64,000 nt of DNA from Verrucomicrobiota bacterium (GTDB lineage Bacteria > Verrucomicrobiota > Verrucomicrobiia > Verrucomicrobiales > DEV007). Below the pieces are notes generated by a model, which was given only the letters and a program-made list of their open reading frames with translations, made no database searches and was not told the origin of the DNA. Positions 1 through 64,000 of this stretch are shown here, piece by piece. The stretch covers positions 1 through 64,000 of the forward strand of contig JAHDID010000002.1 of NCBI GenBank assembly GCA_020630975.1. The letters are read 5' to 3'. Positions within the stretch are counted from its first letter, which is position 1. Each line of letters starts with the position of its first letter. The translations under genes were made by a program, and so were the position numbers.

Positions 1-163
1 GGGGTGTCTGCACCTCACCTCCATAACAACCAATATCGGAATAGCCCATATCGTCCACCAGGACTACGATGATGTTTGGCGAACGCTCAGTTGCCCGAGA
101 CAAGTCCACTAAAACTGCCACCATGATTAGGGCTATGATTCGGTAAAAGCGGGGCGACTGCAT
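1..163 (-). CDS. Sulfatase, N-terminal part (runs off the left edge)
   Basis: Only the first 54 codons are in the window. Reading the minus strand from the ATG at 163 gives a short charged start, a hydrophobic stretch ending in a probable signal-peptide region, and then the beginning of an alkaline-phosphatase-fold sulfatase: SPNIIVVLVDDMGYSDIG. The paired aspartates of VDDMG are the conserved metal ligands of this family. Such enzymes hydrolyse sulfate esters, usually on polysaccharides, and are exported. The FGly cysteine motif lies outside the window, so activity cannot be judged. The gene is divergent from everything to its right. Family assignment is firm; substrate is unknown. Confidence 0.85.
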   Translation of the reverse strand, partial: MQSPRFYRIIALIMVAVLVDLSRATERSPNIIVVLVDDMGYSDIGCYGGEVQTP

Positions 164-174
164 CTGATTTGCTA

Positions 175-266
175 AAAAACTGGTGCTAACTGCGCCGAGC
201 ATCAAGAAGATATGCTCTACCAATGCAAAAATTGCATCAGTTATCGTCATGAGCCGACTGGAGTCC
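175..266. repeat. Imperfect direct repeat, copy A (copy B at 1247-1340)
   Basis: This spacer segment matches 1247-1340 in the same orientation. Shared anchors are GGTGCTAA at 182 (1255 in copy B), a 13-nt dyad at 224-236 (1298-1310) and CCGACTGGAGTCC at 254 (1328). The distances between anchors differ by one base. The dyad is TGCAA-AAA-TTGCA here and TGTGA-AAA-TCACA in copy B, so both arms changed together. The two copies bracket the HNH nuclease module at 410-1052. The rest of 164-409 shows no gene. Confidence 0.6.
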
Positions 267-409
267 TCTCTACCGCTACCCGCGAAACAAAGAAGCCTTG
301 GAGCTCATAGAAGCAGTCCACTCTGGCGTAGCCAGTTAGGCACAGAGTTGGGCAGGTCCCTTTGTTCTACGAAATATCAAGATTGAGCAGGGTTCGCTCC
401 AGCTCCCCA

Positions 410-799
410 TTAAAAGCTGTCACTAGCAAGCAGTAGAGACCTGTGCTCCACTCGATCGCGAGCATTGATATTGAGTACATCAATCGTTGTTCGCCCCTCT
501 GGAGTATGACCTATCAGTAGAGCTTCATCCCAGCTGAAGTGCTCGCTCCATTCCTGAGCGCGAGGATTGAATAGCACTGATAGCTTGCCGCCCACGGGGT
601 CATAGCCAGCAATGTTTGGGCCTTTCGCAGCATTGCATTGGGCGCACGACCAGCAAAGGTTGTCGAGGGTAGTTGGTCCATGATGCTTCTGCGCACGGAT
701 ATGATCCATCTCGTGCGGCAATACAGTGCTTCGCTGAGAGATGCAACAGTACTCACAACGATCATCTGCACGATCTCGGACTCTATCTCTCAGCGCCAT
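410..799 (-). CDS. HNH endonuclease
   Basis: This 129-residue protein has a compact HNH (beta-beta-alpha-metal) nuclease fold. In order it shows CEYC, then HEMDHI (the first catalytic His and the metal-binding DH), then LCWSCAQCNAAKG, which carries the central Asn and the second CxxC zinc knuckle. The start at 799 is chosen because it lies one base after the stop of the upstream small gene (TAA-T-ATG). A longer start at 844 would overlap that gene. The tight spacing implies translational coupling, so the nuclease and the helical protein upstream were probably selected as a unit. The C-terminal 50 residues are not recognised. Small stand-alone HNH proteins of this type are common in cyanobacteria and PVC bacteria and their targets are unknown. 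It could be a defence or mobile-element nuclease. Confidence 0.8.
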   Translation of the reverse strand: MALRDRVRDRADDRCEYCCISQRSTVLPHEMDHIRAQKHHGPTTLDNLCWSCAQCNAAKGPNIAGYDPVGGKLSVLFNPRAQEWSEHFSWDEALLIGHTPEGRTTIDVLNINARDRVEHRSLLLASDSF

Positions 800-800
800 A

Positions 801-1052
801 TTATCTCTGTAGAGATAGTCGCGCCTTTGCTTGGAGTAGATCAATCAATTGACCGACTTGCAGATAATTTTTGAGCGATGCAGCCTGCTCCCCCGATATT
901 TCGTCGCGGTTTTTCGCGCTCAGCAGTGATCTGATCTGCTCCTTAGCTTCATCCGAAAAACCGAGATCTAAAATCGCTCTAGCAGCAGCTTCGGTCAATC
1001 CACCCTCTTTCGAGTTGAGCACGTCTTCCAAAATCTCTGCTTCAGTTAGCAT
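801..1052 (-). CDS. Small helical protein coupled to the HNH nuclease
   Basis: This 83-residue protein has no cysteine or histidine and is predicted by eye to be almost entirely helical. The N-terminal half reads like a short helix-turn-helix pair (LTEAAARAILDLGFSDEAKE). The C-terminal half contains the block YLQVGQLIDLLQAKARLSL, which I have seen in small proteins placed before HNH genes in other bacteria (recalled, not searched). Its stop codon is one base from the nuclease start. By position it could be an accessory, immunity or regulatory partner, but nothing in the sequence fixes a biochemical role. The start is the first ATG after an upstream region without coding signal. Confidence 0.6.
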   Translation of the reverse strand: MLTEAEILEDVLNSKEGGLTEAAARAILDLGFSDEAKEQIRSLLSAKNRDEISGEQAASLKNYLQVGQLIDLLQAKARLSLQR

Positions 1053-1246
1053 GGTTTCAAAATAGCTCTCAAATGGGTGAACCGCAACCTATCCGGAATA
1101 GGCTTGTGCTTCATTGGGCAGAACTACAGCTGTAAGGTGATGATGTGAATATGAAAGCCCTGCCCCCCTATCCCTGATCCGTGATATGATCGGAGCACGG
1201 GAGGATGATTTCGTTCACCTTCAAGCCAAGAGCAGCTCCGCTTGAT

Positions 1247-1340
1247 AGAAAACCGGTGCTAAGTTTGCCTTAGCTTAGGCATTTACGCCCTTCGATTTGT
1301 GAAAATCACACCAGTTTTCGACATGATCCGACTGGAGTCC
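1247..1340. repeat. Imperfect direct repeat, copy B, in the PSD1 leader
   Basis: This is the second copy of the repeat described at 175-266, ending 35 bases before the PSD1 start codon. It carries the dyad TGTGA-AAA-TCACA at 1298-1310 and the CCGACTGGAGTCC block at 1328-1340. The remainder of the 323-base gap 1053-1375 holds no gene that I can see. It must contain the promoters of the small helical gene and of PSD1, but no convincing -35/-10 pair stands out. Confidence 0.55.
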
Positions 1341-1375
1341 CATCAGCTACTGCTCTATCGTAATCTTAAACTGTT

Positions 1376-4300
1376 ATGAGAAAGTCTGTCACCATACTCG
1401 GTTTTCTAGCAGCGCTGTTTGCCATAGCCAATGCTGCAGACTACTCAGCCGAGCAGCTCGACTTCTTTGAGCGCAAGATACGCCCTGTGCTCGCAGAGAA
1501 CTGCTACGAATGCCACAGCGCCACCGGCAAAAAACTAAAAGGCGGCCTGCAGCTCGACCACCGCGATCACATGCTAGACGGTGGAGATACCGATGTGGCG
1601 ATCGTGCCGGGCGATCCCGCGGCCTCGCTGCTGATCGAGACCATCGCCTACGACTCGCCAGATCTGGAGATGCCACCCTCTGGCCCGCTTCCTGATGAAG
1701 TGGTCGAGGACTTTCGCAAATGGATAGCCGACGGAGCCGCCTGGCCAGATGAGGAGCTGCCTATCCGCGGCGGCGGCCAACCAAAGAAAGAGGTATTCGA
1801 CCTACAGGGCCGCTACCAGGAACACTGGAGCTGGCGGCCGATCGAGAAGCCCGCTGTGCCGACAGTGAATAGGGTACAGTCAGTTGTAGATTCGACTTCA
1901 GTCGAATTCGTCGAGCTAAGCCAGAGCACTAAGGCAGATAATTCGGCTAAAGCCGAATCTACGTCGCCGATCGATGCCTTTATCCAAGCAAAAGTCGCAG
2001 CCGCAGGCCTCACCTCCGCTAAACCCGCCGACAAACGAACCCTCGCTCGCCGCGCTTACTTCGACCTGATCGGTCTACCGCCTAGCGTAGAGCAGCTCGA
2101 TGCCTTTCTAGCCGATGAATCGCCACAGGCCTACCAGACCCTCATCGATGAGCTGCTGGCCTCGCCCCACTTTGGCGAAAAATGGGCACGCCACTGGATG
2201 GACCTGATGCGCTATGCCGAGACCTACGGTCACGAGTTCGACTACCCGATCGCCTACGCCCACGAGTATCGCGACTACCTGATCCGCGCTTTCAATAGCG
2301 ACCTACCCTACGACCAATTCCTAACCGAACACGTCGCTGGCGACCTGATCACTGAGCCTCGCCGCAATCCCGAGGAGGACTACAATGAATCCATACTCGG
2401 CACCGGCTTCTGGTATTTCAACGATGCCACCCATGCGCCTACCGATGTGCTCGCCAATGAGTCCGACCACATGGACACGCAGATCGATGTGTTCGGCAAA
2501 GCCTTCCTCGGCCTGACGATCTCCTGCGCCCGCTGTCACGACCATAAGTTCGACGCCATATCGACAGCAGACTACTACGCGCTCACTACCTACCTGCACA
2601 GCAGCGCCCGTCAGGACTACCCCATGGACCCCGGCCGCGTACACGAGCAGACAGCCCAGGAGCTAAAGACAGCTCTCGCCGAGGGCGACAAAGCTCTCCG
2701 ACAGATCCCACAGCAGGTAACCGATAAGCATCGCCCTGGAGCATACTTCCTGGCAGCTGCCGAGCTGATGACGCAGCATAAAGCCGAGTCGCAGACCGGT
2801 GGCGATCCCTGGCAGGGCACACTGTATGAAGACTTCGAGTCAGGCGAGTATGGTGAAAAATGGAAACCTTCAGGAGCCGCCTTCGGTAAAGCTCCCGCCG
2901 CCGGCCCTCTCAGCGCCAGCCAAAAGCTATCTGGTCAGCGGGGCAACGGATTGGCCAATTCCTTCTTCGACGGTAGCGATCGCCACCGCGGCACACTGAC
3001 ATCGCAGCCGTTTACCATTGAGCACCCCTACATCAATTTCCTGATCGCTGGAGGCAAGCACGCTAGCCTAGGCCTGCACCTGCTGATCGATGGTCAGACA
3101 GTATCCACCACTCACGGTGAAAACTCCGACGAGATGAAGCCTGCTACGATCAATGTATCTGCCTACATCGGCAAATCGGCACAACTCAAAATCGAAGACA
3201 ACTTCCACGGCGGCTGGGGCCACATCGAGGTCGATCACATCGTCTTTTCCGACACACCGGCAGATCAGCCAAAATCACTAGCCGTACCTGCTTTCGATAA
3301 AATCACCGAGGCCGCCAAGGCGAAACACTTGGATCCCGATTTGCTCGCAGCGTGGGCAAAGACATTCTCCACGGAGCAGACCGACACCCGCCGCCACCCT
3401 CAGGCTTACCTAGCCCTACTCATGGAGAAACCTGATACCGCTAACAGCTATGCCAATATGCTGAAAGGCGAGCGCAATAATGTAGCGAAATTCCAATCCG
3501 AAAACACCAAGCTGTTCGACTTTGCCGAGTCGGCAGACGGTTGGTCGACCACTGGTTTCGCCTTTCAGCACCGCCCCAATGCTATCGGTCTAAGCCTGGA
3601 GCCGGGAGCGCCTTTCTCCACACCTGGCACTATGTCGAGTGCGCAGCTAGGTGAGCAACAAATAGGTGCGCTACGATCGCCGACTATCGAGATCTCCGAA
3701 AAACAGATTCATGTCTTAGCCAAATCCGAAAAGCTATTCGCCCGCGTGGTCATGGATAACTACCACATGGGCAAATTCCACACGCTACTCTTCAATGGCA
3801 CGGTGATGAAAAATCACGGCACAGCTGGCGAATTCCAGTGGTTCTCATTCAATAGAAATCTCGACAAATACGTCGACCACAAAGCATTCCTAGAGTTCGT
3901 CGACGAAGGCGGCGCCGTGGTCGAAGTCGCCGAAGTCTGGTCTGGCATGACCAATCCGCCCAAAGGCTATCCACACGCCATGGTCGAGGCGATGATCGGC
4001 GAGGGTGGTGCTACGCTACAAGACTCCGCTACCAATCTAGACAGCGCTTGGGATAAAGCATGGCAAGCCATCCGCACGGGTAAAGGTACCCGCAGCCAGG
4101 CCGAGCTACTCAATTGGCTTGTGGCAAATGATCTACTCTCTATCGAGAAGCTATCGGCACCAGTCGCCACCGTGCTAGCCGACGCCCACGCAAAGCAGGC
4201 GAAGCTACCCCGCCCCCGCTACGCGATCGCCATGGCCGAGGGCACACCCGAGGGTGGCCATGTGTATGTACGCGGTAGTTACCGGAAGCTGGGTGAGCCA

Positions 4301-5218
4301 GTCGCCATGCGCAATCTCACCGCTCTGGGTGGCAAAGGAGGCGATCGCCTCGAGCTATCTCAGCAGCTCACCAGTCGGGAGAATCCACTAGTCGCGCGTG
4401 TCATAACCAACCGCGTCTGGCACCATCTATTCGGTCGAGGCATCGTGCCGACTACCGACGACTTTGGCCCGATGGGTAAGACACCCAGCCACCCTGAGCT
4501 ACTCGACTGGTTGGCCGCCGACTTCGCCGACAATGGCTGGAGCGTGAAACAATTGATCCGCAGCATCATGCTATCGGATACCTACCGCCAGTCGAGCCAA
4601 CTGAATGCCGCCAACGATCCAGAGATGGTAGCAAACATCGACCCCGATAATGTCCTACTACACAAAATGCCCGTCCGCCGTCTCCAGGCCGAGGCGATCC
4701 GCGACTCGGTGCTATCGGTATCTGGTCGCCTCGACTCGAAGCTATTCGGCCCCAGTATCGCTACCCACCGCACTGCCTATATGACTGGTCGTGGTGGTAG
4801 AGGCAGCGGCCCGCTGGATGGTGCCGGTCGGCGTAGCATCTACGGAGCGGTGTATCGAAACTTCCTGTCACCATTCATGCTCACCTTCGATCAGCCCAGT
4901 CCATTTGGCCCCAAAGGACGCCGCTCGGTGTCGAATGTACCAGCGCAGTCACTGGTCTTGATGAATGATCCATTCGTGATCGAGCAAGCCAAGCTGTGGG
5001 CCAAGAATACCACCGCCAAAGGCTATACCGATCCCGAGACCCGCATCCGCGATATGTACGAGGTCGCACTCGGAGCCGAACCATCGACTGACCGCGTCGC
5101 TGCGCTCGCCGGATTTCTCGACACCCAGGCCGAGACCTACGGCACGGTCGATGATCGAGCCTGGACCGATCTAGCCCACGTGCTGATCAATATGAAAGAC
5201 TTTATTTATTTGAGATAA
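1376..5218 (+). CDS. PSC1/PSD1/DUF1549-DUF1553 domain protein
   Basis: This exported protein of 1280 residues begins with a signal peptide (about 1-21). The PSC1 c-type cytochrome-like domain follows, with the haem motif CYECH at residues 43-47. A PSD1 (DUF1549) domain starts near residue 197 at SPIDAFIQAKVAAAG and contains a second CxxCH (SCARCHDHKFD). A long beta-rich insert follows, and a C-terminal DUF1553 domain covers the last 300 residues or so, including NRVWHHLFGRGIV. Such proteins are a signature of Verrucomicrobia and Planctomycetes and are usually followed, as here, by a DUF1501 partner. The pair is linked to polysaccharide breakdown, but the reaction is not established. Residues of about 165-196 are unusual: they are encoded by a REP-like inverted pair inserted without breaking the frame. 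Confidence 0.92.
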   Translation: MRKSVTILGFLAALFAIANAADYSAEQLDFFERKIRPVLAENCYECHSATGKKLKGGLQLDHRDHMLDGGDTDVAIVPGDPAASLLIETIAYDSPDLEMPPSGPLPDEVVEDFRKWIADGAAWPDEELPIRGGGQPKKEVFDLQGRYQEHWSWRPIEKPAVPTVNRVQSVVDSTSVEFVELSQSTKADNSAKAESTSPIDAFIQAKVAAAGLTSAKPADKRTLARRAYFDLIGLPPSVEQLDAFLADESPQAYQTLIDELLASPHFGEKWARHWMDLMRYAETYGHEFDYPIAYAHEYRDYLIRAFNSDLPYDQFLTEHVAGDLITEPRRNPEEDYNESILGTGFWYFNDATHAPTDVLANESDHMDTQIDVFGKAFLGLTISCARCHDHKFDAISTADYYALTTYLHSSARQDYPMDPGRVHEQTAQELKTALAEGDKALRQIPQQVTDKHRPGAYFLAAAELMTQHKAESQTGGDPWQGTLYEDFESGEYGEKWKPSGAAFGKAPAAGPLSASQKLSGQRGNGLANSFFDGSDRHRGTLTSQPFTIEHPYINFLIAGGKHASLGLHLLIDGQTVSTTHGENSDEMKPATINVSAYIGKSAQLKIEDNFHGGWGHIEVDHIVFSDTPADQPKSLAVPAFDKITEAAKAKHLDPDLLAAWAKTFSTEQTDTRRHPQAYLALLMEKPDTANSYANMLKGERNNVAKFQSENTKLFDFAESADGWSTTGFAFQHRPNAIGLSLEPGAPFSTPGTMSSAQLGEQQIGALRSPTIEISEKQIHVLAKSEKLFARVVMDNYHMGKFHTLLFNGTVMKNHGTAGEFQWFSFNRNLDKYVDHKAFLEFVDEGGAVVEVAEVWSGMTNPPKGYPHAMVEAMIGEGGATLQDSATNLDSAWDKAWQAIRTGKGTRSQAELLNWLVANDLLSIEKLSAPVATVLADAHAKQAKLPRPRYAIAMAEGTPEGGHVYVRGSYRKLGEPVAMRNLTALGGKGGDRLELSQQLTSRENPLVARVITNRVWHHLFGRGIVPTTDDFGPMGKTPSHPELLDWLAADFADNGWSVKQLIRSIMLSDTYRQSSQLNAANDPEMVANIDPDNVLLHKMPVRRLQAEAIRDSVLSVSGRLDSKLFGPSIATHRTAYMTGRGGRGSGPLDGAGRRSIYGAVYRNFLSPFMLTFDQPSPFGPKGRRSVSNVPAQSLVLMNDPFVIEQAKLWAKNTTAKGYTDPETRIRDMYEVALGAEPSTDRVAALAGFLDTQAETYGTVDDRAWTDLAHVLINMKDFIYLR
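1886..1962. repeat. Inverted pair of GTAG-headed REP-like elements inside a coding sequence
   Basis: Two 23-nt elements face each other at 1886-1908 (plus strand) and 1940-1962 (minus strand). Each begins with GTAGA. The first is followed by the stem TTCGACT/AGTCGAA and the second by TTCGGCT/AGCCGAA, so both keep a seven-base stem while differing in sequence. A GTAG or GGAG head before a hairpin is the hallmark of REP elements mobilised by RAYT (TnpA_REP) proteins. Just upstream, at 1868-1878, lies AATAGGGTACA, the core of another repeat in this window. The pair lies between the linker and the PSD1 domain and is translated. Confidence 0.7.
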
Positions 5219-5254
5219 GAAAATCAAAATAACGAACCGAAGGTTCCCATTCAG

Positions 5255-5361
5255 TAATCCATGCCATCCATGTTCAATCCGTCAAAATCCATGCTAAAAA
5301 CCTCTCCTGCATTGCTATTTGCATGGATTGAACATGGATTAGAAAGAATTTTCATGGATTA
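5255..5361. repeat. Long interrupted palindrome between PSD1 and DUF1501 genes
   Basis: Nested inverted repeats fill this spacer. ATCCATGTTCAATCC at 5266-5280 pairs exactly with 5325-5339. TAATCCATG at 5255-5263 pairs with 5353-5361. AATCCATGC at 5286-5294 pairs with 5321-5329. The word ATCCATG therefore recurs five to six times on alternating strands. In RNA it would fold into a long hairpin between the two genes, and could act as a processing or partial termination signal or be a mobile intergenic repeat. Confidence 0.6.
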
Positions 5362-5394
5362 CCTTAATTTGACCCACTAAACAAAAAGCTAGCT

Positions 5395-6828
5395 ATGCAC
5401 TGCAACAACTTCCAATCCGCACCCACCTCGCGCCGAGATATGCTGCGCCGCTGCTCGATGGGCTTTGGCGGTATCGCCATGTCGGCTTTGGCTAGCCAGC
5501 AGCCAGCTTTGGCGGGCATCAAGAGTCCACTAGCACCAAAGGCACCGCACTTCTCCGCCAAGGCAAAGAATGTGATCTTTCTCTACATGGATGGCGGCCC
5601 CTCGCATGTCGACACATTCGACTACAAGCCGATGCTGGAAAAGTATCACGGCGAGGATCCTCGCACTGCGATCGGCGAGCTAGCTCCGACTCAGTTCGAC
5701 AATATAGGTAAAGTTTTCAAAAGTCAGTGGGACTTCAAACAGCGCGGCGACTCGGGGCACTGGGTGTCTGATCTCTTTCCCCACATCGCGGAGAAAGAAG
5801 TGATCGACGAGATCGCTATGATCAAGTCGATGACCTCGAAATTCCCCGAGCACACCGCCGCTAATTACTTTCTACATTCCGGTAGTGGTTTCCAGGGGCG
5901 ACCGAGTATGGGCGCATGGTTTGGCTACGGTCTCGGTACGGAAAATCAAAACCTACCCGGATTCGTCGTGCTAAACGGCGGCCTAATCCCTCCCGGTGGG
6001 CTCGATTGCTTCGGCTCTGGCTTCCTCCCTGCGGCCTATCAGGGGTCGATTTTTTTGCCACAAGATCAGCCGATAGCCAATATCAAGCCCCTCGAGCAAG
6101 AGACCAAGCTGCAGACGAACAAGCTCGACCTACTGCGCCAACTAGACGGCGAATCGCTATCGAAAGGCTACGACCCGCAGGTCGAGGCAGCGATCCAGAA
6201 CTACGAGACCGCTTTCAAGATGCAGACAGCCGTGCCCGACCTGATGGACCTGAAAGGCGAGCCCGACTCGGTGAAAAAGATGTATGGCCTAGATGATGAA
6301 TTCGAGGGCACCAAGACCTTTGGCCTGCAATGCCTGCTAGCACGTCGCTTAGTCGAGCGCGGAGTCCGCTTCATCGAGCTGACCTGCCCCAAGGTAGGTG
6401 GCGATCGCTGGGATCAGCATGGCAATCTAGTCGAAGGTCACAACAACAACTGCAAAACCGTCGATCAGCCGATCGCTGCTCTGATCAAAGACCTGAAGCG
6501 CTCAGGCCTACTCGAGTCGACGCTAGTCGTCTGGGGTGGCGAGTTTGGCCGCACACCATTTGCCCAGGGCAGCAATGGCCGCGACCACAATCCGTGGGGC
6601 TTCACCATGTGGATGGCCGGTGGCGGTGTGAAGGGTGGAGCCAGCGTCGGCCAGACCGACGACTTTGGCTACAAAGCTGTGCAAGACCGCTGGGAGATGC
6701 ACGATCTCCACGCCACCATGCTTCACCTGCTAGGCGTCGATCACGAGAAAAGCACCTTCCGCTTCAGTGGCAGAGACATGCGCCTGACCGATGTGCATGG
6801 GCACATCATGCATCAGATATTGGCCTGA
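5395..6828 (+). CDS. DUF1501 family exported protein
   Basis: This 477-residue protein has a twin-arginine signal at its start (SRRDMLRRC followed by a hydrophobic stretch and AxA near residue 37), so it is probably exported folded. The body matches the DUF1501 family, which has an alkaline-phosphatase/sulfatase-like fold. It includes FLYMDGGPSHVDTFDYKP near the N-terminus, GDRWDQHGN in the middle, and VVWGGEFGRTPFAQGS and GRDHNPWGF towards the C-terminus. The standard cysteine used by formylglycine sulfatases is absent, as is normal in this family. It is the usual downstream partner of PSD1 proteins and is probably co-expressed with the gene 176 bases upstream. Its substrate is unknown. Confidence 0.92.
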   Translation: MHCNNFQSAPTSRRDMLRRCSMGFGGIAMSALASQQPALAGIKSPLAPKAPHFSAKAKNVIFLYMDGGPSHVDTFDYKPMLEKYHGEDPRTAIGELAPTQFDNIGKVFKSQWDFKQRGDSGHWVSDLFPHIAEKEVIDEIAMIKSMTSKFPEHTAANYFLHSGSGFQGRPSMGAWFGYGLGTENQNLPGFVVLNGGLIPPGGLDCFGSGFLPAAYQGSIFLPQDQPIANIKPLEQETKLQTNKLDLLRQLDGESLSKGYDPQVEAAIQNYETAFKMQTAVPDLMDLKGEPDSVKKMYGLDDEFEGTKTFGLQCLLARRLVERGVRFIELTCPKVGGDRWDQHGNLVEGHNNNCKTVDQPIAALIKDLKRSGLLESTLVVWGGEFGRTPFAQGSNGRDHNPWGFTMWMAGGGVKGGASVGQTDDFGYKAVQDRWEMHDLHATMLHLLGVDHEKSTFRFSGRDMRLTDVHGHIMHQILA

Positions 6829-6874
6829 TCGAGAAGACCAGTTGAATCCGCACACCTCCCCGCTACCCTGAATA

Positions 6875-8485
6875 ATGGTAGTCAGGGCAAACGACAGCGC
6901 CGAAGCGAATCACACCTACAAAGTCGCCGACACCGAGGAAGAATTCGAGCAGATCTTCCAGCTCAACTACCAGACTTTTGTCGAGGAGATCCCTCAACAT
7001 TCGGAGAACACGGAGCGCCGTCTGGTAGACAAGTTTCACGAAGAAAATACCTACCTGATCTGTCTGAAAGGCGATGCGCTACTAGGCATGATGGCCCTGC
7101 GTGATCAGCGGCCTTTCTCGCTCGATACCAAGCTAGACGATCTCGATAGCTATCTGCCCGACGGCCGCCGTTTGGTAGAGATTCGGCTGTTGTCGATCCA
7201 GCCCAAAGCGAGATCTGGCAAAGTGCTGGCCGGTTTGCTGAATCTTTTGATCGATATCAATCGAAGCAAAAACTGGGACATGGCGCTGATCTCCGGCACG
7301 ACTCGCCAGCAAAAGCTGTATCGCCATATCGGCTTCCAGCCATTCGGCCCGCTGGTAGGGAGCGAGGAGGCACGCTATCAGCCGATGTCGATCTCGCTGG
7401 ACGATTTTCAGCAGCATACTCGCAGCACGCTGAGACACACCGCTCGCACCGTAGAGCATCGCTTTCTACCAGGCCCCGTCCAGGTCACGACAGCTGTGAG
7501 GCAGGCTTTCGAGTCAGAGCCGCTATCGCATCGCTCGGCAGAGTTTTTAGATAACTACCAGCAGTGCCGACACAGATTGTGCCAACTGGTGAACAGTCAG
7601 CATACCATGATCGCGATGGGCACCGGCACACTGGCCAATGAAATGGTCGCCGCTCATTTGTCCGGTCTCGGTGGAATCGGCTTGGTGCTTAGCAATGGCG
7701 AATTCGGCGAACGCCTGATCGACCATTGTCTCCGCTTCGACCTAGAGTTTGCCTCCTGCATCAATGACTGGGGCGAGCCTTTCGATATCGAGCAAATACC
7801 AGAGGGACGATTCGAATGGCTGTGGATGACCGCCTGCGAGACCTCTACCGGTATGCGCAATGACTACACCACTATAGCCGCCTACTGCCAGGCACACGGC
7901 ATCAAACTATGTATCGATGCCGTCAGTGCTGTCGGAGCCTATCCGGTCGACTTCTCTGCTGCCTACCTAGCGACCACGTCTAGCGGCAAAGCTATCGCCG
8001 CCTACCCGGGCCTAGCGATCGTCTTTGCCAATCACCCTATCCAGCCGACACCATGCATCCCTCGATATCTGGATCTGCATCTGTATCAGGCTGACAGCTC
8101 CGTGCCCTTCACTTTTTCATCGAATGTGATCAACGCTCTGCTAGCAGCTCTGCAAAACCTCGAGCACCCCGATCTTGCATTCGCGGAAACAGAGAGACTA
8201 TCTGCCGAGCTGCGCCGCAGCTTGCCATTAGCTCCTATAGTAGACGCCGACCAGTCGTCACCTGCTGTACTCACCATCTCGGTACCAGATAAGCTGAATA
8301 GCCGAGACTTCGCCAAAAGGCTGAGGGAGAGATTTGGTATCGAAGTAGCGAGCGAAAGCACCTATCTAGTCGAGAGAAACTGGATACAGATATGCCTGAT
8401 GGGCCAGCTATCAGAGCACTCCATCAAACATCTCATCGAGAGTATCGACTCACTACTCCTCTCAATAGGAATGGGAGCGGTCTAG
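6875..8485 (+). CDS. GNAT-type acyltransferase fused to class V aminotransferase
   Basis: This 536-residue protein has two parts. Residues of about 10-180 look like a GNAT or autoinducer-synthase-type acyltransferase. They show a central core (LVEIRLLSIQPKARSG) followed by SGTTRQQKLYRHIGFQPFG, the helix-strand end typical of GNAT folds. Residues of about 200-530 form a class V (fold type I) PLP enzyme of the alanine-glyoxylate aminotransferase kind. It shows FLPGPVQV at the start, the aspartate block KLCIDAVSAVGAYPVDF, and SSGKAIAAYPGLAIVF with the probable PLP lysine. The gene starts 46 bases after the DUF1501 stop and may be read through from it. The domain order suggests one pathway that transaminates a substrate and then acylates or acetylates it, but that is inference. 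Confidence 0.75.
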   Translation: MVVRANDSAEANHTYKVADTEEEFEQIFQLNYQTFVEEIPQHSENTERRLVDKFHEENTYLICLKGDALLGMMALRDQRPFSLDTKLDDLDSYLPDGRRLVEIRLLSIQPKARSGKVLAGLLNLLIDINRSKNWDMALISGTTRQQKLYRHIGFQPFGPLVGSEEARYQPMSISLDDFQQHTRSTLRHTARTVEHRFLPGPVQVTTAVRQAFESEPLSHRSAEFLDNYQQCRHRLCQLVNSQHTMIAMGTGTLANEMVAAHLSGLGGIGLVLSNGEFGERLIDHCLRFDLEFASCINDWGEPFDIEQIPEGRFEWLWMTACETSTGMRNDYTTIAAYCQAHGIKLCIDAVSAVGAYPVDFSAAYLATTSSGKAIAAYPGLAIVFANHPIQPTPCIPRYLDLHLYQADSSVPFTFSSNVINALLAALQNLEHPDLAFAETERLSAELRRSLPLAPIVDADQSSPAVLTISVPDKLNSRDFAKRLRERFGIEVASESTYLVERNWIQICLMGQLSEHSIKHLIESIDSLLLSIGMGAV

Positions 8486-8757
8486 CAGTGAAGCGGTGTA
8501 CGAAGGCTCCACCTCCAAAAAGACCTGTGCCCCTGTCGTGGGAAAGGCTGGGGGTGCCCTTCTCTTGTTGCGTCTTTTGATTTAAAAGGAAGAAAATGCG
8601 GAGAGTGCCTCCACTTGTCCCACCCTCTTCGTTAGGGTATGCCTAGATTGGGGATTGGTCGTTGCCTGTGGCTGTTTCCTAGGGATGATCGATTGACCCC
8701 AATTTCTTACTACCACCACTTCATAACGCCCACCCACCCTAACTGACCAGACCACCC

Positions 8758-11745
8758 ATGACTGATTCACAAACGTCTGCTACGGCAGCTAGCGGTGCAT
8801 CGACCGCTGCGCCCTGCCCTTCTTCCACCTCTTCTATGTCTGCTTCGTCTTGCTCGTCCAGCGGCCAATCGACTCGTGTCATCTTTGGCCTGGCACTGGA
8901 GGGCGCAGCTTTGCCTAGCGGCTGTGATGGCGGCCCTACGGGATTGGACCACATCGTGGTCGGGCCGGAGGGGATGGTCGATATGCTGGAGCAGCGGCTG
9001 GGGATCGCACCACCAAAGTGCGATCAGGCGACGCGGCTGCTGGACTACCGAGCGGCTCTGCTAGTGGTGCAGTCGGCAGCCGGTGGGGATGAGACTTTCT
9101 ATAGCCAGTCGTTTGATGTGGATCCGCTGGGGTCGGCCAAGGTGCTGCTGAGCTGGCGCGATGCACTAAAGCTAGCGGGCTGGCATGACAGCGGCAGTAG
9201 CAGCGGTGGTAAAGAGAATGCAGCAGCCGCACCGAAGCGGCTAGGTGATCTGGCGCGAGTCGAGGCCGCCTATGCCCAAGCGGCTCCCGCCAGCTACCAG
9301 AGCGACCTGTGCAGTCGCCTGGAGCGGCTGATCGCTGCGCTGCAGGCGGGTCTATGCCATGGCGTGGACAAAGTGGCGCTGGTGGGCGATCGCGCAGAGT
9401 TTCCCAAACGCTGGCGCGAGGTGCTAGCGCTACTACCGGTGGAGGAGAATGCCTACCCTCTGCCAACCGAGCCACTAGCTCCGACTGGCAGCCAACTGCA
9501 TGCGCTGCAGTCGGGTCTGCTGGGCAACAAAGCCGATGATGAGGTGACAGCTGCCGACGAGACGGCGGAAGCCGCTACGGTGCGAGTGGTGCAGGCGGCA
9601 TTCGCCAGCCGCAGTGCCGATGCGGCTGCGACACTGCTGCAGCGGCTACTGTCCGAGTCTGGACCGGACTCGATCGGCCTGATCAGCCGCGGCGATACCA
9701 ATGGGCCGCTCAACCAGTCGATGCAGCAGCTAGCGCTGCCGCAGATCGCCTCTGGCAATCGCACGGTATCTGGCACCCTGATGCAGCTACCTGCTCTGGT
9801 GCTAGCGCTGCACTGGCAGCCAGCCGATCCACAAGCATGGCTGACCTTTCTACTGCACCCGGCGAAGCCGGTAGCAGCTCGCCTGGCCAAGCAACTGGCG
9901 TACACGATACAAAGCACCCCAGCTCGCGATAGCGAAGCCTGGGATCTTGCGATCGCCAAGGTGCTGAACGAGACCGACCTCGGCGACGAAACGGAAACGG
10001 CTAATGAAATCAAGCGGCTCAAGAAACAAGTGAAGCAGTGGCTCTCGCCAGAGCGATTTGAAAAAGTGGCTGATCCCAAGGTGCTGAGCGATACCATCGG
10101 CCAACTCAGGAAATGGGCCGTCGGCCGCGCCAAACTAGTGGAGGATGATGCCGCCCTCGAGGCGGAGTGGAAGCAAGCCGCTAAGCAATACGCTCGACTG
10201 GAAAAGCTGCTGCTCTCCAGCCCTGAAAAGCTGAACAAAGATGATCTCGCTCAGGTGATGGCCGAGTGGCTATCTGGCGGAGCGGCTTACTCCACCGACA
10301 GCCGCGCCGAAGTGGGCGGCCCCGCAAACTACAGCCAAGCGGCTCACCTGCTGGTACCGATCGATCACGTGTTGTGGTGGCAGCCGCAGGATGCTGGGCT
10401 ACCTGTGCAGCCGTGGAATCAAAACGAACTGGCCTGGCTGGAGGGCCAAGACATGGTATTTGCCGACGAAGCGGCTCTGCGCCGCGCCGCTAATGATGCC
10501 GCGATCCGTCCGATCTTACTCGCCCGATGCTCGATCAGCCTGTATCCGGGTGCAGCAGACACATCGGTCGAGATCTCGCAATCGACTACCCTGGTGCGGC
10601 TAGAAGCCGAACTGGGCGACCGCGCGGTATACGAGGCCGAGACCATGATCCAGACTAGCGCCGAGGCACTGGTGCCGCTGCCTCGCGCCAAGAGAGAATG
10701 GCAGATCAGCGATGCATCGAAGCTAGCGGCTCGTGATCAGGAGTCTTTCTCCTCGCTAAACAAATTCATCTACAGTCCGTGGGAGTGGGTGCTCAGCTAC
10801 AGCGCCAAACTGCGTGCCGGTGCGCAGTATGACTACCGGATCATCGACGATGCTCGCAGCCGCGGTTCGCTGCTGCACGGCTTTGTCGAGAGTCTACTGG
10901 AGCCAGAGATGGATCCGCTAGCCGAGTCGGACAAGTGGGATGAGAAGCCGCTGCCTGCCAGATCTGGATCTGTGACGGAGGAGACCACTCCATCTAGCGG
11001 CCTACTGGAGACGCTGATTCGCCGTCTATTCGAAGATAGTGCAGCGATCTCCTGGGACACGATCGAGAAGTCGCAGATCGATAGCTGGATCGAGGAGCAG
11101 TGGAGTGCTCTGCTAGCCAGCCATGCGGCTCAGTACCTATGCGACGGCCATGAGGCTGCCTGTAGTGAGCTGCTCTATCTGGCCAAGACCGGTCTCTGGG
11201 AGCTACTGCAGCATCTGCGCGAGGCCGATGTGCAAGAGGTGACCTGTGAGGAGAGGATCAAAGATATCGACTTCTGCGGTGGCAAGCTGGGCGGCTTCAT
11301 CGACCTGCGCTGCGTGAATGGAGCGGGCAAGGTAGCAGTAGTGGATCTGAAGCTAGGCGGACTGAGCTATCGCAAAGAGGAGCTGGAGAAGGGCCGCCAC
11401 CTGCAGCTAGCGACCTATGGCCACCTAGTGAAACAACAACACGGTGCCGATGCGCACTGCGCCTACTTTATCTTCATCGGCGGCGGCAGCCTGATCGCTA
11501 GGAATCGAGACTATTTCGAAAGCGCCGAAGTGCCCAGATCGATGATAGGCGACGACGAGTGGCAGACCTGTTGGCAGGAGTTTGAAGCGCTATGGCAATG
11601 GCGCCGAGCCCAACTCGACGCCGGTCGGATCGAGGTGAGCCTCGGGAAGTTTAAACCCCAAATCGCTCCGCACGGACACTGGAGTGTGGAGGAACCGGAT
11701 AGGTATAGTGACTATCTGACTTTGGCGGGAGTGGTGAAGGGGTAG
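8758..11745 (+). CDS. AddB-like nuclease subunit
   Basis: The 995-residue protein begins with about 40 Ser/Thr/Ala-rich residues and has no Walker A motif. Its C-terminal third is a PD-(D/E)XK nuclease of the RecB/AddB type. This contains FSSLNKFIYSPWEWVLSY (the usual entry helix), RGSLLHG (the GxxxH motif), GGFIDLR, VVDLKLGG (catalytic D-x-K) and HLQLATYGHLV (the QxxxY motif). With the downstream AddA-like helicase-nuclease it should process double-strand DNA ends for recombination and degrade linear DNA. The central region is too divergent to recognise helicase-like motifs. Family gene order (addB then addA) is kept. The spacer 8486-8757 upstream shows no gene. The symbol is withheld because the similarity is distant. 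Confidence 0.75.
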   Translation: MTDSQTSATAASGASTAAPCPSSTSSMSASSCSSSGQSTRVIFGLALEGAALPSGCDGGPTGLDHIVVGPEGMVDMLEQRLGIAPPKCDQATRLLDYRAALLVVQSAAGGDETFYSQSFDVDPLGSAKVLLSWRDALKLAGWHDSGSSSGGKENAAAAPKRLGDLARVEAAYAQAAPASYQSDLCSRLERLIAALQAGLCHGVDKVALVGDRAEFPKRWREVLALLPVEENAYPLPTEPLAPTGSQLHALQSGLLGNKADDEVTAADETAEAATVRVVQAAFASRSADAAATLLQRLLSESGPDSIGLISRGDTNGPLNQSMQQLALPQIASGNRTVSGTLMQLPALVLALHWQPADPQAWLTFLLHPAKPVAARLAKQLAYTIQSTPARDSEAWDLAIAKVLNETDLGDETETANEIKRLKKQVKQWLSPERFEKVADPKVLSDTIGQLRKWAVGRAKLVEDDAALEAEWKQAAKQYARLEKLLLSSPEKLNKDDLAQVMAEWLSGGAAYSTDSRAEVGGPANYSQAAHLLVPIDHVLWWQPQDAGLPVQPWNQNELAWLEGQDMVFADEAALRRAANDAAIRPILLARCSISLYPGAADTSVEISQSTTLVRLEAELGDRAVYEAETMIQTSAEALVPLPRAKREWQISDASKLAARDQESFSSLNKFIYSPWEWVLSYSAKLRAGAQYDYRIIDDARSRGSLLHGFVESLLEPEMDPLAESDKWDEKPLPARSGSVTEETTPSSGLLETLIRRLFEDSAAISWDTIEKSQIDSWIEEQWSALLASHAAQYLCDGHEAACSELLYLAKTGLWELLQHLREADVQEVTCEERIKDIDFCGGKLGGFIDLRCVNGAGKVAVVDLKLGGLSYRKEELEKGRHLQLATYGHLVKQQHGADAHCAYFIFIGGGSLIARNRDYFESAEVPRSMIGDDEWQTCWQEFEALWQWRRAQLDAGRIEVSLGKFKPQIAPHGHWSVEEPDRYSDYLTLAGVVKG

Positions 11746-11746
11746 T

Positions 11747-11796
11747 GAGAAGAGAAGAGAAGAGAAGAGAAGAGGAGAGGAGAGGAGAGGAGAGGA
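11747..11796. repeat. Pentanucleotide microsatellite between addB-like and addA-like genes
   Basis: Starting one base after the stop codon of the addB-like gene are five units of GAGAA (11747-11771) followed at once by five units of GAGGA (11772-11796). All ten units are in register, giving a 50-bp purine-only tract on the plus strand. Long pure arrays of this kind can slip during replication. Here slippage would change the length of the spacer, not a reading frame. Confidence 0.9.
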
Positions 11797-11848
11797 GAAG
11801 TTCATTGGTGTTGGATGTGGTGAAAGTAATTTTACCGATTTTTTTGGA

Positions 11849-11888
11849 ACACGAATTTTCACGGATGAACACAGATAAACACGAATCG
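11849..11888. repeat. Four-unit 10-bp periodic repeat
   Basis: Four consecutive 10-bp units beginning at 11849, 11859, 11869 and 11879 share the form (A/T)CAC(G/A)(A/G)ATNN. The exact 10-bp period puts each unit on the same face of the helix. It lies 80 bases before the helicase start. Similar degenerate strings occur in spacers of several environmental bacteria in my recollection, so this may be a dispersed family rather than an operator. Confidence 0.6.
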
Positions 11889-11968
11889 GATAGGCTCTGC
11901 GGTATTTGGATCGCGGTAAATCGAGTTTTCAATTTTTTAAGGATAATCAAATAGGTAAACAAACGGAC

Positions 11969-14900
11969 ATGGATACCGATAAACTAACTTTCATCACAGC
12001 GAGTGCTGGTACGGGAAAGACCTATCGTCTGGTCGAAGAGATCCGGGAGGCGATCTCTTCGGGCGAAGCTCGTCCGGAGGCGATCATTGCTACTGTGTTT
12101 AATAAAACGGCGGCGCATGAGCTGAAGGAACGAATCACAGTAGCGTTTCGCAAAGACCCAACTCTAGAGGAAGCGGCATCGCGATTGGAGAATGACGCAC
12201 TGATCTCTACCGTGCACGGTGTGTGCTATCGACTGCTACGACGATTTGCCTTTGAGGCAGGTATCTCCCCAGACCTGAGGATGCTCGATGAGAGCGAGGA
12301 AAAGCTACTACTCGACCGCGCTATCGATGAGGTGGTGGATGAGTCGGCGAGACAGCGACTCTATGGTGTGGCCAACCGCCTAGGGCAACGCCATAGCAAA
12401 ACGCGAGCCTGGCTGTGGCGTGGTGATGTGAAAGACATCATCAGCACGGCACGGTGTAATGATATCGACTTCGAACAACTACCCGAGATGGGTCGCGCTA
12501 GCTGGGCGGAGATGCGGGCTGAACTAGGTGAGGCGAGCCCCTCCGATATGGATGCGGAGATGATCTCTCGGCTAAAGGCATTTGAGCGAGCTGAGGGCGA
12601 TACGACTAAAGTTACCAATGACTTTGAGAAAGTGATTACTGACTTTCTCGAAGGTCATGAAAAGGCCTCCTTCCCCTGGAAAGCGTGGGACAAACTACGC
12701 ACGCAAGCCCCTGGCGCCAAGTCTCGCAACGCGGCACAGCCGATCAAAGATCTAGCCGACCAAGTGCAACGCCATTCGGGGCTGCATCGTGATATAGAGT
12801 CGTATGTGACCCAACTGTTCGAGCTGGCTCATCGAGCCGGCGCCCGCTATGGCGAACTAAAGAAACAGCGCGGCGTGGCCGACTTTGCCGATCTGGAAAA
12901 GGCGGCACTCGACCTGCTGCGAGGTAATGACTTTGTGAAAGAGACTCTGGTCGATGAGATCGATCTGCTGTTGGTCGATGAGTTTCAGGATACCAATCCG
13001 ATGCAACTGGCGCTATTCGCCGAGCTGGGCAAAATCGCTAAAAAGGTGATCTGGGTCGGCGATATCAAACAAAGTATCTATGGCTTTCGTGGCTCTGATC
13101 CGACGCTGATCCAAAAGGCTGTAGCAATGGCAAATAAAGAAGCACCGCTCGGCACCTCGTGGCGCTCGCTACCCGATCTGGTGACCTTAGCCAATGAGTG
13201 CTTTGCCGAGCCATTCGAGACGGGGCAGCATATCACCAAAAGCGAAACCGTGATCAAAGCCCAGCGAGATACCCCCAACGGCTTTCCTGCTGCGGTGGAG
13301 GTAGCCGCGATCATTTCGGATGAAAAAAACAAAGATGGATCGGCCAAGCTACTAAATAATAAACGCCCCTCGGTGACGGCTGATGCGGTCGCTGATCTGA
13401 TCAACCGCGCAGGCGAGCAGGTCGGAGTGAAAGGAACCGTCTCCCTAGACGAAACCGTAGGCGACGTACGACCGCTGGAGCGAGACGACATCGCGATACT
13501 GGTGCGATCGAACAAGAATAACCGCGACATCGCCTACCAATTGCGTCGGCGTGGCTACGAAGTGAACTTAACTGGCGGCGGGCTGCTAGAGACGGCAGAA
13601 GTGATCCTAGCGGTCGCCTGCCTGCGCCGCTGGATCGATGCCACGGATACACTGGCCGCCGCAGAGATCGCGGCACTGGAGGGCACCATCGAGCCGGAGG
13701 TCTGGCTGGAGGATCGGCTCGAGCATGTGGCGTATCAGGCCGAGCATGGCGAGGAGCAGGGATTCATCCCCTGGGTGCCGCAGGCGTCGGCCGCTGTCGT
13801 GGCTCTGCACGATGCGAGACAAGCTGCCGCTGGAGCCGAGCTGCGCTCACCTCTGGAGTGCTATGACAAAGCAATAGCAGCAGCGGACTGCGAACGCATC
13901 GTCAGCCTGTGGGGCCCCAATGCCAGCCGCGTGGGGCAGCGACTCGCGAACCTCGGGCAGCTACGCCAGTACATAGCCGACTATCAGGATCGCGCCGCAC
14001 AGCACGGTATACCGGCGACGCTGAATGGTCTATTCGCCTGGCTGGATGATCTGAACCAAGATGGCAAAGATGAATACCCAAGGGTAGCAGCCAAAGGAGC
14101 GATCACGGTGAGCACCTACCACTCAGCCAAGGGGCTCGAATGGCCGGTGGTGTTTTTGACCGATATGGATGATAGCGAGAAAACTCGCCTGTTTAATCTG
14201 AGAGTCATCAATCAAGAGCCGGAGCTGGACTATAGCAATCCACTGAGGGGTCGTGAGCTACGCCGCTGGATCAATCCATTCGATGGTATAAACCGAGATC
14301 GTGCAGATGAGAGCAAGATGTCGCCGCTGATCAAAGCGCTAGAGTGTAGCGATACCGGACTGGAGGCTCAGCGAGCCGAGGCCGAGGAGATGGTGCGTCT
14401 GATGTATGTGGGCATGACTCGTGCTCGCGACCGGATGGTACTGGTAGATGAGCCGCGCAGCGCGCCGGTATGGATGAACTGTATCGGAGAGGGAGCGGCT
14501 GAGCAGCTACTGAAGGGCACAGGTAGTGGCAAACTGTCGGTGCCGATCACACGTAGGCAGTATGAGCACAGCTTTAATCCGTCGACCCGTGAAGCGGCTG
14601 CGAGCACGATCGATCTGCCGGTGCGGATCGCAGAGGAACCAGAGTGGGAGTTAGCGCGAGTGGCTCCGAGCAAGGTACCCGCTATCGAGACGGCCAGAAT
14701 AGGCGAGGTAGATACCTTTGGTACTCGGATGAGGATGAACCGCCCCGACGAGCGTGATCTAGGAGACGCGATGCACCGGATCCTAGCGGCTGAGATCCTG
14801 CAGGGCGACCGAGTAGCGGACGATGCGGCGAAGCTGCAGCGGATCGATGCGCAGCTAGATGCCTTTGGCCTAGTGGGCGAGGTGAAGGGAGAATATGTAT

Positions 14901-15217
14901 TATCGACGGTCGCGGCCTTTAGAAAACATGTGCTCGAAAAATTTGCCCCACAGCGAGAGCTAGTCGAGGTGCCATTTTCGATACGCAATGAGAAGGGGCA
15001 AGACGTCGGCGGGTATATCGATCACCTGCTCGTTCTAGAAGATGGCAGTCACGTGATCATCGATCACAAGATCTTTCCAGGCGCACGCGATAAGTGGGAG
15101 GCAAAGGCGCTGACTTATTCTGGGCAGTTGCGGACCTATGCTGAGGCTGTCGGCGGGGAAAGGGTGCGAACGTTTATTCACTTGGTAACGACTGGAGTAT
15201 TGATAGAGGTGGTGTAG
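11969..15217 (+). CDS. AddA/UvrD-like helicase-exonuclease subunit
   Basis: This 1082-residue protein is an SF1A (UvrD/RecB-type) DNA helicase with a C-terminal nuclease. The Walker A loop is ITASAGTGKTYRL near residue 15. Walker B is LLLVDEFQDTNPMQLALF, motif III-like residues follow in VGDIKQSIYGFRGSDP, and motifs V-VI include YHSAKGLEWPVVFLTD and RLMYVGMTRARDRM. The C-terminus carries GDAMHRIL (GxxxH), GGYIDHLL, VIIDHK (catalytic D-x-K) and QLRTYAEAV, the RecB-family nuclease set. The start at 11969 is chosen because it falls just before the Walker A region. The upstream codons back to 11906 run through spacer-like repeat sequence. It presumably forms a heterodimer with the AddB-like protein for double-strand break repair. 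Confidence 0.85.
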   Translation: MDTDKLTFITASAGTGKTYRLVEEIREAISSGEARPEAIIATVFNKTAAHELKERITVAFRKDPTLEEAASRLENDALISTVHGVCYRLLRRFAFEAGISPDLRMLDESEEKLLLDRAIDEVVDESARQRLYGVANRLGQRHSKTRAWLWRGDVKDIISTARCNDIDFEQLPEMGRASWAEMRAELGEASPSDMDAEMISRLKAFERAEGDTTKVTNDFEKVITDFLEGHEKASFPWKAWDKLRTQAPGAKSRNAAQPIKDLADQVQRHSGLHRDIESYVTQLFELAHRAGARYGELKKQRGVADFADLEKAALDLLRGNDFVKETLVDEIDLLLVDEFQDTNPMQLALFAELGKIAKKVIWVGDIKQSIYGFRGSDPTLIQKAVAMANKEAPLGTSWRSLPDLVTLANECFAEPFETGQHITKSETVIKAQRDTPNGFPAAVEVAAIISDEKNKDGSAKLLNNKRPSVTADAVADLINRAGEQVGVKGTVSLDETVGDVRPLERDDIAILVRSNKNNRDIAYQLRRRGYEVNLTGGGLLETAEVILAVACLRRWIDATDTLAAAEIAALEGTIEPEVWLEDRLEHVAYQAEHGEEQGFIPWVPQASAAVVALHDARQAAAGAELRSPLECYDKAIAAADCERIVSLWGPNASRVGQRLANLGQLRQYIADYQDRAAQHGIPATLNGLFAWLDDLNQDGKDEYPRVAAKGAITVSTYHSAKGLEWPVVFLTDMDDSEKTRLFNLRVINQEPELDYSNPLRGRELRRWINPFDGINRDRADESKMSPLIKALECSDTGLEAQRAEAEEMVRLMYVGMTRARDRMVLVDEPRSAPVWMNCIGEGAAEQLLKGTGSGKLSVPITRRQYEHSFNPSTREAAASTIDLPVRIAEEPEWELARVAPSKVPAIETARIGEVDTFGTRMRMNRPDERDLGDAMHRILAAEILQGDRVADDAAKLQRIDAQLDAFGLVGEVKGEYVLSTVAAFRKHVLEKFAPQRELVEVPFSIRNEKGQDVGGYIDHLLVLEDGSHVIIDHKIFPGARDKWEAKALTYSGQLRTYAEAVGGERVRTFIHLVTTGVLIEVV

Positions 15218-15281
15218 GGGTTTTGTCTTTTTGTTCTTTGTTGGGAGTGCCGAGGTCTGAAGTCGGTTTTCGCTGTTTTCG

Positions 15282-15356
15282 GTAGAGGAAGGCCTCAGCC
15301 TTCCAGCCTGGGTTGGGGTGGCCTAGGTTGTCGGGCAGCTGAAAACAGCCCCTTCC
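15282..15356. repeat. Two REP-like elements downstream of the helicase gene
   Basis: At 15282-15304 a 23-nt element starts with GTAGA and continues as a perfect seven-base hairpin (GGAAGGC, loop CTCA, GCCTTCC). At 15331-15356, on the minus strand, lies GGAAGGGGCTG, then a TTTTC loop and AGCTGCCCGA. This closely matches the arms of the large hairpin at 38743-38836. Both sit in the spacer between the convergent helicase and acyltransferase genes, where they could also serve as a shared transcript end. Confidence 0.6.
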
Positions 15357-15408
15357 AGTGAATCTCTAGGAACTCTGGGGAGTTCCGCTACGGCTTGGAA
15401 CGATGGAG

Positions 15409-16518
15409 CTAGGCGTGAAAGCGTTTGGGGAATAGGAGTTTTAGCTGGCCTAATGCGGTGAAACGCTTTTTGCGGAAGGGGTCTTCGATGAAGCGGTAGG
15501 TGAGGACTGATAGACCAATGGTGATGGTGATCACGAATAGGTTCAGGAGTAGCGCGTAGACACCAGTGATGCTTTCTAAGGGGATCTTGAGAACGAAGGC
15601 TAAGAAATCATCGATGCCGACCATGATCAGTAGATGGGTCATGTAGATCGAGTAGGAATGTTTGCCAAGAAATTTAGGCACGCGAGTTTCTAGGAGTCGC
15701 CCTATCCAGCCGCTTTTCGAACTGGAGAAAACGTAGATGCCATAGGTGAATCCAATCAGGCTAAGGTAGGCAAACTCTGGTCGGTAGTAGGTAAGGGAAA
15801 CCGAAACGATAGCCATACCGACCGCAAAGATCTCGTGAAGATTCATCTGACGGCTGAACTGGTGACGACGATACAGTGAATAGAGAGCGACTCCGATAAG
15901 AAAACCTGGGATCGATCGGAGGAAGCCAAAGTCCACAGTGAGCGCAGAAAATGGCCCGAACCACAGAAAGCCAAGCGCATATAGAACCAAGGCCAAAGCC
16001 AAACTGACGCTGACCAGGGCAGCCGGTGTGCGAATGACTCGAAGCAGGCCAAAGAAGGCAATGTAGGCAATGAACTCCGCACTGATACTCCAGCTAACCG
16101 AATTCCACCCACCTGTAGGGGTGTAGTTGAGTGTCTTGGTAAGGGTGATCTCTGAAAAAAAGCTCGTCCAATTCTCTGTGAGGGATGGATCTGTTCCACC
16201 GTAGCCGGAATGGTAGAACCAGTATTTGAAAGCGATCAATGGCAGGAATAGCAACAGCATGACTAGGTGCAGGGGATACAGACGCCAAAAGCGGGCTGAA
16301 AAGTACTCAGAAAAACGGAGGCCTGACCAAACCTTCGATCGGTAGGCTAGAGTCATGACAAATCCGGAGAGGATAAAAAACAGGTCTACAAACAACCAAC
16401 TGGTCTGAAGAAATGGGATCGCCCAGCTGAAAATGGGTTGTTCGGCATGATGGAGCAAAACACAGATGGCAGCGATGCCACGTAGCGATTCCAATTTGTA
16501 GAGTATTGGGCCTTTCAT
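15409..16518 (-). CDS. Acyltransferase 3 family membrane protein (OafA/YrhL type)
   Basis: This 369-residue integral membrane protein has about ten hydrophobic segments. It opens with the family signature LESLRGIAAICVLLHH, which includes the catalytic-type histidine, followed by FFILSGFVMTLAYR and later RFWRLYPLHLVMLL. Proteins of this family transfer acetyl or other acyl groups to sugars of exopolysaccharide, O-antigen or similar cell-surface molecules at the inner membrane. The ATG at 16518 is preferred to a TTG two codons earlier. Upstream (16550-16625) is a markedly AT-rich stretch that probably holds the promoter. It appears to be transcribed alone; its acceptor molecule is not known. 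Confidence 0.85.
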   Translation of the reverse strand: MKGPILYKLESLRGIAAICVLLHHAEQPIFSWAIPFLQTSWLFVDLFFILSGFVMTLAYRSKVWSGLRFSEYFSARFWRLYPLHLVMLLLFLPLIAFKYWFYHSGYGGTDPSLTENWTSFFSEITLTKTLNYTPTGGWNSVSWSISAEFIAYIAFFGLLRVIRTPAALVSVSLALALVLYALGFLWFGPFSALTVDFGFLRSIPGFLIGVALYSLYRRHQFSRQMNLHEIFAVGMAIVSVSLTYYRPEFAYLSLIGFTYGIYVFSSSKSGWIGRLLETRVPKFLGKHSYSIYMTHLLIMVGIDDFLAFVLKIPLESITGVYALLLNLFVITITIGLSVLTYRFIEDPFRKKRFTALGQLKLLFPKRFHA

Positions 16519-16724
16519 TAACAAGAAGTTGAGGAGCCTAGTCTCAGACGATTCTCATTAAGTTTGCTTTCAAATTTTCATAAATAAATAAAAAAATTGT
16601 TATTTTTTTCGTTTTCAATAAACATAACCATGAAGGCATCGGAAGTAGTGGGGGGTCATGGCTCATCCTGCTGGGCAGCTGAATGAGCTCTTATTTGATG
16701 TGAGATCCCGTGATCTCACGACAC

Positions 16725-16753
16725 AAAAAAGGGCGAAGTGACTTCGCCCTTTT
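16725..16753 (-). terminator. Rho-independent terminator of the BI-1 gene
   Basis: A GGGCGAAGT/ACTTCGCCC hairpin is flanked by runs of A and T, 31 bases downstream of the BI-1 stop on the minus strand. The A and T tracts on both sides make it potentially bidirectional. A second small inverted repeat (TGAGATC/GATCTCA) lies at 16701-16718. Confidence 0.85.
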
Positions 16754-16783
16754 CCAGAAAGTGTCGTAGCTCCTCAATCGCTT

Positions 16784-17485
16784 TTAGTCGCGAGACATAA
16801 AGATCTGAAGGATATACCAGAAGAGCATCACCACACTGCCGAATAGTGAGACAGCCGCGCCGACGTGCTGGTCGGTGCCATACTCGTGAATGATGTTTGA
16901 GGTGTTGTAGAGGATGGAGATCGAGAAGAAGATCACCATCGCAGCAGAGAACCAGATGCCCATATCAAAATTAAAGAGCGTGCTACAAACGATAGCCGCT
17001 AGAGCGACGAAGCCGCCGATCATCAAGAAACTCCTAAAAAATGAGAAATCTGCACGAGTAAAAAATGCAACCATTGTGAGACCTCCAAAAAGGGCTCCAG
17101 TGCAGACCAGAGCATCAGTAATCGCGCCTGGCTTGTAGGTTTGAGCGATATTCAAGATAGGCACCAAAATCACCGCATAAGCTAAGATCGAAATTCCTAA
17201 GCCCACATATTGGAGGCCTTTATTCTGTGGGGTGGAAGCGAAGTTGCTCGCCATCCATGTAACGATACCAAAGCCTCCGATGACAAGAAGCCAACCCATA
17301 CGGCCCCCACTGTGAAGCAGTCCTGTAATCGCATCAGCAATAGGAGATTGTAAAATAGCCGCTTCGATCGCGATCAGCGCTAGGATGGCGCCAGCTAGGT
17401 GGGCGTAAACTCGACGGATAAATCCGGCGCGCTCGGCTACGTCAGCCTGAGCAGCAGTGTATGGGGTAGCATAGGATTGGCTCAT
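16784..17485 (-). CDS. Bax inhibitor-1 (BI-1/YccA) family membrane protein
   Basis: This 233-residue protein has about seven hydrophobic segments and fits the TMBIM/BI-1 family. It has a cytoplasmic N-terminus ending in RAGFIRRVYAHLAGAILALI, a middle segment with GLTMVAFFTRADFSFFR, and a C-terminus ending near SLFGSVVMLFWYILQIFM. In bacteria these proteins act as pH-sensitive calcium leak channels (YetJ) or modulators of membrane proteolysis (YccA with FtsH). Its role here is not determined. The gene is preceded by its own spacer of 120 bases and followed by a strong terminator, so it is probably monocistronic. Confidence 0.88.
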   Translation of the reverse strand: MSQSYATPYTAAQADVAERAGFIRRVYAHLAGAILALIAIEAAILQSPIADAITGLLHSGGRMGWLLVIGGFGIVTWMASNFASTPQNKGLQYVGLGISILAYAVILVPILNIAQTYKPGAITDALVCTGALFGGLTMVAFFTRADFSFFRSFLMIGGFVALAAIVCSTLFNFDMGIWFSAAMVIFFSISILYNTSNIIHEYGTDQHVGAAVSLFGSVVMLFWYILQIFMSRD

Positions 17486-17605
17486 ATATGATTATTTGTA
17501 GAAGGTAAAATTTTCAGCAAGATAGGGGCTAGGCGCAGACTCTCAAATAGATTCGACGCAGGAGTGCGCCAGTTCTTTCAGGGAAAAATGGCTGCGCCCC
17601 TATTT

Positions 17606-18187
17606 TCAGAGACGCTGGCGCACGGCCTCAAACATGCAGACAGCAGCGGCATTGGACACGTTCAAACAGGGCACCTCACCCATCATCGGGATGAAGATCA
17701 GCTCATCGCAGTTTTCCATGGTCAGACGGCGCATGCCTTTCTCCTCGGCCCCCATGACGATCGCTAGAGCTCCGGTGAGGTCAGTATCGTAGAGGTGAGT
17801 CCTAGCTCCATCTGCCGTCCCTACCGAGCGGATACTATACTCCTCGCGCAGGGTCTGGAGAAAACGTGAGATATTCGACACGCTCACCACCGGCACGGAT
17901 GCTGCAGCCCCACAGGCCACGCGCACCACTGTCTCGGTGACGGGTGCGGATTTGTGCCGCGAGATGACTACGGCCATCGCGCCAGCTCCATCGGCTGAGC
18001 GCAGGCAGGCACCGAGATTGTGCGGGTCCTGCACGCCATCGAGGATCAGTAGTAGCGGCGGATCCTCGGCCTCGTCGAGCTGCCGCAGCAGCCCTTCCTC
18101 CGACATCCGGGCGATGCCGGTAGGTGCTTCCGAGTGAGTATTGGCGCGGGCCGAGCGGCGCGGGCTGCGATTTCGATTTCTAGCCAT
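17606..18187 (-). CDS. RlmB/TrmH-type (SPOUT) rRNA 2'-O-methyltransferase
   Basis: This 193-residue protein contains all three motifs of the SpoU class: [18 protein letters not shown] (motif 1), [14 protein letters not shown] (motif 2) and [17 protein letters not shown] (motif 3, part of the trefoil-knot cofactor site). Enzymes of the RlmB group methylate G2251 of 23S rRNA using S-adenosylmethionine. Most are near 250 residues with an L30e-like RNA-binding domain at the N-terminus. Here that domain is reduced to about 50 basic residues ([15 protein letters not shown]), so target choice may differ. The start at 18187 avoids overlap with the upstream gene, which ends at 18226. Confidence 0.85.
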
Positions 18188-18225
18188 GGCAAAGGCCAGA
18201 TACCTGCCACAGCCGAGCGGTGAAT

Positions 18226-19839
18226 TCAATTTCTATCAGCAGGCAGCTGCTCAAATGCCTCGCTGTAGTCAGCAGGGTACCAGGGAGCGCGAAAGGCACT
18301 GCCTCTGATCCTGCCAGCACTCGATCCCGCAGCACCTCCGCCTTTACCACCTTTTCCGCCCCCCTTGCGTCTGCCTTTAGCAGACTTGCCTTTGCCGCCA
18401 CTCTTGCCTTTTCCTTTGCCCTGAGCCTGGGCAGCAGCAGGTGTCTCGCTGGGTTCGGTCGCAGCAGTAGAGGCGACAGGTTTCGGATTGATCCACTCGG
18501 CGATTTTTAGCTCCCAGACGCGCTCGCCCTGCGGTGTGACTACGAATAACCAACCCTGCTCACCCGAGCAGACCAGAGTATTGCCACCGGGCAGCCGCTG
18601 CGCTCCCGAGATACGCGCGGAGTAAAATCCATCGTCTGGCGCGCTGTAGCTCCAAGAAAATGCCTCTGGGGCAAATGCCTGCCCCTCCTCAAGCGGGTAG
18701 CTGCCATGCTCATCCACTGGTGGTATAAACTCATCGACGGAGGAGTACGCTCGGGCCCCGTGCTCGCCATTGTTAAAAATCATCAGATTTCCCGCACCGG
18801 GGCTGCCATCATCGATCCAGCGGACGTCGTGATGGGCGAAAAACACACGATCCGCCTCAGTACCAGCGCCATAGGCAGCAGGATTCCCCCAGCGATAGAG
18901 GATATCGCCGCCTTTGCCCTGCCTACCGCCTGTACTGCCAGCGGCTTCCTCAGTGGTAGTGCTGTGATCGATGATCCAGCCTTCGCTAAACCAGCGGGCA
19001 CCTAGAGCGATCTGATCGAGATCGGCATTGTAGTCGACAGAGTTGAGATGAATCCAGTCGGCACCGCCACGCCGCGTCGCGTAGTTGAAATCGACCCGCT
19101 CGGGATGGTCGGCGACCTTGCCGTGGTTGAGCTTGGTCTCATCGTGATCCTGTACCAGATGATCCCACAAGCGCCAACGCCACACCACTTCGCCATCGGT
19201 TTTGCCTTTGGGTTTGATTTCTAGGATGGTCTCGGTCCAGATCGCATCCTCGGCCAGAGTCTCAGGGTCTCGTCCTGCGGCTATCGCTTCGTCTTTGGTG
19301 TGCCGCTCCCAGGCGATGACGAGTACATTGCCATTGGGCATCGGCTCCACGTCGTGATGGTGGTGGAGATGATCATCGGCTACCAGGTAGTCCCAGAGCA
19401 GCTCCCCATCCCATGAGTAGCGCCGGATCCGCCCGCCCGCGCCACCAGGCATCTTGCTAAACTTGCCAGATGAAAATGTAGCTCGCGAGGAAAATGCGCG
19501 GCTATCGATCTTGCCTGTGCGCAGCAGTGTGCCGCCTTTTTCCAAGTAGGTGGCATTGCCCGGTCCCTCCCCACAATCCCAAGAGTGCACGATATGCTGC
19601 TGCGAATCGATCAAATGAACCACCGAAGCTCCCATCGGTGCGATCAGCACATAGCCATCCTCCAGCCCCGAGGGCTGCTCCTCAGCCGAGCCAAGTGAAC
19701 TCACTAGCCAAGTCAGCGACAAAACACAGACTGCGCTCAAAGACGAACGACATCTAGAGAAGGTCTCTGATCGTAGCCAAAGGCTCAGCCTGCTGGGTGA
19801 CGAGACGTCGCCCCTCCTTGAAAGTCTCTGCCCTATCAT
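18226..19839 (-). CDS. Arylsulfotransferase (ASST)-like exported beta-propeller protein
   Basis: The 537-residue protein has a hydrophobic export signal ([20 protein letters not shown]) and then a beta-propeller-like body with ASST-family features. These include [17 protein letters not shown], repeated HHD and HN motifs ([41 protein letters not shown]) and [23 protein letters not shown] enzymes move a sulfuryl group between aryl sulfates without PAPS, using a histidine; the PVC branch is uncharacterised. Near the C-terminus (about 18320-18435) is a lysine/glycine-rich tract of about 40 residues ([12 protein letters not shown] and similar). It splits the propeller end from a conserved tail ([14 protein letters not shown]). 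The start at 19839 is chosen over a farther ATG at 19893 because it directly precedes the signal. Confidence 0.72.
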
Positions 19840-19961
19840 TCTAAACTTATTGAGTCGTGTCGTGAGCGGTGTGAGCAAGATATAGGCCATCACTCTCTAG
19901 TAACCCCAGACTGAGCCGTCTGGTGTCAGAAAAGTGAGGAAAATATCAAATTCACTCCGGT

Positions 19962-20753
19962 CTACGCCTCCTTGGCGGCATCCCAGGCAGCATCCATCTG
20001 CTCAAGAGTCGCATCGCCTAGATCTACGCCGCTTGCGGCCAGGGCATCTTCGACTTGGTGGAAGCGATCGACGAATTTGCGATTCGCTGCATCGAGCAGT
20101 AGCTCGGGGTTGTGCCCTGTCTTACGAGCGAGATTGACCACTGCGAAGAGCAGATCGCCGATCTCCTCGCCGATGTGCTCTGGGCTCTCCTCGCCGAGCG
20201 CCTCTTCGACCTCCTCGGTCTCTTCGCGGACCTTCTCCAGCACCGGCCCCAGCGTCGGCCAATCGAAGCCAACTTTAGCGACTTTCTTCTGAATCTTGTG
20301 GGCTACCATCAGGGCGGGCAGACCATCATTTTTTAGTTTTAGGTAGCGACTCGGCTTACCACTTTCGCCTTTTTCAGCGGCTTTGATCTGCTCCCACTGG
20401 GTGATGACAGCATCGGGATCGTCAGCAGCAGCCTCGCCAAATACATGCGGGTGGCGGCGAATGAGTTTCTCGCAGATCGCAGCAGCGACATCGTCGAGAT
20501 CGAAATCCTCGGCGACCTCGGCGTGAAATACCGGCTGCAGCAAAACATCACCCAACTCATCGACAAGCTCATCGCGACTACCACTACGGATCGCGGCAGC
20601 TACCTCGTAGGCTTCCTCGATCAGGTGGGGGGCTAGCGAGTCGTGAGTCTGCTGCGCATCCCACGAGCACCCGCCTGGCGAGCGCAGGATGTGCATGATC
20701 TGGCGCAGCCGATCGATCGGCGGCTGGTCGGCGGTAGGTATCGGCTGCGGCAT
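19962..20753 (-). CDS. mazG: Nucleoside triphosphate pyrophosphohydrolase MazG
   Basis: This 263-residue protein has two MazG domains. The first shows the hallmark start LRSPGGCSWDAQQTHDSL and EEAYEVAAAIRSG (the EExxE metal-binding motif), followed by ELGDVLLQPVFHAEVAE (the ExxD motif). The second shows EETEEVEEALGEE and EIGDLLFAVVNLARKTG. MazG hydrolyses NTPs and dNTPs, including non-canonical ones, to monophosphate and pyrophosphate, and moderates (p)ppGpp levels in some species. Length and domain order match the full-length E. coli type. The gene is separated by only 46 bases from the acidic repeat gene upstream and may share its transcript. Confidence 0.93.
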   Translation of the reverse strand: MPQPIPTADQPPIDRLRQIMHILRSPGGCSWDAQQTHDSLAPHLIEEAYEVAAAIRSGSRDELVDELGDVLLQPVFHAEVAEDFDLDDVAAAICEKLIRRHPHVFGEAAADDPDAVITQWEQIKAAEKGESGKPSRYLKLKNDGLPALMVAHKIQKKVAKVGFDWPTLGPVLEKVREETEEVEEALGEESPEHIGEEIGDLLFAVVNLARKTGHNPELLLDAANRKFVDRFHQVEDALAASGVDLGDATLEQMDAAWDAAKEA

Positions 20754-20799
20754 GAGAGGGTATGCTTACCTACCATGCCGCTTATTGCTAGCTAGGGTT

Positions 20800-22221
20800 T
20801 TAAGTTATCGCAATTTCTGCTGCGATCATCTCGATCTCTCCTGCTTCGCAGCCTTCACAGATCATGAGCTCCGCCACTTCGGCATCGGCGACGGTGTATG
20901 CGACTGACTCGCCAAGATCGATAGTCTCGCCATCAGCAGACTCTACTACCAAAGCTTCGCAATCTTCGCAGTCGTCGAGCATAGCAGCTAGATCAAAGTC
21001 GCTATCGAGTGGATCACTCTCGATCACCGGTGACCCAGCCGTTGCTGCAAATTCATAGATATCATCTGACTCTGCTTGCGGGTCGGCATAAAGACCAAGA
21101 TCAAGTCCTGACGAGAGGTCAGGCAGGCTTGCTGCCGGATCATCATCGAACTCAAATGTAACAGCCTCTACTGACGGGAGACTAGCTGCTGGATCGTCAT
21201 CGGTGATCTCTAATGTGATTAGCTCTACATCAGGCAGTATCGCTGCTAGATCATCGCTTAGCTCCAGAGGGTTTGGCTCTACATCAGGCAGCATGGCTGC
21301 TATGTCGTCATTTAGCTCCAAAGCAATCGGCTCCTCGACAGGTAATAAGCCAGCTGGGTCATCTTCTAATTCCACGGCAATGGGGTCGACCTGTGGCAGC
21401 ATCGTGCCTAAGTCGTCTTCCAAAATCAATGTTTCTAGGCCATCTGGCAGTGTCGTTATGTCTCCGCCTGTGCCCCAGTTTATCACTCCATCAATATCGA
21501 GAACTGAAATATCGAACTCTTCACCAGCCTCCCCCTCTAAGAGAATGTAGTCGTCGTCTTCACTATCTACATTGTCGAGCTGGGCAGCAGGATCGAAGTC
21601 TACGCTGTAGATGATTTCTTCGATCAGCCTGATACTATCTGCTTCGCTCATTCCATCAGTGATTTCATCAAACTCCTCTGCGTATTCAGGAAAAAAGAAG
21701 CTTGCTTCGATGACGGAATCAAAAAAATCGAACACCTCTTGCTCAACACTGATATCAGTAGTCACTTCATAGAACGGAAATGAATCAATAGGCTGATAGT
21801 CCAAGCTAGGTGCGAGAGTCTGTTGCGAAGAAAACGTTGTTGTAGAGAACGGAGCAGCTTGAGCAGGAGCTAGCTCGACCGGATCTGAGGCAAAACTGGT
21901 GGGTCGTGAAAAATCAGATATCTGAGTCTGGAACTCCGAAACCAAGGTGGTTTCAGCGATCGAAAATTTCTCGTCACTCAGAGAGCTAATGGAGGAAAAC
22001 CGCTTAGCGCTGGATGGCTGATCCGTTTTGCGACTGTCCGTCGGCTCTTCGATCTTTTCCTCCACTGCATCAGTGGCTTGAGTCAGCACGCTTTTAGGGG
22101 GGGCAGGCTCACTCCCTCCATAGTTTTGAGGGGATGGTTGAGAAGGAGGGGTGGTGTTATCAATAACGTCGGCATTTTCGGTTCCCTTATCATTAGGGGA
22201 GTCTGATGATGTGTTTGGCAT
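20800..22221 (-). CDS. Highly acidic repeat protein of unknown function
   Basis: I do not recognise this 473-residue protein. It is strongly acidic, has no signal peptide or membrane segment, and is rich in Ser/Thr/Pro over its first 150 residues. Residues of about 255-385 consist of six imperfect repeats of 18-20 residues of the type LELxDDxAAxLPxVEPIx, for example ELNDDIAAMLPDVEPNPL and ELSDDLAAILPDVELITL. Near the C-terminus are two short cysteine pairs, DDCEDCEALV and ICEGCEAGE. The regular LxxDD spacing could bind calcium or form a beta-solenoid-like strip, but neither is shown. It is flanked by mazG and rpsA, both housekeeping genes, and has its own spacer. A TATAAT at 22233-22238 would start transcription only a few bases before the ATG. 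Confidence 0.6.
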   Translation of the reverse strand: MPNTSSDSPNDKGTENADVIDNTTPPSQPSPQNYGGSEPAPPKSVLTQATDAVEEKIEEPTDSRKTDQPSSAKRFSSISSLSDEKFSIAETTLVSEFQTQISDFSRPTSFASDPVELAPAQAAPFSTTTFSSQQTLAPSLDYQPIDSFPFYEVTTDISVEQEVFDFFDSVIEASFFFPEYAEEFDEITDGMSEADSIRLIEEIIYSVDFDPAAQLDNVDSEDDDYILLEGEAGEEFDISVLDIDGVINWGTGGDITTLPDGLETLILEDDLGTMLPQVDPIAVELEDDPAGLLPVEEPIALELNDDIAAMLPDVEPNPLELSDDLAAILPDVELITLEITDDDPAASLPSVEAVTFEFDDDPAASLPDLSSGLDLGLYADPQAESDDIYEFAATAGSPVIESDPLDSDFDLAAMLDDCEDCEALVVESADGETIDLGESVAYTVADAEVAELMICEGCEAGEIEMIAAEIAIT

Positions 22222-22232
22222 AAATCACTTGG

Positions 22233-22238
22233 GATTAT
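22233..22238 (-). promoter_or_regulatory. Candidate -10 box of the acidic repeat gene
   Basis: A perfect TATAAT on the minus strand lies 11 bases before the start codon at 22221. A transcript from it would have almost no leader. No good -35 is seen at the usual distance (22256-22261 reads AAATCG). The rest of the 329-base gap 22222-22550 holds only the rpsA terminator and AT-rich sequence. Confidence 0.35.
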
Positions 22239-22490
22239 AATTTCCATAACGATAAGCGATTTGCGCTCTGCTAAAAGGAAATTTTCCCCCTGCCCCCTAC
22301 AGAGCGTCTAATCTGAATAGATATTCTGATTCAGTTAGACAATCGAAGAGTGGCATCTTTATCCCACTACCATCAAGAATAGACGCTTAAAAATTTCTTT
22401 GTTTTTCTAAGCAACTAATAAAAACGAACTATGTGAAAAATCCAAACCTCATAGCATTATCGTGTTCTGAATGAGTCATGTTTGCACAAA

Positions 22491-22518
22491 AAAACGGCGA
22501 GGTGTCCCTCGCCGTTTT
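22491..22518 (-). terminator. Rho-independent terminator of rpsA
   Basis: A perfect ACGGCGAGG/CCTCGCCGT stem with a four-base loop (TGTC), flanked by A-rich and T-rich runs, begins 33 bases downstream of the rpsA stop on the minus strand. Confidence 0.9.
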
Positions 22519-22550
22519 CCTTAAATCGGTTTTGAAAGGTAGGAGTGGGA

Positions 22551-24260
22551 TTACTCCTCGCCTGCCTCGTCGCCGCCAGCGGATGGGCTCCACTCCTCGG
22601 CGAGGTTGAACGCCTGCTCCAGTCCGACCAGGTCGCTGCTCGGGCGTAGTGCCTCGAATGCAGCTGTCTCCTTGCGGAGCTGCTCTTCGCTGTACTCGGC
22701 TGCCTTGATGGAGAGACCGATACGACGCTCGTTGCGATCGACTTTGATCACGCGAGCCTCGACGTCGTCGCCCACCTTCAGGATGTCCTTCACCTTGGCC
22801 ACGTGGTCCTCGCTCAGCTGCGAGATGTGCACCAGACCATCGATATCGTCCTCGAGCTGCACGAATGCACCGAAGGATGCGATCTTGGCGACCGTTCCCT
22901 TGACCAGATCGCCGACCTTGAAGGTCTCGTCGATGTTGGACCATGGGTCGTTCTCAAGCTGCTTGCAGCCCAGTGAGATACGCTGATTGGTCTTGTCGAT
23001 GTCGATGACGACTGCCTCGACTTCTTCGCCCTTCTTGAGAGTCTCGCTTGGGTGATTGATCTTGCGTGTCCAGCTGAGATCGGAGACGTGGATCATACCG
23101 TCGATACCATCCTCTAGCTCCACAAAGGCACCGTAAGCAGTGAGATTGCGGATCTCGCCTTTGATGACTTTGCCGATCGGGTAGCGCTCTTCCACATCGT
23201 CCCATGGATTGGGCTCGAGCTGACGGACACCGAGAGAGATCTTCTGCTCGTCTGTGTTGATCGCCAACACCTGTGCTTTGACCTCTTGGTCGAGAGACAG
23301 CACGTCGCTCGGGCGAGTGATGCGCTTGGTCCAAGACAGCTCGGACACGTGGATGAGACCTTCGACACCCTGCTCCAGCTCGACGAATGCGCCGTAAGGA
23401 ACCAGCTTGGTGATCTTTCCTGCCACCTCGCTGTGGATGGGGTACTTCTTCTCGATGTCTTCCCAAGGATTGTCGAGCATCTGCTTCAGGCCGAGAGAGA
23501 CGCGCTCTTTGTCCTTGTCGACGTCGAGCACCTGCACGGTGAGATTCTGACCGATGACGAGCATCTCGCTTGGGTGATTGATACGACCCCAGCTCATGTC
23601 AGTGATGTGTAGCAGGCCGTCCATGCCCTGCAGGTCGATGAACGCACCGAAGTCGGTGATGTTCTTGACCATACCCTCGACAGTAGAGCCGATCTCCACC
23701 TGCGAGAGGAACTCCGCACGCTGCTCGGCGCGCTCGGCTTCGATCACCTCGCGGCGACTGAGGACGATGTTTTTGCGGATGTCGTTGACCTTTACGATCT
23801 TGAATTCATAGACATTGCCGAGGTACTCGTTGAGATCCTTCGGTGGGATGATGTCGATCTGTGAGCCAGGTAGGAAGGCCTCTACGCCTACGTTTACCAT
23901 CAGGCCGCCCTTCACGACGGACTTGACCTTGCCCTTCACTAGGCCGCCAGCTTCGTACACGCCGACGATCTTGTCCCAGTTTTGCTTGTGAGCTGCCTTC
24001 TCTTTGGAGAGAACGACCATGCCCTCGTCATTTTCCAGACGCTCGAGAAGCACCTCGATCTCGTCGCCGATGGCGAATTCCTCATCGTCGAACTCAGATA
24101 CAGGTACGACGCCCTCAGATTTGGCACCGATATCCACGATGACCATCTGTTTGCGGATTTCGATGATTTTGCCCAGCACGATAGAATTCTCGCGGTGGGA
24201 GTGAAAGTTTTGTTCAATCAGAGCCATCAGCTCTGGATTTGGTTCAGCTAGTGCTGCCAT
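22551..24260 (-). CDS. rpsA: 30S ribosomal protein S1
   Basis: This 569-residue protein has six S1 (OB-fold) RNA-binding domains. Typical repeat signatures are GMVKNITDFGAFIDLQGMDG (domain 3), GKITKLVPYGAFVELEQGVE (4), GEIRNLTAYGAFVELEDGID (5) and GTVAKIASFGAFVQLEDDID (6). The first two domains are the more divergent ribosome-docking ones. S1 brings mRNA to the 30S subunit, which matters in a group where Shine-Dalgarno sequences are often weak. Length and architecture match the classical form. The C-terminal 40 residues end in an acidic tail. The gene has its own 284-base upstream spacer, shared with the divergent sigma factor, and a strong terminator downstream. Confidence 0.97.
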   Translation of the reverse strand: MAALAEPNPELMALIEQNFHSHRENSIVLGKIIEIRKQMVIVDIGAKSEGVVPVSEFDDEEFAIGDEIEVLLERLENDEGMVVLSKEKAAHKQNWDKIVGVYEAGGLVKGKVKSVVKGGLMVNVGVEAFLPGSQIDIIPPKDLNEYLGNVYEFKIVKVNDIRKNIVLSRREVIEAERAEQRAEFLSQVEIGSTVEGMVKNITDFGAFIDLQGMDGLLHITDMSWGRINHPSEMLVIGQNLTVQVLDVDKDKERVSLGLKQMLDNPWEDIEKKYPIHSEVAGKITKLVPYGAFVELEQGVEGLIHVSELSWTKRITRPSDVLSLDQEVKAQVLAINTDEQKISLGVRQLEPNPWDDVEERYPIGKVIKGEIRNLTAYGAFVELEDGIDGMIHVSDLSWTRKINHPSETLKKGEEVEAVVIDIDKTNQRISLGCKQLENDPWSNIDETFKVGDLVKGTVAKIASFGAFVQLEDDIDGLVHISQLSEDHVAKVKDILKVGDDVEARVIKVDRNERRIGLSIKAAEYSEEQLRKETAAFEALRPSSDLVGLEQAFNLAEEWSPSAGGDEAGEE

Positions 24261-24580
24261 AGTAGTATTTTAGGTTTAGTTAAGTTAATTTGGTTTGCTC
24301 AAATCGTTTCCGACTGCCCTCTCCGAATGGTTTAAAAATCTCGCCCGCTAAATGTCGCAAAGAAAGGGCACCAGCACATGCGCCACGGGCGAGCGGGGAC
24401 TGTAAGGGAGATTTCCCTCGAAACGAGCGGTTTTTTATAAAAAATGCACCCCTGAGAAAACGCTGCAAACGCCCTGCTTATGAGGCCTGTAGCCTCTATG
24501 GAACCTACTGAACCGCTGTGCGGAGACATTAAAATCGCCTCTTTTTGTCACATCTGCCAAAATCCACTCGAAACAGTGCC

Positions 24581-25189
24581 ATGCATCTCATGGTAAATCC
24601 CGAGTATTCCCAGCATAGCCAAACCAACCACGAGCCGGAAATCAGCGTGCCAGAGCCACCACAGGACCCCATACCAGCCAGGCAGCAGTTTTCACTGCTC
24701 ATGCGCGAGCATCATCGCGATTTGCAGGTCTATACTCGTGCGATCGTCAAAGATCACCATGCGGCTCAGGACATCGTGCAAGATGCGCTGGTGGTGGCTT
24801 ATGGGAAGTTCGACCAATACGACGCTGATCTCGATTTCGGCAAATGGCTGCGCGGCATCATCCGCCACAAATGCCTCGACTGGTTTCGCAAACAGAAGCG
24901 CACCCCTATCGCCGATACCGAGATGGTCGACCTAGAGCTAGATCTCGCCGCCTGGCAAGCCGCTCGCGACGATGGCAAAGATCCGATGCTGGAGAGCCTC
25001 GTCGACTGCATCGCTCAGCTACCCGAGGGGCTGAAAGATGTGGTGATCGAGTTTTATCTGCAGGAGCAGAGCGGCGCCGAGACTGCAGAGCGCCTAGAGA
25101 TCTCTGCAGCCTCCGTGCGCAAGCGACTCGAGCGAGCCAGATCGCAGCTCTACACCTGCCTGACCAGCAAAAGCAGCAGGCATCATTAA
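24581..25189 (+). CDS. ECF-type RNA polymerase sigma factor
   Basis: The 202-residue protein has the two-domain ECF layout. The sigma-2 region is FSLLMREHHRDLQVYTRAIV, then DHHAAQDIVQDALVVAYGKF, then WLRGIIRHKCLDWFRKQKRT. The sigma-4 region is CIAQLPEGLKDVVIEFYLQE followed by ETAERLEISAASVRKRLERA, the DNA-binding helix-turn-helix. I chose the ATG at 24581 over an upstream TTG at 24545. The gene is 76 bases from a membrane-anchored VWA protein in the same direction. That arrangement is common in PVC bacteria, where the membrane protein's N-terminal cytoplasmic part is thought to hold the sigma factor. Its regulon is unknown. Confidence 0.9.
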   Translation: MHLMVNPEYSQHSQTNHEPEISVPEPPQDPIPARQQFSLLMREHHRDLQVYTRAIVKDHHAAQDIVQDALVVAYGKFDQYDADLDFGKWLRGIIRHKCLDWFRKQKRTPIADTEMVDLELDLAAWQAARDDGKDPMLESLVDCIAQLPEGLKDVVIEFYLQEQSGAETAERLEISAASVRKRLERARSQLYTCLTSKSSRHH

Positions 25190-25265
25190 TCCTTTCCTAC
25201 TACCACACCACCTACCGATTTCACTCACCCCACCCTTCTCTTCACTCAACCAAACCTAACCAATC

Positions 25266-28200
25266 ATGGCCGACAAAAACAATTTCCAACCAAGCGCGGG
25301 GCAAAACCCTCCCGCACCCAAAGGCGACCACCTCGTCGACTCCGCGCTAGCGGAGCTGGGCAGGATGAGAACCGATGCCGATGAGGACTTTCTCAGCCGT
25401 GTGGAAGCCGCCATCGATGCCGCTGAAGCGAAACCCCAACCGCTGGAAACCGACTCGGTCATTACGCCCCTGCACCCCCGCTCCCGCAGAAAGCCACGCC
25501 TGCATCCTGCGGCTTATTTGGGCGGGATAGCAGCCTGCCTAGCCGTGGGAGTGTGCTTTTACATCCTCTCGCAAAAATCCGACGCAACCTCAGAGGAAGC
25601 GCATATCTCACTGGCCGATCTGACCGACGACTCGCACATCCATGTCGTGGATACACTTAGTTCGGTAGATATCGCAGAGAGTGAATTGCTCGACACAAAT
25701 ACCGACACACTCATATCGACCCTTAGCGAGGCTGCTGAAACACAGACTCTAGTTCTGGCCGACGGGCAACTCAATTTCAATACAGCATCAAGCGGCATCG
25801 TATGGGATACAGCTGCTTCCCTCAGTAATGAGAATATGGATATGAGTCGATTCAGTCCAGCTCAGACCGAATGGTCGGCCTACCCCGGTCATACTGAGCA
25901 GCAGGATTTTAAATTTTCCACGCCAGAAGAGTACGTCGGAAAGATGCAGGAGTTGGCAGGTAGTGCTGATGAGATTGCTTTGCTTGGCTCATTGCTGATG
26001 GCGGAGGGAGATGTCAAAGGGGCGATCGAGCAATACCGAAACGCTATCAATCACCTACCTGATGCGCCTATCACTGAGGCCAGGCGTAAAACCTATGTGA
26101 AGCAGTACGCCCAAGCGACCACTACTCTGGCTCGTCAATACGCAGATGAAGGCAAGTACAAAGAATCAATCAAGCTAATTGAGAATGTAGTACGACCTAC
26201 CGTCGATCCGGGCAATGAAGAAGCTAGGCAACTACTGGCTCAAATGGCGGACCCTGAGCACTACTCTGGAGCGCTCACACCTGATCATCTAGAGGTCCTG
26301 AGAAATATGCAGTATGCCATGAGGGCTAGCCAGGGGTTTATCGATATTGGTGATCTTACGCAGGCTGAAGCCGAGTTCTACCGAACCTTAAACTCTGATC
26401 GGTATAACTTAGCGACTAATATGGGCTTGGCGATAAATGAGCGCCAAAAGGCGAACTATAATGATCTCGGCATTGATCAAACCAGAGCTTCGTTTTTAGA
26501 GCAGGTTGCTGAGGGGTGGGAGCTACCACTTCCCGAGTCCACCGAGAATGAACAAGTCGCAAACACCGACAGCCGAAATCTCGTTACATCATATTTCATT
26601 GATACAGAGTTACCCCAGATCACTCCACAACCCGGGGCGAAAATCAGATTCGGTGCAGGCACTTCGAAATTCGATAATGCCGAGGGTTTTCTGGATATCA
26701 AGCAGACTAATTTTGATCTATTCAATATAGGTAAAATCAATATCGCAGGCAACACTCACACCAAAGATCATGTCATTCGCCGAGAACTCGCTTTAGATCG
26801 CGATGAACACACCTTACCTTTCCCAGGGTATTTTAATGGTCGATTGACGAGATCAGCCATTCAATACCCTCCCCTAATTGACAACGTCTTCACCTCCCCT
26901 CTCGCAGAGCCACTATCCACATTCTCCATCGATGTCGATACTGCGTCCTACACCAATATTCGCCGCCTCATCAATGACAAGCAACCGATCTCACCAGATG
27001 CCGTCCGCATCGAGGAAATGATCAACTACTTCTCCTATGATTACCCGCAACCGACCGGAAATGACGAGCACCCGTTTGCTTTTGCGATCGAGACCGGGAC
27101 CTGCCCATGGAATGGCGATCACCAACTGATGCGCATCGGCCTACAGGCCCAAGACATCCAGCGCGCCCAACGCCCCAATACCAATCTCGTATTCCTCATC
27201 GATGTATCGGGATCGATGCAGTCAGAGGACAAACTGCCGCTAGTGAAGGAATCGCTAGAGATTTTAGTCGAAGAGCTATCAGAAAATGACTCCATCGCCA
27301 TCGTTGTCTACGCGGGTTCAGAAGGCGTGGCCTTACCCGCCACCAGCGGCAAAGATGATCGCAAGATTCTCACTGCCCTCAAGCAGCTAGAGGCTGGCGG
27401 CTCCACAAATGGCGGTGCAGGCATCGATCTCGCTTATAAGATTGCACAGGAGAACTTCATCAAAGACGGCGTAAATCGTGTGATCCTCTGCACCGACGGT
27501 GACTTTAATGTCGGCACCACTGACGATAAGGAACTCGTCGAGTTAGTAAAGACCCACGCACAGGACGGCACCTACCTCAGCGCGCTCGGCTACGGCACCG
27601 GCAATCTCAACGACGCCATGCTCGAAGCCATCACCAATCAAGGTAATGGCACCTATCACTACATCGATACCATCCGCGAAGGCCGCAAAGTCCTCTTGCA
27701 GGAATTCATGTCGACCATCGTCACTATCGCTAAAGATGTGAAGATCCAGGTCGAATTCAACCCACAGCACGTGCAACACTACCGCCTGATCGGCTATGCC
27801 AATCGCATGCTCAATCCCGAAGACTTTCAAAACGACCAAATCGATGCTGGCGAGGTCGGCGCAGGGCACTCCGTCACGGCTCTCTACGAGATCGTGCCCG
27901 CCGGCGCTCCGCCCATCGATCGTCAGGAGATCACCACTCTAAAGTACCAAAAACCCATCGCCACTACCCCTTCTGCCCCAAAGATGGAACTCATCGATAG
28001 CGACGAACTCTGCACCGTGAAACTCCGCTACAAAAAGCCAAATGCCAACACGAGTATACCGATGGAGCAACCGGTCACCTACCGAGATACTGATTGGCAA
28101 GATACCAGTGCGGACTACCAGTGGGCCAGCGCCGTCGCCCTCTGGGGTATGCACCTCCGCCAGGGTGATCACTATGGCAAAGAAAATATACCCCTCATCG

Positions 28201-28292
28201 AATCTCTAGCCAACCAGGGCAAATCCACAGATCCCCACAAACGCCGCTCTGAAATGATCGATCTGATCAGCAAGTGGCAGGAACAAAAGTGA
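25266..28292 (+). CDS. Membrane-anchored TPR and von Willebrand factor A protein (YfbK-like)
   Basis: This 1008-residue protein has a cytoplasmic N-terminus of about 80 residues, one membrane segment (AAYLGGIAACLAVGVCFYIL), a TPR-like helical region (about 220-400), and then a YfbK-type module. The module contains PLSTFSIDVDTASYTNIRR (the YfbK N-terminal domain), a VWA domain with the MIDAS motif FLIDVSGSMQSEDK and later LCTDGDFNVGT, and a C-terminal DUF3520-like part ending in MIDLISKWQEQK. VWA/YfbK proteins of this size usually follow an ECF sigma gene. The N-terminal segment before the membrane span could be an anti-sigma element, although no classical anti-sigma motif is visible. The VWA domain should face the periplasm. 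The role is inferred to be envelope signalling. Confidence 0.82.
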   Translation: MADKNNFQPSAGQNPPAPKGDHLVDSALAELGRMRTDADEDFLSRVEAAIDAAEAKPQPLETDSVITPLHPRSRRKPRLHPAAYLGGIAACLAVGVCFYILSQKSDATSEEAHISLADLTDDSHIHVVDTLSSVDIAESELLDTNTDTLISTLSEAAETQTLVLADGQLNFNTASSGIVWDTAASLSNENMDMSRFSPAQTEWSAYPGHTEQQDFKFSTPEEYVGKMQELAGSADEIALLGSLLMAEGDVKGAIEQYRNAINHLPDAPITEARRKTYVKQYAQATTTLARQYADEGKYKESIKLIENVVRPTVDPGNEEARQLLAQMADPEHYSGALTPDHLEVLRNMQYAMRASQGFIDIGDLTQAEAEFYRTLNSDRYNLATNMGLAINERQKANYNDLGIDQTRASFLEQVAEGWELPLPESTENEQVANTDSRNLVTSYFIDTELPQITPQPGAKIRFGAGTSKFDNAEGFLDIKQTNFDLFNIGKINIAGNTHTKDHVIRRELALDRDEHTLPFPGYFNGRLTRSAIQYPPLIDNVFTSPLAEPLSTFSIDVDTASYTNIRRLINDKQPISPDAVRIEEMINYFSYDYPQPTGNDEHPFAFAIETGTCPWNGDHQLMRIGLQAQDIQRAQRPNTNLVFLIDVSGSMQSEDKLPLVKESLEILVEELSENDSIAIVVYAGSEGVALPATSGKDDRKILTALKQLEAGGSTNGGAGIDLAYKIAQENFIKDGVNRVILCTDGDFNVGTTDDKELVELVKTHAQDGTYLSALGYGTGNLNDAMLEAITNQGNGTYHYIDTIREGRKVLLQEFMSTIVTIAKDVKIQVEFNPQHVQHYRLIGYANRMLNPEDFQNDQIDAGEVGAGHSVTALYEIVPAGAPPIDRQEITTLKYQKPIATTPSAPKMELIDSDELCTVKLRYKKPNANTSIPMEQPVTYRDTDWQDTSADYQWASAVALWGMHLRQGDHYGKENIPLIESLANQGKSTDPHKRRSEMIDLISKWQEQK

Positions 28293-28612
28293 GGGTAACG
28301 CGGTAGAGAAAAAGAGTGTTTGTGTCGCGGAAAGCAAAGGAGGCCGCGACTGCTCGCAACTACTTGCCTGCTGTTGACGAGCAGAAACCAGCTGTGTTAA
28401 TAAGAAGGATGGGCGAACTTGGATTCAAACTGTGGCCATTTCTTAGTCAGATCTTTTGCCTTGTTGCAGTCGGCATCGCTATTGTTTTTCTAATTGTCAG
28501 GCCTATCTGCTGGGCTTTGAGGTGTTCTTCTTTGGTCGAGCAGGTTCTTTAGATTGGCGGTGTGGTGTTCGCCTTTCCTTTTGGGGGATTGCGGCTTGGG
28601 TATGGCTACGCC
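28293..28612. other. 320-base spacer between VWA gene and queE
   Basis: No convincing gene is seen. A plus-strand open frame from a GTG at 28316 to 28552 (78 codons) contains one plausible membrane span (FCLVAVGIAIVFLIV). It has no recognisable homologue, no ribosome-binding site and unusual codon use, so I do not call it. No clear terminator hairpin is visible for either convergent flanking gene. Confidence 0.5.
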
Positions 28613-29356
28613 CTAAGTGCCTCGTTTGGCGCCGTAGAGGCGGAGGTGTAGGCGGTCGCAGTAGCTGAAGCCGTGGGCGAGGGCTTGTTCAGCTACCCAG
28701 GCGTGATTTCGGTCGAGTTGCGCAGGAGTGGCGGCTAAAGCCATAAGATAGACACGGTCGGCTGGAATGTCTGCGGCTGAGATAATCGCGAGGATCTCTT
28801 CGAGATCGGTTTGATTGCCGACGACAAACTTGAAATCTGCTTTGCCAGTGGTGGCGAGATCGCGGCAGATCTCAGGCTTGTAGCGTAGCTTCTCGGTCAC
28901 CTGGGAGTTGGCTAACTTAGGCGAGACATTGAGTTGGTTGATTTTTTTTAAAAAATCTTCGCAGGGAAGTAGAGTGCCGTTGGTTTCGATCTCAAAGTGA
29001 GAGTCAGCATCGCTCTCGGAGAGGTGGGCCATGAGCTCTAGCCATGAGCGCTCCTGAAGCAGGGGTTCCCCCCCCGTAAACACGTAGCGTGAGCACCCGT
29101 GCTTACCGGCGATTTCAGCGACTTGATCGGCCGAGAGCTGGATGATCTGCTCGCTACGCTCATAAGTCTGCCCACTCTCGTGGCTTAGGTTTTTGCCCTT
29201 CCAATTCCACGTGTATGGCGTGTCGCACCAGTGGCAGTGCAGATTGCACAGCGATGACCGAATGAAGACTGAGGGTGCGCCCGTGTGACGCCCCTCTCCC
29301 TGAAGGGTGAAGAAGATCTCCGGAGATCCATCCGGCATTCTGGCCAACTTGAACAT
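28613..29356 (-). CDS. queE: 7-carboxy-7-deazaguanine synthase
   Basis: This 247-residue radical SAM enzyme makes the 7-deazaguanine core of queuosine from 6-carboxy-tetrahydropterin. The N-terminus carries FFTLQGEGRHTGAPSVFIR, the QueE signature. It is followed by CNLHCHWC at residues 37-44, the CX3CX2C cluster that binds the [4Fe-4S] centre. YVFTGGEPLLQ (the GGE SAM-binding motif) and NVSPKL follow in the expected order. Length and architecture are normal. No other queuosine genes are nearby, and no preQ1 aptamer is evident in the 111-base spacer to the divergent signalling gene. Confidence 0.93.
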   Translation of the reverse strand: MFKLARMPDGSPEIFFTLQGEGRHTGAPSVFIRSSLCNLHCHWCDTPYTWNWKGKNLSHESGQTYERSEQIIQLSADQVAEIAGKHGCSRYVFTGGEPLLQERSWLELMAHLSESDADSHFEIETNGTLLPCEDFLKKINQLNVSPKLANSQVTEKLRYKPEICRDLATTGKADFKFVVGNQTDLEEILAIISAADIPADRVYLMALAATPAQLDRNHAWVAEQALAHGFSYCDRLHLRLYGAKRGT

Positions 29357-29467
29357 GATTAGTGATTTTAGGACTTATTGACTATCGGATTCCTTTGCGA
29401 ATCAACGCTTGCCAAATTTTCAGGTTATCCTAAAAATGGAGTTGCACTTAACACGCAGATTCTCATT

Positions 29468-32107
29468 TTGAATCCGGATAACCCATTTTTGCAAGCTGCT
29501 CCGCCTGAAAAAGGACCTGCCACCCCAGGTCCGGCCTTTGGGTCTGCGGCAGATCAGTTGCCGCCGTTTATGGCGGCACAGTCGTCTGCTGCCCAGCAAC
29601 CAGCGGCCCCGGCCCCGCCCCAAGGCCCGGCTTTCGAGTTGGGGAATTCTCTGGAACGGGATAATCAAATCCAGATGGGTGTGTCGGCCAGCCCACAGGC
29701 TACAGAAGCACCAGCTCAGGCGCAGTCCTTCGTATCGACCCCGCCCAGCGCTGCACCTGCTGCTGACGTGGCACCCACAGTGCAGACGGCTGCTGTGTCT
29801 CACGCCGCTGCTCCGGCTCAGCCGCCGATGCCTGGGCCGACTAGCTTCGGTGCATCATTTTCCGCTCCAGCCTCAACTCCTGCGCCTACCGCTGAGGCGA
29901 CTCAGCCATTCTCTGCGCCCACGCCTACACCGGCCCCTGTGATCGCAACTCCGGTCACACCCACACCTGCACCGGCATCAGCGCCTGTAGTGGCAGCTCC
30001 AATCACGCCTGTAGCAACTCCGTCGCCAGCACCAGCACCTGCATCCACTCCTGCGCCTGATGCAGGACCTGAGTGGGAGCCGATCCTAGCTGAGATGCCT
30101 CACGCTGTTGTGGTGTTGGATGATCAGCAGAAAGTTCTTTTCACCAATCAGGCTCACCGCGATCTACTCGGTGTCGACGCTGCCGTCGGCGAGGGTGGTA
30201 TGGAGGGCTGGCTCACCACCGTGTGCGCCTATGAGGAAGATCGCGAAAAGACGATCAACTCCTGGCATGACCATGTGTGGAGAAATCAATTGGCTCGCAC
30301 TTTCAAGTTGGCGAATGCCGAGGATGAAGTCCGCCAGATCGAGTGCAAAGCGACTTTTTGTTCTGATGGACGGATGATCCTGATGCAGCAGGACGTGACC
30401 GATGAGCAAGCCAACGAAGAGGCGCTGCGAGTCGCGAATTACAAGTATCGCCAGCTGTTTACCTATGGTTCGGGTGGTCTAGTGATGGCCGATCGCGAGG
30501 GCAAGATCGAAGAAGTGAACGCTGCTTTTGTCGACTTTGCCGGCGTGTCTGCCGAGCAGCTGTCCGAGGCCAATATTTTTGATCTAGTCGACGATGCAGA
30601 TCGCGACAAGATGCTGCCACAAAGCACTAACAAAGGGTATCAGAAAGTTCGCTTCACGTTTCCTGGTCAGGACAAGCCGCGGCCAAATGCCATGATGGCG
30701 ATGCCGATCATGGATGAGGCCAATCAGCACGCTTACACGATCTATCAGTGCAAGCCGCGGGATAAGCAGTTGATCGGTAGGCTGAAAGAGCTGTCGACCA
30801 AGGCACAAGCTCTGCTGGATGCCGTGCCGGACATGTTTGTGCTGCTCGATCCAAATGGAGAGGTGAAAGACTGGTCGCCACCTGCGGAGGAGTGGGATGT
30901 GGATGTGCCGCTAGATGCCGACTCTGTGGGCAAGCCGGCGAAGGATAGCTGGGCGGTGTTTGGCCAGTTTCTCAGCAGCCACTTGAGCAGTGTCTTTGAG
31001 AATGGGAATTCTGTCCGTCAGGAGCTAGGGCTAGAGGGCCGCTCCGAGACGGTATCGCTGACGATGGCGCCTTTTGGTAGTGATCTGGCGCTGGTGCTCA
31101 TAGAGGAGCCGCGGCTACCCAAGGCCCAAAGCGATGTGCTGCGCTGGCAGGAGGAGTTTTTCACCAGTGCGCGTGATGCGATATTAGTCGTGACACCGAG
31201 TGGCACGATCGTCGACTCGAATGAGGCGGCTGCGACTATGCTCGGTCAGAGTGCCAACACATTGCTAAAGTCGAGCCTATTTCAGATCCTCACCAAAGCA
31301 CCTGGCGATCAGGAAGAATTTGATAAGCAGTCGATCAATGGGCTCACCAAAGAGCGCATGTGGCCTAGTCTGATGTCGGTGTCAGCTGCAGGACCGCAGC
31401 TGGTCGAGGTGGCTATCGTGCCGGTATTTGATCGTGAGGACACGCACAAGGTGACTCACTATCTGGTGATGATCGGCCAGAAGAAAGCCGCTAAAGCGGA
31501 AGAGGTAGTGATAAAGCCTGCCAGCTCGAATGTCCAAGTGCTGGCTGAGAGCCGCTTCCGCAGTCAGCTGCAGATGGTCACCAGTCTCTATGCCGTGACC
31601 GAGAGTGGCCGCAGCGAGTCTTTTGATTCTTGGCTGATCCGTCTGAAGGTGTTGGCCGAGTCGATGGCGGGAGCTAAGCGTGTCGGCATCGTCCATCTGC
31701 TACGCGATGTGGCGGATCAGGTATCCTCAGTAGCAGGTCAGGGATTTGGCGTGCGCGATGTGATGGTCACTGGTCCCAGCGATCTGACCATCGAGAACGA
31801 AGTCGCCACCCCATTTGCACTGCTCGTCGGTGAGCTGATGTATATGGGGGTATCTACCGAGCGAAAAGGAAAGTCGCAGACTGGTCCGGCATTGTTCTTT
31901 GATGTCGATCACGAGGACGGCGAGCTGCAGCTCACGGTGAAGCCAGGCGATAGCAAGTCGTTCTTCTCCAAGACCAAGTTCGAGAATGCCAAGATCGTCG
32001 AGATCTTGATCGAGCAGATCCGCGGCAAGATATCGAAAGGTGCCGAGGAATATGGGGATGGAGTGGCCTCTGTCCGACTGAGCTTTCCCTGCCCGCAAGA
32101 GGGCTGA
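29468..32107 (+). CDS. Multi-PAS protein with a degenerate histidine-kinase core
   Basis: This cytoplasmic protein is about 879 residues long. The first 200 are a Pro/Ala-rich disordered region. Four PAS-like domains follow, beginning near PHAVVVLDDQQKVLFTNQA, GGLVMADREGKIEEVNAAF, VPDMFVLLDPNGEVKDWS and RDAILVVTPSGTIVDSNEAA. The last 190 residues align by eye with a HisKA_2/HATPase unit. However, the phospho-His block (normally HHRVKNNLQ) reads SRFRSQLQMVTSL, and the N-box Asn is replaced (VGELMYMGV). It therefore looks like a pseudokinase. Start: in-frame codons open at TTG 29378, but that would leave 21 bases to the divergent queE start, so TTG 29468 is preferred; there is no in-frame ATG nearby. 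It ends 91 bases before a hybrid kinase that may be its partner. Confidence 0.7.
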   Translation: MNPDNPFLQAAPPEKGPATPGPAFGSAADQLPPFMAAQSSAAQQPAAPAPPQGPAFELGNSLERDNQIQMGVSASPQATEAPAQAQSFVSTPPSAAPAADVAPTVQTAAVSHAAAPAQPPMPGPTSFGASFSAPASTPAPTAEATQPFSAPTPTPAPVIATPVTPTPAPASAPVVAAPITPVATPSPAPAPASTPAPDAGPEWEPILAEMPHAVVVLDDQQKVLFTNQAHRDLLGVDAAVGEGGMEGWLTTVCAYEEDREKTINSWHDHVWRNQLARTFKLANAEDEVRQIECKATFCSDGRMILMQQDVTDEQANEEALRVANYKYRQLFTYGSGGLVMADREGKIEEVNAAFVDFAGVSAEQLSEANIFDLVDDADRDKMLPQSTNKGYQKVRFTFPGQDKPRPNAMMAMPIMDEANQHAYTIYQCKPRDKQLIGRLKELSTKAQALLDAVPDMFVLLDPNGEVKDWSPPAEEWDVDVPLDADSVGKPAKDSWAVFGQFLSSHLSSVFENGNSVRQELGLEGRSETVSLTMAPFGSDLALVLIEEPRLPKAQSDVLRWQEEFFTSARDAILVVTPSGTIVDSNEAAATMLGQSANTLLKSSLFQILTKAPGDQEEFDKQSINGLTKERMWPSLMSVSAAGPQLVEVAIVPVFDREDTHKVTHYLVMIGQKKAAKAEEVVIKPASSNVQVLAESRFRSQLQMVTSLYAVTESGRSESFDSWLIRLKVLAESMAGAKRVGIVHLLRDVADQVSSVAGQGFGVRDVMVTGPSDLTIENEVATPFALLVGELMYMGVSTERKGKSQTGPALFFDVDHEDGELQLTVKPGDSKSFFSKTKFENAKIVEILIEQIRGKISKGAEEYGDGVASVRLSFPCPQEG

Positions 32108-32198
32108 TCACGACAAACCCGATAACTAAGACCGCTACCCGAAGCCTACTGCGCCTGTGACTGTTCAGCTCCCTTCTCAAGTCAAAGCTCAATCACCC

Positions 32199-34694
32199 AT
32201 GAGTGTCGAACCAGATACCTCGCTCAAAATTCTTGTCGCCGAGTCCGACAGGATAGTAGCGCGTGATGTGGAGCTTACCCTGGAGCGCTATGGTTTTCAG
32301 GTAGTCGGCACCCCGGCCGATTTGGAGAAGGCCGAGGAAATGGTGGCTGCCGAGGGGCCAGATCTGGTTTTGCTATCCGTAGATTTTAGCGATGATAGCG
32401 GTGTGGAGTTTGGCAAAAAGCTCCGCCAAGATCACAAGCTACCCGTGATTTTTCTGACTGGCGATGCCGAGGATACCGTGTTTGAAGCAATCCGCGCGAG
32501 CCGCCCTGTCGGCTACGTGCGCAAGCCGTTTAGTGGGGCCGAGCTGGTATCGAGTATACATGCCGCAGCCCAGCGCATCGAGCCAGACCAGCTCCTAGCA
32601 GGCAAGCTGCCATGGGTGCGCTCGCTCATCGACCCGATGGACGACAGTATCGTGGTATCAGGCATGGACGGCCGTGTCGTGCTGATGAATAAGGCAGCGC
32701 AGAAGCTGACTGGCTGGAGCGAGAAAGACGCGATCGGAGCGCCATACAGCAAGGTGGTGCCGACGACTCATCAGGTAGGCGACGCGAATGGCGCCAAGGA
32801 CAAAGACAAGAAAGGCTCTAACGGCTCGGGATCTGCCTGCCAGATAGTCGATCGTCAGGGGCAGCAGCACACTGTGCGCACGATCACTTCGCCACTGCGT
32901 GAGGAGGCGGGGTCTAAGCTGCTCGGCACCGTGACCATCCTCAAAACGCAGGGCCGCTCCGATACCCAAGCGGCACCGACCAACACTCGGCTGAAGCGTA
33001 AGGTGCAGGTCGGTGAGCAGGCTGAAGACTACTCGGACAAGGAGCTAAATGCTCCCCAGCGTAAGCGGGCGCTAGACACGCTAAAGAGTATCCAGATACC
33101 AAGCGGCGGGGACAAAGCTGGTATCGCAGAAGGCGGTGGCACGCAGTTTGATTCGCAGGCGGAAGACCTTTTCGATCGCATTGGCGATCCGCTACTATGC
33201 CTGGATGGCGATCTGACGATCACCCAGGTCAATGGCGAGGCGCTCCGCACTTTCACCGAGGATGGAGCCGCTCTGCTAGGGATCCCGATTTGGGAGCTTT
33301 TCACCGAGGATGAGTGGTCGCGCTACGAGGCCGATTTTTGCCAACCGATGTCGGATGGCAAGCGGCACTACTTTGAGATTCATGACTCTCAGCGCACCCA
33401 TTGGTATCAGGTAAACCTGTATCGTAGCTTCGACGGGATGCTCATCCTGCTCCGCGACATGACGGAGCAACGCGTGTCCAAGGCCAACGAGATCCGCCAG
33501 CAGCGCCTCGAGGGGCTGGGACTTCTAGCCAGAGGCTTCGCCCACGATTTTAATAACGATCTGACCACAGTCACCGGCAATATCGGCCTAGCTAAGGAGA
33601 AAGTGACCGATGAAGGTGTGCTCAATATGCTCGGCGAAGCCGAGAAGGCGACATCTCGCGCTGCAGGTCTGGTCCAGCAGTTGATGACCTTTGCCGCAGG
33701 TGGTCGCCCGGTGAAAGAGCCGGTGAAGATCCCTGAGCTACTGCGCAAAGTGCTCAACGAACACCGCATCGGTCTGCCATCGATCCGCTACCAATTTCGC
33801 TGTACGGAGAAGCAGTTGCGCGCCTGTGTCGACCGGGCTCAGGTCCGCCGAGTGATCGAGAATCTGATCAGCAATGCGGAGAAGGCCATGCCCAATGGTG
33901 GCACGCTCACTCTGTCCTGCTCCGAGATCTCTGCTAGCGAGGCGCAGAAGCTGCGCCAGACTACGGTATCGGTCCGCCAGGATCGCCACTTCCTAGTCGA
34001 GGTGATCGACTCTGGTATTGGCATGACACCGGAGACGGTGGCGCATGCGTTTGACCCCTACTTTTCCGTCCGCGAGAGCGATAATGCGACTGGCATCGGT
34101 CTGACGGTGTGTGAGTCGATCGCCAAAGCTCACGATGGCTACATCCAGCTGCGCTCGCAGGTGAATAAAGGGACGGTGGCTTCTTTCTGCATACCGCTCG
34201 CGCTCGACACCAGTCACGTCGAGTGGGAGGAGATGCCAGCCCACCCGACGCTAGTGACCAGCTCGGAGAAAAAGCCCAATGGCGAGGTCCCTCAGATGGA
34301 TCGCTCCAAATACCGAGTGCTAGTGCTGGAGGATGATGCGCCGATCCGCTCGCTCATCTCGGCTACGCTCGGTCGCGAGGGCTATCAGATCACAGAAACC
34401 GCAGAGGGCAGCGAGGCGATCCTCGAATACGAGAAGTCTCTGGCATCGGGTAAGAAGTTTGATCTGTTTATCAGCGATCTGACTATCGAGGGAGGTATGG
34501 GTGGTGTCGAGACCATGCGCCGCCTCCAGAAGATCGATCCCGAGGTGCTAGCTATCGTGTCCAGCGGCTACTCGGATGCTGCTGCCATGGCCAATCCAGA
34601 GGCCTTTGGTTTCCGGGGAGTCATCCCCAAGCCCTACTCGCCTGCGACTCTCAAAGCCGAGGTCGACCGGATCGTGAGCAAGCACTGCCTCTAG
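32199..34694 (+). CDS. Hybrid sensor histidine kinase with two receiver domains and PAS domains
   Basis: The protein is about 831 residues long. It starts with a receiver-like domain (residues 8-125) in which the phosphorylatable Asp is replaced by Ser (DLVLLSVDF) while the Thr and Lys of LTG and RKPF remain. Two PAS domains follow (about 140-260 and 325-435). The HisKA block ARGFAHDFNNDLTTVTGN has its His near residue 449. The ATPase is complete: NLISNAEKAMPNGG (N box), DSGIGMTPE (G1) and NATGIGLTVC (G2). The C-terminal receiver (about 700-830) keeps its Asp in FISDLTIEGG. It should autophosphorylate and pass phosphate to its own C-terminal receiver. I chose ATG 32199; an upstream GTG at 32157 is possible. 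No DNA-binding output domain is present. Confidence 0.85.
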   Translation: MSVEPDTSLKILVAESDRIVARDVELTLERYGFQVVGTPADLEKAEEMVAAEGPDLVLLSVDFSDDSGVEFGKKLRQDHKLPVIFLTGDAEDTVFEAIRASRPVGYVRKPFSGAELVSSIHAAAQRIEPDQLLAGKLPWVRSLIDPMDDSIVVSGMDGRVVLMNKAAQKLTGWSEKDAIGAPYSKVVPTTHQVGDANGAKDKDKKGSNGSGSACQIVDRQGQQHTVRTITSPLREEAGSKLLGTVTILKTQGRSDTQAAPTNTRLKRKVQVGEQAEDYSDKELNAPQRKRALDTLKSIQIPSGGDKAGIAEGGGTQFDSQAEDLFDRIGDPLLCLDGDLTITQVNGEALRTFTEDGAALLGIPIWELFTEDEWSRYEADFCQPMSDGKRHYFEIHDSQRTHWYQVNLYRSFDGMLILLRDMTEQRVSKANEIRQQRLEGLGLLARGFAHDFNNDLTTVTGNIGLAKEKVTDEGVLNMLGEAEKATSRAAGLVQQLMTFAAGGRPVKEPVKIPELLRKVLNEHRIGLPSIRYQFRCTEKQLRACVDRAQVRRVIENLISNAEKAMPNGGTLTLSCSEISASEAQKLRQTTVSVRQDRHFLVEVIDSGIGMTPETVAHAFDPYFSVRESDNATGIGLTVCESIAKAHDGYIQLRSQVNKGTVASFCIPLALDTSHVEWEEMPAHPTLVTSSEKKPNGEVPQMDRSKYRVLVLEDDAPIRSLISATLGREGYQITETAEGSEAILEYEKSLASGKKFDLFISDLTIEGGMGGVETMRRLQKIDPEVLAIVSSGYSDAAAMANPEAFGFRGVIPKPYSPATLKAEVDRIVSKHCL

Positions 34695-34823
34695 ATTGGC
34701 GGTACTCTTAGGGGGAGTTACGTACGGTTTGTAACCGGCGGACAAGCTAAGCTATTGCCCAAGGTAGCGTGCCGGGGTTGCCCGGCGGTTACAAACCGCC
34801 GCTCCCAGTACTCGAAAATCTAG
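34691..34823. repeat. REP-like hairpin pair after the hybrid kinase gene
   Basis: A 133-base imperfect palindrome begins at the kinase stop codon. The outer arms are CTAGATT (34691-34697) and AATCTAG (34817-34823), with GTACT/AGTAC inside them. Each half contains a GGAG head followed by a hairpin: CGGTT-TGT-AACCG in the left half, and GGCGGTT-TGT-AACCGCC in the right half on the minus strand. This matches the GTAG/GGAG REP pattern elsewhere in the window. The rest of the 338-base gap to 35032 is AT-rich with no gene; a promoter for the next gene probably lies in the AT-rich stretch 34950-35010. Confidence 0.65.
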
Positions 34824-35032
34824 GCAACCTCCTTGGCCCATTCGCTGATGCTAGACACTCTAAAGCAAGTTTGTAGCCATAAGGTGCTACTGATCTCTTG
34901 CGGTTTTCTGAAAATAAGCTAGGGACATCCCGATATCCTCCGCCCCTAAATATTTTATATTTTTTAATAAAATGTTGCATTTTGGGTCAAATATTTTAAA
35001 ATAATAAACAACCCACATAACTTAAACACCCG

Positions 35033-35434
35033 ATGAACTGTTTTCACCTACCTATCGAAGTCACCGCCAGCATGTCTCGAAACCAGAGCTCACTTCATCA
35101 CCTATCCAATGAGTCTGGTACTGTGCCGGTCGGTAGTCTGATTCGCGATTGTCTGTCGAAGATTTCTCCAGATAATCCTGAGAAGGGTATCGCGGCTGCA
35201 AAGGTCATGCAGGTGGCTTTGCGCGAGGTCGTCAATCAAGAGCGGGTGAAGAGTAGTTTGGCTGAGTACTACGGGGTCAATTATCTGCTCACGTCTCTCA
35301 ATCAAGCGATCCACGTCTATGAGAATGAGGGTCGAGTGGATGAGCTCATGTTCGTCACGATGCGCATCGGTCGCGAGTTGACGACCTATCAGGGATCAAA
35401 TGTGGTCCAGCGCACAGATGCCAAGCTGATCTAG
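35033..35434 (+). CDS. Hypothetical protein
   Basis: I do not recognise this 133-residue protein. It is predicted mostly helical after residue 35 (IRDCLSKISPDNPEKGIAAA and VLTSLNQ-like segments), with no signal peptide, membrane span or cysteine motif. A second possible start (ATG, residue 14) lies at 35072. It follows the two signalling genes in the same direction, but the REP hairpin and an AT-rich promoter-like region separate it from them. It ends in its own terminator. Its base composition and codon use resemble the flanking genes, which supports real coding. It could be a small regulator; nothing proves it. Confidence 0.55.
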   Translation: MNCFHLPIEVTASMSRNQSSLHHLSNESGTVPVGSLIRDCLSKISPDNPEKGIAAAKVMQVALREVVNQERVKSSLAEYYGVNYLLTSLNQAIHVYENEGRVDELMFVTMRIGRELTTYQGSNVVQRTDAKLI

Positions 35435-35471
35435 CTGGAGCTCGTGATCAGAGTATAGCTTTTTAGGGAAT

Positions 35472-35493
35472 GCCGACGTCTTCGTCGGCTTTT
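35472..35493 (+). terminator. Rho-independent terminator of the hypothetical gene
   Basis: A perfect GCCGACG/CGTCGGC stem with a TCTT loop and a TTTT tail lies 37 bases after the stop at 35434. Confidence 0.8.
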
Positions 35494-35515
35494 CTATAGG
35501 TAGAATTCTCGGAGA

Positions 35516-35752
35516 CTACTCTGCTGGTTTCCACCATACGTCGAGCTGCTGGCGCATCGCATCTACCACGTCGGGGCGTTGCTGGGCCAGGTTTTTCTGC
35601 TCGAATGGGTCGAGCTGTAGATCGAAGAGCTGGATTTTGTCTTTTGGTGGTTCGGTGAGCCAGCCGATTTTGCGGAGGTCAAGTTGTTGGTCTTCCCAGA
35701 CGATGAGTTTCCAGTAATTGGTGATAATTTCGATCAGTAGACGTCGCCACGA
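35516..35752 (-). pseudogene. C-terminal remnant of a sulfatase
   Basis: The minus strand from about 35723 to the stop at 35516 encodes a typical sulfatase end: NYWKLIVWEDQQ, then IQLFDLQLDPFEQKNLAQQR, then PDVVDAMRQQLDVWWKPAE. The words KLI, LFDL and DPxEQxNLA are conserved at the C-terminus of the family. Upstream the frame meets a TAG at 35753-35755 and no catalytic region exists. The rest of the gene has been lost, probably replaced when the BlaI/BlaR1-like pair came to lie next to it. About 70 codons remain. Confidence 0.75.
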
Positions 35753-35814
35753 CTAGGCACCAGTGGCGGTTTGCCGGAGCTAAAGTTTCGTAATGGTAGC
35801 TGGTGGTGGCGGTT

Positions 35815-35875
35815 GTGCGAAAAATTTCGCACTTTAATATTGACCGAATCTCTTCGATGTGCGAAAAATTTCGCA
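35815..35875 (+). promoter_or_regulatory. Twin BlaI-type operators in the blaI-like promoter
   Basis: The 16-nt dyad TGCGAAA-AA-TTTCGCA occurs twice, at 35816-35831 and 35860-35875, 44 bases apart and on the same strand. The second copy ends on the first base of the start codon. A candidate -10 box TAATAT (35835-35840) lies just after the first copy, with TTGTGC at 35813 as a weak -35. Two dyads around the promoter of a BlaI-type repressor are what autorepression needs. Confidence 0.75.
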
Positions 35876-36267
35876 TGGCTACCGATGATAAACCCGACGC
35901 TAAGTTCAGTCGCAGAGAGGGGGAGGTCATGGATGTCTTGTATCAAGAGGGCTCAGCGACAGCCCGCGAGGTGTGGTCGACACTCGGTGAGACCTGCACC
36001 TATTCCACTATCCGAAAGATACTCAGCATACTCGAGGAGAAGGGTCACGTGACTCATGTGACCGAGGGGAAAACCTTTATTTACTCTCCCAGGGAGAAAC
36101 GCGAGGCGGCTGCCTCATCGGCCATCAGTCGAGTGGTCGATATCTTCTTTCAGGGTTCGGTGGCAGGCGCGGTATCTGGATTGCTGGGCGCTAAAAGCAG
36201 CGAGCTCTCTGAGGCCGAGCTCGATCGGGTCGCGCAGCTCATCGAGGAGGCGAAGAAAAACAAGTAA
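35875..36267 (+). CDS. BlaI/MecI family winged-helix repressor
   Basis: The 130-residue protein matches the BlaI/MecI/CopY family. An N-terminal winged helix (SRREGEVMDVLYQEGSATAR, then TCTYSTIRKILSILEEKGHV) carries the DNA-recognition helix, and the TEGKTFIYSP hinge is where family repressors are cleaved. A C-terminal dimerisation helix ends in KSSELSEAELDRVAQLIEEA. The start at 35875 gives the normal length; the frame is open farther upstream through the operators. The gene precedes its M56 sensor by six bases, so they are co-transcribed. When the sensor is triggered the repressor is cleaved and both genes are released. Other targets are unknown; no beta-lactamase gene is nearby. Confidence 0.88.
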   Translation: MATDDKPDAKFSRREGEVMDVLYQEGSATAREVWSTLGETCTYSTIRKILSILEEKGHVTHVTEGKTFIYSPREKREAAASSAISRVVDIFFQGSVAGAVSGLLGAKSSELSEAELDRVAQLIEEAKKNK

Positions 36268-36273
36268 CGAGTG

Positions 36274-37983
36274 ATGATGAGTGATACTTACTTCCCTATT
36301 CTTCTGGCAGAGTTTTTGATCAAGTCGGCGGTGATTATCATCCTAGGTTTTGGGGTTTCGCTACTGTTACGAAAATCTACTGCTGCGACTAAGCACCATT
36401 TCTGGCTGTGCTTGTTTGCTGGTAGTGTATTGATACCGCTGCTGCTCGTGGCCCTGCCTCGCTGGCAAGTGTTGCCGGAGTTTTGGTGGTCGGGCAGTGA
36501 GAGTGAGCAGCTACCTGTTTCTACGGAATTCTTTTCGGGAGATGCATCGGTAGTCAATGCAGCCTCAAACACATCACCATCTGACGGCCTGGCTGCTAGT
36601 GGACCAAGTGGCAGTGCCAAGATAGGTTGGGTATTTGTCGGAGTGTGGGTGTTGGGGGTGGTGGTTCTTTTGTTACAATCTGTCTTCGCTCGATTGGTTT
36701 TGGCAGGGTTCACTCGCCGGTCCCATGCGATACCCGAGTCTATGGATGCAGTGTTCCGGAATGTAGTCGACTGCGCGGGAGCGTGTAGGTCCCCACGGTT
36801 GGTGCTATGCGAGCAGATTCGAGCACCGTTTTCTTGGGGGATTTTTCGGCCAGTGATAGTTCTTCCGACTTCAGCAGTCGATTGGCAGCGCGATGAGTTG
36901 GAAATGATTTTTCTGCATGAGTTATCTCATGTAGAGCGGCGCGATGCGGTAGCGGTTTTGGTAGCTCGACTTTTCCTTTGTTTGAATTGGCTAAACCCTC
37001 TGTCCTGGGTGGCCAATCGACAAGCTGTGCAGCACAGAGAGGAAGCCTGCGACCAGCGGGTCGTACAGCAGGGCTATCCGGTGCAGGCCTATGCCGAGAT
37101 GCTTTTTAAACAGGCTCAAGTGATAACGAGCCGATCTATACGCCACTGCGCCACCGCAGTGAATGAAAATGGCACCATCGAACAACGAATAAAAATGATA
37201 CTAAATCCCATCAGCAACCCATCAGGAAAATCTTCTAAACTAGTTACCATTCTATCCATCATCACTATCGTGGCGATTGGTATAGCAGGCAGTCAGGACG
37301 GACGAAGCGATGCCGTAGCGGAACCTGTGGTAGGGAAGCCTGATCCAGTAGGCTCCGTCGCCTATAAGCTGAAGAATATCCGCATACCCAGCCTCGAGTT
37401 TTCCGACACTCCGATGGAAGATGCGATTCAGTTTTTGCAGCAGAAGAGTGTGGAGCTCGATCCGGCTGCAGAGGCCAAAGGGGTAAGCATAGTGATCGAT
37501 AATAAAGTAAGTTCGAAGACGCCGATTTCCTTGCGCTTGACCAATGTACCACTAGGGGAAGCGCTACGCTACACCTCTGCGCTGAGTGGTGCGCACTATC
37601 GAGTGGATCCGTATGCAGTGGTGATCCTGCCTGGTCAGGGTAAATCCCAGGCGGAGGCTAATAAGTCTGCGGCGATCGCTTTGAACGAAAAGAAATTGGA
37701 GCAGACAGTTCTACCTGCACTGGAATTCAAAGATACTCCACTACCTGATGCTTTGGCATTTCTCCGGCAGAAATCGGTGGAGCTAGACTCCGTCGAGAGC
37801 GATCCGAGCAGGAGAGGGATTAACCTGATTCTCAAGGCTTCTCCCGAAGCTAAGCCGCAGGAAGCACGGATTACACTGAAGCTAACGAATGCTCCGCTAT
37901 CAGCAGTGCTCGACTACACCTGCCAATTGACCAATGCGGAGTATCAAGTCGAGGCGCACGCGGTAGTGGTGCGGGTGCCGTGA
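36274..37983 (+). CDS. M56 (BlaR1-like) membrane metalloprotease with two secretin-type N-domains
   Basis: This 569-residue protein starts with several membrane spans and carries the zinc-protease motif LHELSHVERRD (HExxH near residue 214), as in BlaR1/MecR1. After a further span (about residue 325-340) the extracytoplasmic part is not a penicillin-binding domain. Instead it consists of two tandem copies of a fold of about 90 residues resembling the short N-terminal domain of secretins and TonB receptors (STN type). Copy one has IPSLEFSDTPMEDAIQFLQQ and LRLTNVPLGEALRYTS. Copy two has LPALEFKDTPLPDALAFLRQ and LKLTNAPLSAVLDYTC. The ligand sensed is therefore probably not a beta-lactam. Start codons at 36271 (GTG), 36274 and 36277 are all possible. 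Confidence 0.82.
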   Translation: MMSDTYFPILLAEFLIKSAVIIILGFGVSLLLRKSTAATKHHFWLCLFAGSVLIPLLLVALPRWQVLPEFWWSGSESEQLPVSTEFFSGDASVVNAASNTSPSDGLAASGPSGSAKIGWVFVGVWVLGVVVLLLQSVFARLVLAGFTRRSHAIPESMDAVFRNVVDCAGACRSPRLVLCEQIRAPFSWGIFRPVIVLPTSAVDWQRDELEMIFLHELSHVERRDAVAVLVARLFLCLNWLNPLSWVANRQAVQHREEACDQRVVQQGYPVQAYAEMLFKQAQVITSRSIRHCATAVNENGTIEQRIKMILNPISNPSGKSSKLVTILSIITIVAIGIAGSQDGRSDAVAEPVVGKPDPVGSVAYKLKNIRIPSLEFSDTPMEDAIQFLQQKSVELDPAAEAKGVSIVIDNKVSSKTPISLRLTNVPLGEALRYTSALSGAHYRVDPYAVVILPGQGKSQAEANKSAAIALNEKKLEQTVLPALEFKDTPLPDALAFLRQKSVELDSVESDPSRRGINLILKASPEAKPQEARITLKLTNAPLSAVLDYTCQLTNAEYQVEAHAVVVRVP

Positions 37984-37993
37984 GGCACTAATG

Positions 37994-38650
37994 CTAAAAT
38001 CCACGATAGGATCGATTGCGGATCATTTTCACGTTTTGGTAGGCGAAGTAACTAAAGATCAGGCTAATGATATACCAGCCGGTCATAGCTCCTATCACTG
38101 AGACGATCATAGCGACGACCATTCCGATCCACGGCACGATGGCAGGATTTCGGCTGGCCATCAGCATGGAAAAGATATGCCCACCATCCAGCGGCATGAC
38201 CGGCAGCACGTGAAGGATAAACAGGATCATATTTAGATCGGTGGCACGGAGAGTGAGGCGCGAGGCCATTGACTCTCTGGGGATCACCGCCATCCACAGG
38301 GAGAAAAGCAGCATCGATAGGATGAGGTGAAACATCGGCCCGGCCAGTGCGATGCTGATCGCCTGCCCCGGGGTGAACTTACCTGGCCCTGAGCAGTAGC
38401 CGCCCACGCCTTGCAGCTTTATCTCTGCATTTGGGGCACCGTGGTGCTTGCGCATAAAGGCGTGGCACAGCTCATGACATAGGGTGCAGACGATGAAGAT
38501 AGCAATCGTCGCGCCTACGATGAGTGCTCCAGTCCGGCCGCCACCTTCGAGGAAATTGAGTCCCAGAAAGGCGCAGAGCACCCAAAACATCCAATGGATA
38601 CGGATCGGGAAACCAAAGAGACGGAAGCAAAGCATGGTGGCTCCGATCAT
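37994..38650 (-). CDS. Site-2 protease (M50) family membrane protein
   Basis: This 218-residue protein has about five hydrophobic segments. The zinc motif is CHELCHAFMRKHHG (HExxH), and the third ligand lies in MPLDGGHIFSML (the LDGG motif of M50 peptidases). N-terminal residues FRLFGFPIRIHWMFWVLC resemble the compact SpoIVFB-like group without PDZ domains. These enzymes cut membrane-embedded substrates such as anti-sigma factors or pro-proteins. It is convergent with the BlaR1-like gene, their stops being 10 bases apart. Its substrate is unknown; nothing ties it to the ECF system at 24.6 kb. An alternative start is 38635. Confidence 0.9.
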   Translation of the reverse strand: MIGATMLCFRLFGFPIRIHWMFWVLCAFLGLNFLEGGGRTGALIVGATIAIFIVCTLCHELCHAFMRKHHGAPNAEIKLQGVGGYCSGPGKFTPGQAISIALAGPMFHLILSMLLFSLWMAVIPRESMASRLTLRATDLNMILFILHVLPVMPLDGGHIFSMLMASRNPAIVPWIGMVVAMIVSVIGAMTGWYIISLIFSYFAYQNVKMIRNRSYRGF

Positions 38651-38742
38651 CGTGCAAGATGGGCTTTAGACAAGCCGCCAAATCAGTTCGAGCGCCATGT
38701 TTTCGGCTATTGTAAATGTAGCTATTAGAATGGCCGCTGGAC

Positions 38743-38836
38743 TGGTCAAGGAGGGGCTGCTTTTAGCTGCCCGGCAGGCTGAGCCATATCTTTCGGCCGA
38801 GGCAGCCGGGAGCTAAAGGCAGCCCCTCCTTGACCA
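38743..38836. repeat. 94-base REP-type inverted pair downstream of ahpF
   Basis: The arms 38743-38775 and 38805-38836 are nearly perfect inverted copies, differing by one substitution and one inserted base. Each contains TGGTCAAGGAGGGGCTGC followed by a T-rich loop and an AGCTGCCC-like end, so each is a GGAG-headed element able to form its own small hairpin. The same sequence in single copy is at 15331-15356. On the minus strand it begins 22 bases after the ahpF stop and could stabilise or end the ahpCF message. Confidence 0.75.
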
Positions 38837-38857
38837 AGTTTGTTACCAGAAAATAGC

Positions 38858-40438
38858 CTAGCTGGCCTCGATCGGCTCAGCCGTCAGCAGATACTCAAAT
38901 GCAGCGATACCTGCCTTTGCCCCCTCGCCCATGGAGATGATGATCTGCTTGTAGGGAGTATCGGTGACGTCGCCGCAGGCGAAGATGCCCTCGACGCTGG
39001 TTTCGCATTTCGAGGTGACGGTGATTTCGTTGCGCTCATTGAGATCGACTAGATCACTCACGAAGTTACTATTCGGCGCGAGGCCGATCTGTACAAACAC
39101 ACCCGCTACCGCTACATCGACTAGCTCGCCGCTGTCGCGCATTTCTACAGCTATAGCAGTGACACCGGCGTCGTCTGCCTTCACTTCTTTGACGGCGGCA
39201 GATAGGATGACTTCGGCGTTCTCGGTGGCGTGCAGTTTGTCGATGAGAACCTGATCGGCCTTTAGTGAATCCAGGAACTCCACCACGGTCACCGATTTGC
39301 AGATGGCAGCGAGATCCAGAGCGGCTTCGACGCCTGAGTTGCCGCCCCCGATCACAGCCACATCTTTGCCTTTGAAATACGGGCCATCGCAGTGTGGGCA
39401 GTAGGCCACCCCGCGACCGACATTTTCCTGCTCTCCCGGTACGCCGAGCTTGCGCCACTGAGCTCCTGTGGCGATCACACCGGTGCGCGCCTGCAGGACT
39501 TCGCCTGTGCTCAATACAAATTTCTTCAATCCAGAGTCGGTGACTTGGATCTCTTTTACGCGGATATCGTCGCGCAGGGCAATCGGGTAGTCGCCTAGAT
39601 GCTGGCGGATATTTTCGGTCAGAGTCGAACCGGTAATGGCGCGGATCGAGGTGACATTTTCGATCCCTACGGTCTCCTTCACCTGGCCGCCGAAGGTCTC
39701 GGCTACGGTGGCGACTTCTAGCCCTTTGCGAGCTAGGTAGATCGATGCAGTGGCAGCTGCCGGGCCGCCGCCGATCACGATCGAGTCGTAGACCTTATCG
39801 TCTTCGACTAGGGCGCTGGCATTGCCGGAGAAACGCTCGGTGATCTTTTCGATGATCTGTGCTGGGCTGATCTGGCCGCTGGAGAAAGGCTCTTTGTTGA
39901 GGAATACAGTGGGCACACCCTGGACCTTGCGCTCGTCGGCGAGTCCCTGGTGCAGCGCGCCATCGATCATCTCGTGGGAGATGCGTGGGTTCAGCAGGCA
40001 GAGTTGGTTCAGCGTCTGCACCACATCTGGGCACACGTGGCAGTCGAGCGAGATGAACGACTCAAACACTAGGTCATCGTTGATCGCTTTGATCTGCTGC
40101 TGCAGCCCCTCGTCCAGCTTCATCGGCGTGCCGCCTGCCTGTAGCACGGCCAATACAAAGCTGCTAAACTCGTGCCCGCCTGGGATACCGGAAAAATTGA
40201 TGCCCGTGTCTTCGCCCTCGGCGACGATCTTGAAGCTCAGGCCTTCGCGCACAGCCACTTCCTTCACGTTGACATCGCGGTAGCTGATCTTGTCGGAGAC
40301 CGAGGCGACCTGCTCCAGCATTGTGATCAATTCGCCACGCTTATCGTGTGTACCTGCATATAGACAAAGCTCCACCTCGCGACTGAGGTCCTTAGTGTAT
40401 TCCTTCAGGCTTTTGATGATGTTTTCGTCGAGCTTCAT
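38858..40438 (-). CDS. ahpF: Alkyl hydroperoxide reductase subunit F
   Basis: This 526-residue flavoprotein reduces AhpC with NAD(P)H. The N-terminal tandem thioredoxin-like domain contains [11 protein letters not shown] (the CxxC pair). The FAD-binding motif is [19 protein letters not shown], the NAD(P)H motif is [18 protein letters not shown], and the redox disulfide is [10 protein letters not shown]. The end carries [20 protein letters not shown]. Domain order and length are those of standard AhpF. The start at 40438 is chosen because it gives the usual [14 protein letters not shown] beginning; longer frames overlap ahpC. The gene follows ahpC by 77 bases and is presumably in the OxyR regulon. 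Confidence 0.95.
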
Positions 40439-40515
40439 AGCAGGTAGAGACACAGGAGAAATACCTAGTCCAGCCACACACTGGACTAGGTGAAAGTCGA
40501 TTATCGTGTGGGCAA

Positions 40516-41079
40516 TTAGATCTTGCCGACCAGATCGAGAGATGGTGTGAGAGTCTCTTCGCCTGGCTTCCATGCAGCTGGGCAGACTTCGCCATCGTTG
40601 GAGGCTACGTACTGTGCCGCCTGTACTTTGCGCACTAGGTCAGCAGCAGATCTGCCGATGCCGAGGTCGTGCACCTCGATCACTTTGATCTCGCCTTCTG
40701 GATTGACGACGAAAGTGCCGCGCAGTGCCAGACCCTCTTCCTCGATCATCACGTCGAAGCCACGAGTGATCGCGCCAGTCGGGTCACCGATCATAGGGAA
40801 ATTGATTTTGCCGATCGCCTCAGATGAGTCGTGCCATGCCTTGTGAGAAAAGTGTGTGTCGGTCGATACAGAGTACACCTCGACTCCCAGCTCCTTCAGC
40901 TCTGCGTAGTGCTCGGCCAGGTCCTCTAGCTCAGTCGGGCACACAAAAGTCCAGTCTGCAGGGTAGAAGCAGAACACAGACCACTTGCCTTTGACATCGT
41001 CGCTAGAGACGGTGACGAACTCGCCGTCGTGAAATGCCTGTGCTTCGAATTCTGGGATTGGATCGTTAATTTTTGCCAT
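40516..41079 (-). CDS. ahpC: Alkyl hydroperoxide reductase subunit C (typical 2-Cys peroxiredoxin)
   Basis: This 187-residue peroxiredoxin reduces hydrogen peroxide, organic peroxides and peroxynitrite. The peroxidatic cysteine lies in [18 protein letters not shown], the resolving cysteine near the C-terminus in [14 protein letters not shown]. The family pattern [20 protein letters not shown] is intact, and the GG(V)G-like segment is present as GLALRG. Length matches the E. coli and Salmonella enzymes. It is the first gene of ahpCF, divergent from oxyR across a 115-base spacer with a good OxyR site. Confidence 0.97.
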
Positions 41080-41139
41080 ATTTTTGAATCAATAATTTTG
41101 TTCGGCGCATCCCTTACGCTGCGCTGGATCATAGGTAAA

Positions 41140-41176
41140 AGATATGCAATCTATCGCTAACATAGACACAACCTAT
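41140..41176. promoter_or_regulatory. OxyR operator between ahpC and oxyR
   Basis: Two 15-base half-sites, AGATATGCAATCTAT (41140-41154) and ATAGACACAACCTAT (41162-41176), are separated by exactly seven bases. They fit the known OxyR pattern ATAG-N7-CTAT-N7-ATAG-N7-CTAT closely in three of four quarter-sites, with AGAT in place of the first ATAG. The site ends 18 bases before the oxyR start, which fits autorepression with activation of ahpC. An extra ATAG at 41131 lies just outside. Confidence 0.75.
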
Positions 41177-41194
41177 CGCTGACACCCTCTCAAG

Positions 41195-42085
41195 ATGGAG
41201 ATCCAACAAATACGCTACTTCCTAGCCGTCGCCGAGCTGCGCAACTTCACCCGCGCAGCGGAGCGCTGCCATGTGGCGCAACCCTCTCTCAGCCAACAGA
41301 TAAAGAAGCTCGAGCAGGAAATGGGTGGCCCGCTTTTCCACCGCATGGGGCGCAAGGTGAGCCTGACCGAGCAGGGCAAGCTGCTCGAGGAAAAGGCCAA
41401 GATCATCTACCGCGAGCACGAGAATGCCATCCACGAGGTGCGCGATTCTTTCTCGCACAACAACTCGGTGGCATTCGGCGCGATCCTGACCATCGCCCCC
41501 TATCTGATCCCGGCACTCATGGCGGATCTAGACTCCTCGGAGCGGGCGGGGCTCCGGATCGAGGAAAACTTCACCGAAGCCCTGCTGGAAAAGGTTAAGC
41601 GCGGCCGTCTCGACTTCGCCATCATGTCCAGCCCTGTCGACGAGCCAGATCTCCTCGTAGAGGTGCTCGGCACCGAGCGGTTCGTAGCGGTGTTACCACC
41701 CAGTCATCCGCTGGCTGCTGAGTCGGAGGTCGAGCTGGATCAGCTACTCGAGCAGCCTTTTCTAGAGCTCAGCCACATCCACTGCGCGGGCAAGCAGCTC
41801 GACGAGCTATGTGGTATCGGCATCAATCAGGTGCGCACCGTATTCATGAGTTCGCAGATCGAGACCATCCGCCGCCTGGTCTGCGGCGGCACCGGCGTGA
41901 CCGTACTTCCCCAGATGGCGGTCAATGACGAACGCGAGCTGTGCATCCGGCCGATCAGTGGAGCTCCTCTAGAGCGCGAGATCACCCTAGTCTCGCATCC
42001 CGATCGCTACCTTTCCAACGCCGCGAAGTCGCTCATAGAGCGGCTAAAAACCTTCACTCAGAGTTATCTGAATACCGCTGGGTAA
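41195..42085 (+). CDS. oxyR: LysR-type peroxide sensor
   Basis: The 296-residue regulator has the LysR winged helix at the start ([20 protein letters not shown], then [20 protein letters not shown]) and a two-lobed sensor domain. Two cysteines, C197 and C206, sit in [16 protein letters not shown]. The nine-residue spacing equals that of the C199-C208 redox pair of E. coli OxyR, which forms the disulfide after peroxide exposure. Divergence from ahpC and the operator between them support the assignment. The C-terminus is of normal length. Confidence 0.93.
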
Positions 42086-42163
42086 GGGGAGGGAGTGTTT
42101 TATCTTTCTTGCATATGCCCCCTCTTTCAAAGCAAGAAGTTCATAGCTTACAACGATATATTA

Positions 42164-42721
42164 ATGACGGAATTTCCTGAATCATGGCAGTCTTCGCGGC
42201 TAAGTTTTGAGCCATTTTTAGAGAGCGAAGTGGAGTTGATGCAGGGCATTTTTGAATCTCATAAGAACCTGCGGCATTTAGACCCGACTTTCATCGAGTA
42301 TTCTATTCAGCAATATCAAGATCTCATAGCAGCGGACCAAACCGGAGTCCAATGCCTCAGAGAATCCACATTTTTCTTGAGGAAAATCGTCGAGAAATCG
42401 ACCGCCGAGGTGGTTGGTTACCTACAAGTAGAGCTGAATGCGCCGAGTACTGGATGGGCTTGGGTGCCTATGCTAGTGATCATCCCAGAAAAACAGAGGC
42501 TGGGTTTCGGAAAAGAATCAGTGCAGGCGATGATTAGTGAAATCAACCGAACAATAAGCCCGGCTAGAATCGGGCTAAATGTCTATGCATCCAATATATC
42601 AGCCTTCCGATTTTGGTTTGAGATGGGTTTTCGGGAGATTAGTAGCTGGGAGATCGAAACTGTGGGAAAACAACGTTTCGATTGCCTCGTTCTTGTGCGT
42701 GGGCAGATCGATAAGTCTTAA
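42164..42721 (+). CDS. GNAT family N-acetyltransferase
   Basis: The 185-residue protein is a RimJ/RimL-like GNAT enzyme. RLSFEPFLESEVELMQGIFE begins the fold, followed by VPMLVIIPEKQRLGFGKESV, which holds the acetyl-CoA pyrophosphate-binding loop in the modified form RxGFGK. IGLNVYASNISAFRFWFEMG is the final strand-helix segment typical of the family. The start at 42164 is chosen because upstream codons are spacer-like and AT-rich compared with the gene. The acetyl acceptor cannot be told from the sequence. It is transcribed after oxyR in the same direction, 78 bases apart, but need not belong to it. Confidence 0.8.
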   Translation: MTEFPESWQSSRLSFEPFLESEVELMQGIFESHKNLRHLDPTFIEYSIQQYQDLIAADQTGVQCLRESTFFLRKIVEKSTAEVVGYLQVELNAPSTGWAWVPMLVIIPEKQRLGFGKESVQAMISEINRTISPARIGLNVYASNISAFRFWFEMGFREISSWEIETVGKQRFDCLVLVRGQIDKS

Positions 42722-42917
42722 TTGAGATTGCTGTATTCTTTTACAGTTCTTACTTTTTTGGCGATCACTCTGTAAGAGTTGCCTTATGAACACCCTATTT
42801 ATGCTGGCTTGTGAGTGATTGTGACTTCAACATCTAGCGTGCCCTTGTGGTGGACTTCGCCCTTGCAGCATCATGGCTATTATGGTAAACACACTCCGCC
42901 TGTCGATAACCACCTAG

Positions 42918-43430
42918 ATGGAAAAGTCTGAGTCCAAATCCAATAGCCGCAAAGGTGGCTACCTCCTGCTGATCTTTGCCCTGCTCATGATCACGTGGAT
43001 GGTGTTTTCTGGGTACTTCGATTGGTTTCACCTCACCCTAGGTGCGATCTCCTGCGGTATCGTCACTTGGATGTCGGCGGATATGCTGTTTGCCAATCGC
43101 ACTACATCGCTGTTGAAGCGGGTGGTGCAGGCGGTGCGCATGTTTTTTTACTTCATCTGGCTCGTCTGGCAGATCGTGTTGTCGAATATCCACCTGCTGA
43201 AGCTGGCTTTCGCTGGTCAGCGCGCGCTGCAGCTGCAGGTGGTCAGCTACGAGACCAAGCTGGAGAGCGATTTCGAGAAATTTCTATTGGCCAACTCAAT
43301 CACCCTGACGCCGGGGACTGTGACGATGAAGATCATTGGCCAGACATTCTACGTGCACGCGATTAGTGATGTCGCTGCCAAGGGACTGGATGGCGAGATG
43401 GAGCGCCGCATCGCCAAGATTTTTGCCTAG
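42918..43430 (+). CDS. mrpE: Mrp-type antiporter subunit E
   Basis: The 170-residue protein is the first gene of the antiporter operon. It has two to three membrane spans at the N-terminus (GYLLLIFALLMITWMVFSGY and others). The MrpE family hallmark is a soluble C-terminal half with NSITLTPGTVTMKIIGQTFY and VHAI, followed by a run of charged residues. MrpE is needed for assembly and full activity of the complex. Its stop is nine bases from the mrpF start. Confidence 0.9.
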   Translation: MEKSESKSNSRKGGYLLLIFALLMITWMVFSGYFDWFHLTLGAISCGIVTWMSADMLFANRTTSLLKRVVQAVRMFFYFIWLVWQIVLSNIHLLKLAFAGQRALQLQVVSYETKLESDFEKFLLANSITLTPGTVTMKIIGQTFYVHAISDVAAKGLDGEMERRIAKIFA

Positions 43431-43439
43431 AGGAAAGAG

Positions 43440-43733
43440 ATGATTAATTTTGATCAAATCGTAGTCTGGACGGGGTTCGCTATCTTTATACTGATGATAC
43501 CTGCGCTGCTGCGGGTCATCACCGGCCCCACGGCGATCGACCGCATCGTGGCAGTAAACATCATCGGCACCAAGACAGCGGTGCTACTAGTGGTGATTGG
43601 GCAGAAGTTTGGTCGCGTCGAGATGTTCGTCGACTTTGCGTTGGCATACGCTCTGTTAAATTTCGTCGGCTCGCTAGCCGCGTCGCGCTTTCTACACAAA
43701 AGCCCACCTAAGCGAGGAGGCTACGAGGAGTAA
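43440..43733 (+). CDS. mrpF: Mrp-type antiporter subunit F
   Basis: The 97-residue subunit has three membrane spans and the family motif RVITGPTAIDRIVAVNIIGT, with the conserved Asp in TAIDRIVA, followed by VEMFVDFALAYALLNFVG. It is a small core subunit of Mrp complexes. The basic C-terminus is short. It is three bases upstream of mrpG. Confidence 0.92.
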   Translation: MINFDQIVVWTGFAIFILMIPALLRVITGPTAIDRIVAVNIIGTKTAVLLVVIGQKFGRVEMFVDFALAYALLNFVGSLAASRFLHKSPPKRGGYEE

Positions 43734-43736
43734 GCT

Positions 43737-44165
43737 ATGGATCAGGCAGGTATCATCACTATCATATCGGTAGCTCTCATCGCATTGGGATTGCTGTTCT
43801 TCCTCGGGGCGGCGATCGGTCTGTTTCGATTCCCAGATTTCTATGCGCGTATGCATGCTGCAGGCAAGGGGGACACCCTATCCAGCCTACTCGTGGTATT
43901 GGGTTTTGCGGTTTATCAGCTGCATGACTTTGACTTCACTTTCAGTACGCTAGAATTTAATCTCCAGAGCTGGAAGGCCTGGATGTTTCATGGCGATGGA
44001 TTGATTATCCTTATCGTGCTCAAGCTGATCGCCATCTGTGCATTCATCATGATCACATCGCCTACCTGTACACACGCGCTGATGGATGCGGGCTGGGAGG
44101 ATGGTATCGAGCCGGAGCTGAAGGAGAAGGGTGCTAATGCGCTAGCTAAAGATATCGACGGCTGA
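43737..44165 (+). CDS. mrpG: Mrp-type antiporter subunit G
   Basis: The 142-residue subunit has three membrane spans and the family signature AIGLFRFPDFYARMHAAGKG followed by DTLSSLLVVLG, which MrpG proteins share. The C-terminus contains ICAFIMITSPTCTHALMDAG. It follows mrpF by three bases. After it, a 55-base spacer contains a double 21-bp box, so transcription may be modulated or restarted before the next subunit. Confidence 0.92.
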   Translation: MDQAGIITIISVALIALGLLFFLGAAIGLFRFPDFYARMHAAGKGDTLSSLLVVLGFAVYQLHDFDFTFSTLEFNLQSWKAWMFHGDGLIILIVLKLIAICAFIMITSPTCTHALMDAGWEDGIEPELKEKGANALAKDIDG

Positions 44166-44173
44166 ATTCGCGA

Positions 44174-44212
44174 AATTCAATAGGGTACAATTTTCATTCA
44201 ATAGGGTACAAA
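44174..44212 (+). repeat. Double box with 21-bp period upstream of the DUF4040 subunit gene
   Basis: The 16-mer ATTCAATAGGGTACAA occurs at 44175-44190 and again at 44196-44211, exactly 21 bp apart, with TTTTC between. The second box ends nine bases before the ATG at 44221. The same arrangement, in the same orientation to its gene, precedes the gene at 60452-60961. Twenty-one bases is two helical turns, as expected if a dimeric protein reads both boxes from one face. The embedded TACAAT resembles a -10 box, so a promoter role is also possible. Confidence 0.65.
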
Positions 44213-44220
44213 ACCATATC

Positions 44221-44466
44221 ATGGTCGAAAATTTCAACATCATCATCCTAGTGCTACTGGTAGTCACCGCAGTCATCTCGCTGCAGGTGAAAGACCTGCT
44301 ATCGGCATCGATGATTTTCGGGATCTACTCATTCCTGATCTGCCTGCTCTGGGCGGAGATGGGTGCGGTGGATGTGGCCTTCACCGAGGCAGCGGTCGGG
44401 GCAGGAGTGAGTGCGGTATTTTTGATCGCCACTGTCTTTAATACCAAACGCAAATCCTCTGACTAA
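44221..44466 (+). CDS. DUF4040/MbhD-like antiporter subunit
   Basis: The 81-residue protein has two to three membrane spans and the DUF4040 (MbhD-like) pattern LSASMIFGIYSFLICLLWAE followed by GAVDVAFTEAAVGAGVSAVF. The acidic residues within the membrane are conserved in the family and lie on the proposed ion path. In most Mrp systems this domain is part of the large MrpA subunit; here it is a separate gene, as in Mbh hydrogenase-type and many deltaproteobacterial antiporters. No separate full-length mrpA exists in the operon. Confidence 0.85.
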   Translation: MVENFNIIILVLLVVTAVISLQVKDLLSASMIFGIYSFLICLLWAEMGAVDVAFTEAAVGAGVSAVFLIATVFNTKRKSSD

Positions 44467-44482
44467 TTTACCTACCTGATCT

Positions 44483-45274
44483 ATGGCAATGAAATGGTTA
44501 GCCCTAGTGGCCGTGGTCTTTACCGGCGCGCTGCTCATCTACGGAGTCTCCGACTTCCCAGACTGGGGATCGGCGGACTCTCCAGCCAATGGCGGTATCG
44601 AAGGTGCCGGACGCTCGGTGTCGCAGACTTTCATCCAGGAGACCAAGCCGCTCACCCACGTGCCGAATATGGTAACCGCCGTGCTCGCCGACTACCGTGG
44701 CTATGACACGATGTTTGAGACGGTGGTGGTATTCGCTGCGGGTATGGCGATCTTTGCCGTGCTGCGTGTGCTGAAGACGGTCGATGGCCAGCACAGCCGC
44801 GTGATCCGCGATCGCTCGGTGGATGGCGATCACCAGCGCATCATCGTCGGCACTACCTGCAAGATTTTGATCCCAGTGATCCAGATGTTTGCCCTGTATG
44901 TGGTCGCCCACGGTCACCACAGTCCGGGTGGTGGCTTTCAGGGCGGCGTGATCCTCGGTGCTAGCTTCATCCTGCTCGGTCTATCCGATGGTATGGAGAC
45001 TGCGATGGAACGCCTGTCGGAGGGCAAGTTCGTCGCTATGGCAGCGATCGGCGTGCTGATCTATGCCGGTATCGGGTTGCTATCGCAGTTCGTAGGACGC
45101 GACTTTCTCGACTACGGCGCGCTGCAGCCACTGCTAGGCACACCTGATGAGGGCTGGGCTCGCTCGCACGCTATGCTCGGCGTGGAGGTGGGCGTTACTT
45201 TCACCGTCACGGCTATCATGTTCGCCATCTATGTGAATCTCGCCTCGAAAGGGGAGCTGAAAGGAGGGCTCTAA
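44483..45274 (+). CDS. MbhE-MnhB fusion subunit of the antiporter
   Basis: The 263-residue protein joins an MbhE-like N-terminal part to an MnhB (MrpB) domain. The MbhE-like part runs to about residue 90 and contains VTAVLADYRGYDTMFETVVV, whose YRG.D.xxE pattern is typical of the MrpA C-terminus. The MnhB part carries FALYVVAHGHHSPGGGFQGG, the HGHxSPGGGFQGG signature of MrpB, and later VGVTFTVTAIMFAI. The split from MrpA seen here (separate MbhD, fused MbhE-MnhB) is characteristic of Mbh-like gene sets. The gene starts 16 bases after the previous stop. Confidence 0.88.
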   Translation: MAMKWLALVAVVFTGALLIYGVSDFPDWGSADSPANGGIEGAGRSVSQTFIQETKPLTHVPNMVTAVLADYRGYDTMFETVVVFAAGMAIFAVLRVLKTVDGQHSRVIRDRSVDGDHQRIIVGTTCKILIPVIQMFALYVVAHGHHSPGGGFQGGVILGASFILLGLSDGMETAMERLSEGKFVAMAAIGVLIYAGIGLLSQFVGRDFLDYGALQPLLGTPDEGWARSHAMLGVEVGVTFTVTAIMFAIYVNLASKGELKGGL

Positions 45275-45281
45275 TATCGCT

Positions 45282-45794
45282 ATGGTAGACTTTATCGAAA
45301 TTTTTGTCGAAAGAGTGGTGCACTTTATTGAAAACGTAGTGCAGCCACACTTTAACTACTGGTCCTACGTGGTGCTGATGATGATCGGTCTCTGGGGACT
45401 CATCGCCAAGCGCAACCTGATCAAGAAGCTGATCGGTCTCTCGATCTTTCAGACGGCGATCATCTTGTTTTATGTATCTCTCGGTGTGAAGGCCGATGCG
45501 ACCATACCGGTCTTTGACTACGAGGCGGAGAAATCCAAATCCGCCGCCGTCGTACTACCTGCTGAGCCCAGCGAGATGGGTGGTAAGAGTGATGGCAAGT
45601 ACAAGAAGATCGATCCCGATCACTATGCCAACCCACTGCCCCACGTGCTGATGCTCACTGCTATCGTGGTAGGTGTGGCCACTCTGGGAGTCGCCCTAGC
45701 GGTGGCTCAGTCGATATTCAAAGATTTCGGCACCCTCGAGGAGCACGAGATCCTGGAGAAAATCAAAACCGGCGACTACGTGAAACATGATTGA
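45282..45794 (+). CDS. mrpC: Mrp-type antiporter subunit C (NuoK-like)
   Basis: The 170-residue protein has three membrane spans and the MrpC/NuoK pattern MMIGLWGLIAKRNLIKKLIG followed by LSIFQTAIILFYVSLG. The C-terminus contains NPLPHVLMLTAIVVGVATLG, the block that ends in a conserved membrane Thr/Glu region. A loop of about 45 residues between spans 2 and 3 (PVFDYEAEKSKSAAV onward) is longer than in Bacillus MrpC. Its last eight bases overlap the next gene, implying coupled translation. Confidence 0.92.
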   Translation: MVDFIEIFVERVVHFIENVVQPHFNYWSYVVLMMIGLWGLIAKRNLIKKLIGLSIFQTAIILFYVSLGVKADATIPVFDYEAEKSKSAAVVLPAEPSEMGGKSDGKYKKIDPDHYANPLPHVLMLTAIVVGVATLGVALAVAQSIFKDFGTLEEHEILEKIKTGDYVKHD

Positions 45795-47361
45795 TCAGCT
45801 ACCGGTGATATGTGTGCTATCTCCGCTGTTCGGAGCACTGTTTGTCGCGCTGTTTGGCTCGCGTAGCCATAGCGCGTGTTTCCCTATCGCGATCGTCTCG
45901 CTGGTGATCTCGCTGATCTGTGCGATCGGCTGCACGCAGCAGGTCTTCACGACCGGGCAGGCGATGGATTACTTCGTCGGCGGCTGGGGCGCTGGCAAAG
46001 TCGTGGAGGGGGTGGAGATCCCGCTCGGCTTTGGTATCCAGCTACGGGTCGATCATCTGAATGCACTGGTGCTATGCATCATCGGTATCGCGGTGCTGCT
46101 GGTATCGATCTTTGCCATCCGTCCACAGGGCGAGAAGGATACCGAGAAGACGCACTACTTCTACTCGCTGTTTTTGATGCTCGCCTGTGGCCTCTTTGGT
46201 CAGACGATCACGCGCGATGCGTTTAACCTATTCGTGCTGGTCGAGGTATCGTCTCTCGCTAGCTACGGCCTGATCGCTATGGGTAGCTCGCCACGGGGTA
46301 CGGTGGCTGCGTTTAACTATATTATAATGGGGACGGTGGGGGCTTCCTTTTACCTGCTCGGGGTCGGCTATCTCTACCTAAAGACCGGTACGCTGAATAT
46401 GGATGGTATCCGCCAGGTCATCGAGCTATCGCCCGATGTCGCCGACTCGCGCTCGGTCATGGTGGCGTTTATCCTGATCATGCTAGGCATGTGGATCAAG
46501 ATGGCTTTCTTTCCGCTCTACGGCTGGCTGCCCAATGCCTACAGCTACTGCCCGAGCTCGGCAGGTGCGGTGCTCGCCCCGCTGATGACCAAGGTCTCGG
46601 TCTACGTGATGATCCGTATGATGATCACCGTCTTTGGGCTGGAGTGGGTATTCGAGAGCTTTGACTGGAGCGCGCTCATCGTCTGGCTGGCGGTGATCGC
46701 GATCTTTGCCGGATCGGTTTTCGCCCTAGCGCAGAATGAGCTGAAAAAGATGCTCTGCTACCTGATCGTGGCCGAGGTCGGCTACATGGTCGGCGGTGCC
46801 TGGTTGGCCGATGCCGATCGCTGGGGTCTGACCGGAGCGATCTACCATATCCTGGCCGATGCACTGATGACGCTGTGCCTATTCCTAGCAGTAGCGACTT
46901 TTGCCAAGCGCGCAGGGGTGATCAAGCTGGACGATCTGGATGGTTTGTTTAAGAAAATGCCGCTGACCATGGTCGGCTTCATCGTCGGTGCGCTGGCGAT
47001 GATCGGTGTGCCACCGACCTGTGGATTCTTTAGTAAATTCTATCTGATCCGTGGCGGTATCGAGTCGGGGCGTTGGGAGTTTGTCATCGCGCTACTGGTA
47101 TCGAGTTTGGTCAATGCGATCCTGTTTTTCCGTATCTTCGAGATCGCTTACTTTGGCAGTAGCCCGCCCGAGGGGCATGGCCATCACGACGATGAGGAGC
47201 ATGGCGAGACGACCGCTCGTCGTGGTCTAGAGGCGCCGCTCACCTCGCTGGTGCCGCTATGGATCACTGCGGCACTCATCATCGGTCTAGGACTCATGAA
47301 TGGTCAGGTAGTGGAATTCATCCGCAAGACTGTGGGACTACTAGGGGGAGGAGCTGCGTGA
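45787..47361 (+). CDS. mrpD: Mrp-type antiporter subunit D, first copy
   Basis: The 524-residue subunit is a NuoN/NuoL-type proton translocator with about 14 spans. Key charged sites are present: FNLFVLVEVSSLASYGLIAM has the TM5 Glu, and MLGMWIKMAFFPLYGWLPNA has the TM7 Lys within the KxxxxPxxxWLP pattern. NELKKMLCYLIVAEVGYMVG has the later Lys. A histidine- and acid-rich loop (GHHDDEEHGE) near the C-terminus may bind metal. The stop overlaps the next start (TGATG). Confidence 0.92.
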   Translation: MIDQLPVICVLSPLFGALFVALFGSRSHSACFPIAIVSLVISLICAIGCTQQVFTTGQAMDYFVGGWGAGKVVEGVEIPLGFGIQLRVDHLNALVLCIIGIAVLLVSIFAIRPQGEKDTEKTHYFYSLFLMLACGLFGQTITRDAFNLFVLVEVSSLASYGLIAMGSSPRGTVAAFNYIIMGTVGASFYLLGVGYLYLKTGTLNMDGIRQVIELSPDVADSRSVMVAFILIMLGMWIKMAFFPLYGWLPNAYSYCPSSAGAVLAPLMTKVSVYVMIRMMITVFGLEWVFESFDWSALIVWLAVIAIFAGSVFALAQNELKKMLCYLIVAEVGYMVGGAWLADADRWGLTGAIYHILADALMTLCLFLAVATFAKRAGVIKLDDLDGLFKKMPLTMVGFIVGALAMIGVPPTCGFFSKFYLIRGGIESGRWEFVIALLVSSLVNAILFFRIFEIAYFGSSPPEGHGHHDDEEHGETTARRGLEAPLTSLVPLWITAALIIGLGLMNGQVVEFIRKTVGLLGGGAA

Positions 47362-48848
47362 TGGATAGTGTCAACGTCATCCAGAGCAATCTACCGATCT
47401 GGGCCTGCCTAGCCTCGCTGCTGGCGATACCGGGTATCGCGCTATTTCGCAAAGAGATCCTACTGCGCGAGCTGGTCACCTTCGTCGCTGGTATTCTCAA
47501 GTTTTACTTCGTCCTACAGATCTTCTTCCTGGTGAAGGATGGTTCGGTGGTCGAGACCAAGCTTTTCGATGGTATCGCGGGTATCAATGCTCCCATTGTA
47601 TTTCGCGTCGATTCGCTGGGTATCTTATTTGCCCTAGTGGCATCGAGCCTGTGGATCCTCACCTCGCTGTATGCCATCGGCTACATGCGCGGGCTAAAGG
47701 AGCATGCGCAGACGAGGTTTTTCTCATTTTTCGCCCTTTCGCTATCAATGACGCTCGGCGTCGCCTTTGCGGGCAATCTACTGACGCTCTACCTTTTCTA
47801 CGAGCTGCTGTCGCTCTCGACCTATCCGCTAGTGACGCACAATCAGGATAAGGAAGCGCGCTCCGGCGGTCGCACCTATCTGGTGCACCTACTCAGCACC
47901 TCGATCGGCTTTGGTCTACCAGCGATCATCTACACCTATATCAAGTGTGGTGGCGATCTGTCTTTCGCTGGCGATGCGATCTTGGCGGGTCAGGACATGG
48001 GCTTCCTCACTGGAGCCGTCTTGCTTATGGCGTTTGCCTTTGGTTTCTCCAAGGCAGGTCTCATGCCGTTTCACTCCTGGCTACCAGGGGCGATGGTGGC
48101 ACCGACTCCAGTATCAGCGCTGCTGCATGCTGTGGCTGTGGTGAAGGTAGGTGTCTTTTGCGTGATCCGCGTGGTGGTCGATGTCTTTGGTGTCGATCTG
48201 CTCGGCGAGATCAATGCCAACCTAGTGCTCTGCTGGGTGGCGGCTTTCACTATCGTCACCTCGTCGCTCATCGCTATGAGCCAGGACAATTTGAAGCGCC
48301 GACTGGCATTCTCGACCATTGGCCAGCTCTCCTACATCGTGCTCGGTGTCGCACTGCTCACACCGTATGCCGTGCAGGGTAGTATGATGCATATCGCCAT
48401 GCACGCCTTTGGCAAAATCACCCTGTTCTTCTGCGCTGGCGCGATCTATGTGGCCACGGGTAAAAAGTACATCAGCCAGCTCAATGGTCTCGGCCACAAG
48501 ATGCCGATCCTATTCGGTGCTTTCACCATCGGTGCGATGAGTGTGACCGGTCTACCGCCTACCGGCGGACTGCTCAGTAAGATGTATCTGATCCTCGGTG
48601 CTGCCGATGCCCAGCAGATTGCTCTACTAGTCATCTACCTAGTCAGCTCCATTTTGAATGGCGTCTACTTTTTCCCAATTATCTGGCGAGCTTTCTTCAA
48701 GCCGCTACCAGAAGATGCACCAGAAACCAAAGGCGCACCGCTCGCCTGTGTGCTGCCACTCAGCATCACGGCTGCAGCATCGATCGCTCTATTTTTCTTT
48801 CCGGGGATCCTGCACAACCTAGCGAATCTGATGATGCCAGGCGGCTAG
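47361..48848 (+). CDS. Mrp-type antiporter subunit D-like, second copy
   Basis: The 495-residue subunit is a second NuoN/MrpD-like translocator. It has LLTLYLFYELLSLSTYPLVT (TM5 Glu), FAFGFSKAGLMPFHSWLPGA (TM7 Lys in the KxxxxPxHxWLP motif) and SQDNLKRRLAFSTIGQLSYI. The HSWLPGAM block and VVKVGVFCVIRVV make it closer to the MbhH/NuoN branch than to the first copy. The start at 47361 overlaps the previous stop by one base. It is followed at 40 bases by the VapBC pair. Confidence 0.9.
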   Translation: MDSVNVIQSNLPIWACLASLLAIPGIALFRKEILLRELVTFVAGILKFYFVLQIFFLVKDGSVVETKLFDGIAGINAPIVFRVDSLGILFALVASSLWILTSLYAIGYMRGLKEHAQTRFFSFFALSLSMTLGVAFAGNLLTLYLFYELLSLSTYPLVTHNQDKEARSGGRTYLVHLLSTSIGFGLPAIIYTYIKCGGDLSFAGDAILAGQDMGFLTGAVLLMAFAFGFSKAGLMPFHSWLPGAMVAPTPVSALLHAVAVVKVGVFCVIRVVVDVFGVDLLGEINANLVLCWVAAFTIVTSSLIAMSQDNLKRRLAFSTIGQLSYIVLGVALLTPYAVQGSMMHIAMHAFGKITLFFCAGAIYVATGKKYISQLNGLGHKMPILFGAFTIGAMSVTGLPPTGGLLSKMYLILGAADAQQIALLVIYLVSSILNGVYFFPIIWRAFFKPLPEDAPETKGAPLACVLPLSITAAASIALFFFPGILHNLANLMMPGG

Positions 48849-48887
48849 TGAGCTTGAAAATACAATAGTAAGACGGTAAGATAAAGT

Positions 48888-49136
48888 ATGATTTCGACAA
48901 GTTTATCCAGCAAAGGGCAACTCGTAATCCCGCTCGCTATCAGGCAACGCCTAGGACTGAGTGCAGGTGACCGGCTGCTATGCGATGTAGACGGAGATCG
49001 ACTTATCCTAACTCCTGATGATAAGGCTGCGGCTTCAATGCGAATGGGTGAAGATGGCCTACCAATCCTCTCTGCTCCGACTGGAGCGCCGCAGATGACT
49101 CCAGAGTTGGTTCGTGATTTATTGGCCGAAGACTAG
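48888..49136 (+). CDS. VapB-type antitoxin (AbrB/SpoVT fold)
   Basis: The 82-residue protein has the swapped-hairpin AbrB DNA-binding domain at its N-terminus: MISTSLSSKGQLVIPLAIRQ followed by RLGLSAGDRLLCDVDGD. The C-terminal part (TPELVRDLLAED) is the helix that usually binds and blocks the PIN toxin. It ends directly before the toxin ATG, with no bases between. It should repress its own promoter together with the toxin. The module sits between two antiporter subunit genes of the same orientation. Confidence 0.88.
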   Translation: MISTSLSSKGQLVIPLAIRQRLGLSAGDRLLCDVDGDRLILTPDDKAAASMRMGEDGLPILSAPTGAPQMTPELVRDLLAED

Positions 49137-49538
49137 ATGAGCCTGCTTCTCGATGTAAACCTACTGCTGGCATCCGCTTGGGACACTCATCCCGATTTCA
49201 AAGTGGTCAGGGAATGGGTTACGGGGTTGGACGAGTTTTATACTTGCCCGATCACAGAGCTTGGTTTTTTGAGGGTAAGCATAGGGCCTGCCTTTGCGGC
49301 GAGCTATGAACAGGCGTTAGAGTTTTTATCCGCTATTCAAAATCTGCCTGCGGCTCAACGATTGGATGATAATTGTAATCCAGCTGAGGGTCCGGTTGTG
49401 ACCAGTTACAAGAGCACAACTGATGCTTACTTGGTGTTTTTAGCTACAAAAAATCGGCTAAAGTTAGCCACTTTGGATAAAGGAATTCTCAACAAGGAAT
49501 GGGGTCGAGACCAAGCAATCAATCCCCTCAATTTCTAA
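49137..49538 (+). CDS. VapC-type PIN-domain toxin
   Basis: The 133-residue PIN-domain ribonuclease shows the expected acidic residues: LLLDVNLLLASAWDTHPDF (first Asp, in LLLDVN), CPITELGFLRVS (Glu), then TTDAYLVFLA (third Asp) and KLATLDKGIL (fourth Asp). VapC toxins cut tRNA or rRNA loops in a metal-dependent way. Length is normal and no frameshift is seen, so it is probably active. Its TAA overlaps the start of the next small membrane gene (TAATG), an unusual join between a toxin and an antiporter operon. Confidence 0.88.
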   Translation: MSLLLDVNLLLASAWDTHPDFKVVREWVTGLDEFYTCPITELGFLRVSIGPAFAASYEQALEFLSAIQNLPAAQRLDDNCNPAEGPVVTSYKSTTDAYLVFLATKNRLKLATLDKGILNKEWGRDQAINPLNF

Positions 49539-49696
49539 TGAACGAACTAAAACACACAGCAAAGCCTGGCTACCGGAAGGTATTCTTGATCGCCTTCGCA
49601 GTGATGGCGGCTTACATGGCGTTCATTCTCATCTCTTCGCCGGGCAAGGTGGAGTACAAGAGGCACGATAAGGCTGGGGAAAAGCATCATCATTAA
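49538..49696 (+). CDS. Small single-span membrane protein of the antiporter operon
   Basis: The 52-residue protein has one membrane span (VFLIAFAVMAAYMAFILISS) and a basic, histidine-ending tail (GEKHHH). I do not recognise a family. It is placed between the VapBC pair and another small membrane gene ahead of the third large subunit, and its start overlaps the toxin stop by one base. It is likely an accessory subunit of the antiporter. The short length makes homology uncertain, but the tight packing supports real coding. Confidence 0.65.
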   Translation: MNELKHTAKPGYRKVFLIAFAVMAAYMAFILISSPGKVEYKRHDKAGEKHHH

Positions 49697-49708
49697 CGAA
49701 GACCACTA

Positions 49709-50005
49709 ATGAGCGATCAAAATGTAGAGCCCTCTACGGAGGGTTGGTTCGATAAGGAAAATAATATCCGCAAAGTGTTGCGGGTTTTGTTTGTGGCATG
49801 TGCTGTCTTTCTGGTAGTGGATATCGTCTACTGGGCGACAGGGTATGATAAGCACCCTTATCTGAAGTGGGAGACTTGGCCGGGATTTTATGCGGTGTAT
49901 GGATTTGTCGCCTGCGTGGTGCTCACGCTAGCTGCCAAATACATCCTGCGCCCGCTGGTAAAGCGCTCTGAAGATTTTTATACCAAAGGAGGCGACGATG
50001 CCTGA
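49709..50005 (+). CDS. Small two-span membrane protein of the antiporter operon
   Basis: The 98-residue protein has two membrane spans (VLRVLFVACAVFLVVDIVYW and FYAVYGFVACVVLTLAAKYI). The intervening loop is GYDKHPYLKWETWPGF, and the end is RSEDFYTKGGDD. The HxxLxWExWPGFYxxYGF block is one I recall in small proteins beside MrpD-like genes in deltaproteobacteria and PVC bacteria, but I cannot name the family. Its last eight bases overlap the next gene, so coupling with the third subunit is clear. Confidence 0.72.
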   Translation: MSDQNVEPSTEGWFDKENNIRKVLRVLFVACAVFLVVDIVYWATGYDKHPYLKWETWPGFYAVYGFVACVVLTLAAKYILRPLVKRSEDFYTKGGDDA

Positions 50006-51803
50006 TTCGATTTCTGCGATCCCGCCTGCATTTCTCTACCTGCTGGGTGCTCTGCTCATGCCGTTTCTGCGCGGCTGGTTGCGCCAGACCGTGGCGCTGG
50101 CTATACCGCTGGTGGCTTTGGGTAATTACTTTCTCATCGAGAAAGGTGTGCACTGGCAGTTTCAGTTGCTCGATTTTCAGCTGATCCTTGGCCGTGCCGA
50201 TGGCTGGAGCCTGATCTTTCTGAACATCTTCACCATCCTGTCGTTCTGCGGCATTCTCTATATTTTAAAGGATAATAAGGCCCTCGATCTGGCAGCCGGT
50301 CTGCTCTACGCTGGCAGTGCCATGGGAGTGATCATGGCGGGCGATCTGATCACCCTGTTCCTGTTTTGGGAGATGCTCACCCTCGGGGCAGTCATGTGCC
50401 TGATCGCACGGCGCACCGAGCGCTCGGGAGCGGCTGCCTATCGCTACGTGCTCATGCATATCCTCGGTGGTGTGATCCTGCTCGCCGGTTTGATGATTCA
50501 TATCTCGAGTGGTGGTAGCACCGAGTTCACACAGATCGAGCTCACGGGTGTGGGTCCGTGGTTGATGTTTATTGGCTTTGGTATCAACTGCGCTTGGCCA
50601 GTGGTCGGTGCTTGGCTCACCGATACCTACCCCGAGGCTTCCTTTGGCGGCGTGATCTTCATGGCCACCTACACGACCAAGACGGCAGTCTACGTGCTGG
50701 CCCGCACTTTCCCCGGCGAGGAGATCCTCATCTGGGTCGGTGTGATCATGGCGACGCTGCCATTGCTCTACGCTGTCATCGAGAATGATCTGCGCCGCGT
50801 GCTCGCTTATGGTTTGATCAATCAGGTCGGCATCATGGTGATCGGAGTCGGTCTCGGCACGGCGCTGTCGCTGAATGGCACAGCAGCTCACGCCTACTGC
50901 CACATCCTCTACAAGGCGCTGCTGTTCATGGCGCTCGGCTCGATCATCTACCGCACTGGCAAGTCGAAGGCCACCGAGCTCGGCGGCCTGTGGCGCTCGA
51001 TGCCGGTCACCTGTGCATTCTGCTGTATCGGTGCGCTGGCCATGGCCACTCCGCTGCTTTGCGGTTTCGTCAGTAAATCGATGATCATGAGCACGGCGGC
51101 CAAGAAAGGCGAGTTCATCGTCTGGGCGGCGATTCTCTTCGCGACGGCTGGTGCTTTCTACCAGGTCGGCCTAAAGGTCGTGTTCCGCGCTTTCTTCTCG
51201 CGCAAGGTCGATCACAATGTGCAGGAGGCTCCTGCCAATCAGCTGATCGCCATGGCCTTCGTCGCCATCCTCTGTATCGTCGTCGGTAGCTTCCCGCACT
51301 CCTACCTCTATACCATGCTGCCGAATCCAGAGGCCAGCTACAATCCCTATACTCTGTCTCACGTGACCGATCAGATCGCGCTGCTCTTGTTTGCGGGTCT
51401 CGCCTTTGCGCTACTCATCCGTGCCGGTCTCTACCCTGCCGAGGTGCGGGCGACCAATCTCGATTTCGACTACGTCTATCGCAAGAGCGGCAAGCTGATC
51501 TACCGCATCTTTGACTTCAGTCTGAACCACATCAACCGCATCGGCAAGACTCTCTTCGTAGGTGGCATCGCCGGCGGAGCCGCCAAGATCTTCGACTCCG
51601 CTCCGACTCGCCTCTACCTAGCGATCATGCAGCCCGTCTGGAAGTCCCAAGGACTCACCGTCGAGCAGATCGACGACAAACGCGAAGACACCTACCGCGA
51701 AGCCCGCAGAGGCGCCTTCCCCATAGGTATCACCGCCTTCCTAGCCGTAATCCTGCTGGCCTTGTTGGCGCTGTTCACCGGCATCCTAAACGCCAAGTCA
51801 TAG
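49998..51803 (+). CDS. Mrp-type antiporter subunit D-like, third copy (NuoL-like)
   Basis: The 601-residue subunit is the largest proton translocator of the operon, with about 15 spans. DLITLFLFWEMLTLGAVMCL keeps the TM5 Glu. In TM7 the usual Lys is Asn: FIGFGINCAWPVVGAWLTDT. A Lys is found later in ATYTTKTAVYVLARTFPGEE. The C-terminus has a linker of about 90 residues (RATNLDFDYVYRKSGKLIYR) and a final span, as in NuoL/MrpA-type subunits. With the split MbhD and MbhE-MnhB genes it may take the place of MrpA. The last 93 bases have a decayed duplicate at 52828-52920. Confidence 0.88.
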   Translation: MPDSISAIPPAFLYLLGALLMPFLRGWLRQTVALAIPLVALGNYFLIEKGVHWQFQLLDFQLILGRADGWSLIFLNIFTILSFCGILYILKDNKALDLAAGLLYAGSAMGVIMAGDLITLFLFWEMLTLGAVMCLIARRTERSGAAAYRYVLMHILGGVILLAGLMIHISSGGSTEFTQIELTGVGPWLMFIGFGINCAWPVVGAWLTDTYPEASFGGVIFMATYTTKTAVYVLARTFPGEEILIWVGVIMATLPLLYAVIENDLRRVLAYGLINQVGIMVIGVGLGTALSLNGTAAHAYCHILYKALLFMALGSIIYRTGKSKATELGGLWRSMPVTCAFCCIGALAMATPLLCGFVSKSMIMSTAAKKGEFIVWAAILFATAGAFYQVGLKVVFRAFFSRKVDHNVQEAPANQLIAMAFVAILCIVVGSFPHSYLYTMLPNPEASYNPYTLSHVTDQIALLLFAGLAFALLIRAGLYPAEVRATNLDFDYVYRKSGKLIYRIFDFSLNHINRIGKTLFVGGIAGGAAKIFDSAPTRLYLAIMQPVWKSQGLTVEQIDDKREDTYREARRGAFPIGITAFLAVILLALLALFTGILNAKS

Positions 51804-51827
51804 CCTCTACCCCTTACCTCATTCCTC

Positions 51828-51959
51828 GTGACCGAGACCATCCTCATCAGTCTCATCGGCAGCACGCCTGCGGTCATGTCCGAGACGGTGTGGGCTATGG
51901 CTGCTGTTGACACCGACGACTGGTTATTCCCGATCGGATTGTTATCGACAGAGCCCTAG
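51828..51959 (+). pseudogene. Probable CRISPR-associated ring-nuclease remnant (N-terminal 43 codons)
   Basis: From a GTG at 51828 the frame reads VTETILISLIGSTPAVMSET followed by VWAMAAVDTDDWLFPIGLLS, then TEP and TAG. This looks like the start of the NE0113/TIGR02584 (Csx-type) CRISPR-associated proteins, which begin with a hydrophobic strand, a G-(S/T)-(S/T)-P-x-V-xx-ET-(V/L)-(W/Y)-A-(L/M) block and a strand ending in a Thr/Ser switch. Such proteins have a CARF-like fold and some cleave cyclic tetra-adenylate. Only the first strand-helix-strand is present; the family is several times longer. No cas genes or CRISPR array are nearby. The call rests on one motif recognised by eye. Confidence 0.45.
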
Positions 51960-52086
51960 CCCAAGCCGGCATTCTCCAGCTGCCGAATGAGGAAGGTGAG
52001 GCGACTGATACTGGAGCCGGCCGTAGAAGATGCACCTAATAAGTTTAGGACTCGGCTGCGTCCTCTCCCCATCACCTTAGCACCAC

Positions 52087-52282
52087 GTAGAAGCGGCTTT
52101 CCAGCCGCCTTCATCTACACTGGTCAGAATACACGGCGGTTAGAAAACCACTGCTACGCAAGAACACCCACGTAATCAGCCGAAGTCCACACGGAAAAGT
52201 TCGCTTTCCACTCACCCTAATCATTCCAAGACCAAACACTCACGTAAACCAAATCCAAAGGTGGTTAGAGAATCGCTTCTAC
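52087..52282. repeat. Cluster of three GTAG-headed REP-like elements
   Basis: Three 23-nt elements occur at 52087-52109 (plus), 52135-52157 (minus) and 52260-52282 (minus). Each starts with GTAG and continues into an imperfect hairpin of the type GCGGCT-TTCC-AGCCGC. The sequences differ by a few bases, mostly in pairs that keep the stem. The last copy ends seven bases before the ATG of the next gene. Apart from these and the ring-nuclease remnant, the gap 51804-52289 contains no gene that I can support. Confidence 0.7.
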
Positions 52283-52289
52283 AAACATC

Positions 52290-52736
52290 ATGCCTTACAT
52301 TCCTTTTCAGAATTACTTTCCCAAAATCGCCGAACGTGAAACTCGCTGTGTGATCCACACCGAGTTAGCAGAAGGTGATCTACCAGTAGGGGAGTATGCT
52401 TTCATGGAGCTATTCTGTGACGAATGCGATTGTCGCCGCGCCGTCATCAATGTCATGAATATAGAGAGCGACAATCCTTTGGTAGCAACGATTTCATATG
52501 CCTGGGGCACACGTTCATTTTACGTTCGTTGGCTTCGCAGAGACATTCCCGAAGTCATCGATGAGATGATGTCCACTCATCTGATGAGGCCTAATTATCA
52601 GTCAGAGTATGCCGAAGAAGTGCTAGCCATGTTCAAGGAGATGATTGAGATCGACCCCGACTACGAAAAGCGTATCCGCCGCCACTACTCCATGTTTCGC
52701 AAAAAGATGAAAGGGAAGCGCATAGGTATATCTTAA
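52290..52736 (+). CDS. Conserved hypothetical protein with CDECDCRR motif
   Basis: The 148-residue protein is not in a family I can name. Its core reads YAFMELFCDECDCRRAVINV followed by TISYAWGTRSFYVRWLRR. The cysteine block ELFCDxxxCDCRR recurs, as I recall, in small proteins of cyanobacteria and PVC bacteria, and could bind zinc. The C-terminus is basic (FRKKMKGKRIGIS). It lies in the accessory stretch between two copies of the antiporter gene's 3' end and next to an SEC-C protein, whose zinc motif is of similar size. Normal start and stop, no disruption. Confidence 0.65.
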   Translation: MPYIPFQNYFPKIAERETRCVIHTELAEGDLPVGEYAFMELFCDECDCRRAVINVMNIESDNPLVATISYAWGTRSFYVRWLRRDIPEVIDEMMSTHLMRPNYQSEYAEEVLAMFKEMIEIDPDYEKRIRRHYSMFRKKMKGKRIGIS

Positions 52737-52827
52737 TCTTAGCACACGTAGAGGTAGATAATCGGAGCATACTGTTCATTAGGTCGCTATTCTCAAGGCC
52801 GTGGTCAAAGACCCTGTCTTTCCTAAT

Positions 52828-52920
52828 GGCGCTTTCTTGATAGACATCACCGCTTTCTCAGTTGTGATCCTGCTGGCTTTATAGGCGCTTTCCACTGGTG
52901 TTCTAGGTGCAAATTTGTAA
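52828..52920 (+). pseudogene. Decayed duplicate of the antiporter gene's 3' end
   Basis: These 93 bases align without gaps with 51711-51803, the last 31 codons of the third MrpD-like gene. By my count 64 of 93 positions match, and most differences are C/T or A/G transitions. The encoded residues AFLIDITAFSVVILLAL are followed by an amber codon and then ALSTGVLGANL and a stop, matching AFPIGITAFLAVILLALLAL of the intact gene. Nothing upstream aligns convincingly. It marks a duplication or the scar of a second antiporter locus. Confidence 0.75.
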
Positions 52921-52962
52921 TTACTCAAATTGGAGACATGCACTCTTATTTCAGATGGTTTA

Positions 52963-54255
52963 TCACTGGATCAATTTATTGCGAAGCTTCGTTATTTCGT
53001 TATAAACTTGAGACGCATCCTCGCTGGATATCAACGAATTGTGCTCTGCACAATTACAGATGAGTTCGTGCCCTCTCAATATCAACAGGGCTCGCCCTAA
53101 ATGCACACCAATGAAATCGCTGGCCGTTTCAACTAATCGCTGTTCCAAGCCCTTGGGTTCAAGATAGGATATAAGGTTGTTTGGTATGGTGCGTTTTTTG
53201 GTGCCGTTTTTTCTTGGAGTTTCTTTCCAGCAGTACGCAGAACGCAGTGCTGAACATAATGCAAACACACTTTGCTCTGGATCGCTTCCGTTTACTTCGT
53301 AGGCTTGGCTAGCGACTCGCAGCAGTGTCCCAAAGGGTGCAAAAGGATCTTTTAACTTTACGTCATCAGTTAGACAAAAATCAAAATCCTCCATTTTAAA
53401 AGAGTAGTCCCTGTTTGTTAACTCGGTAATACGAGTTGGAGCTTCAACAACGATGGAGGGATTCAGCTCTTCTTCGATCTCAGATGCCAACTCTTCTTTA
53501 TTTGGGTGGAGACCTTCAGTATGGAGTCTTCGAATAGATCGACCCATCCTTATCTCGAATAGGAAAACGCAGAACTCGGTAAGCCCCCAGGCAGTGATGT
53601 CCTCGGTCTGGAATGCCACGGTTAAAAAACGCTCTGCTAGCGCCATTGATTTATCTGGCATGCCTGCGATTAGCAGTAATTCTATCACTTCGAAAAGGGA
53701 GGTGAGAGAATAAGCTTCTGGCTTTAGTTTTAAATATTCAGTCGCTACTGCTTTCATTGCGTTGGGGTACCGCTCTTGCTTCTTGAAAAACAGTTCAGCC
53801 GCCGTCCAGTAAGCAGTATTAATTTGCTTGTGGCAGCGCTCATGTAACGGAGTGACCATTTGGAAAAACAGCTTTTCTTGATCGCACTCCTCCCACTCCA
53901 AAATACAATCCATCACTTCATACCACTCGACCATCTCCTCCTCCGGTAAAGCTAGAAGCTCTGCGATGATCGCTTCGGCATCTGCTTGAGAAGGCGATTT
54001 CATAGCTAATAGGTTATCCCATAGGATGTCTCCCGGAGACGGCTCGCGAAGTTCATCTTCAGCCCCTTTTTTATAGGTGGGAATTGGGGTGTTAGCCGCA
54101 TTCATTTCTTTCCCGCTCTCTGCCTCTAGCCGCTCCTTTTCTTTTATAGTTCGCTCTACACTAGCCTCCCTTTGGTCACTAGCTTGACAGCACTTCTTAT
54201 ATTTTTTGCCGCTTCCACAGTGGCAGGGCTCATTTCTTCCTGGTCGGTTACTCAT
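52963..54255 (-). CDS. SEC-C motif protein of unknown function
   Basis: The 430-residue protein starts with a SEC-C zinc motif, PGRNEPCHCGSGKKYKKCCQ, of the type found at the end of SecA and in many stand-alone proteins. A helical, lysine/glutamate-rich linker follows, and then a region of about 300 residues with helical repeats (WYEVMDCILEWEECDQEKLF and SLTSLFEVIELLLIAG), possibly TPR/HEAT-like. There is no signal peptide or membrane span. The start at 54255 removes 18 residues of doubtful coding before the SEC-C motif. SEC-C proteins of this layout are widespread, often accessory, and their roles are unknown. It is next to the CDECDCRR protein but on the other strand. Confidence 0.72.
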   Translation of the reverse strand: MSNRPGRNEPCHCGSGKKYKKCCQASDQREASVERTIKEKERLEAESGKEMNAANTPIPTYKKGAEDELREPSPGDILWDNLLAMKSPSQADAEAIIAELLALPEEEMVEWYEVMDCILEWEECDQEKLFFQMVTPLHERCHKQINTAYWTAAELFFKKQERYPNAMKAVATEYLKLKPEAYSLTSLFEVIELLLIAGMPDKSMALAERFLTVAFQTEDITAWGLTEFCVFLFEIRMGRSIRRLHTEGLHPNKEELASEIEEELNPSIVVEAPTRITELTNRDYSFKMEDFDFCLTDDVKLKDPFAPFGTLLRVASQAYEVNGSDPEQSVFALCSALRSAYCWKETPRKNGTKKRTIPNNLISYLEPKGLEQRLVETASDFIGVHLGRALLILRGHELICNCAEHNSLISSEDASQVYNEITKLRNKLIQ

Positions 54256-54618
54256 GTTGTTGGATATGAGAATCTTGAAAAATTTCGAAGAATTACAGCT
54301 ATGTAGCATAGCTTACGAATTAGCCTGAGATTTACTCTTGTGATCAACATGTCTTTAAGGCTTCCGGTATCAATGTAAAGTTTGGCAATTTCTTAGCGCC
54401 ATAGTCTATCATCAAAGAGCAACCAGCTCGGGCACCTCAAGACGAAGTCCGTATGAAAGGCAGTCGATGCTAAGGTGAGGTCTTTGGGTCCCAACAGGCT
54501 GTATGGTGCCTGATATCGATACCGTTGAAGTCGGTGCCAATGCTGTAACTTTGGTGACAAGTAACTCTCAACAAAGCTTGATCTATTCCTGAAAAATGGC
54601 TAAACCCTTTCCTGTACC
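54256..54618. other. 363-base spacer without visible gene
   Basis: Between the divergent SEC-C and M48 genes I see no coding frame with family similarity, no REP-type hairpin, no clear inverted repeat and no terminator. It must contain two promoters; none is obvious. Confidence 0.5.
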
Positions 54619-57003
54619 ATGGAAGTTTCCCAGCCCCATTTGAATGATGATGTGTCCGATGTTTTCCCGCGCAAGCCGGAGAATGTGCCGCCGAAACTCG
54701 CTGCTGCTACGGCGAAGTACAAGTGGCATGCCTGGCTGGCGATGGGTGGATTGTTTTTGTTTGGCCTGTTTTACATCGGGCTGACGGCTTGGTTCGGCTG
54801 GGCGACTTATCAGCAGCTGTTCGTGGAAGCGGAGATGGATGGCCTGCTGGCTATCATCAAAGGCGTGTGTGCGGCGATACTGACGATCTTTCTGGTGAAA
54901 GGGTTGTTCTTCAAAAAATCATCCGGTGGCGGTGGTGGTTTTCAGGTGACGGCGGAGGATCAGCCGCGGTTGTTCGACTTTCTCAATCGAGTCGCCGATG
55001 AGGCTGGAGCGCCTCGCCCGCACAAGGTATACCTATCGGCCTCTGTGAATGCCTGTGTGTTTTACGATCTATCGCTGATCAACTTTATCTTTCCGACACG
55101 GAAGAATCTCGACATCGGCCTAGGACTGATCAATGTGGTGACGCTGAGCGAATTCAAAGCAGTACTGGCGCACGAGTTTGGCCACTTTGCGCAGCGCTCT
55201 ATGGCTGTGGGCCGCTGGGTATACACGGCTCAGCAGGTGGCGACGCAGCTCATCTATCATCGCGATGGGTTGGATAAATTCCTGAATGTGATCTCTGGCA
55301 TCGATCTGAGGATCGCCTGGATCGGCTGGCTGCTGCGTCTAGTGGTGTGGGCGCTACGCTCGATCCTGGACTCGATGTTGAGTCTGGTGATGCTGGCGGA
55401 GCGTGCGCTGTCGCGGGAGATGGAATTTCAGGCGGATCTGGTAGCAGTCTCGACGACTGGTAGCGATGCGCTGATCCATGGGCTATTCCGTCTGCCTGCG
55501 GCGGATCAGGCTTGGCAGGAGGCGACAGGGTTTATCGACGACCAGCTGAGCGAGGGCTTCAAAACTGAAGATGTCTTTGCCATCCAGTCGTGGATCCTCG
55601 AGAAGCAGCAGTACATCCTGAATGATCCGGACTTTGGCTCGGTGCCGCCGATGCCGGCTGACGGGCGCGATCAGCACCGCATCTTCACCGCAGACATTGC
55701 TCAGCCGCCACAGATGTGGGCGACCCACCCGCAGAGCCACCTGCGCGAGGCCAACGCCAAGGCGACCTATGTGCCAGCTGATCTCGATGACCGTAGTGCG
55801 TGGTTGGTCTTCGAAAAGGCGGACCAGTTGCGCAAAGATCTGAGTGCCTTTTTGCTCAAAGAACTGGAGCAGAAAGACCGCCCTATGGAGAAGACTATCG
55901 AGGCGCTGGACAAGTCTTACCGAAAGGAATATTTCAATCCTGCCTATCGCGGTGTATACCTAAACCGATCGATCGTCAGTCAGGCGGAGAAATTGGATGA
56001 TCTGTATCTGCCACAGGGATCGGCGCACCCAGTAGGCGCAGATCTCTACCCAGAGTCGATCACGGATGAACTGGAGCGGATGCGAAATCTGTATAAAGAG
56101 AAGTCTCAGCTCGAGGCGCTACGAGATCGTCGCCTGGAGACGGCAGATGGTATCATCCGCTTTCGAGGCGAGATCATCAAGCGGTCGGGGCTCGGCTCGG
56201 CTATCGAGCAATCGTCTGCAGACTTCGATCAGTACAATGAAAAGCTCTGCGAGCACGACCGCCGCTGCCGCTCGTATCACATGACGCTAGCTCAATCGAT
56301 GGGCGAGGGCTGGTCTCTCTATCTGCGTGGTCTGCTATCGGCGCTGCACTACGCGGATCACAGTCTGCGCGATCTATCCGATGCCAATCGCAAGCTAGGC
56401 AACACCTACCAGGTGGTGATCGCCGATGGCAATGTGAGCAATAAGGAGCGCAATCGGCTAGTCGCCGATGCCTACGAGGTGTACCGCTGCCTACGCGATG
56501 TCTATGAGCAAAAGATCAATGTGCAGCTCGATGATGCGATCCGGAGTCGTCTCAAGGTCAGCGGCTGGCGAGAGTGTCTGGAAGACAAGCTGGGGCTACC
56601 GCGTCCCGATCAGAATAACATCGGTGACTGGCTACAGGCATCGGGTGGCTGGATAGGGGCTACTTGCCACGCTCTAAATGCTCTCCGCGAAGCCGCTCTG
56701 GAGGAGCTGCTCAAGACCGAGGCACAGCTGCGCGAGGCTCATCAAACTGAGGTGGAGACGCCTACACTGCCGCAGGCACTACCTGCTACTAGTGTGCCGA
56801 CTCGCTACAAGACGATGCTAGTCGGCGACGAGCGCGAGCTCCAGACCAAGCTCAATGCGTGGGATAGCTTTCAGACGGCATCGGGCGTGGGCCCAGCGTT
56901 GTTTCGCTTTCTCGTCGCCTTCGCGATTGTTGTGTTTGCGGTGTACATCACCCTACCGCCGGATTGGGCTCGAATGATCAACTCGCTTTTGGGATTGATC
57001 TAG
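54619..57003 (+). CDS. M48 family membrane metallopeptidase
   Basis: The 794-residue protein has two N-terminal membrane spans (WLAMGGLFLFGLFYIGLTAW and LLAIIKGVCAAILTIFLVKG). An M48 (Ste24/HtpX-like) protease domain follows, with VLAHEFGHFAQRSM (HEFGH at 185-189) and the third zinc ligand probably in LSREMEFQADLVAVS (ExxxD, about 260-270). A helical region of about 450 residues with a basic/acidic mix leads to one C-terminal span (LVAFAIVVFAVYITLPPDWA). The large C-terminal domain is not found in HtpX. Such Peptidase_M48 proteins occur in PVC genomes and may act in membrane-protein quality control. Codon use and composition match the surroundings. Confidence 0.88.
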   Translation: MEVSQPHLNDDVSDVFPRKPENVPPKLAAATAKYKWHAWLAMGGLFLFGLFYIGLTAWFGWATYQQLFVEAEMDGLLAIIKGVCAAILTIFLVKGLFFKKSSGGGGGFQVTAEDQPRLFDFLNRVADEAGAPRPHKVYLSASVNACVFYDLSLINFIFPTRKNLDIGLGLINVVTLSEFKAVLAHEFGHFAQRSMAVGRWVYTAQQVATQLIYHRDGLDKFLNVISGIDLRIAWIGWLLRLVVWALRSILDSMLSLVMLAERALSREMEFQADLVAVSTTGSDALIHGLFRLPAADQAWQEATGFIDDQLSEGFKTEDVFAIQSWILEKQQYILNDPDFGSVPPMPADGRDQHRIFTADIAQPPQMWATHPQSHLREANAKATYVPADLDDRSAWLVFEKADQLRKDLSAFLLKELEQKDRPMEKTIEALDKSYRKEYFNPAYRGVYLNRSIVSQAEKLDDLYLPQGSAHPVGADLYPESITDELERMRNLYKEKSQLEALRDRRLETADGIIRFRGEIIKRSGLGSAIEQSSADFDQYNEKLCEHDRRCRSYHMTLAQSMGEGWSLYLRGLLSALHYADHSLRDLSDANRKLGNTYQVVIADGNVSNKERNRLVADAYEVYRCLRDVYEQKINVQLDDAIRSRLKVSGWRECLEDKLGLPRPDQNNIGDWLQASGGWIGATCHALNALREAALEELLKTEAQLREAHQTEVETPTLPQALPATSVPTRYKTMLVGDERELQTKLNAWDSFQTASGVGPALFRFLVAFAIVVFAVYITLPPDWARMINSLLGLI

Positions 57004-57099
57004 CAGTGGTGGAGAGGGCGGTAGGCATGCTGCCTCTGGCTATCTAGACGTGAGGTGGAAACGCTTGAGATCGGTGGGTCTAGTCGCTAGGCTCCGGAC

Positions 57100-58497
57100 A
57101 TGCGATGCATCATAGGTTTCTTTGTTGTTTTAGTGTTTGCCGTTTCTCACGCTGCCGATCGTCCCAATGCGGTGCTGATCTATATCGATGATCTGGGCTA
57201 TGGAGACATCGGGCCGTTTGGCTGCGAGGATATCCCGACGCCACATCTGGATCGCCTGGCAAAGGAGGGTGTGGTGTGCACGACGTCCTACATCACCAAT
57301 CCACCGTGCTGCCCGAGCCGCTGCGCTCTGATCATGGGGCAGTATGGGCAGCGCTTTGGCAAATATGGCATGTCGCGTGGGCTAGCCATACCCGATGAGG
57401 CGGAGCGGCCGACGCTGGCGAAATACCTGAGCGGTAAGGGCTATGCCACCGGCCAGGTGGGCAAGTGGGATATCGGTACCAAACAGCAAGGGCCACTACA
57501 GGTCGGGTTTGGCGAAGTGGCGCGCAGACCGCCAGCCAAGCAATACAGCGAGGAAGAAATCGCGGCTATGCCGAAAGCACTGCGCAAGACTGTGGAGGCC
57601 AAGAAGGGTGTCTCGCAGTTTTTCTGCATCGATGAGCAGGGTGAGGAGCAGTGGCTGACCGACTATGATGGCGATCGTATGGTCGACTTCATCGAGCGGC
57701 ATCGGGATGAGCCGTTCTTTCTCTACTGGTCGCCACTGGCGGTGCACTCTAAGAGTATCGAGGCGCCGGAGCGGCTGAAAAGTCGCACCACAGCTCCAGA
57801 GGAGCGGCGAGCTCTAGCCGGGGCGATCTGTGCGGTGGATGATCAGGTGGGCAAGTTGTTCGAGGTGCTCGAGGCGCACGATCTGCGCGAGGAGACACTG
57901 ATCATCTTTTCTAGCGACAATGGTGCCAATATCGGCGAGTACGGCACCTCCACACCCTACACAGGCGGCAAAGGCGCAGGTACGCAGAAAGAAGGTTGGG
58001 TGCGGGTGCCGACGATCTTTTCGCTGCCGGGTCAGCTACCGCAGGGCGAGACCTACGCTGGTATGATGGCAAATTTCGACTTCTACTCGACCATCGCCAG
58101 CTACACTTGCGGCGAGATCCCAGAGCATTGCGATGGGGTGGACCTATTCCCCTGGCTGCAGGGTAAAAAGACTGGAGATGCGCACAAAAATCTCTTTTGG
58201 CTAAACAACGAGCCGGGCGATGCCGAGCGCCGCCACCTGATCGCCGCCCGCTGGCAGGACTGGCGTCTCTATAAGAAATACGAGGCCGATGCCTGGCAGC
58301 TATTCGATCTGAAAAATGATCCCACCGAGTCGACTGATCTAGCCGCCGAGCACCCCGATGTGGTAAAAAAGATGGCCAAACGCCACGCTGACTGGGCAAA
58401 GACCCTAGCGCCGCTGGGTGAGACACCGACGCTGAAGAAACCAGCCAAGCCGACGGTGCCGAAAGGTCACGGCTGGGAGACTGCGTCTGCCGAGTAG
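57100..58497 (+). CDS. Secreted sulfatase
   Basis: The 465-residue enzyme has a signal peptide (CIIGFFVVLVFAVSHA). The core shows NAVLIYIDDLGYGDIGPFGC with the DD metal ligands and PCCPSRCALIMG, in which C70 begins the C-x-P-S-R formylglycine motif. KYMSRG-like and VGKWDIG residues follow, and FSSDNGANIGEYGTS completes the metal site. The C-terminus has the usual family end ending in KKMAKRHADWAKTL. The protein should hydrolyse a sulfate ester once the cysteine is converted to formylglycine by a maturase, which is not in this window. The next gene, 75 bases downstream, is another sulfatase, so they probably act on one polymer. Confidence 0.95.
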   Translation: MRCIIGFFVVLVFAVSHAADRPNAVLIYIDDLGYGDIGPFGCEDIPTPHLDRLAKEGVVCTTSYITNPPCCPSRCALIMGQYGQRFGKYGMSRGLAIPDEAERPTLAKYLSGKGYATGQVGKWDIGTKQQGPLQVGFGEVARRPPAKQYSEEEIAAMPKALRKTVEAKKGVSQFFCIDEQGEEQWLTDYDGDRMVDFIERHRDEPFFLYWSPLAVHSKSIEAPERLKSRTTAPEERRALAGAICAVDDQVGKLFEVLEAHDLREETLIIFSSDNGANIGEYGTSTPYTGGKGAGTQKEGWVRVPTIFSLPGQLPQGETYAGMMANFDFYSTIASYTCGEIPEHCDGVDLFPWLQGKKTGDAHKNLFWLNNEPGDAERRHLIAARWQDWRLYKKYEADAWQLFDLKNDPTESTDLAAEHPDVVKKMAKRHADWAKTLAPLGETPTLKKPAKPTVPKGHGWETASAE

Positions 58498-58572
58498 CCG
58501 CATGCCATAGCCCCGAATAACGCCATAAGCCGCAATGGCTGCTGGCCAATATCTGCCTAGACTAGCCAGAAC

Positions 58573-60381
58573 ATGATGAAACGATTCTCCGCCTGGACTG
58601 CAGCCCTGCTGGTAGGTGCTGCTACTACCTTCACGCTTTCTGCAGGTGAAAAGCCTAATGTGCTATTCATCGTCTGCGATGATCTGAATGACTACATCGA
58701 GACGATGGGTGGGCATCCTCAGGCCAAGACACCACACATCAAGCGGTTGATCGATAGCGGTGTTTCCTTTGAGCAGGCGCACTGCAATATCCCCATCTGC
58801 AATCCCTCGCGCGCGAGCTTCGCCACTGGGCTACTGCCGCACACCACTCAGCACTACGGCTTTGAGGATTGGGACAAAAACGAGGCGCTGAAGAACTCTC
58901 ACACCATGATGACCTACTTCCAGGCCAATGGCTATCACTCCCTCGGCACTGGTAAGGTGATGCACAATCGGGATAAAACCGAGTGGTCTGAGTATGGTCA
59001 CCCGTCGGACTACGGCCCGTTTGCCTACGATGGCGAGAGCAATCTGGCGCACCCCGACTCACCCGAGGGACTAGCTGCCGAGTTTGGCAGTATCGATGGT
59101 TCCTTTGGCCCGCTGCGCAAGCTGCCTGCCGATGGCCCGCTGCAGTGGCGCACCGGCGGCTGGGGCAAGCAGCGCCTGCTCCGCTACGAGAGCGATGCCG
59201 ATCGCGACATGACTGGCGATGAGCTGAATGCCCAGTGGGCGGTGGAGAAGCTGCAGCACTATGCTGATAATCCCGATGAAAAGCCCTTCTTCATGGGCGT
59301 CGGTTTCGTCCGTCCGCACACGCCGCTGATCGTGCCGCAGGAGTACTTCGATCGCTTCCCGCTCGACTCGATCGAGCTGCCCGGCATCTTGGAGGGTGAT
59401 GCCGACGACACCTTCAAACACACCATCACCTCCGATGAGGATGATCGCAGCAGCGACCGTGGGGTTAAGATCCACGACCTCCTAGTCGAGGGCTACGATG
59501 GCGACCGCGAGTTGGCTTTAAAGAAATTCGTCCAGGCCTACCTCGCCTGCGTGGCATCGGTGGATGATCTGGTCGGCGACATCCTCGATGTCATCGATAA
59601 TACCTCGCTAAAGGACAATACCATCATCATCTTTACCAGCGACCACGGCTGGGGGAATGGAGAGAAAGCTTATGTGTATAAAAATACCCTCTGGCAGGAG
59701 AGCACGCGCGTGCCGCTGATCATCCGCGCACCGGGAGTGAGCGAGGCTGGTGGCAAGAGTGCTACACCTGTGTCGTTGATCGATATTTTCCCTACCTTGG
59801 TCGAGCTGTGCGATCTCGAGGGCGATACCAAAAAGAACGATAAAGGCCGCGATCTAGATGGGCATTCGTTGGTCTCGCTATTGGCGGACCCTGGTAAAGA
59901 AACTTGGGAGGGGCCGAACAGTGCGATCACGGCCTTATACAAGTGGGCGCAGTATTATGATCCGGCTTTTCAGAGCTACAGCCTGCGCTACAGAGACTGG
60001 CGCTATATCCGCTACTCCAATGGTAAGGAGGAGCTCTATGATACCACTAAAGATTTTCACGAATGGACCAATCTGGCTCTCGATGATGCCTATGCCGATC
60101 AGCTAAAAGCCTGCCGCGACGATCTGCTCAGCCAGATCCCCGAGTCCATCCCTGCGCCAAAGAAAACCGCGGATGATTGGAAAGAGGATTACTTCAAGAA
60201 GCATCCCGAGGCTGACGCTAATAAAGATGGTGAACTTAGCTGGCCTGAGATGAATACCCATAAGGAGAAAGACGCTGGTGAGAAGTGGAAGGATAAATAT
60301 TTCTACAAGAATCCAGATGCGGATACTGATGGCGATGGTGTGCTAAGCTGGCCCGAGTATAAGAAGCATAAGGGCGAGTAG
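58573..60381 (+). CDS. Iduronate-2-sulfatase-like enzyme with C-terminal EF-hands
   Basis: The 602-residue enzyme has a signal peptide (AALLVGAATTFTLSAG) and the iduronate-2-sulfatase branch markers. These are VLFIVCDDLNDYIETMGGHP, PICNPSRASFATG with C76 as the formylglycine site, LGTGKVMHN, GVGFVRPHTPLIVPQEYFD and FTSDHGWGNGEKAYVYKNTL. After the catalytic domain ends at about residue 535, two EF-hand-like calcium loops follow: DANKDGELSWPEM and DADTDGDGVLSWPEYKKH. They are separated by a linker of about 22 residues that itself resembles the one before it, so the tail is a tandem duplication. The tail may bind calcium for stability or attachment. Confidence 0.92.
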   Translation: MMKRFSAWTAALLVGAATTFTLSAGEKPNVLFIVCDDLNDYIETMGGHPQAKTPHIKRLIDSGVSFEQAHCNIPICNPSRASFATGLLPHTTQHYGFEDWDKNEALKNSHTMMTYFQANGYHSLGTGKVMHNRDKTEWSEYGHPSDYGPFAYDGESNLAHPDSPEGLAAEFGSIDGSFGPLRKLPADGPLQWRTGGWGKQRLLRYESDADRDMTGDELNAQWAVEKLQHYADNPDEKPFFMGVGFVRPHTPLIVPQEYFDRFPLDSIELPGILEGDADDTFKHTITSDEDDRSSDRGVKIHDLLVEGYDGDRELALKKFVQAYLACVASVDDLVGDILDVIDNTSLKDNTIIIFTSDHGWGNGEKAYVYKNTLWQESTRVPLIIRAPGVSEAGGKSATPVSLIDIFPTLVELCDLEGDTKKNDKGRDLDGHSLVSLLADPGKETWEGPNSAITALYKWAQYYDPAFQSYSLRYRDWRYIRYSNGKEELYDTTKDFHEWTNLALDDAYADQLKACRDDLLSQIPESIPAPKKTADDWKEDYFKKHPEADANKDGELSWPEMNTHKEKDAGEKWKDKYFYKNPDADTDGDGVLSWPEYKKHKGE

Positions 60382-60451
60382 CGTCTTTTGGACATACCGG
60401 CGTCCGATGTTTGATGGCTTTTTGTAGTGAGCCGACGGGGACGGTCCCAGG

Positions 60452-60961
60452 TCACCACTTACCTGCTATCAATTTCGAAAACGAGTGGCGGATGCCGGAG
60501 GAGAGGTCGGCGGTGTATTCTTCGGTAGTGAGCGGGCGGATCTCTTTGAGTAGCTCAGGGTAGTGCTCGGTGAATGCCATGACTAGGCGAAAGGCTCTGA
60601 TGCGCGTAGAGGGGATCTTTAGTGTGTCAGACCAAATTTTGATACAATGCTCGAATAGTAGGCCTTCTATATCTTCATCGTAGCGGGAGAGGGTGTCGAG
60701 TAGGCGAAGTAGCTCTCGCTGGTGGCTATCGTTGGCCAGAGGGAGGGCCTCGATTAGTTTGGCCTGATGACATATCAGCTGGCTATCATCGGTGCCGATT
60801 GAGTGGTTTAGCAGCCAGGTCGCGCGCCAGGCATCGGGGTCGGTAGGTATGGATGCCGCTTCTATCAGGTCGAGTGTGGTGATGCCATTCTGCTCGAGGC
60901 AGCCCAGGGCGCACTCGGCGCCCGATTTATCGGCGAGGATATTGCGTAGTTCAGTTTTCAT
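60452..60961 (-). CDS. Hypothetical helical (HEAT-like) protein
   Basis: I do not recognise this 169-residue protein. It is predicted almost fully helical, with alternating helices of about 15 residues (DAWRATWLLNHSIG, HQRELLRLLDTLSRYDED, TRIRAFRLVMAFTEHYPE), which suggests a small HEAT/ARM-type scaffold. No signal, membrane span or metal motif is seen. Upstream, ending 15 bases before the ATG, is a double 21-bp box also found before the DUF4040 antiporter gene. The gene is isolated between two catabolic genes on the other strand. A HEAT-repeat DNA-glycosylase-like or adaptor role is possible but not shown. Confidence 0.6.
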   Translation of the reverse strand: MKTELRNILADKSGAECALGCLEQNGITTLDLIEAASIPTDPDAWRATWLLNHSIGTDDSQLICHQAKLIEALPLANDSHQRELLRLLDTLSRYDEDIEGLLFEHCIKIWSDTLKIPSTRIRAFRLVMAFTEHYPELLKEIRPLTTEEYTADLSSGIRHSFSKLIAGKW

Positions 60962-60976
60962 GGCCGGGAGTAACGA

Positions 60977-61014
60977 TTGTACCCTATTGAGTCAAAATTG
61001 TACCCTATTGAATT
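60977..61014 (-). repeat. Double box with 21-bp period upstream of the HEAT-like gene
   Basis: On the minus strand, TCAATAGGGTACAA occurs twice, ending at 60998 and at 60977, with a 21-bp period and TTTTGAC between. The whole is nearly identical to the element at 44174-44212 over 38 bases, differing mainly in the three-base joint. It lies 15 bases upstream of the start codon at 60961 in the same orientation to the gene. The rest of 60962-61151 shows no other feature. Confidence 0.65.
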
Positions 61015-61151
61015 GCCTCTCCGACGAGAGTCCTACCACCACGCGATCGGATCTGAAGTCAACTTGCCAAAGATGCCAAAAGGCGTGGTGGAAAAGGTAG
61101 CGGAAAGAGCTGAGTAACATGTGGGGAATTTACGATTTTCTATTTATGACT

Positions 61152-62204
61152 ATGAAGACCATCAATACACTACTGGTAGCCGCTATCTGCATGGCGGGGA
61201 CATTGCTGGCGGGTGAGCATACGCTGAAGCTCGCGGGCAAGGAAGGCCCTGGTAAGGGCAAAAAGATCGTGCTGATCTCGGGTGACGAGGAGTACCGCTC
61301 CGAGGAGGCGATGCCGATGTTGGGCAAAATCTTGAGCCAGCACCATGGCTATGACTGCGAGGTGCTGTTTCCCTACGATGAGTCGGGCAAGTACATCGAC
61401 CCAAACAATCAGGCCGGTATCCGTGGCTGGGAGGCGCTGGTCGATGCCGATCTGGTGATCATTGGTACGCGCTTTCGCAATCCATCGGCAGAGGATGCGC
61501 AGTATCTGACGGATTTCATGAATCAGGGCAGACCCTTCATCGGTATCCGCACCGCGACGCACGCCTTCCGTGGTGGAGCCAAGTTTGGCGATGCCATCGG
61601 CTATGGTGAGTGGGGGCGCAAGGTGCTGGGCGAGCAGTGGGTGAGCCACCATGGCCGCCACAAGGTGCAAGGCGCCCGTGGTGTGATCGAGGGGGGCAAT
61701 GCTGGTCACCCCATCCTAAACAGTGTCAAAGACGTCTTCGCTCCATCCGATGTCTACGGTGTGAAGCACCTGACCGATGCCGACACCATACTGATGCGTG
61801 CTGCTGTGACCGAGACGATGGCTCCTGACTCCTCGCACACAGCGGACAAGAATGACCCGATGCAAGCGTTTGCCTGGCTACACCCCTACACTGCGCCGAA
61901 TGGCACTAAAGCAGAGTCTTTCTGCACCACTGCAGGTGCATCGGTGGATCTGGTCAGCGAGGACCTGCGCCGCCTGATCGTGAATGCCGCTTATCATCTG
62001 ACTGGGCTCGAGGTGCCAGAGAAGGCTGACGTGTCCTATGTCGATGCGTTTTACCCGAGCTTTTTCGGTTTCATCCGCGAAAAGGGCTGGTTCGCCGAGC
62101 TCGATCTGCAGGCTGAGGACTTTGGCCTAGGCAAGACTCCACATGTGAAAGATCCCCCCGGTACACCTGAGTGGAACTACCGCGACACACCTGCTGCTGA
62201 GTGA
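61152..62204 (+). CDS. ThuA-domain exported protein
   Basis: The 350-residue protein has a signal peptide (TLLVAAICMAGTLLAGEH) followed by a ThuA-like (trehalose-utilisation, class I glutamine-amidotransferase-like) domain. The domain includes KKIVLISGDEEYRSEEAMPM, DLVIIGTRFRNPSAEDAQYL and GRPFIGIRTATHAFRGG. Proteins of this family are very common next to sulfatases and PSD1 genes in PVC bacteria and are thought to act in carbohydrate degradation; the reaction is undefined. The start at 61152 is the last of several ATG codons (61146 is equally possible). The 223-base spacer that follows (62205-62427) is AT-rich, especially 62275-62345, and probably holds the next promoter. Confidence 0.88.
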   Translation: MKTINTLLVAAICMAGTLLAGEHTLKLAGKEGPGKGKKIVLISGDEEYRSEEAMPMLGKILSQHHGYDCEVLFPYDESGKYIDPNNQAGIRGWEALVDADLVIIGTRFRNPSAEDAQYLTDFMNQGRPFIGIRTATHAFRGGAKFGDAIGYGEWGRKVLGEQWVSHHGRHKVQGARGVIEGGNAGHPILNSVKDVFAPSDVYGVKHLTDADTILMRAAVTETMAPDSSHTADKNDPMQAFAWLHPYTAPNGTKAESFCTTAGASVDLVSEDLRRLIVNAAYHLTGLEVPEKADVSYVDAFYPSFFGFIREKGWFAELDLQAEDFGLGKTPHVKDPPGTPEWNYRDTPAAE

Positions 62205-62427
62205 TAAGCAGGCGCTGAGCGCAATGGGCTCTGGTTGGGCCGTGGGTGGAGTGAGGCAAAAAAGAGGGGAGAAAAATTTAAATTTCTGGTCCAGAGAGAC
62301 TAAAAATATTTGATTTAATTAATATTTATAGAAATTTAACATTTCTTAAATGACCCAATCAATCCATTTAGGATTGGTCATCCCCTCATCTCACTCACAA
62401 TAACACCCACTCACCCGCCAAGCCCAT

Positions 62428-63186
62428 ATGTCACTCAAACCAAACTGGGGAGAAGGCCGTCTGGTCGCCCCTAGCCAATTCTCCTCGGTCCATTATCTCA
62501 GCGTCTTTGAGCAGCTTTTTGATCGGTATGGGCCGCTAAATTATCTGGAAATCGGCGTGTGCCGTGGGCAATCGATGCAGCACGCCAGAGGTCACGCCGT
62601 AGGGGTCGACCCGCATTTTCAGATCGATTTTCCCGTGTATAAGGGCAAGTCAGCCCTGAAGTTGTTTCAGAAAACCAGCGACGACTTCTTTCAGGAAGTG
62701 GATGTGCAGCAGGAGTTCAATGGCGAGCCGATCGACCTGGCTTTCATCGATGGACTGCACACGGCCGAGCAGACGCTGATCGATTTTCAAAACGTCGAGT
62801 CCTATCTCCATCGCGATAGTGTGGTGATGCTGCACGACTGTATCCCGCAGACGATCGAGAGCGCTGAGCCGACCCGCACCACGCTCTACTGGACTGGAGA
62901 TGTGTGGCGCACAGCGGTGTGTCTGCAGGAGCACAGGCCAGATCTGCAAGTGGCCGCTCTGGACTGTCGTCCGTCGGGCTTGTTGATGGTCACTGGCTTT
63001 GATCCTGGGCGCCTAGATAGCCCGTGTCTGCTCGACCACCTCGCCGAGATCACCGATATCTCTAGCTATGTGGATGGGCTGCAGGTCTACAGCACCGATG
63101 AATTTCTCGATGATATGCCAGCGCAGCTAAAAGACGTCGGGGCGACGCTTGGTCGCTTGGAAGATAGACTGATCCTGGCCAACTAG
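62428..63186 (+). CDS. SAM-dependent methyltransferase-like protein
   Basis: The 252-residue protein resembles the class I methyltransferases of the Methyltransf_24 type found in polysaccharide and glycan clusters. It shows NYLEIGVCRGQSMQHA (the ExGxxxG cofactor loop), VGVDPHF, PIDLAFIDGLHTAEQTLIDF (the IDGxH motif) and SVVMLHDCIPQ. These are the usual catalytic-site blocks, with the DG.H pair conserved. It has no signal peptide. It is followed after 26 bases by a glycosyltransferase in the same direction. The pair probably makes or decorates a surface glycan; the acceptor is unknown. Confidence 0.8.
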   Translation: MSLKPNWGEGRLVAPSQFSSVHYLSVFEQLFDRYGPLNYLEIGVCRGQSMQHARGHAVGVDPHFQIDFPVYKGKSALKLFQKTSDDFFQEVDVQQEFNGEPIDLAFIDGLHTAEQTLIDFQNVESYLHRDSVVMLHDCIPQTIESAEPTRTTLYWTGDVWRTAVCLQEHRPDLQVAALDCRPSGLLMVTGFDPGRLDSPCLLDHLAEITDISSYVDGLQVYSTDEFLDDMPAQLKDVGATLGRLEDRLILAN

Positions 63187-63212
63187 CTTCCCGCGTTTTC
63201 GGCAGCAGTCAT

Positions 63213-64000
63213 ATGAAGTTACTCCTAGTCCACCAGAATAGTCCCGGACAGTATCGCGAGATCGTCCATTGGCTGGCAGCGCAGGGCGAACATGAGTTGG
63301 TCTTTCTGACACAGCGGAATGACACGCCACCGATCGATGGGGTGCGTGTGGTCCAATATGAGTCGCACCACAAGATCGAAAAAGGAGCCTACGCGCTATC
63401 AAAGTTTTGGGAGGAGGCCGCAGGCAATGGCTATGGCGCGGCAGTGGCGGCCAAGCAGCTCGCCAAGGAAGGCTTTCACCCCGATCTGATCGTAGGCCAT
63501 ACCGGCTGGGGCGAGCTCACTTTCCTCAAGCAAGTCTGGGCGGATGTACCGATCATTGGTTACTTCGAGTATTTCTATCTGGCCGAAGGCGGTCTAGTGG
63601 GTTTCGACCCCGATGAGACAGTCTCCGAGGACTGTCGATTCATGATGCAGGCTCGCAATGTGAACAACTATGTGAACCTAGAGACAGTCGACGTCGCCAT
63701 GACACCTACCCAGTGGCAGCGCGATACCTTTTCCAAAGGCTTCCATGAGAAAATGTATGTCTGCCACGATGGCATCCGTACCGAGCGGCTCTCGGAAAAT
63801 CCGGATGCCTCGGTGTACCTGCGTCGCCTCGATCGTCACGTGACCAAGGAGGATGAAATCATTACCTTTATCTCGAGGAATATGGAGCCGGCGCGTGGGT
63901 TCCATGTCTTCATGCGCGCGCTGCCGATCATCCAAAAGGCTCGCCCCAATGCACGTGTCATACTGGTAGGTGGCAATGAAGTCTCCTACGGCGCACCGAG
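63213..64000 (+). CDS. Glycosyltransferase family 4-like protein (runs off the right edge)
   Basis: From the ATG at 63213 the frame stays open to the window end (262 codons). The N-terminal half reads MKLLLVHQNSPGQYREIVHW, then HPDLIVGHTGWGELTFLKQV and IGYFEYFYLAEGGLVGFDPD, a pattern I know from GT4 enzymes with a GT-B fold. The second half begins with MTPTQWQRDTFSK and VCHDGIRTERL (the linker), then TFISRNMEPARGFHVFMRAL, the sugar-nucleotide-binding part (RxxExxRG). The C-terminus is missing. With the methyltransferase upstream it suggests the start of a polysaccharide cluster beyond the window. Confidence 0.85.
   Translation, partial: MKLLLVHQNSPGQYREIVHWLAAQGEHELVFLTQRNDTPPIDGVRVVQYESHHKIEKGAYALSKFWEEAAGNGYGAAVAAKQLAKEGFHPDLIVGHTGWGELTFLKQVWADVPIIGYFEYFYLAEGGLVGFDPDETVSEDCRFMMQARNVNNYVNLETVDVAMTPTQWQRDTFSKGFHEKMYVCHDGIRTERLSENPDASVYLRRLDRHVTKEDEIITFISRNMEPARGFHVFMRALPIIQKARPNARVILVGGNEVSYGAP

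Follow-up and report, generated by a model that had tools for sequence, protein, structure and literature searches.

The window analysed here is a stretch of 64,000 nucleotides of a Verrucomicrobiota genome, and its first 7 kb carry two copies of a repeat, named A and B, set among the following genes and features:

1..163, minus strand: start (5′ end) of a sulfatase gene, the remainder of which, and after it an AraC gene, are on contig C104 (contig overlap, ORFs, Pfam Sulfatase and HTH_18)
169..266, plus strand: repeat copy A, putative regulatory region upstream of the leftward sulfatase-AraC operon (alignment with B; match of model R1)
220..266, plus strand: core of copy A, predicted AraC-type binding site (model R1)
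410..799, minus strand: HNH endonuclease-like protein, second gene of the module (PF01844, E 1.3e-8)
801..1052, minus strand: small protein of 83 aa, first gene of the module (ORF)
1242..1340, plus strand: repeat copy B, putative regulatory region upstream of PSD1 (alignment with A, genome BLAST)
1295..1340, plus strand: core of copy B, predicted AraC-type binding site (model R1)
1361..1366, plus strand: candidate -10 hexamer TAATCT (in TATCG-TAATCT, 1356-1366), aligned with TTTCG-TATAAT of 18 relatives
1376..5218, plus strand: PSCyt1-PSCyt2-PSD1 protein, the predicted target gene of B (Pfam; its orthologs in relatives adjoin AraC)
5395..6828, plus strand: DUF1501 protein (PF07394, E 1.4e-145)

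As an earlier note on this DNA had described, A and B flank a two-gene HNH module. Its reading frames, both on the minus strand, are the HNH gene and, ahead of it, that of the small protein, for which no Pfam match was found. On the other side of B, the DUF1501 gene is presumably in an operon with PSD1. Within the PSD1 frame, between the PSCyt1 and PSCyt2 domains, an inverted repeat (GTAGATTCGACTTCAGTCGAATT / AATTCGGCTAAAGCCGAATCTAC, 1886-1962) looks like a REP-type insertion retained in frame.

To the left, contig C104 ends in 55 bases identical to those with which the window begins, an overlap of k-mer size, and C104 carries the remainder of the sulfatase and then the AraC gene. From this overlap and from the protein that continues across it we infer that the two contigs join. 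The regulator (C104:26341-27210; L060, 1474-2346) matches HTH_18 with E 1.4e-24 and HTH_AraC with E 3.6e-17 in Pfam, and is the ortholog, 66% identical, of the AraC protein of related genomes. The gene order would thus be AraC <- sulfatase <- A [HNH module] B -> PSD1 -> DUF1501.

The direct repeats are real. In a global alignment A and B are identical at 72 of 97 aligned positions, with 25 mismatches and three single-base gaps; their local alignment score of 54 compares with at most 30 in 1000 block shuffles, and a BLAST search of the whole genome with B as query recovers A with E 2.7e-5. Their exact tail, the 13-mer CCGACTGGAGTCC, occurs at just these two places in the 7.1-Mb genome. The right part of each copy holds an element of about 45-50 nt, described by R1, a sequence-only model built from 14 sites (A, B, a third copy C and eleven PSD1 sites of the genus); its matches in A (220-270, E 1.2e-8) and B (E 9e-8) are therefore matches to members of the training set. 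Directly after A, a short open frame (267-340) that ends in LYRYPRNKEALELIEAVHSGVAS and a stop is possibly the tail or remnant of a lost gene.

A search with a 63-nt query in 96 genomes by a BLAST-type method yielded, outside the own genome, just chance matches in coding DNA, the query being too short and diverged for such a method, and a profile was used instead; an exact pattern scan of genome contigs gave three matches, all of them unrelated. Copy C, found by whole-genome search (C123:175-228), lies 30 nt upstream of an operon for a beta-propeller-like protein and a sulfatase, on a contig with no HNH gene. The start of that contig, upstream of C (L009:1-115), is a long imperfect inverted repeat, probably of REP-like type and the cause of the break in the assembly; the same contig also carries (L057:1190-4192) a single reading frame of 1000 aa with two tandem sulfatase domains. 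A fourth copy, D, outside the training set, was matched by R1 with E 5.6e-6 upstream of another sulfatase, again at a locus with no HNH gene.

Beyond this genome, 18 of 33 congeners have the element, as do three genomes from other genera, and it stands there upstream of PSD1 or sulfatase genes. Within the genus, R1 matches 18 sites at PSD1 genes, of which eleven had served for training, and one at a sulfatase gene; in the other genera of the family, it matches two sites in G042, one in G044 and one in G110. Thirteen sites with E < 1e-4 are outside the training set, upstream of PSD1 in G006, G030, G024, G013, G008, G011, G022, G042 (two), G044 and G110, and upstream of sulfatases in the case of D and of a further site in G006. 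All matches below this threshold whose flanks were read lie upstream of a PSD1 or a sulfatase gene; in the PSD1 orthologs of the genus the element keeps the same position and no HNH gene is present, and indeed no nuclease gene was seen beside the element at C, at D or at any congener or other-genus locus inspected. The earlier note had reasoned that a repeat found upstream of many sulfatase or PSD1 genes, free of any nuclease module, would be the leader of a regulon; the search of the genome and its relatives places it exactly so. An integron attC-like nature of the repeats was also considered and discarded, the element being located upstream of genes in conserved AraC-PSD1 loci.

Across 18 relatives the conserved blocks follow a fixed order, namely GAAAATCGTATCA, TGTC, GATTTGT, TCGAC and, after about 18 nt, TTTCGTAT, with a TATAAT-like hexamer near the ATG. 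This arrangement fits a bipartite activator site immediately followed by a promoter of sigma-70 type, and if that reading is true, transcription in the standard AraC-PSD1 locus would start a few nucleotides downstream of TTTCGTATAAT. In the window, the candidate -10 hexamer downstream of B stands 9 nt ahead of the PSD1 ATG and is not flagged by a simple sigma-70 scan. A possible sigma-54 promoter at CGGTGCTAAGTTTGC in B was set aside, as that sequence is conserved neither in C nor in the relatives.

In the relatives, the site is placed in a short divergent region, with the gene of an AraC-type regulator (HTH_18) on one side and PSD1, preceded by the conserved -10, on the other, and the distance from the site to the AraC start is 52-58 nt in nearly all of them. 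In A, model position 1 is 52 nt away from the sulfatase start codon (161-163), which corresponds to the spacing of the element to AraC in relatives, and the site is oriented away from the sulfatase as it is from AraC there. A has no recognisable -10 on its right side. Judging from the regulator-side spacing in A and the -10 of B, A seems to have retained the regulator side and B the PSD1 side, in each case the one towards the copy's own gene. The regulator-side half of A and B, taken alone, resembles the relatives weakly (E 1.6).

The site also follows the regulator gene through the genus. AraC orthologs (E < 1e-110) are present in 16 of 34 genomes, all 16 with the site; of the 18 genomes that have no intact AraC only three have the site, and each of these carries remnants of the gene: a pseudogene in G014, and the first seven codons followed by stops in G011 and G022. 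In the genus the site is thus confined to genomes that have the regulator or had it recently; an AraC-type HTH gene is adjacent, and the site is a conserved bipartite sequence upstream of the regulated promoter, all of which is expected of a divergent promoter under AraC-family control. The co-occurrence has a Fisher p of 4.5e-7, a value that ignores relatedness and serves as a guide only. The three genomes without intact AraC keep the site upstream of PSD1 and are therefore natural regulator knock-outs (L083, L084, L085).

In the whole family the AraC gene is found in 26 of 75 genomes. Seven carriers have no reported R1 match. In four of them (G055, G108, G045 and, in weak form, G048) AraC and PSD1 are divergent and a variant of the left half of the site is recognisable; the divergent arrangement recurs in other genera with variant sites. 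In genus g18, AraC homologs are present and no site was detectable. In G042, a globin-like gene, recognised by eye, lies between AraC and the single copy of the site (L126:3182-3658, contig C162). As this unrelated case illustrates, the AraC-PSD1 region tolerates insertions.

Whether one regulator serves all four sites of the genome is not certain, since A, B and C carry GACTGGA where the congeners and D have GATTTGT or near variants. At position 268, which belongs to the second helix-turn-helix, the own regulator has Q and 15 orthologs have R; that this change is linked to the GACTGGA change would be no more than a guess.

Altogether, we consider it highly probable (about 0.87) that A and B derive from a single ancestral divergent control region, composed of a promoter and the site of an AraC-family activator, which was duplicated around the insertion of the HNH module. 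In the ancestral state this region would have occurred once, with the gene of the AraC-type regulator on one side of it and the PSD1-DUF1501 operon on the other. In the own lineage, a sulfatase gene would have come to lie ahead of AraC, and the control region would have been duplicated, with the small two-gene HNH module between the copies; A, having kept the regulator side, would now drive sulfatase-AraC, and B would have retained its -10 and the side towards PSD1. The regulator would bind the site of about 45 nt just upstream of a weak promoter and activate it like class II AraC activators, within a small regulon that would include PSD1, the sulfatase-AraC operon and the further sulfatase genes at C and D. 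Most likely, it is the adjacent AraC-type regulator that binds the site and switches on the sulfatase and surface-enzyme genes, the inducer being possibly a product of a sulfated glycan.

The empty site found in relatives, with one element, no HNH gene and an intergenic region of less than 200 bp, comes close to what the earlier note had proposed as one option, namely insertion of the module with duplication of a leader region. Relative to it, the own lineage has gained the sulfatase, the HNH module and the second element. The simplest reading is that the local control region was duplicated before or during the HNH insertion; the genomes searched show no intermediate stage that would put the rearrangements in order.

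The other option of the note, a transposable cassette with the repeats as its ends or target duplication and carrying the leader along, appears quite improbable. It draws on the facts that the repeats bracket the HNH module directly, that relatives devoid of the module have a single copy, and that HNH modules of this kind occur at many different loci. Yet the element is widespread without HNH, as described above, and is not restricted to such a cassette, and the five other loci of the own genome that hold HNH paralogs have no flanking repeats of the A/B kind. The HNH homologs of the genome and the genus (L016-L020, L116-L124) are at unrelated loci without the element. These 14 loci share no common terminal sequence, their homology being in the coding part; the one pair alike beyond it represents the same locus in two related genomes. 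Hence the module does not bring the repeat along. Moreover, a duplication of about 98 bp diverged by 26% is unlike the usual target-site duplication. The position of the repeats is explained by AraC and PSD1, which leaves the cassette without support, and the nuclease genes between A and B would be a later, incidental insert.

As for the module itself, the same pair of genes, with the small-protein gene directly upstream of the HNH homolog, is found at several other loci of the own genome and the genus, and it is not tied there to a repeat of the A/B type. The HNH protein distantly resembles PtuB of Septu, the PtuB models giving a weak best E of 1e-10; a Septu system was rejected, as no PtuA-type ATPase partner stands beside the HNH gene, whose neighbours are the small protein, the sulfatase and PSD1. 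It is unlikely, though conceivable, that the left-facing, ancestrally regulator-side promoter of B now reads into the minus-strand HNH operon and places the module in the regulon. A nuclease module caught within the duplicated promoter of a glycan-sensing AraC regulator would, in that case, be controlled by this same regulator.

The dyads that the earlier note had pointed out are present as written, TGCAA-AAA-TTGCA in A and TGTGA-AAA-TCACA in B, and the perfect symmetry with different arms had been taken as a sign of selection for pairing. It could suggest that PSD1 and sulfatase genes are preceded by a structured RNA leader, similar to an attenuator or riboswitch, in which the dyad forms a hairpin, and most relatives have in addition an outer inverted repeat, AAATC...GATTT. 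Selection for pairing is not supported, however: over 23 aligned sites the arms pair at 77.3% as against 77.9% in shuffled ones, one cell only is changed on both sides, and the outer repeat has no significant covariation, so that the covarying base pairs of a cis-regulatory RNA leader are lacking. Furthermore, the dyad of copy C (TGCGA-AAA-TCACA) is mispaired, the element folds as a single strand no better than shuffles (z -0.78 to +0.26), an Rfam search of the element gave no match, and the conserved -10 of the relatives, downstream of the element and near the ATG, would leave it mostly untranscribed. Given the absence of covariation, the mispaired C and the unremarkable folding, the fact that A and B differ in both arms does not speak for RNA pairing; the hairpin was dropped, and a structured leader is extremely unlikely. 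The same symmetry could instead mark the site of a regulator other than the adjacent AraC, such as one of LacI or GntR type, to which the divergence of the right half of A, B and C from the relatives would also be congenial. But only A and B have the 13-nt dyad, its symmetric form being absent in relatives, the asymmetric bipartite site tracks the presence of AraC, and the weakest PSD1 site of the genus, that of G014, adjoins a broken AraC; another regulator is thus very improbable.

The predicted control by an adjacent AraC-type activator is of a known kind. Like the systems of the AraC-araBAD, MelR, XylR and RhaS type, it has a regulator with an HTH_18/HTH_AraC domain and a divergent gene order and, as in AraC/XylS-family systems generally, a predicted bipartite site of about 40 bp just upstream of a weak promoter and a small regulon of scattered operons. 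Unlike them, its targets are PSCyt/PSD1-DUF1501 and sulfatase genes, and its divergent region, known from sequence, is split here into two copies by a sulfatase and an HNH module. It is in these target genes and in the local duplication that an AraC-family operator and promoter is new, and among the papers searched no report of the AraC-PSD1-sulfatase regulon was found.

These genomes commonly hold PSCyt/PSD1 and DUF1501 proteins, whose annotation is "unknown function". The regulator, its site and the sulfatase regulon would offer a handle on their role, probably in the use of sulfated glycans, and the model of the site can be used for finding further targets. In addition, the losses of AraC in G014, G011 and G022, together with the clade-specific change in the right half-site, make the co-evolution of site and regulator testable.
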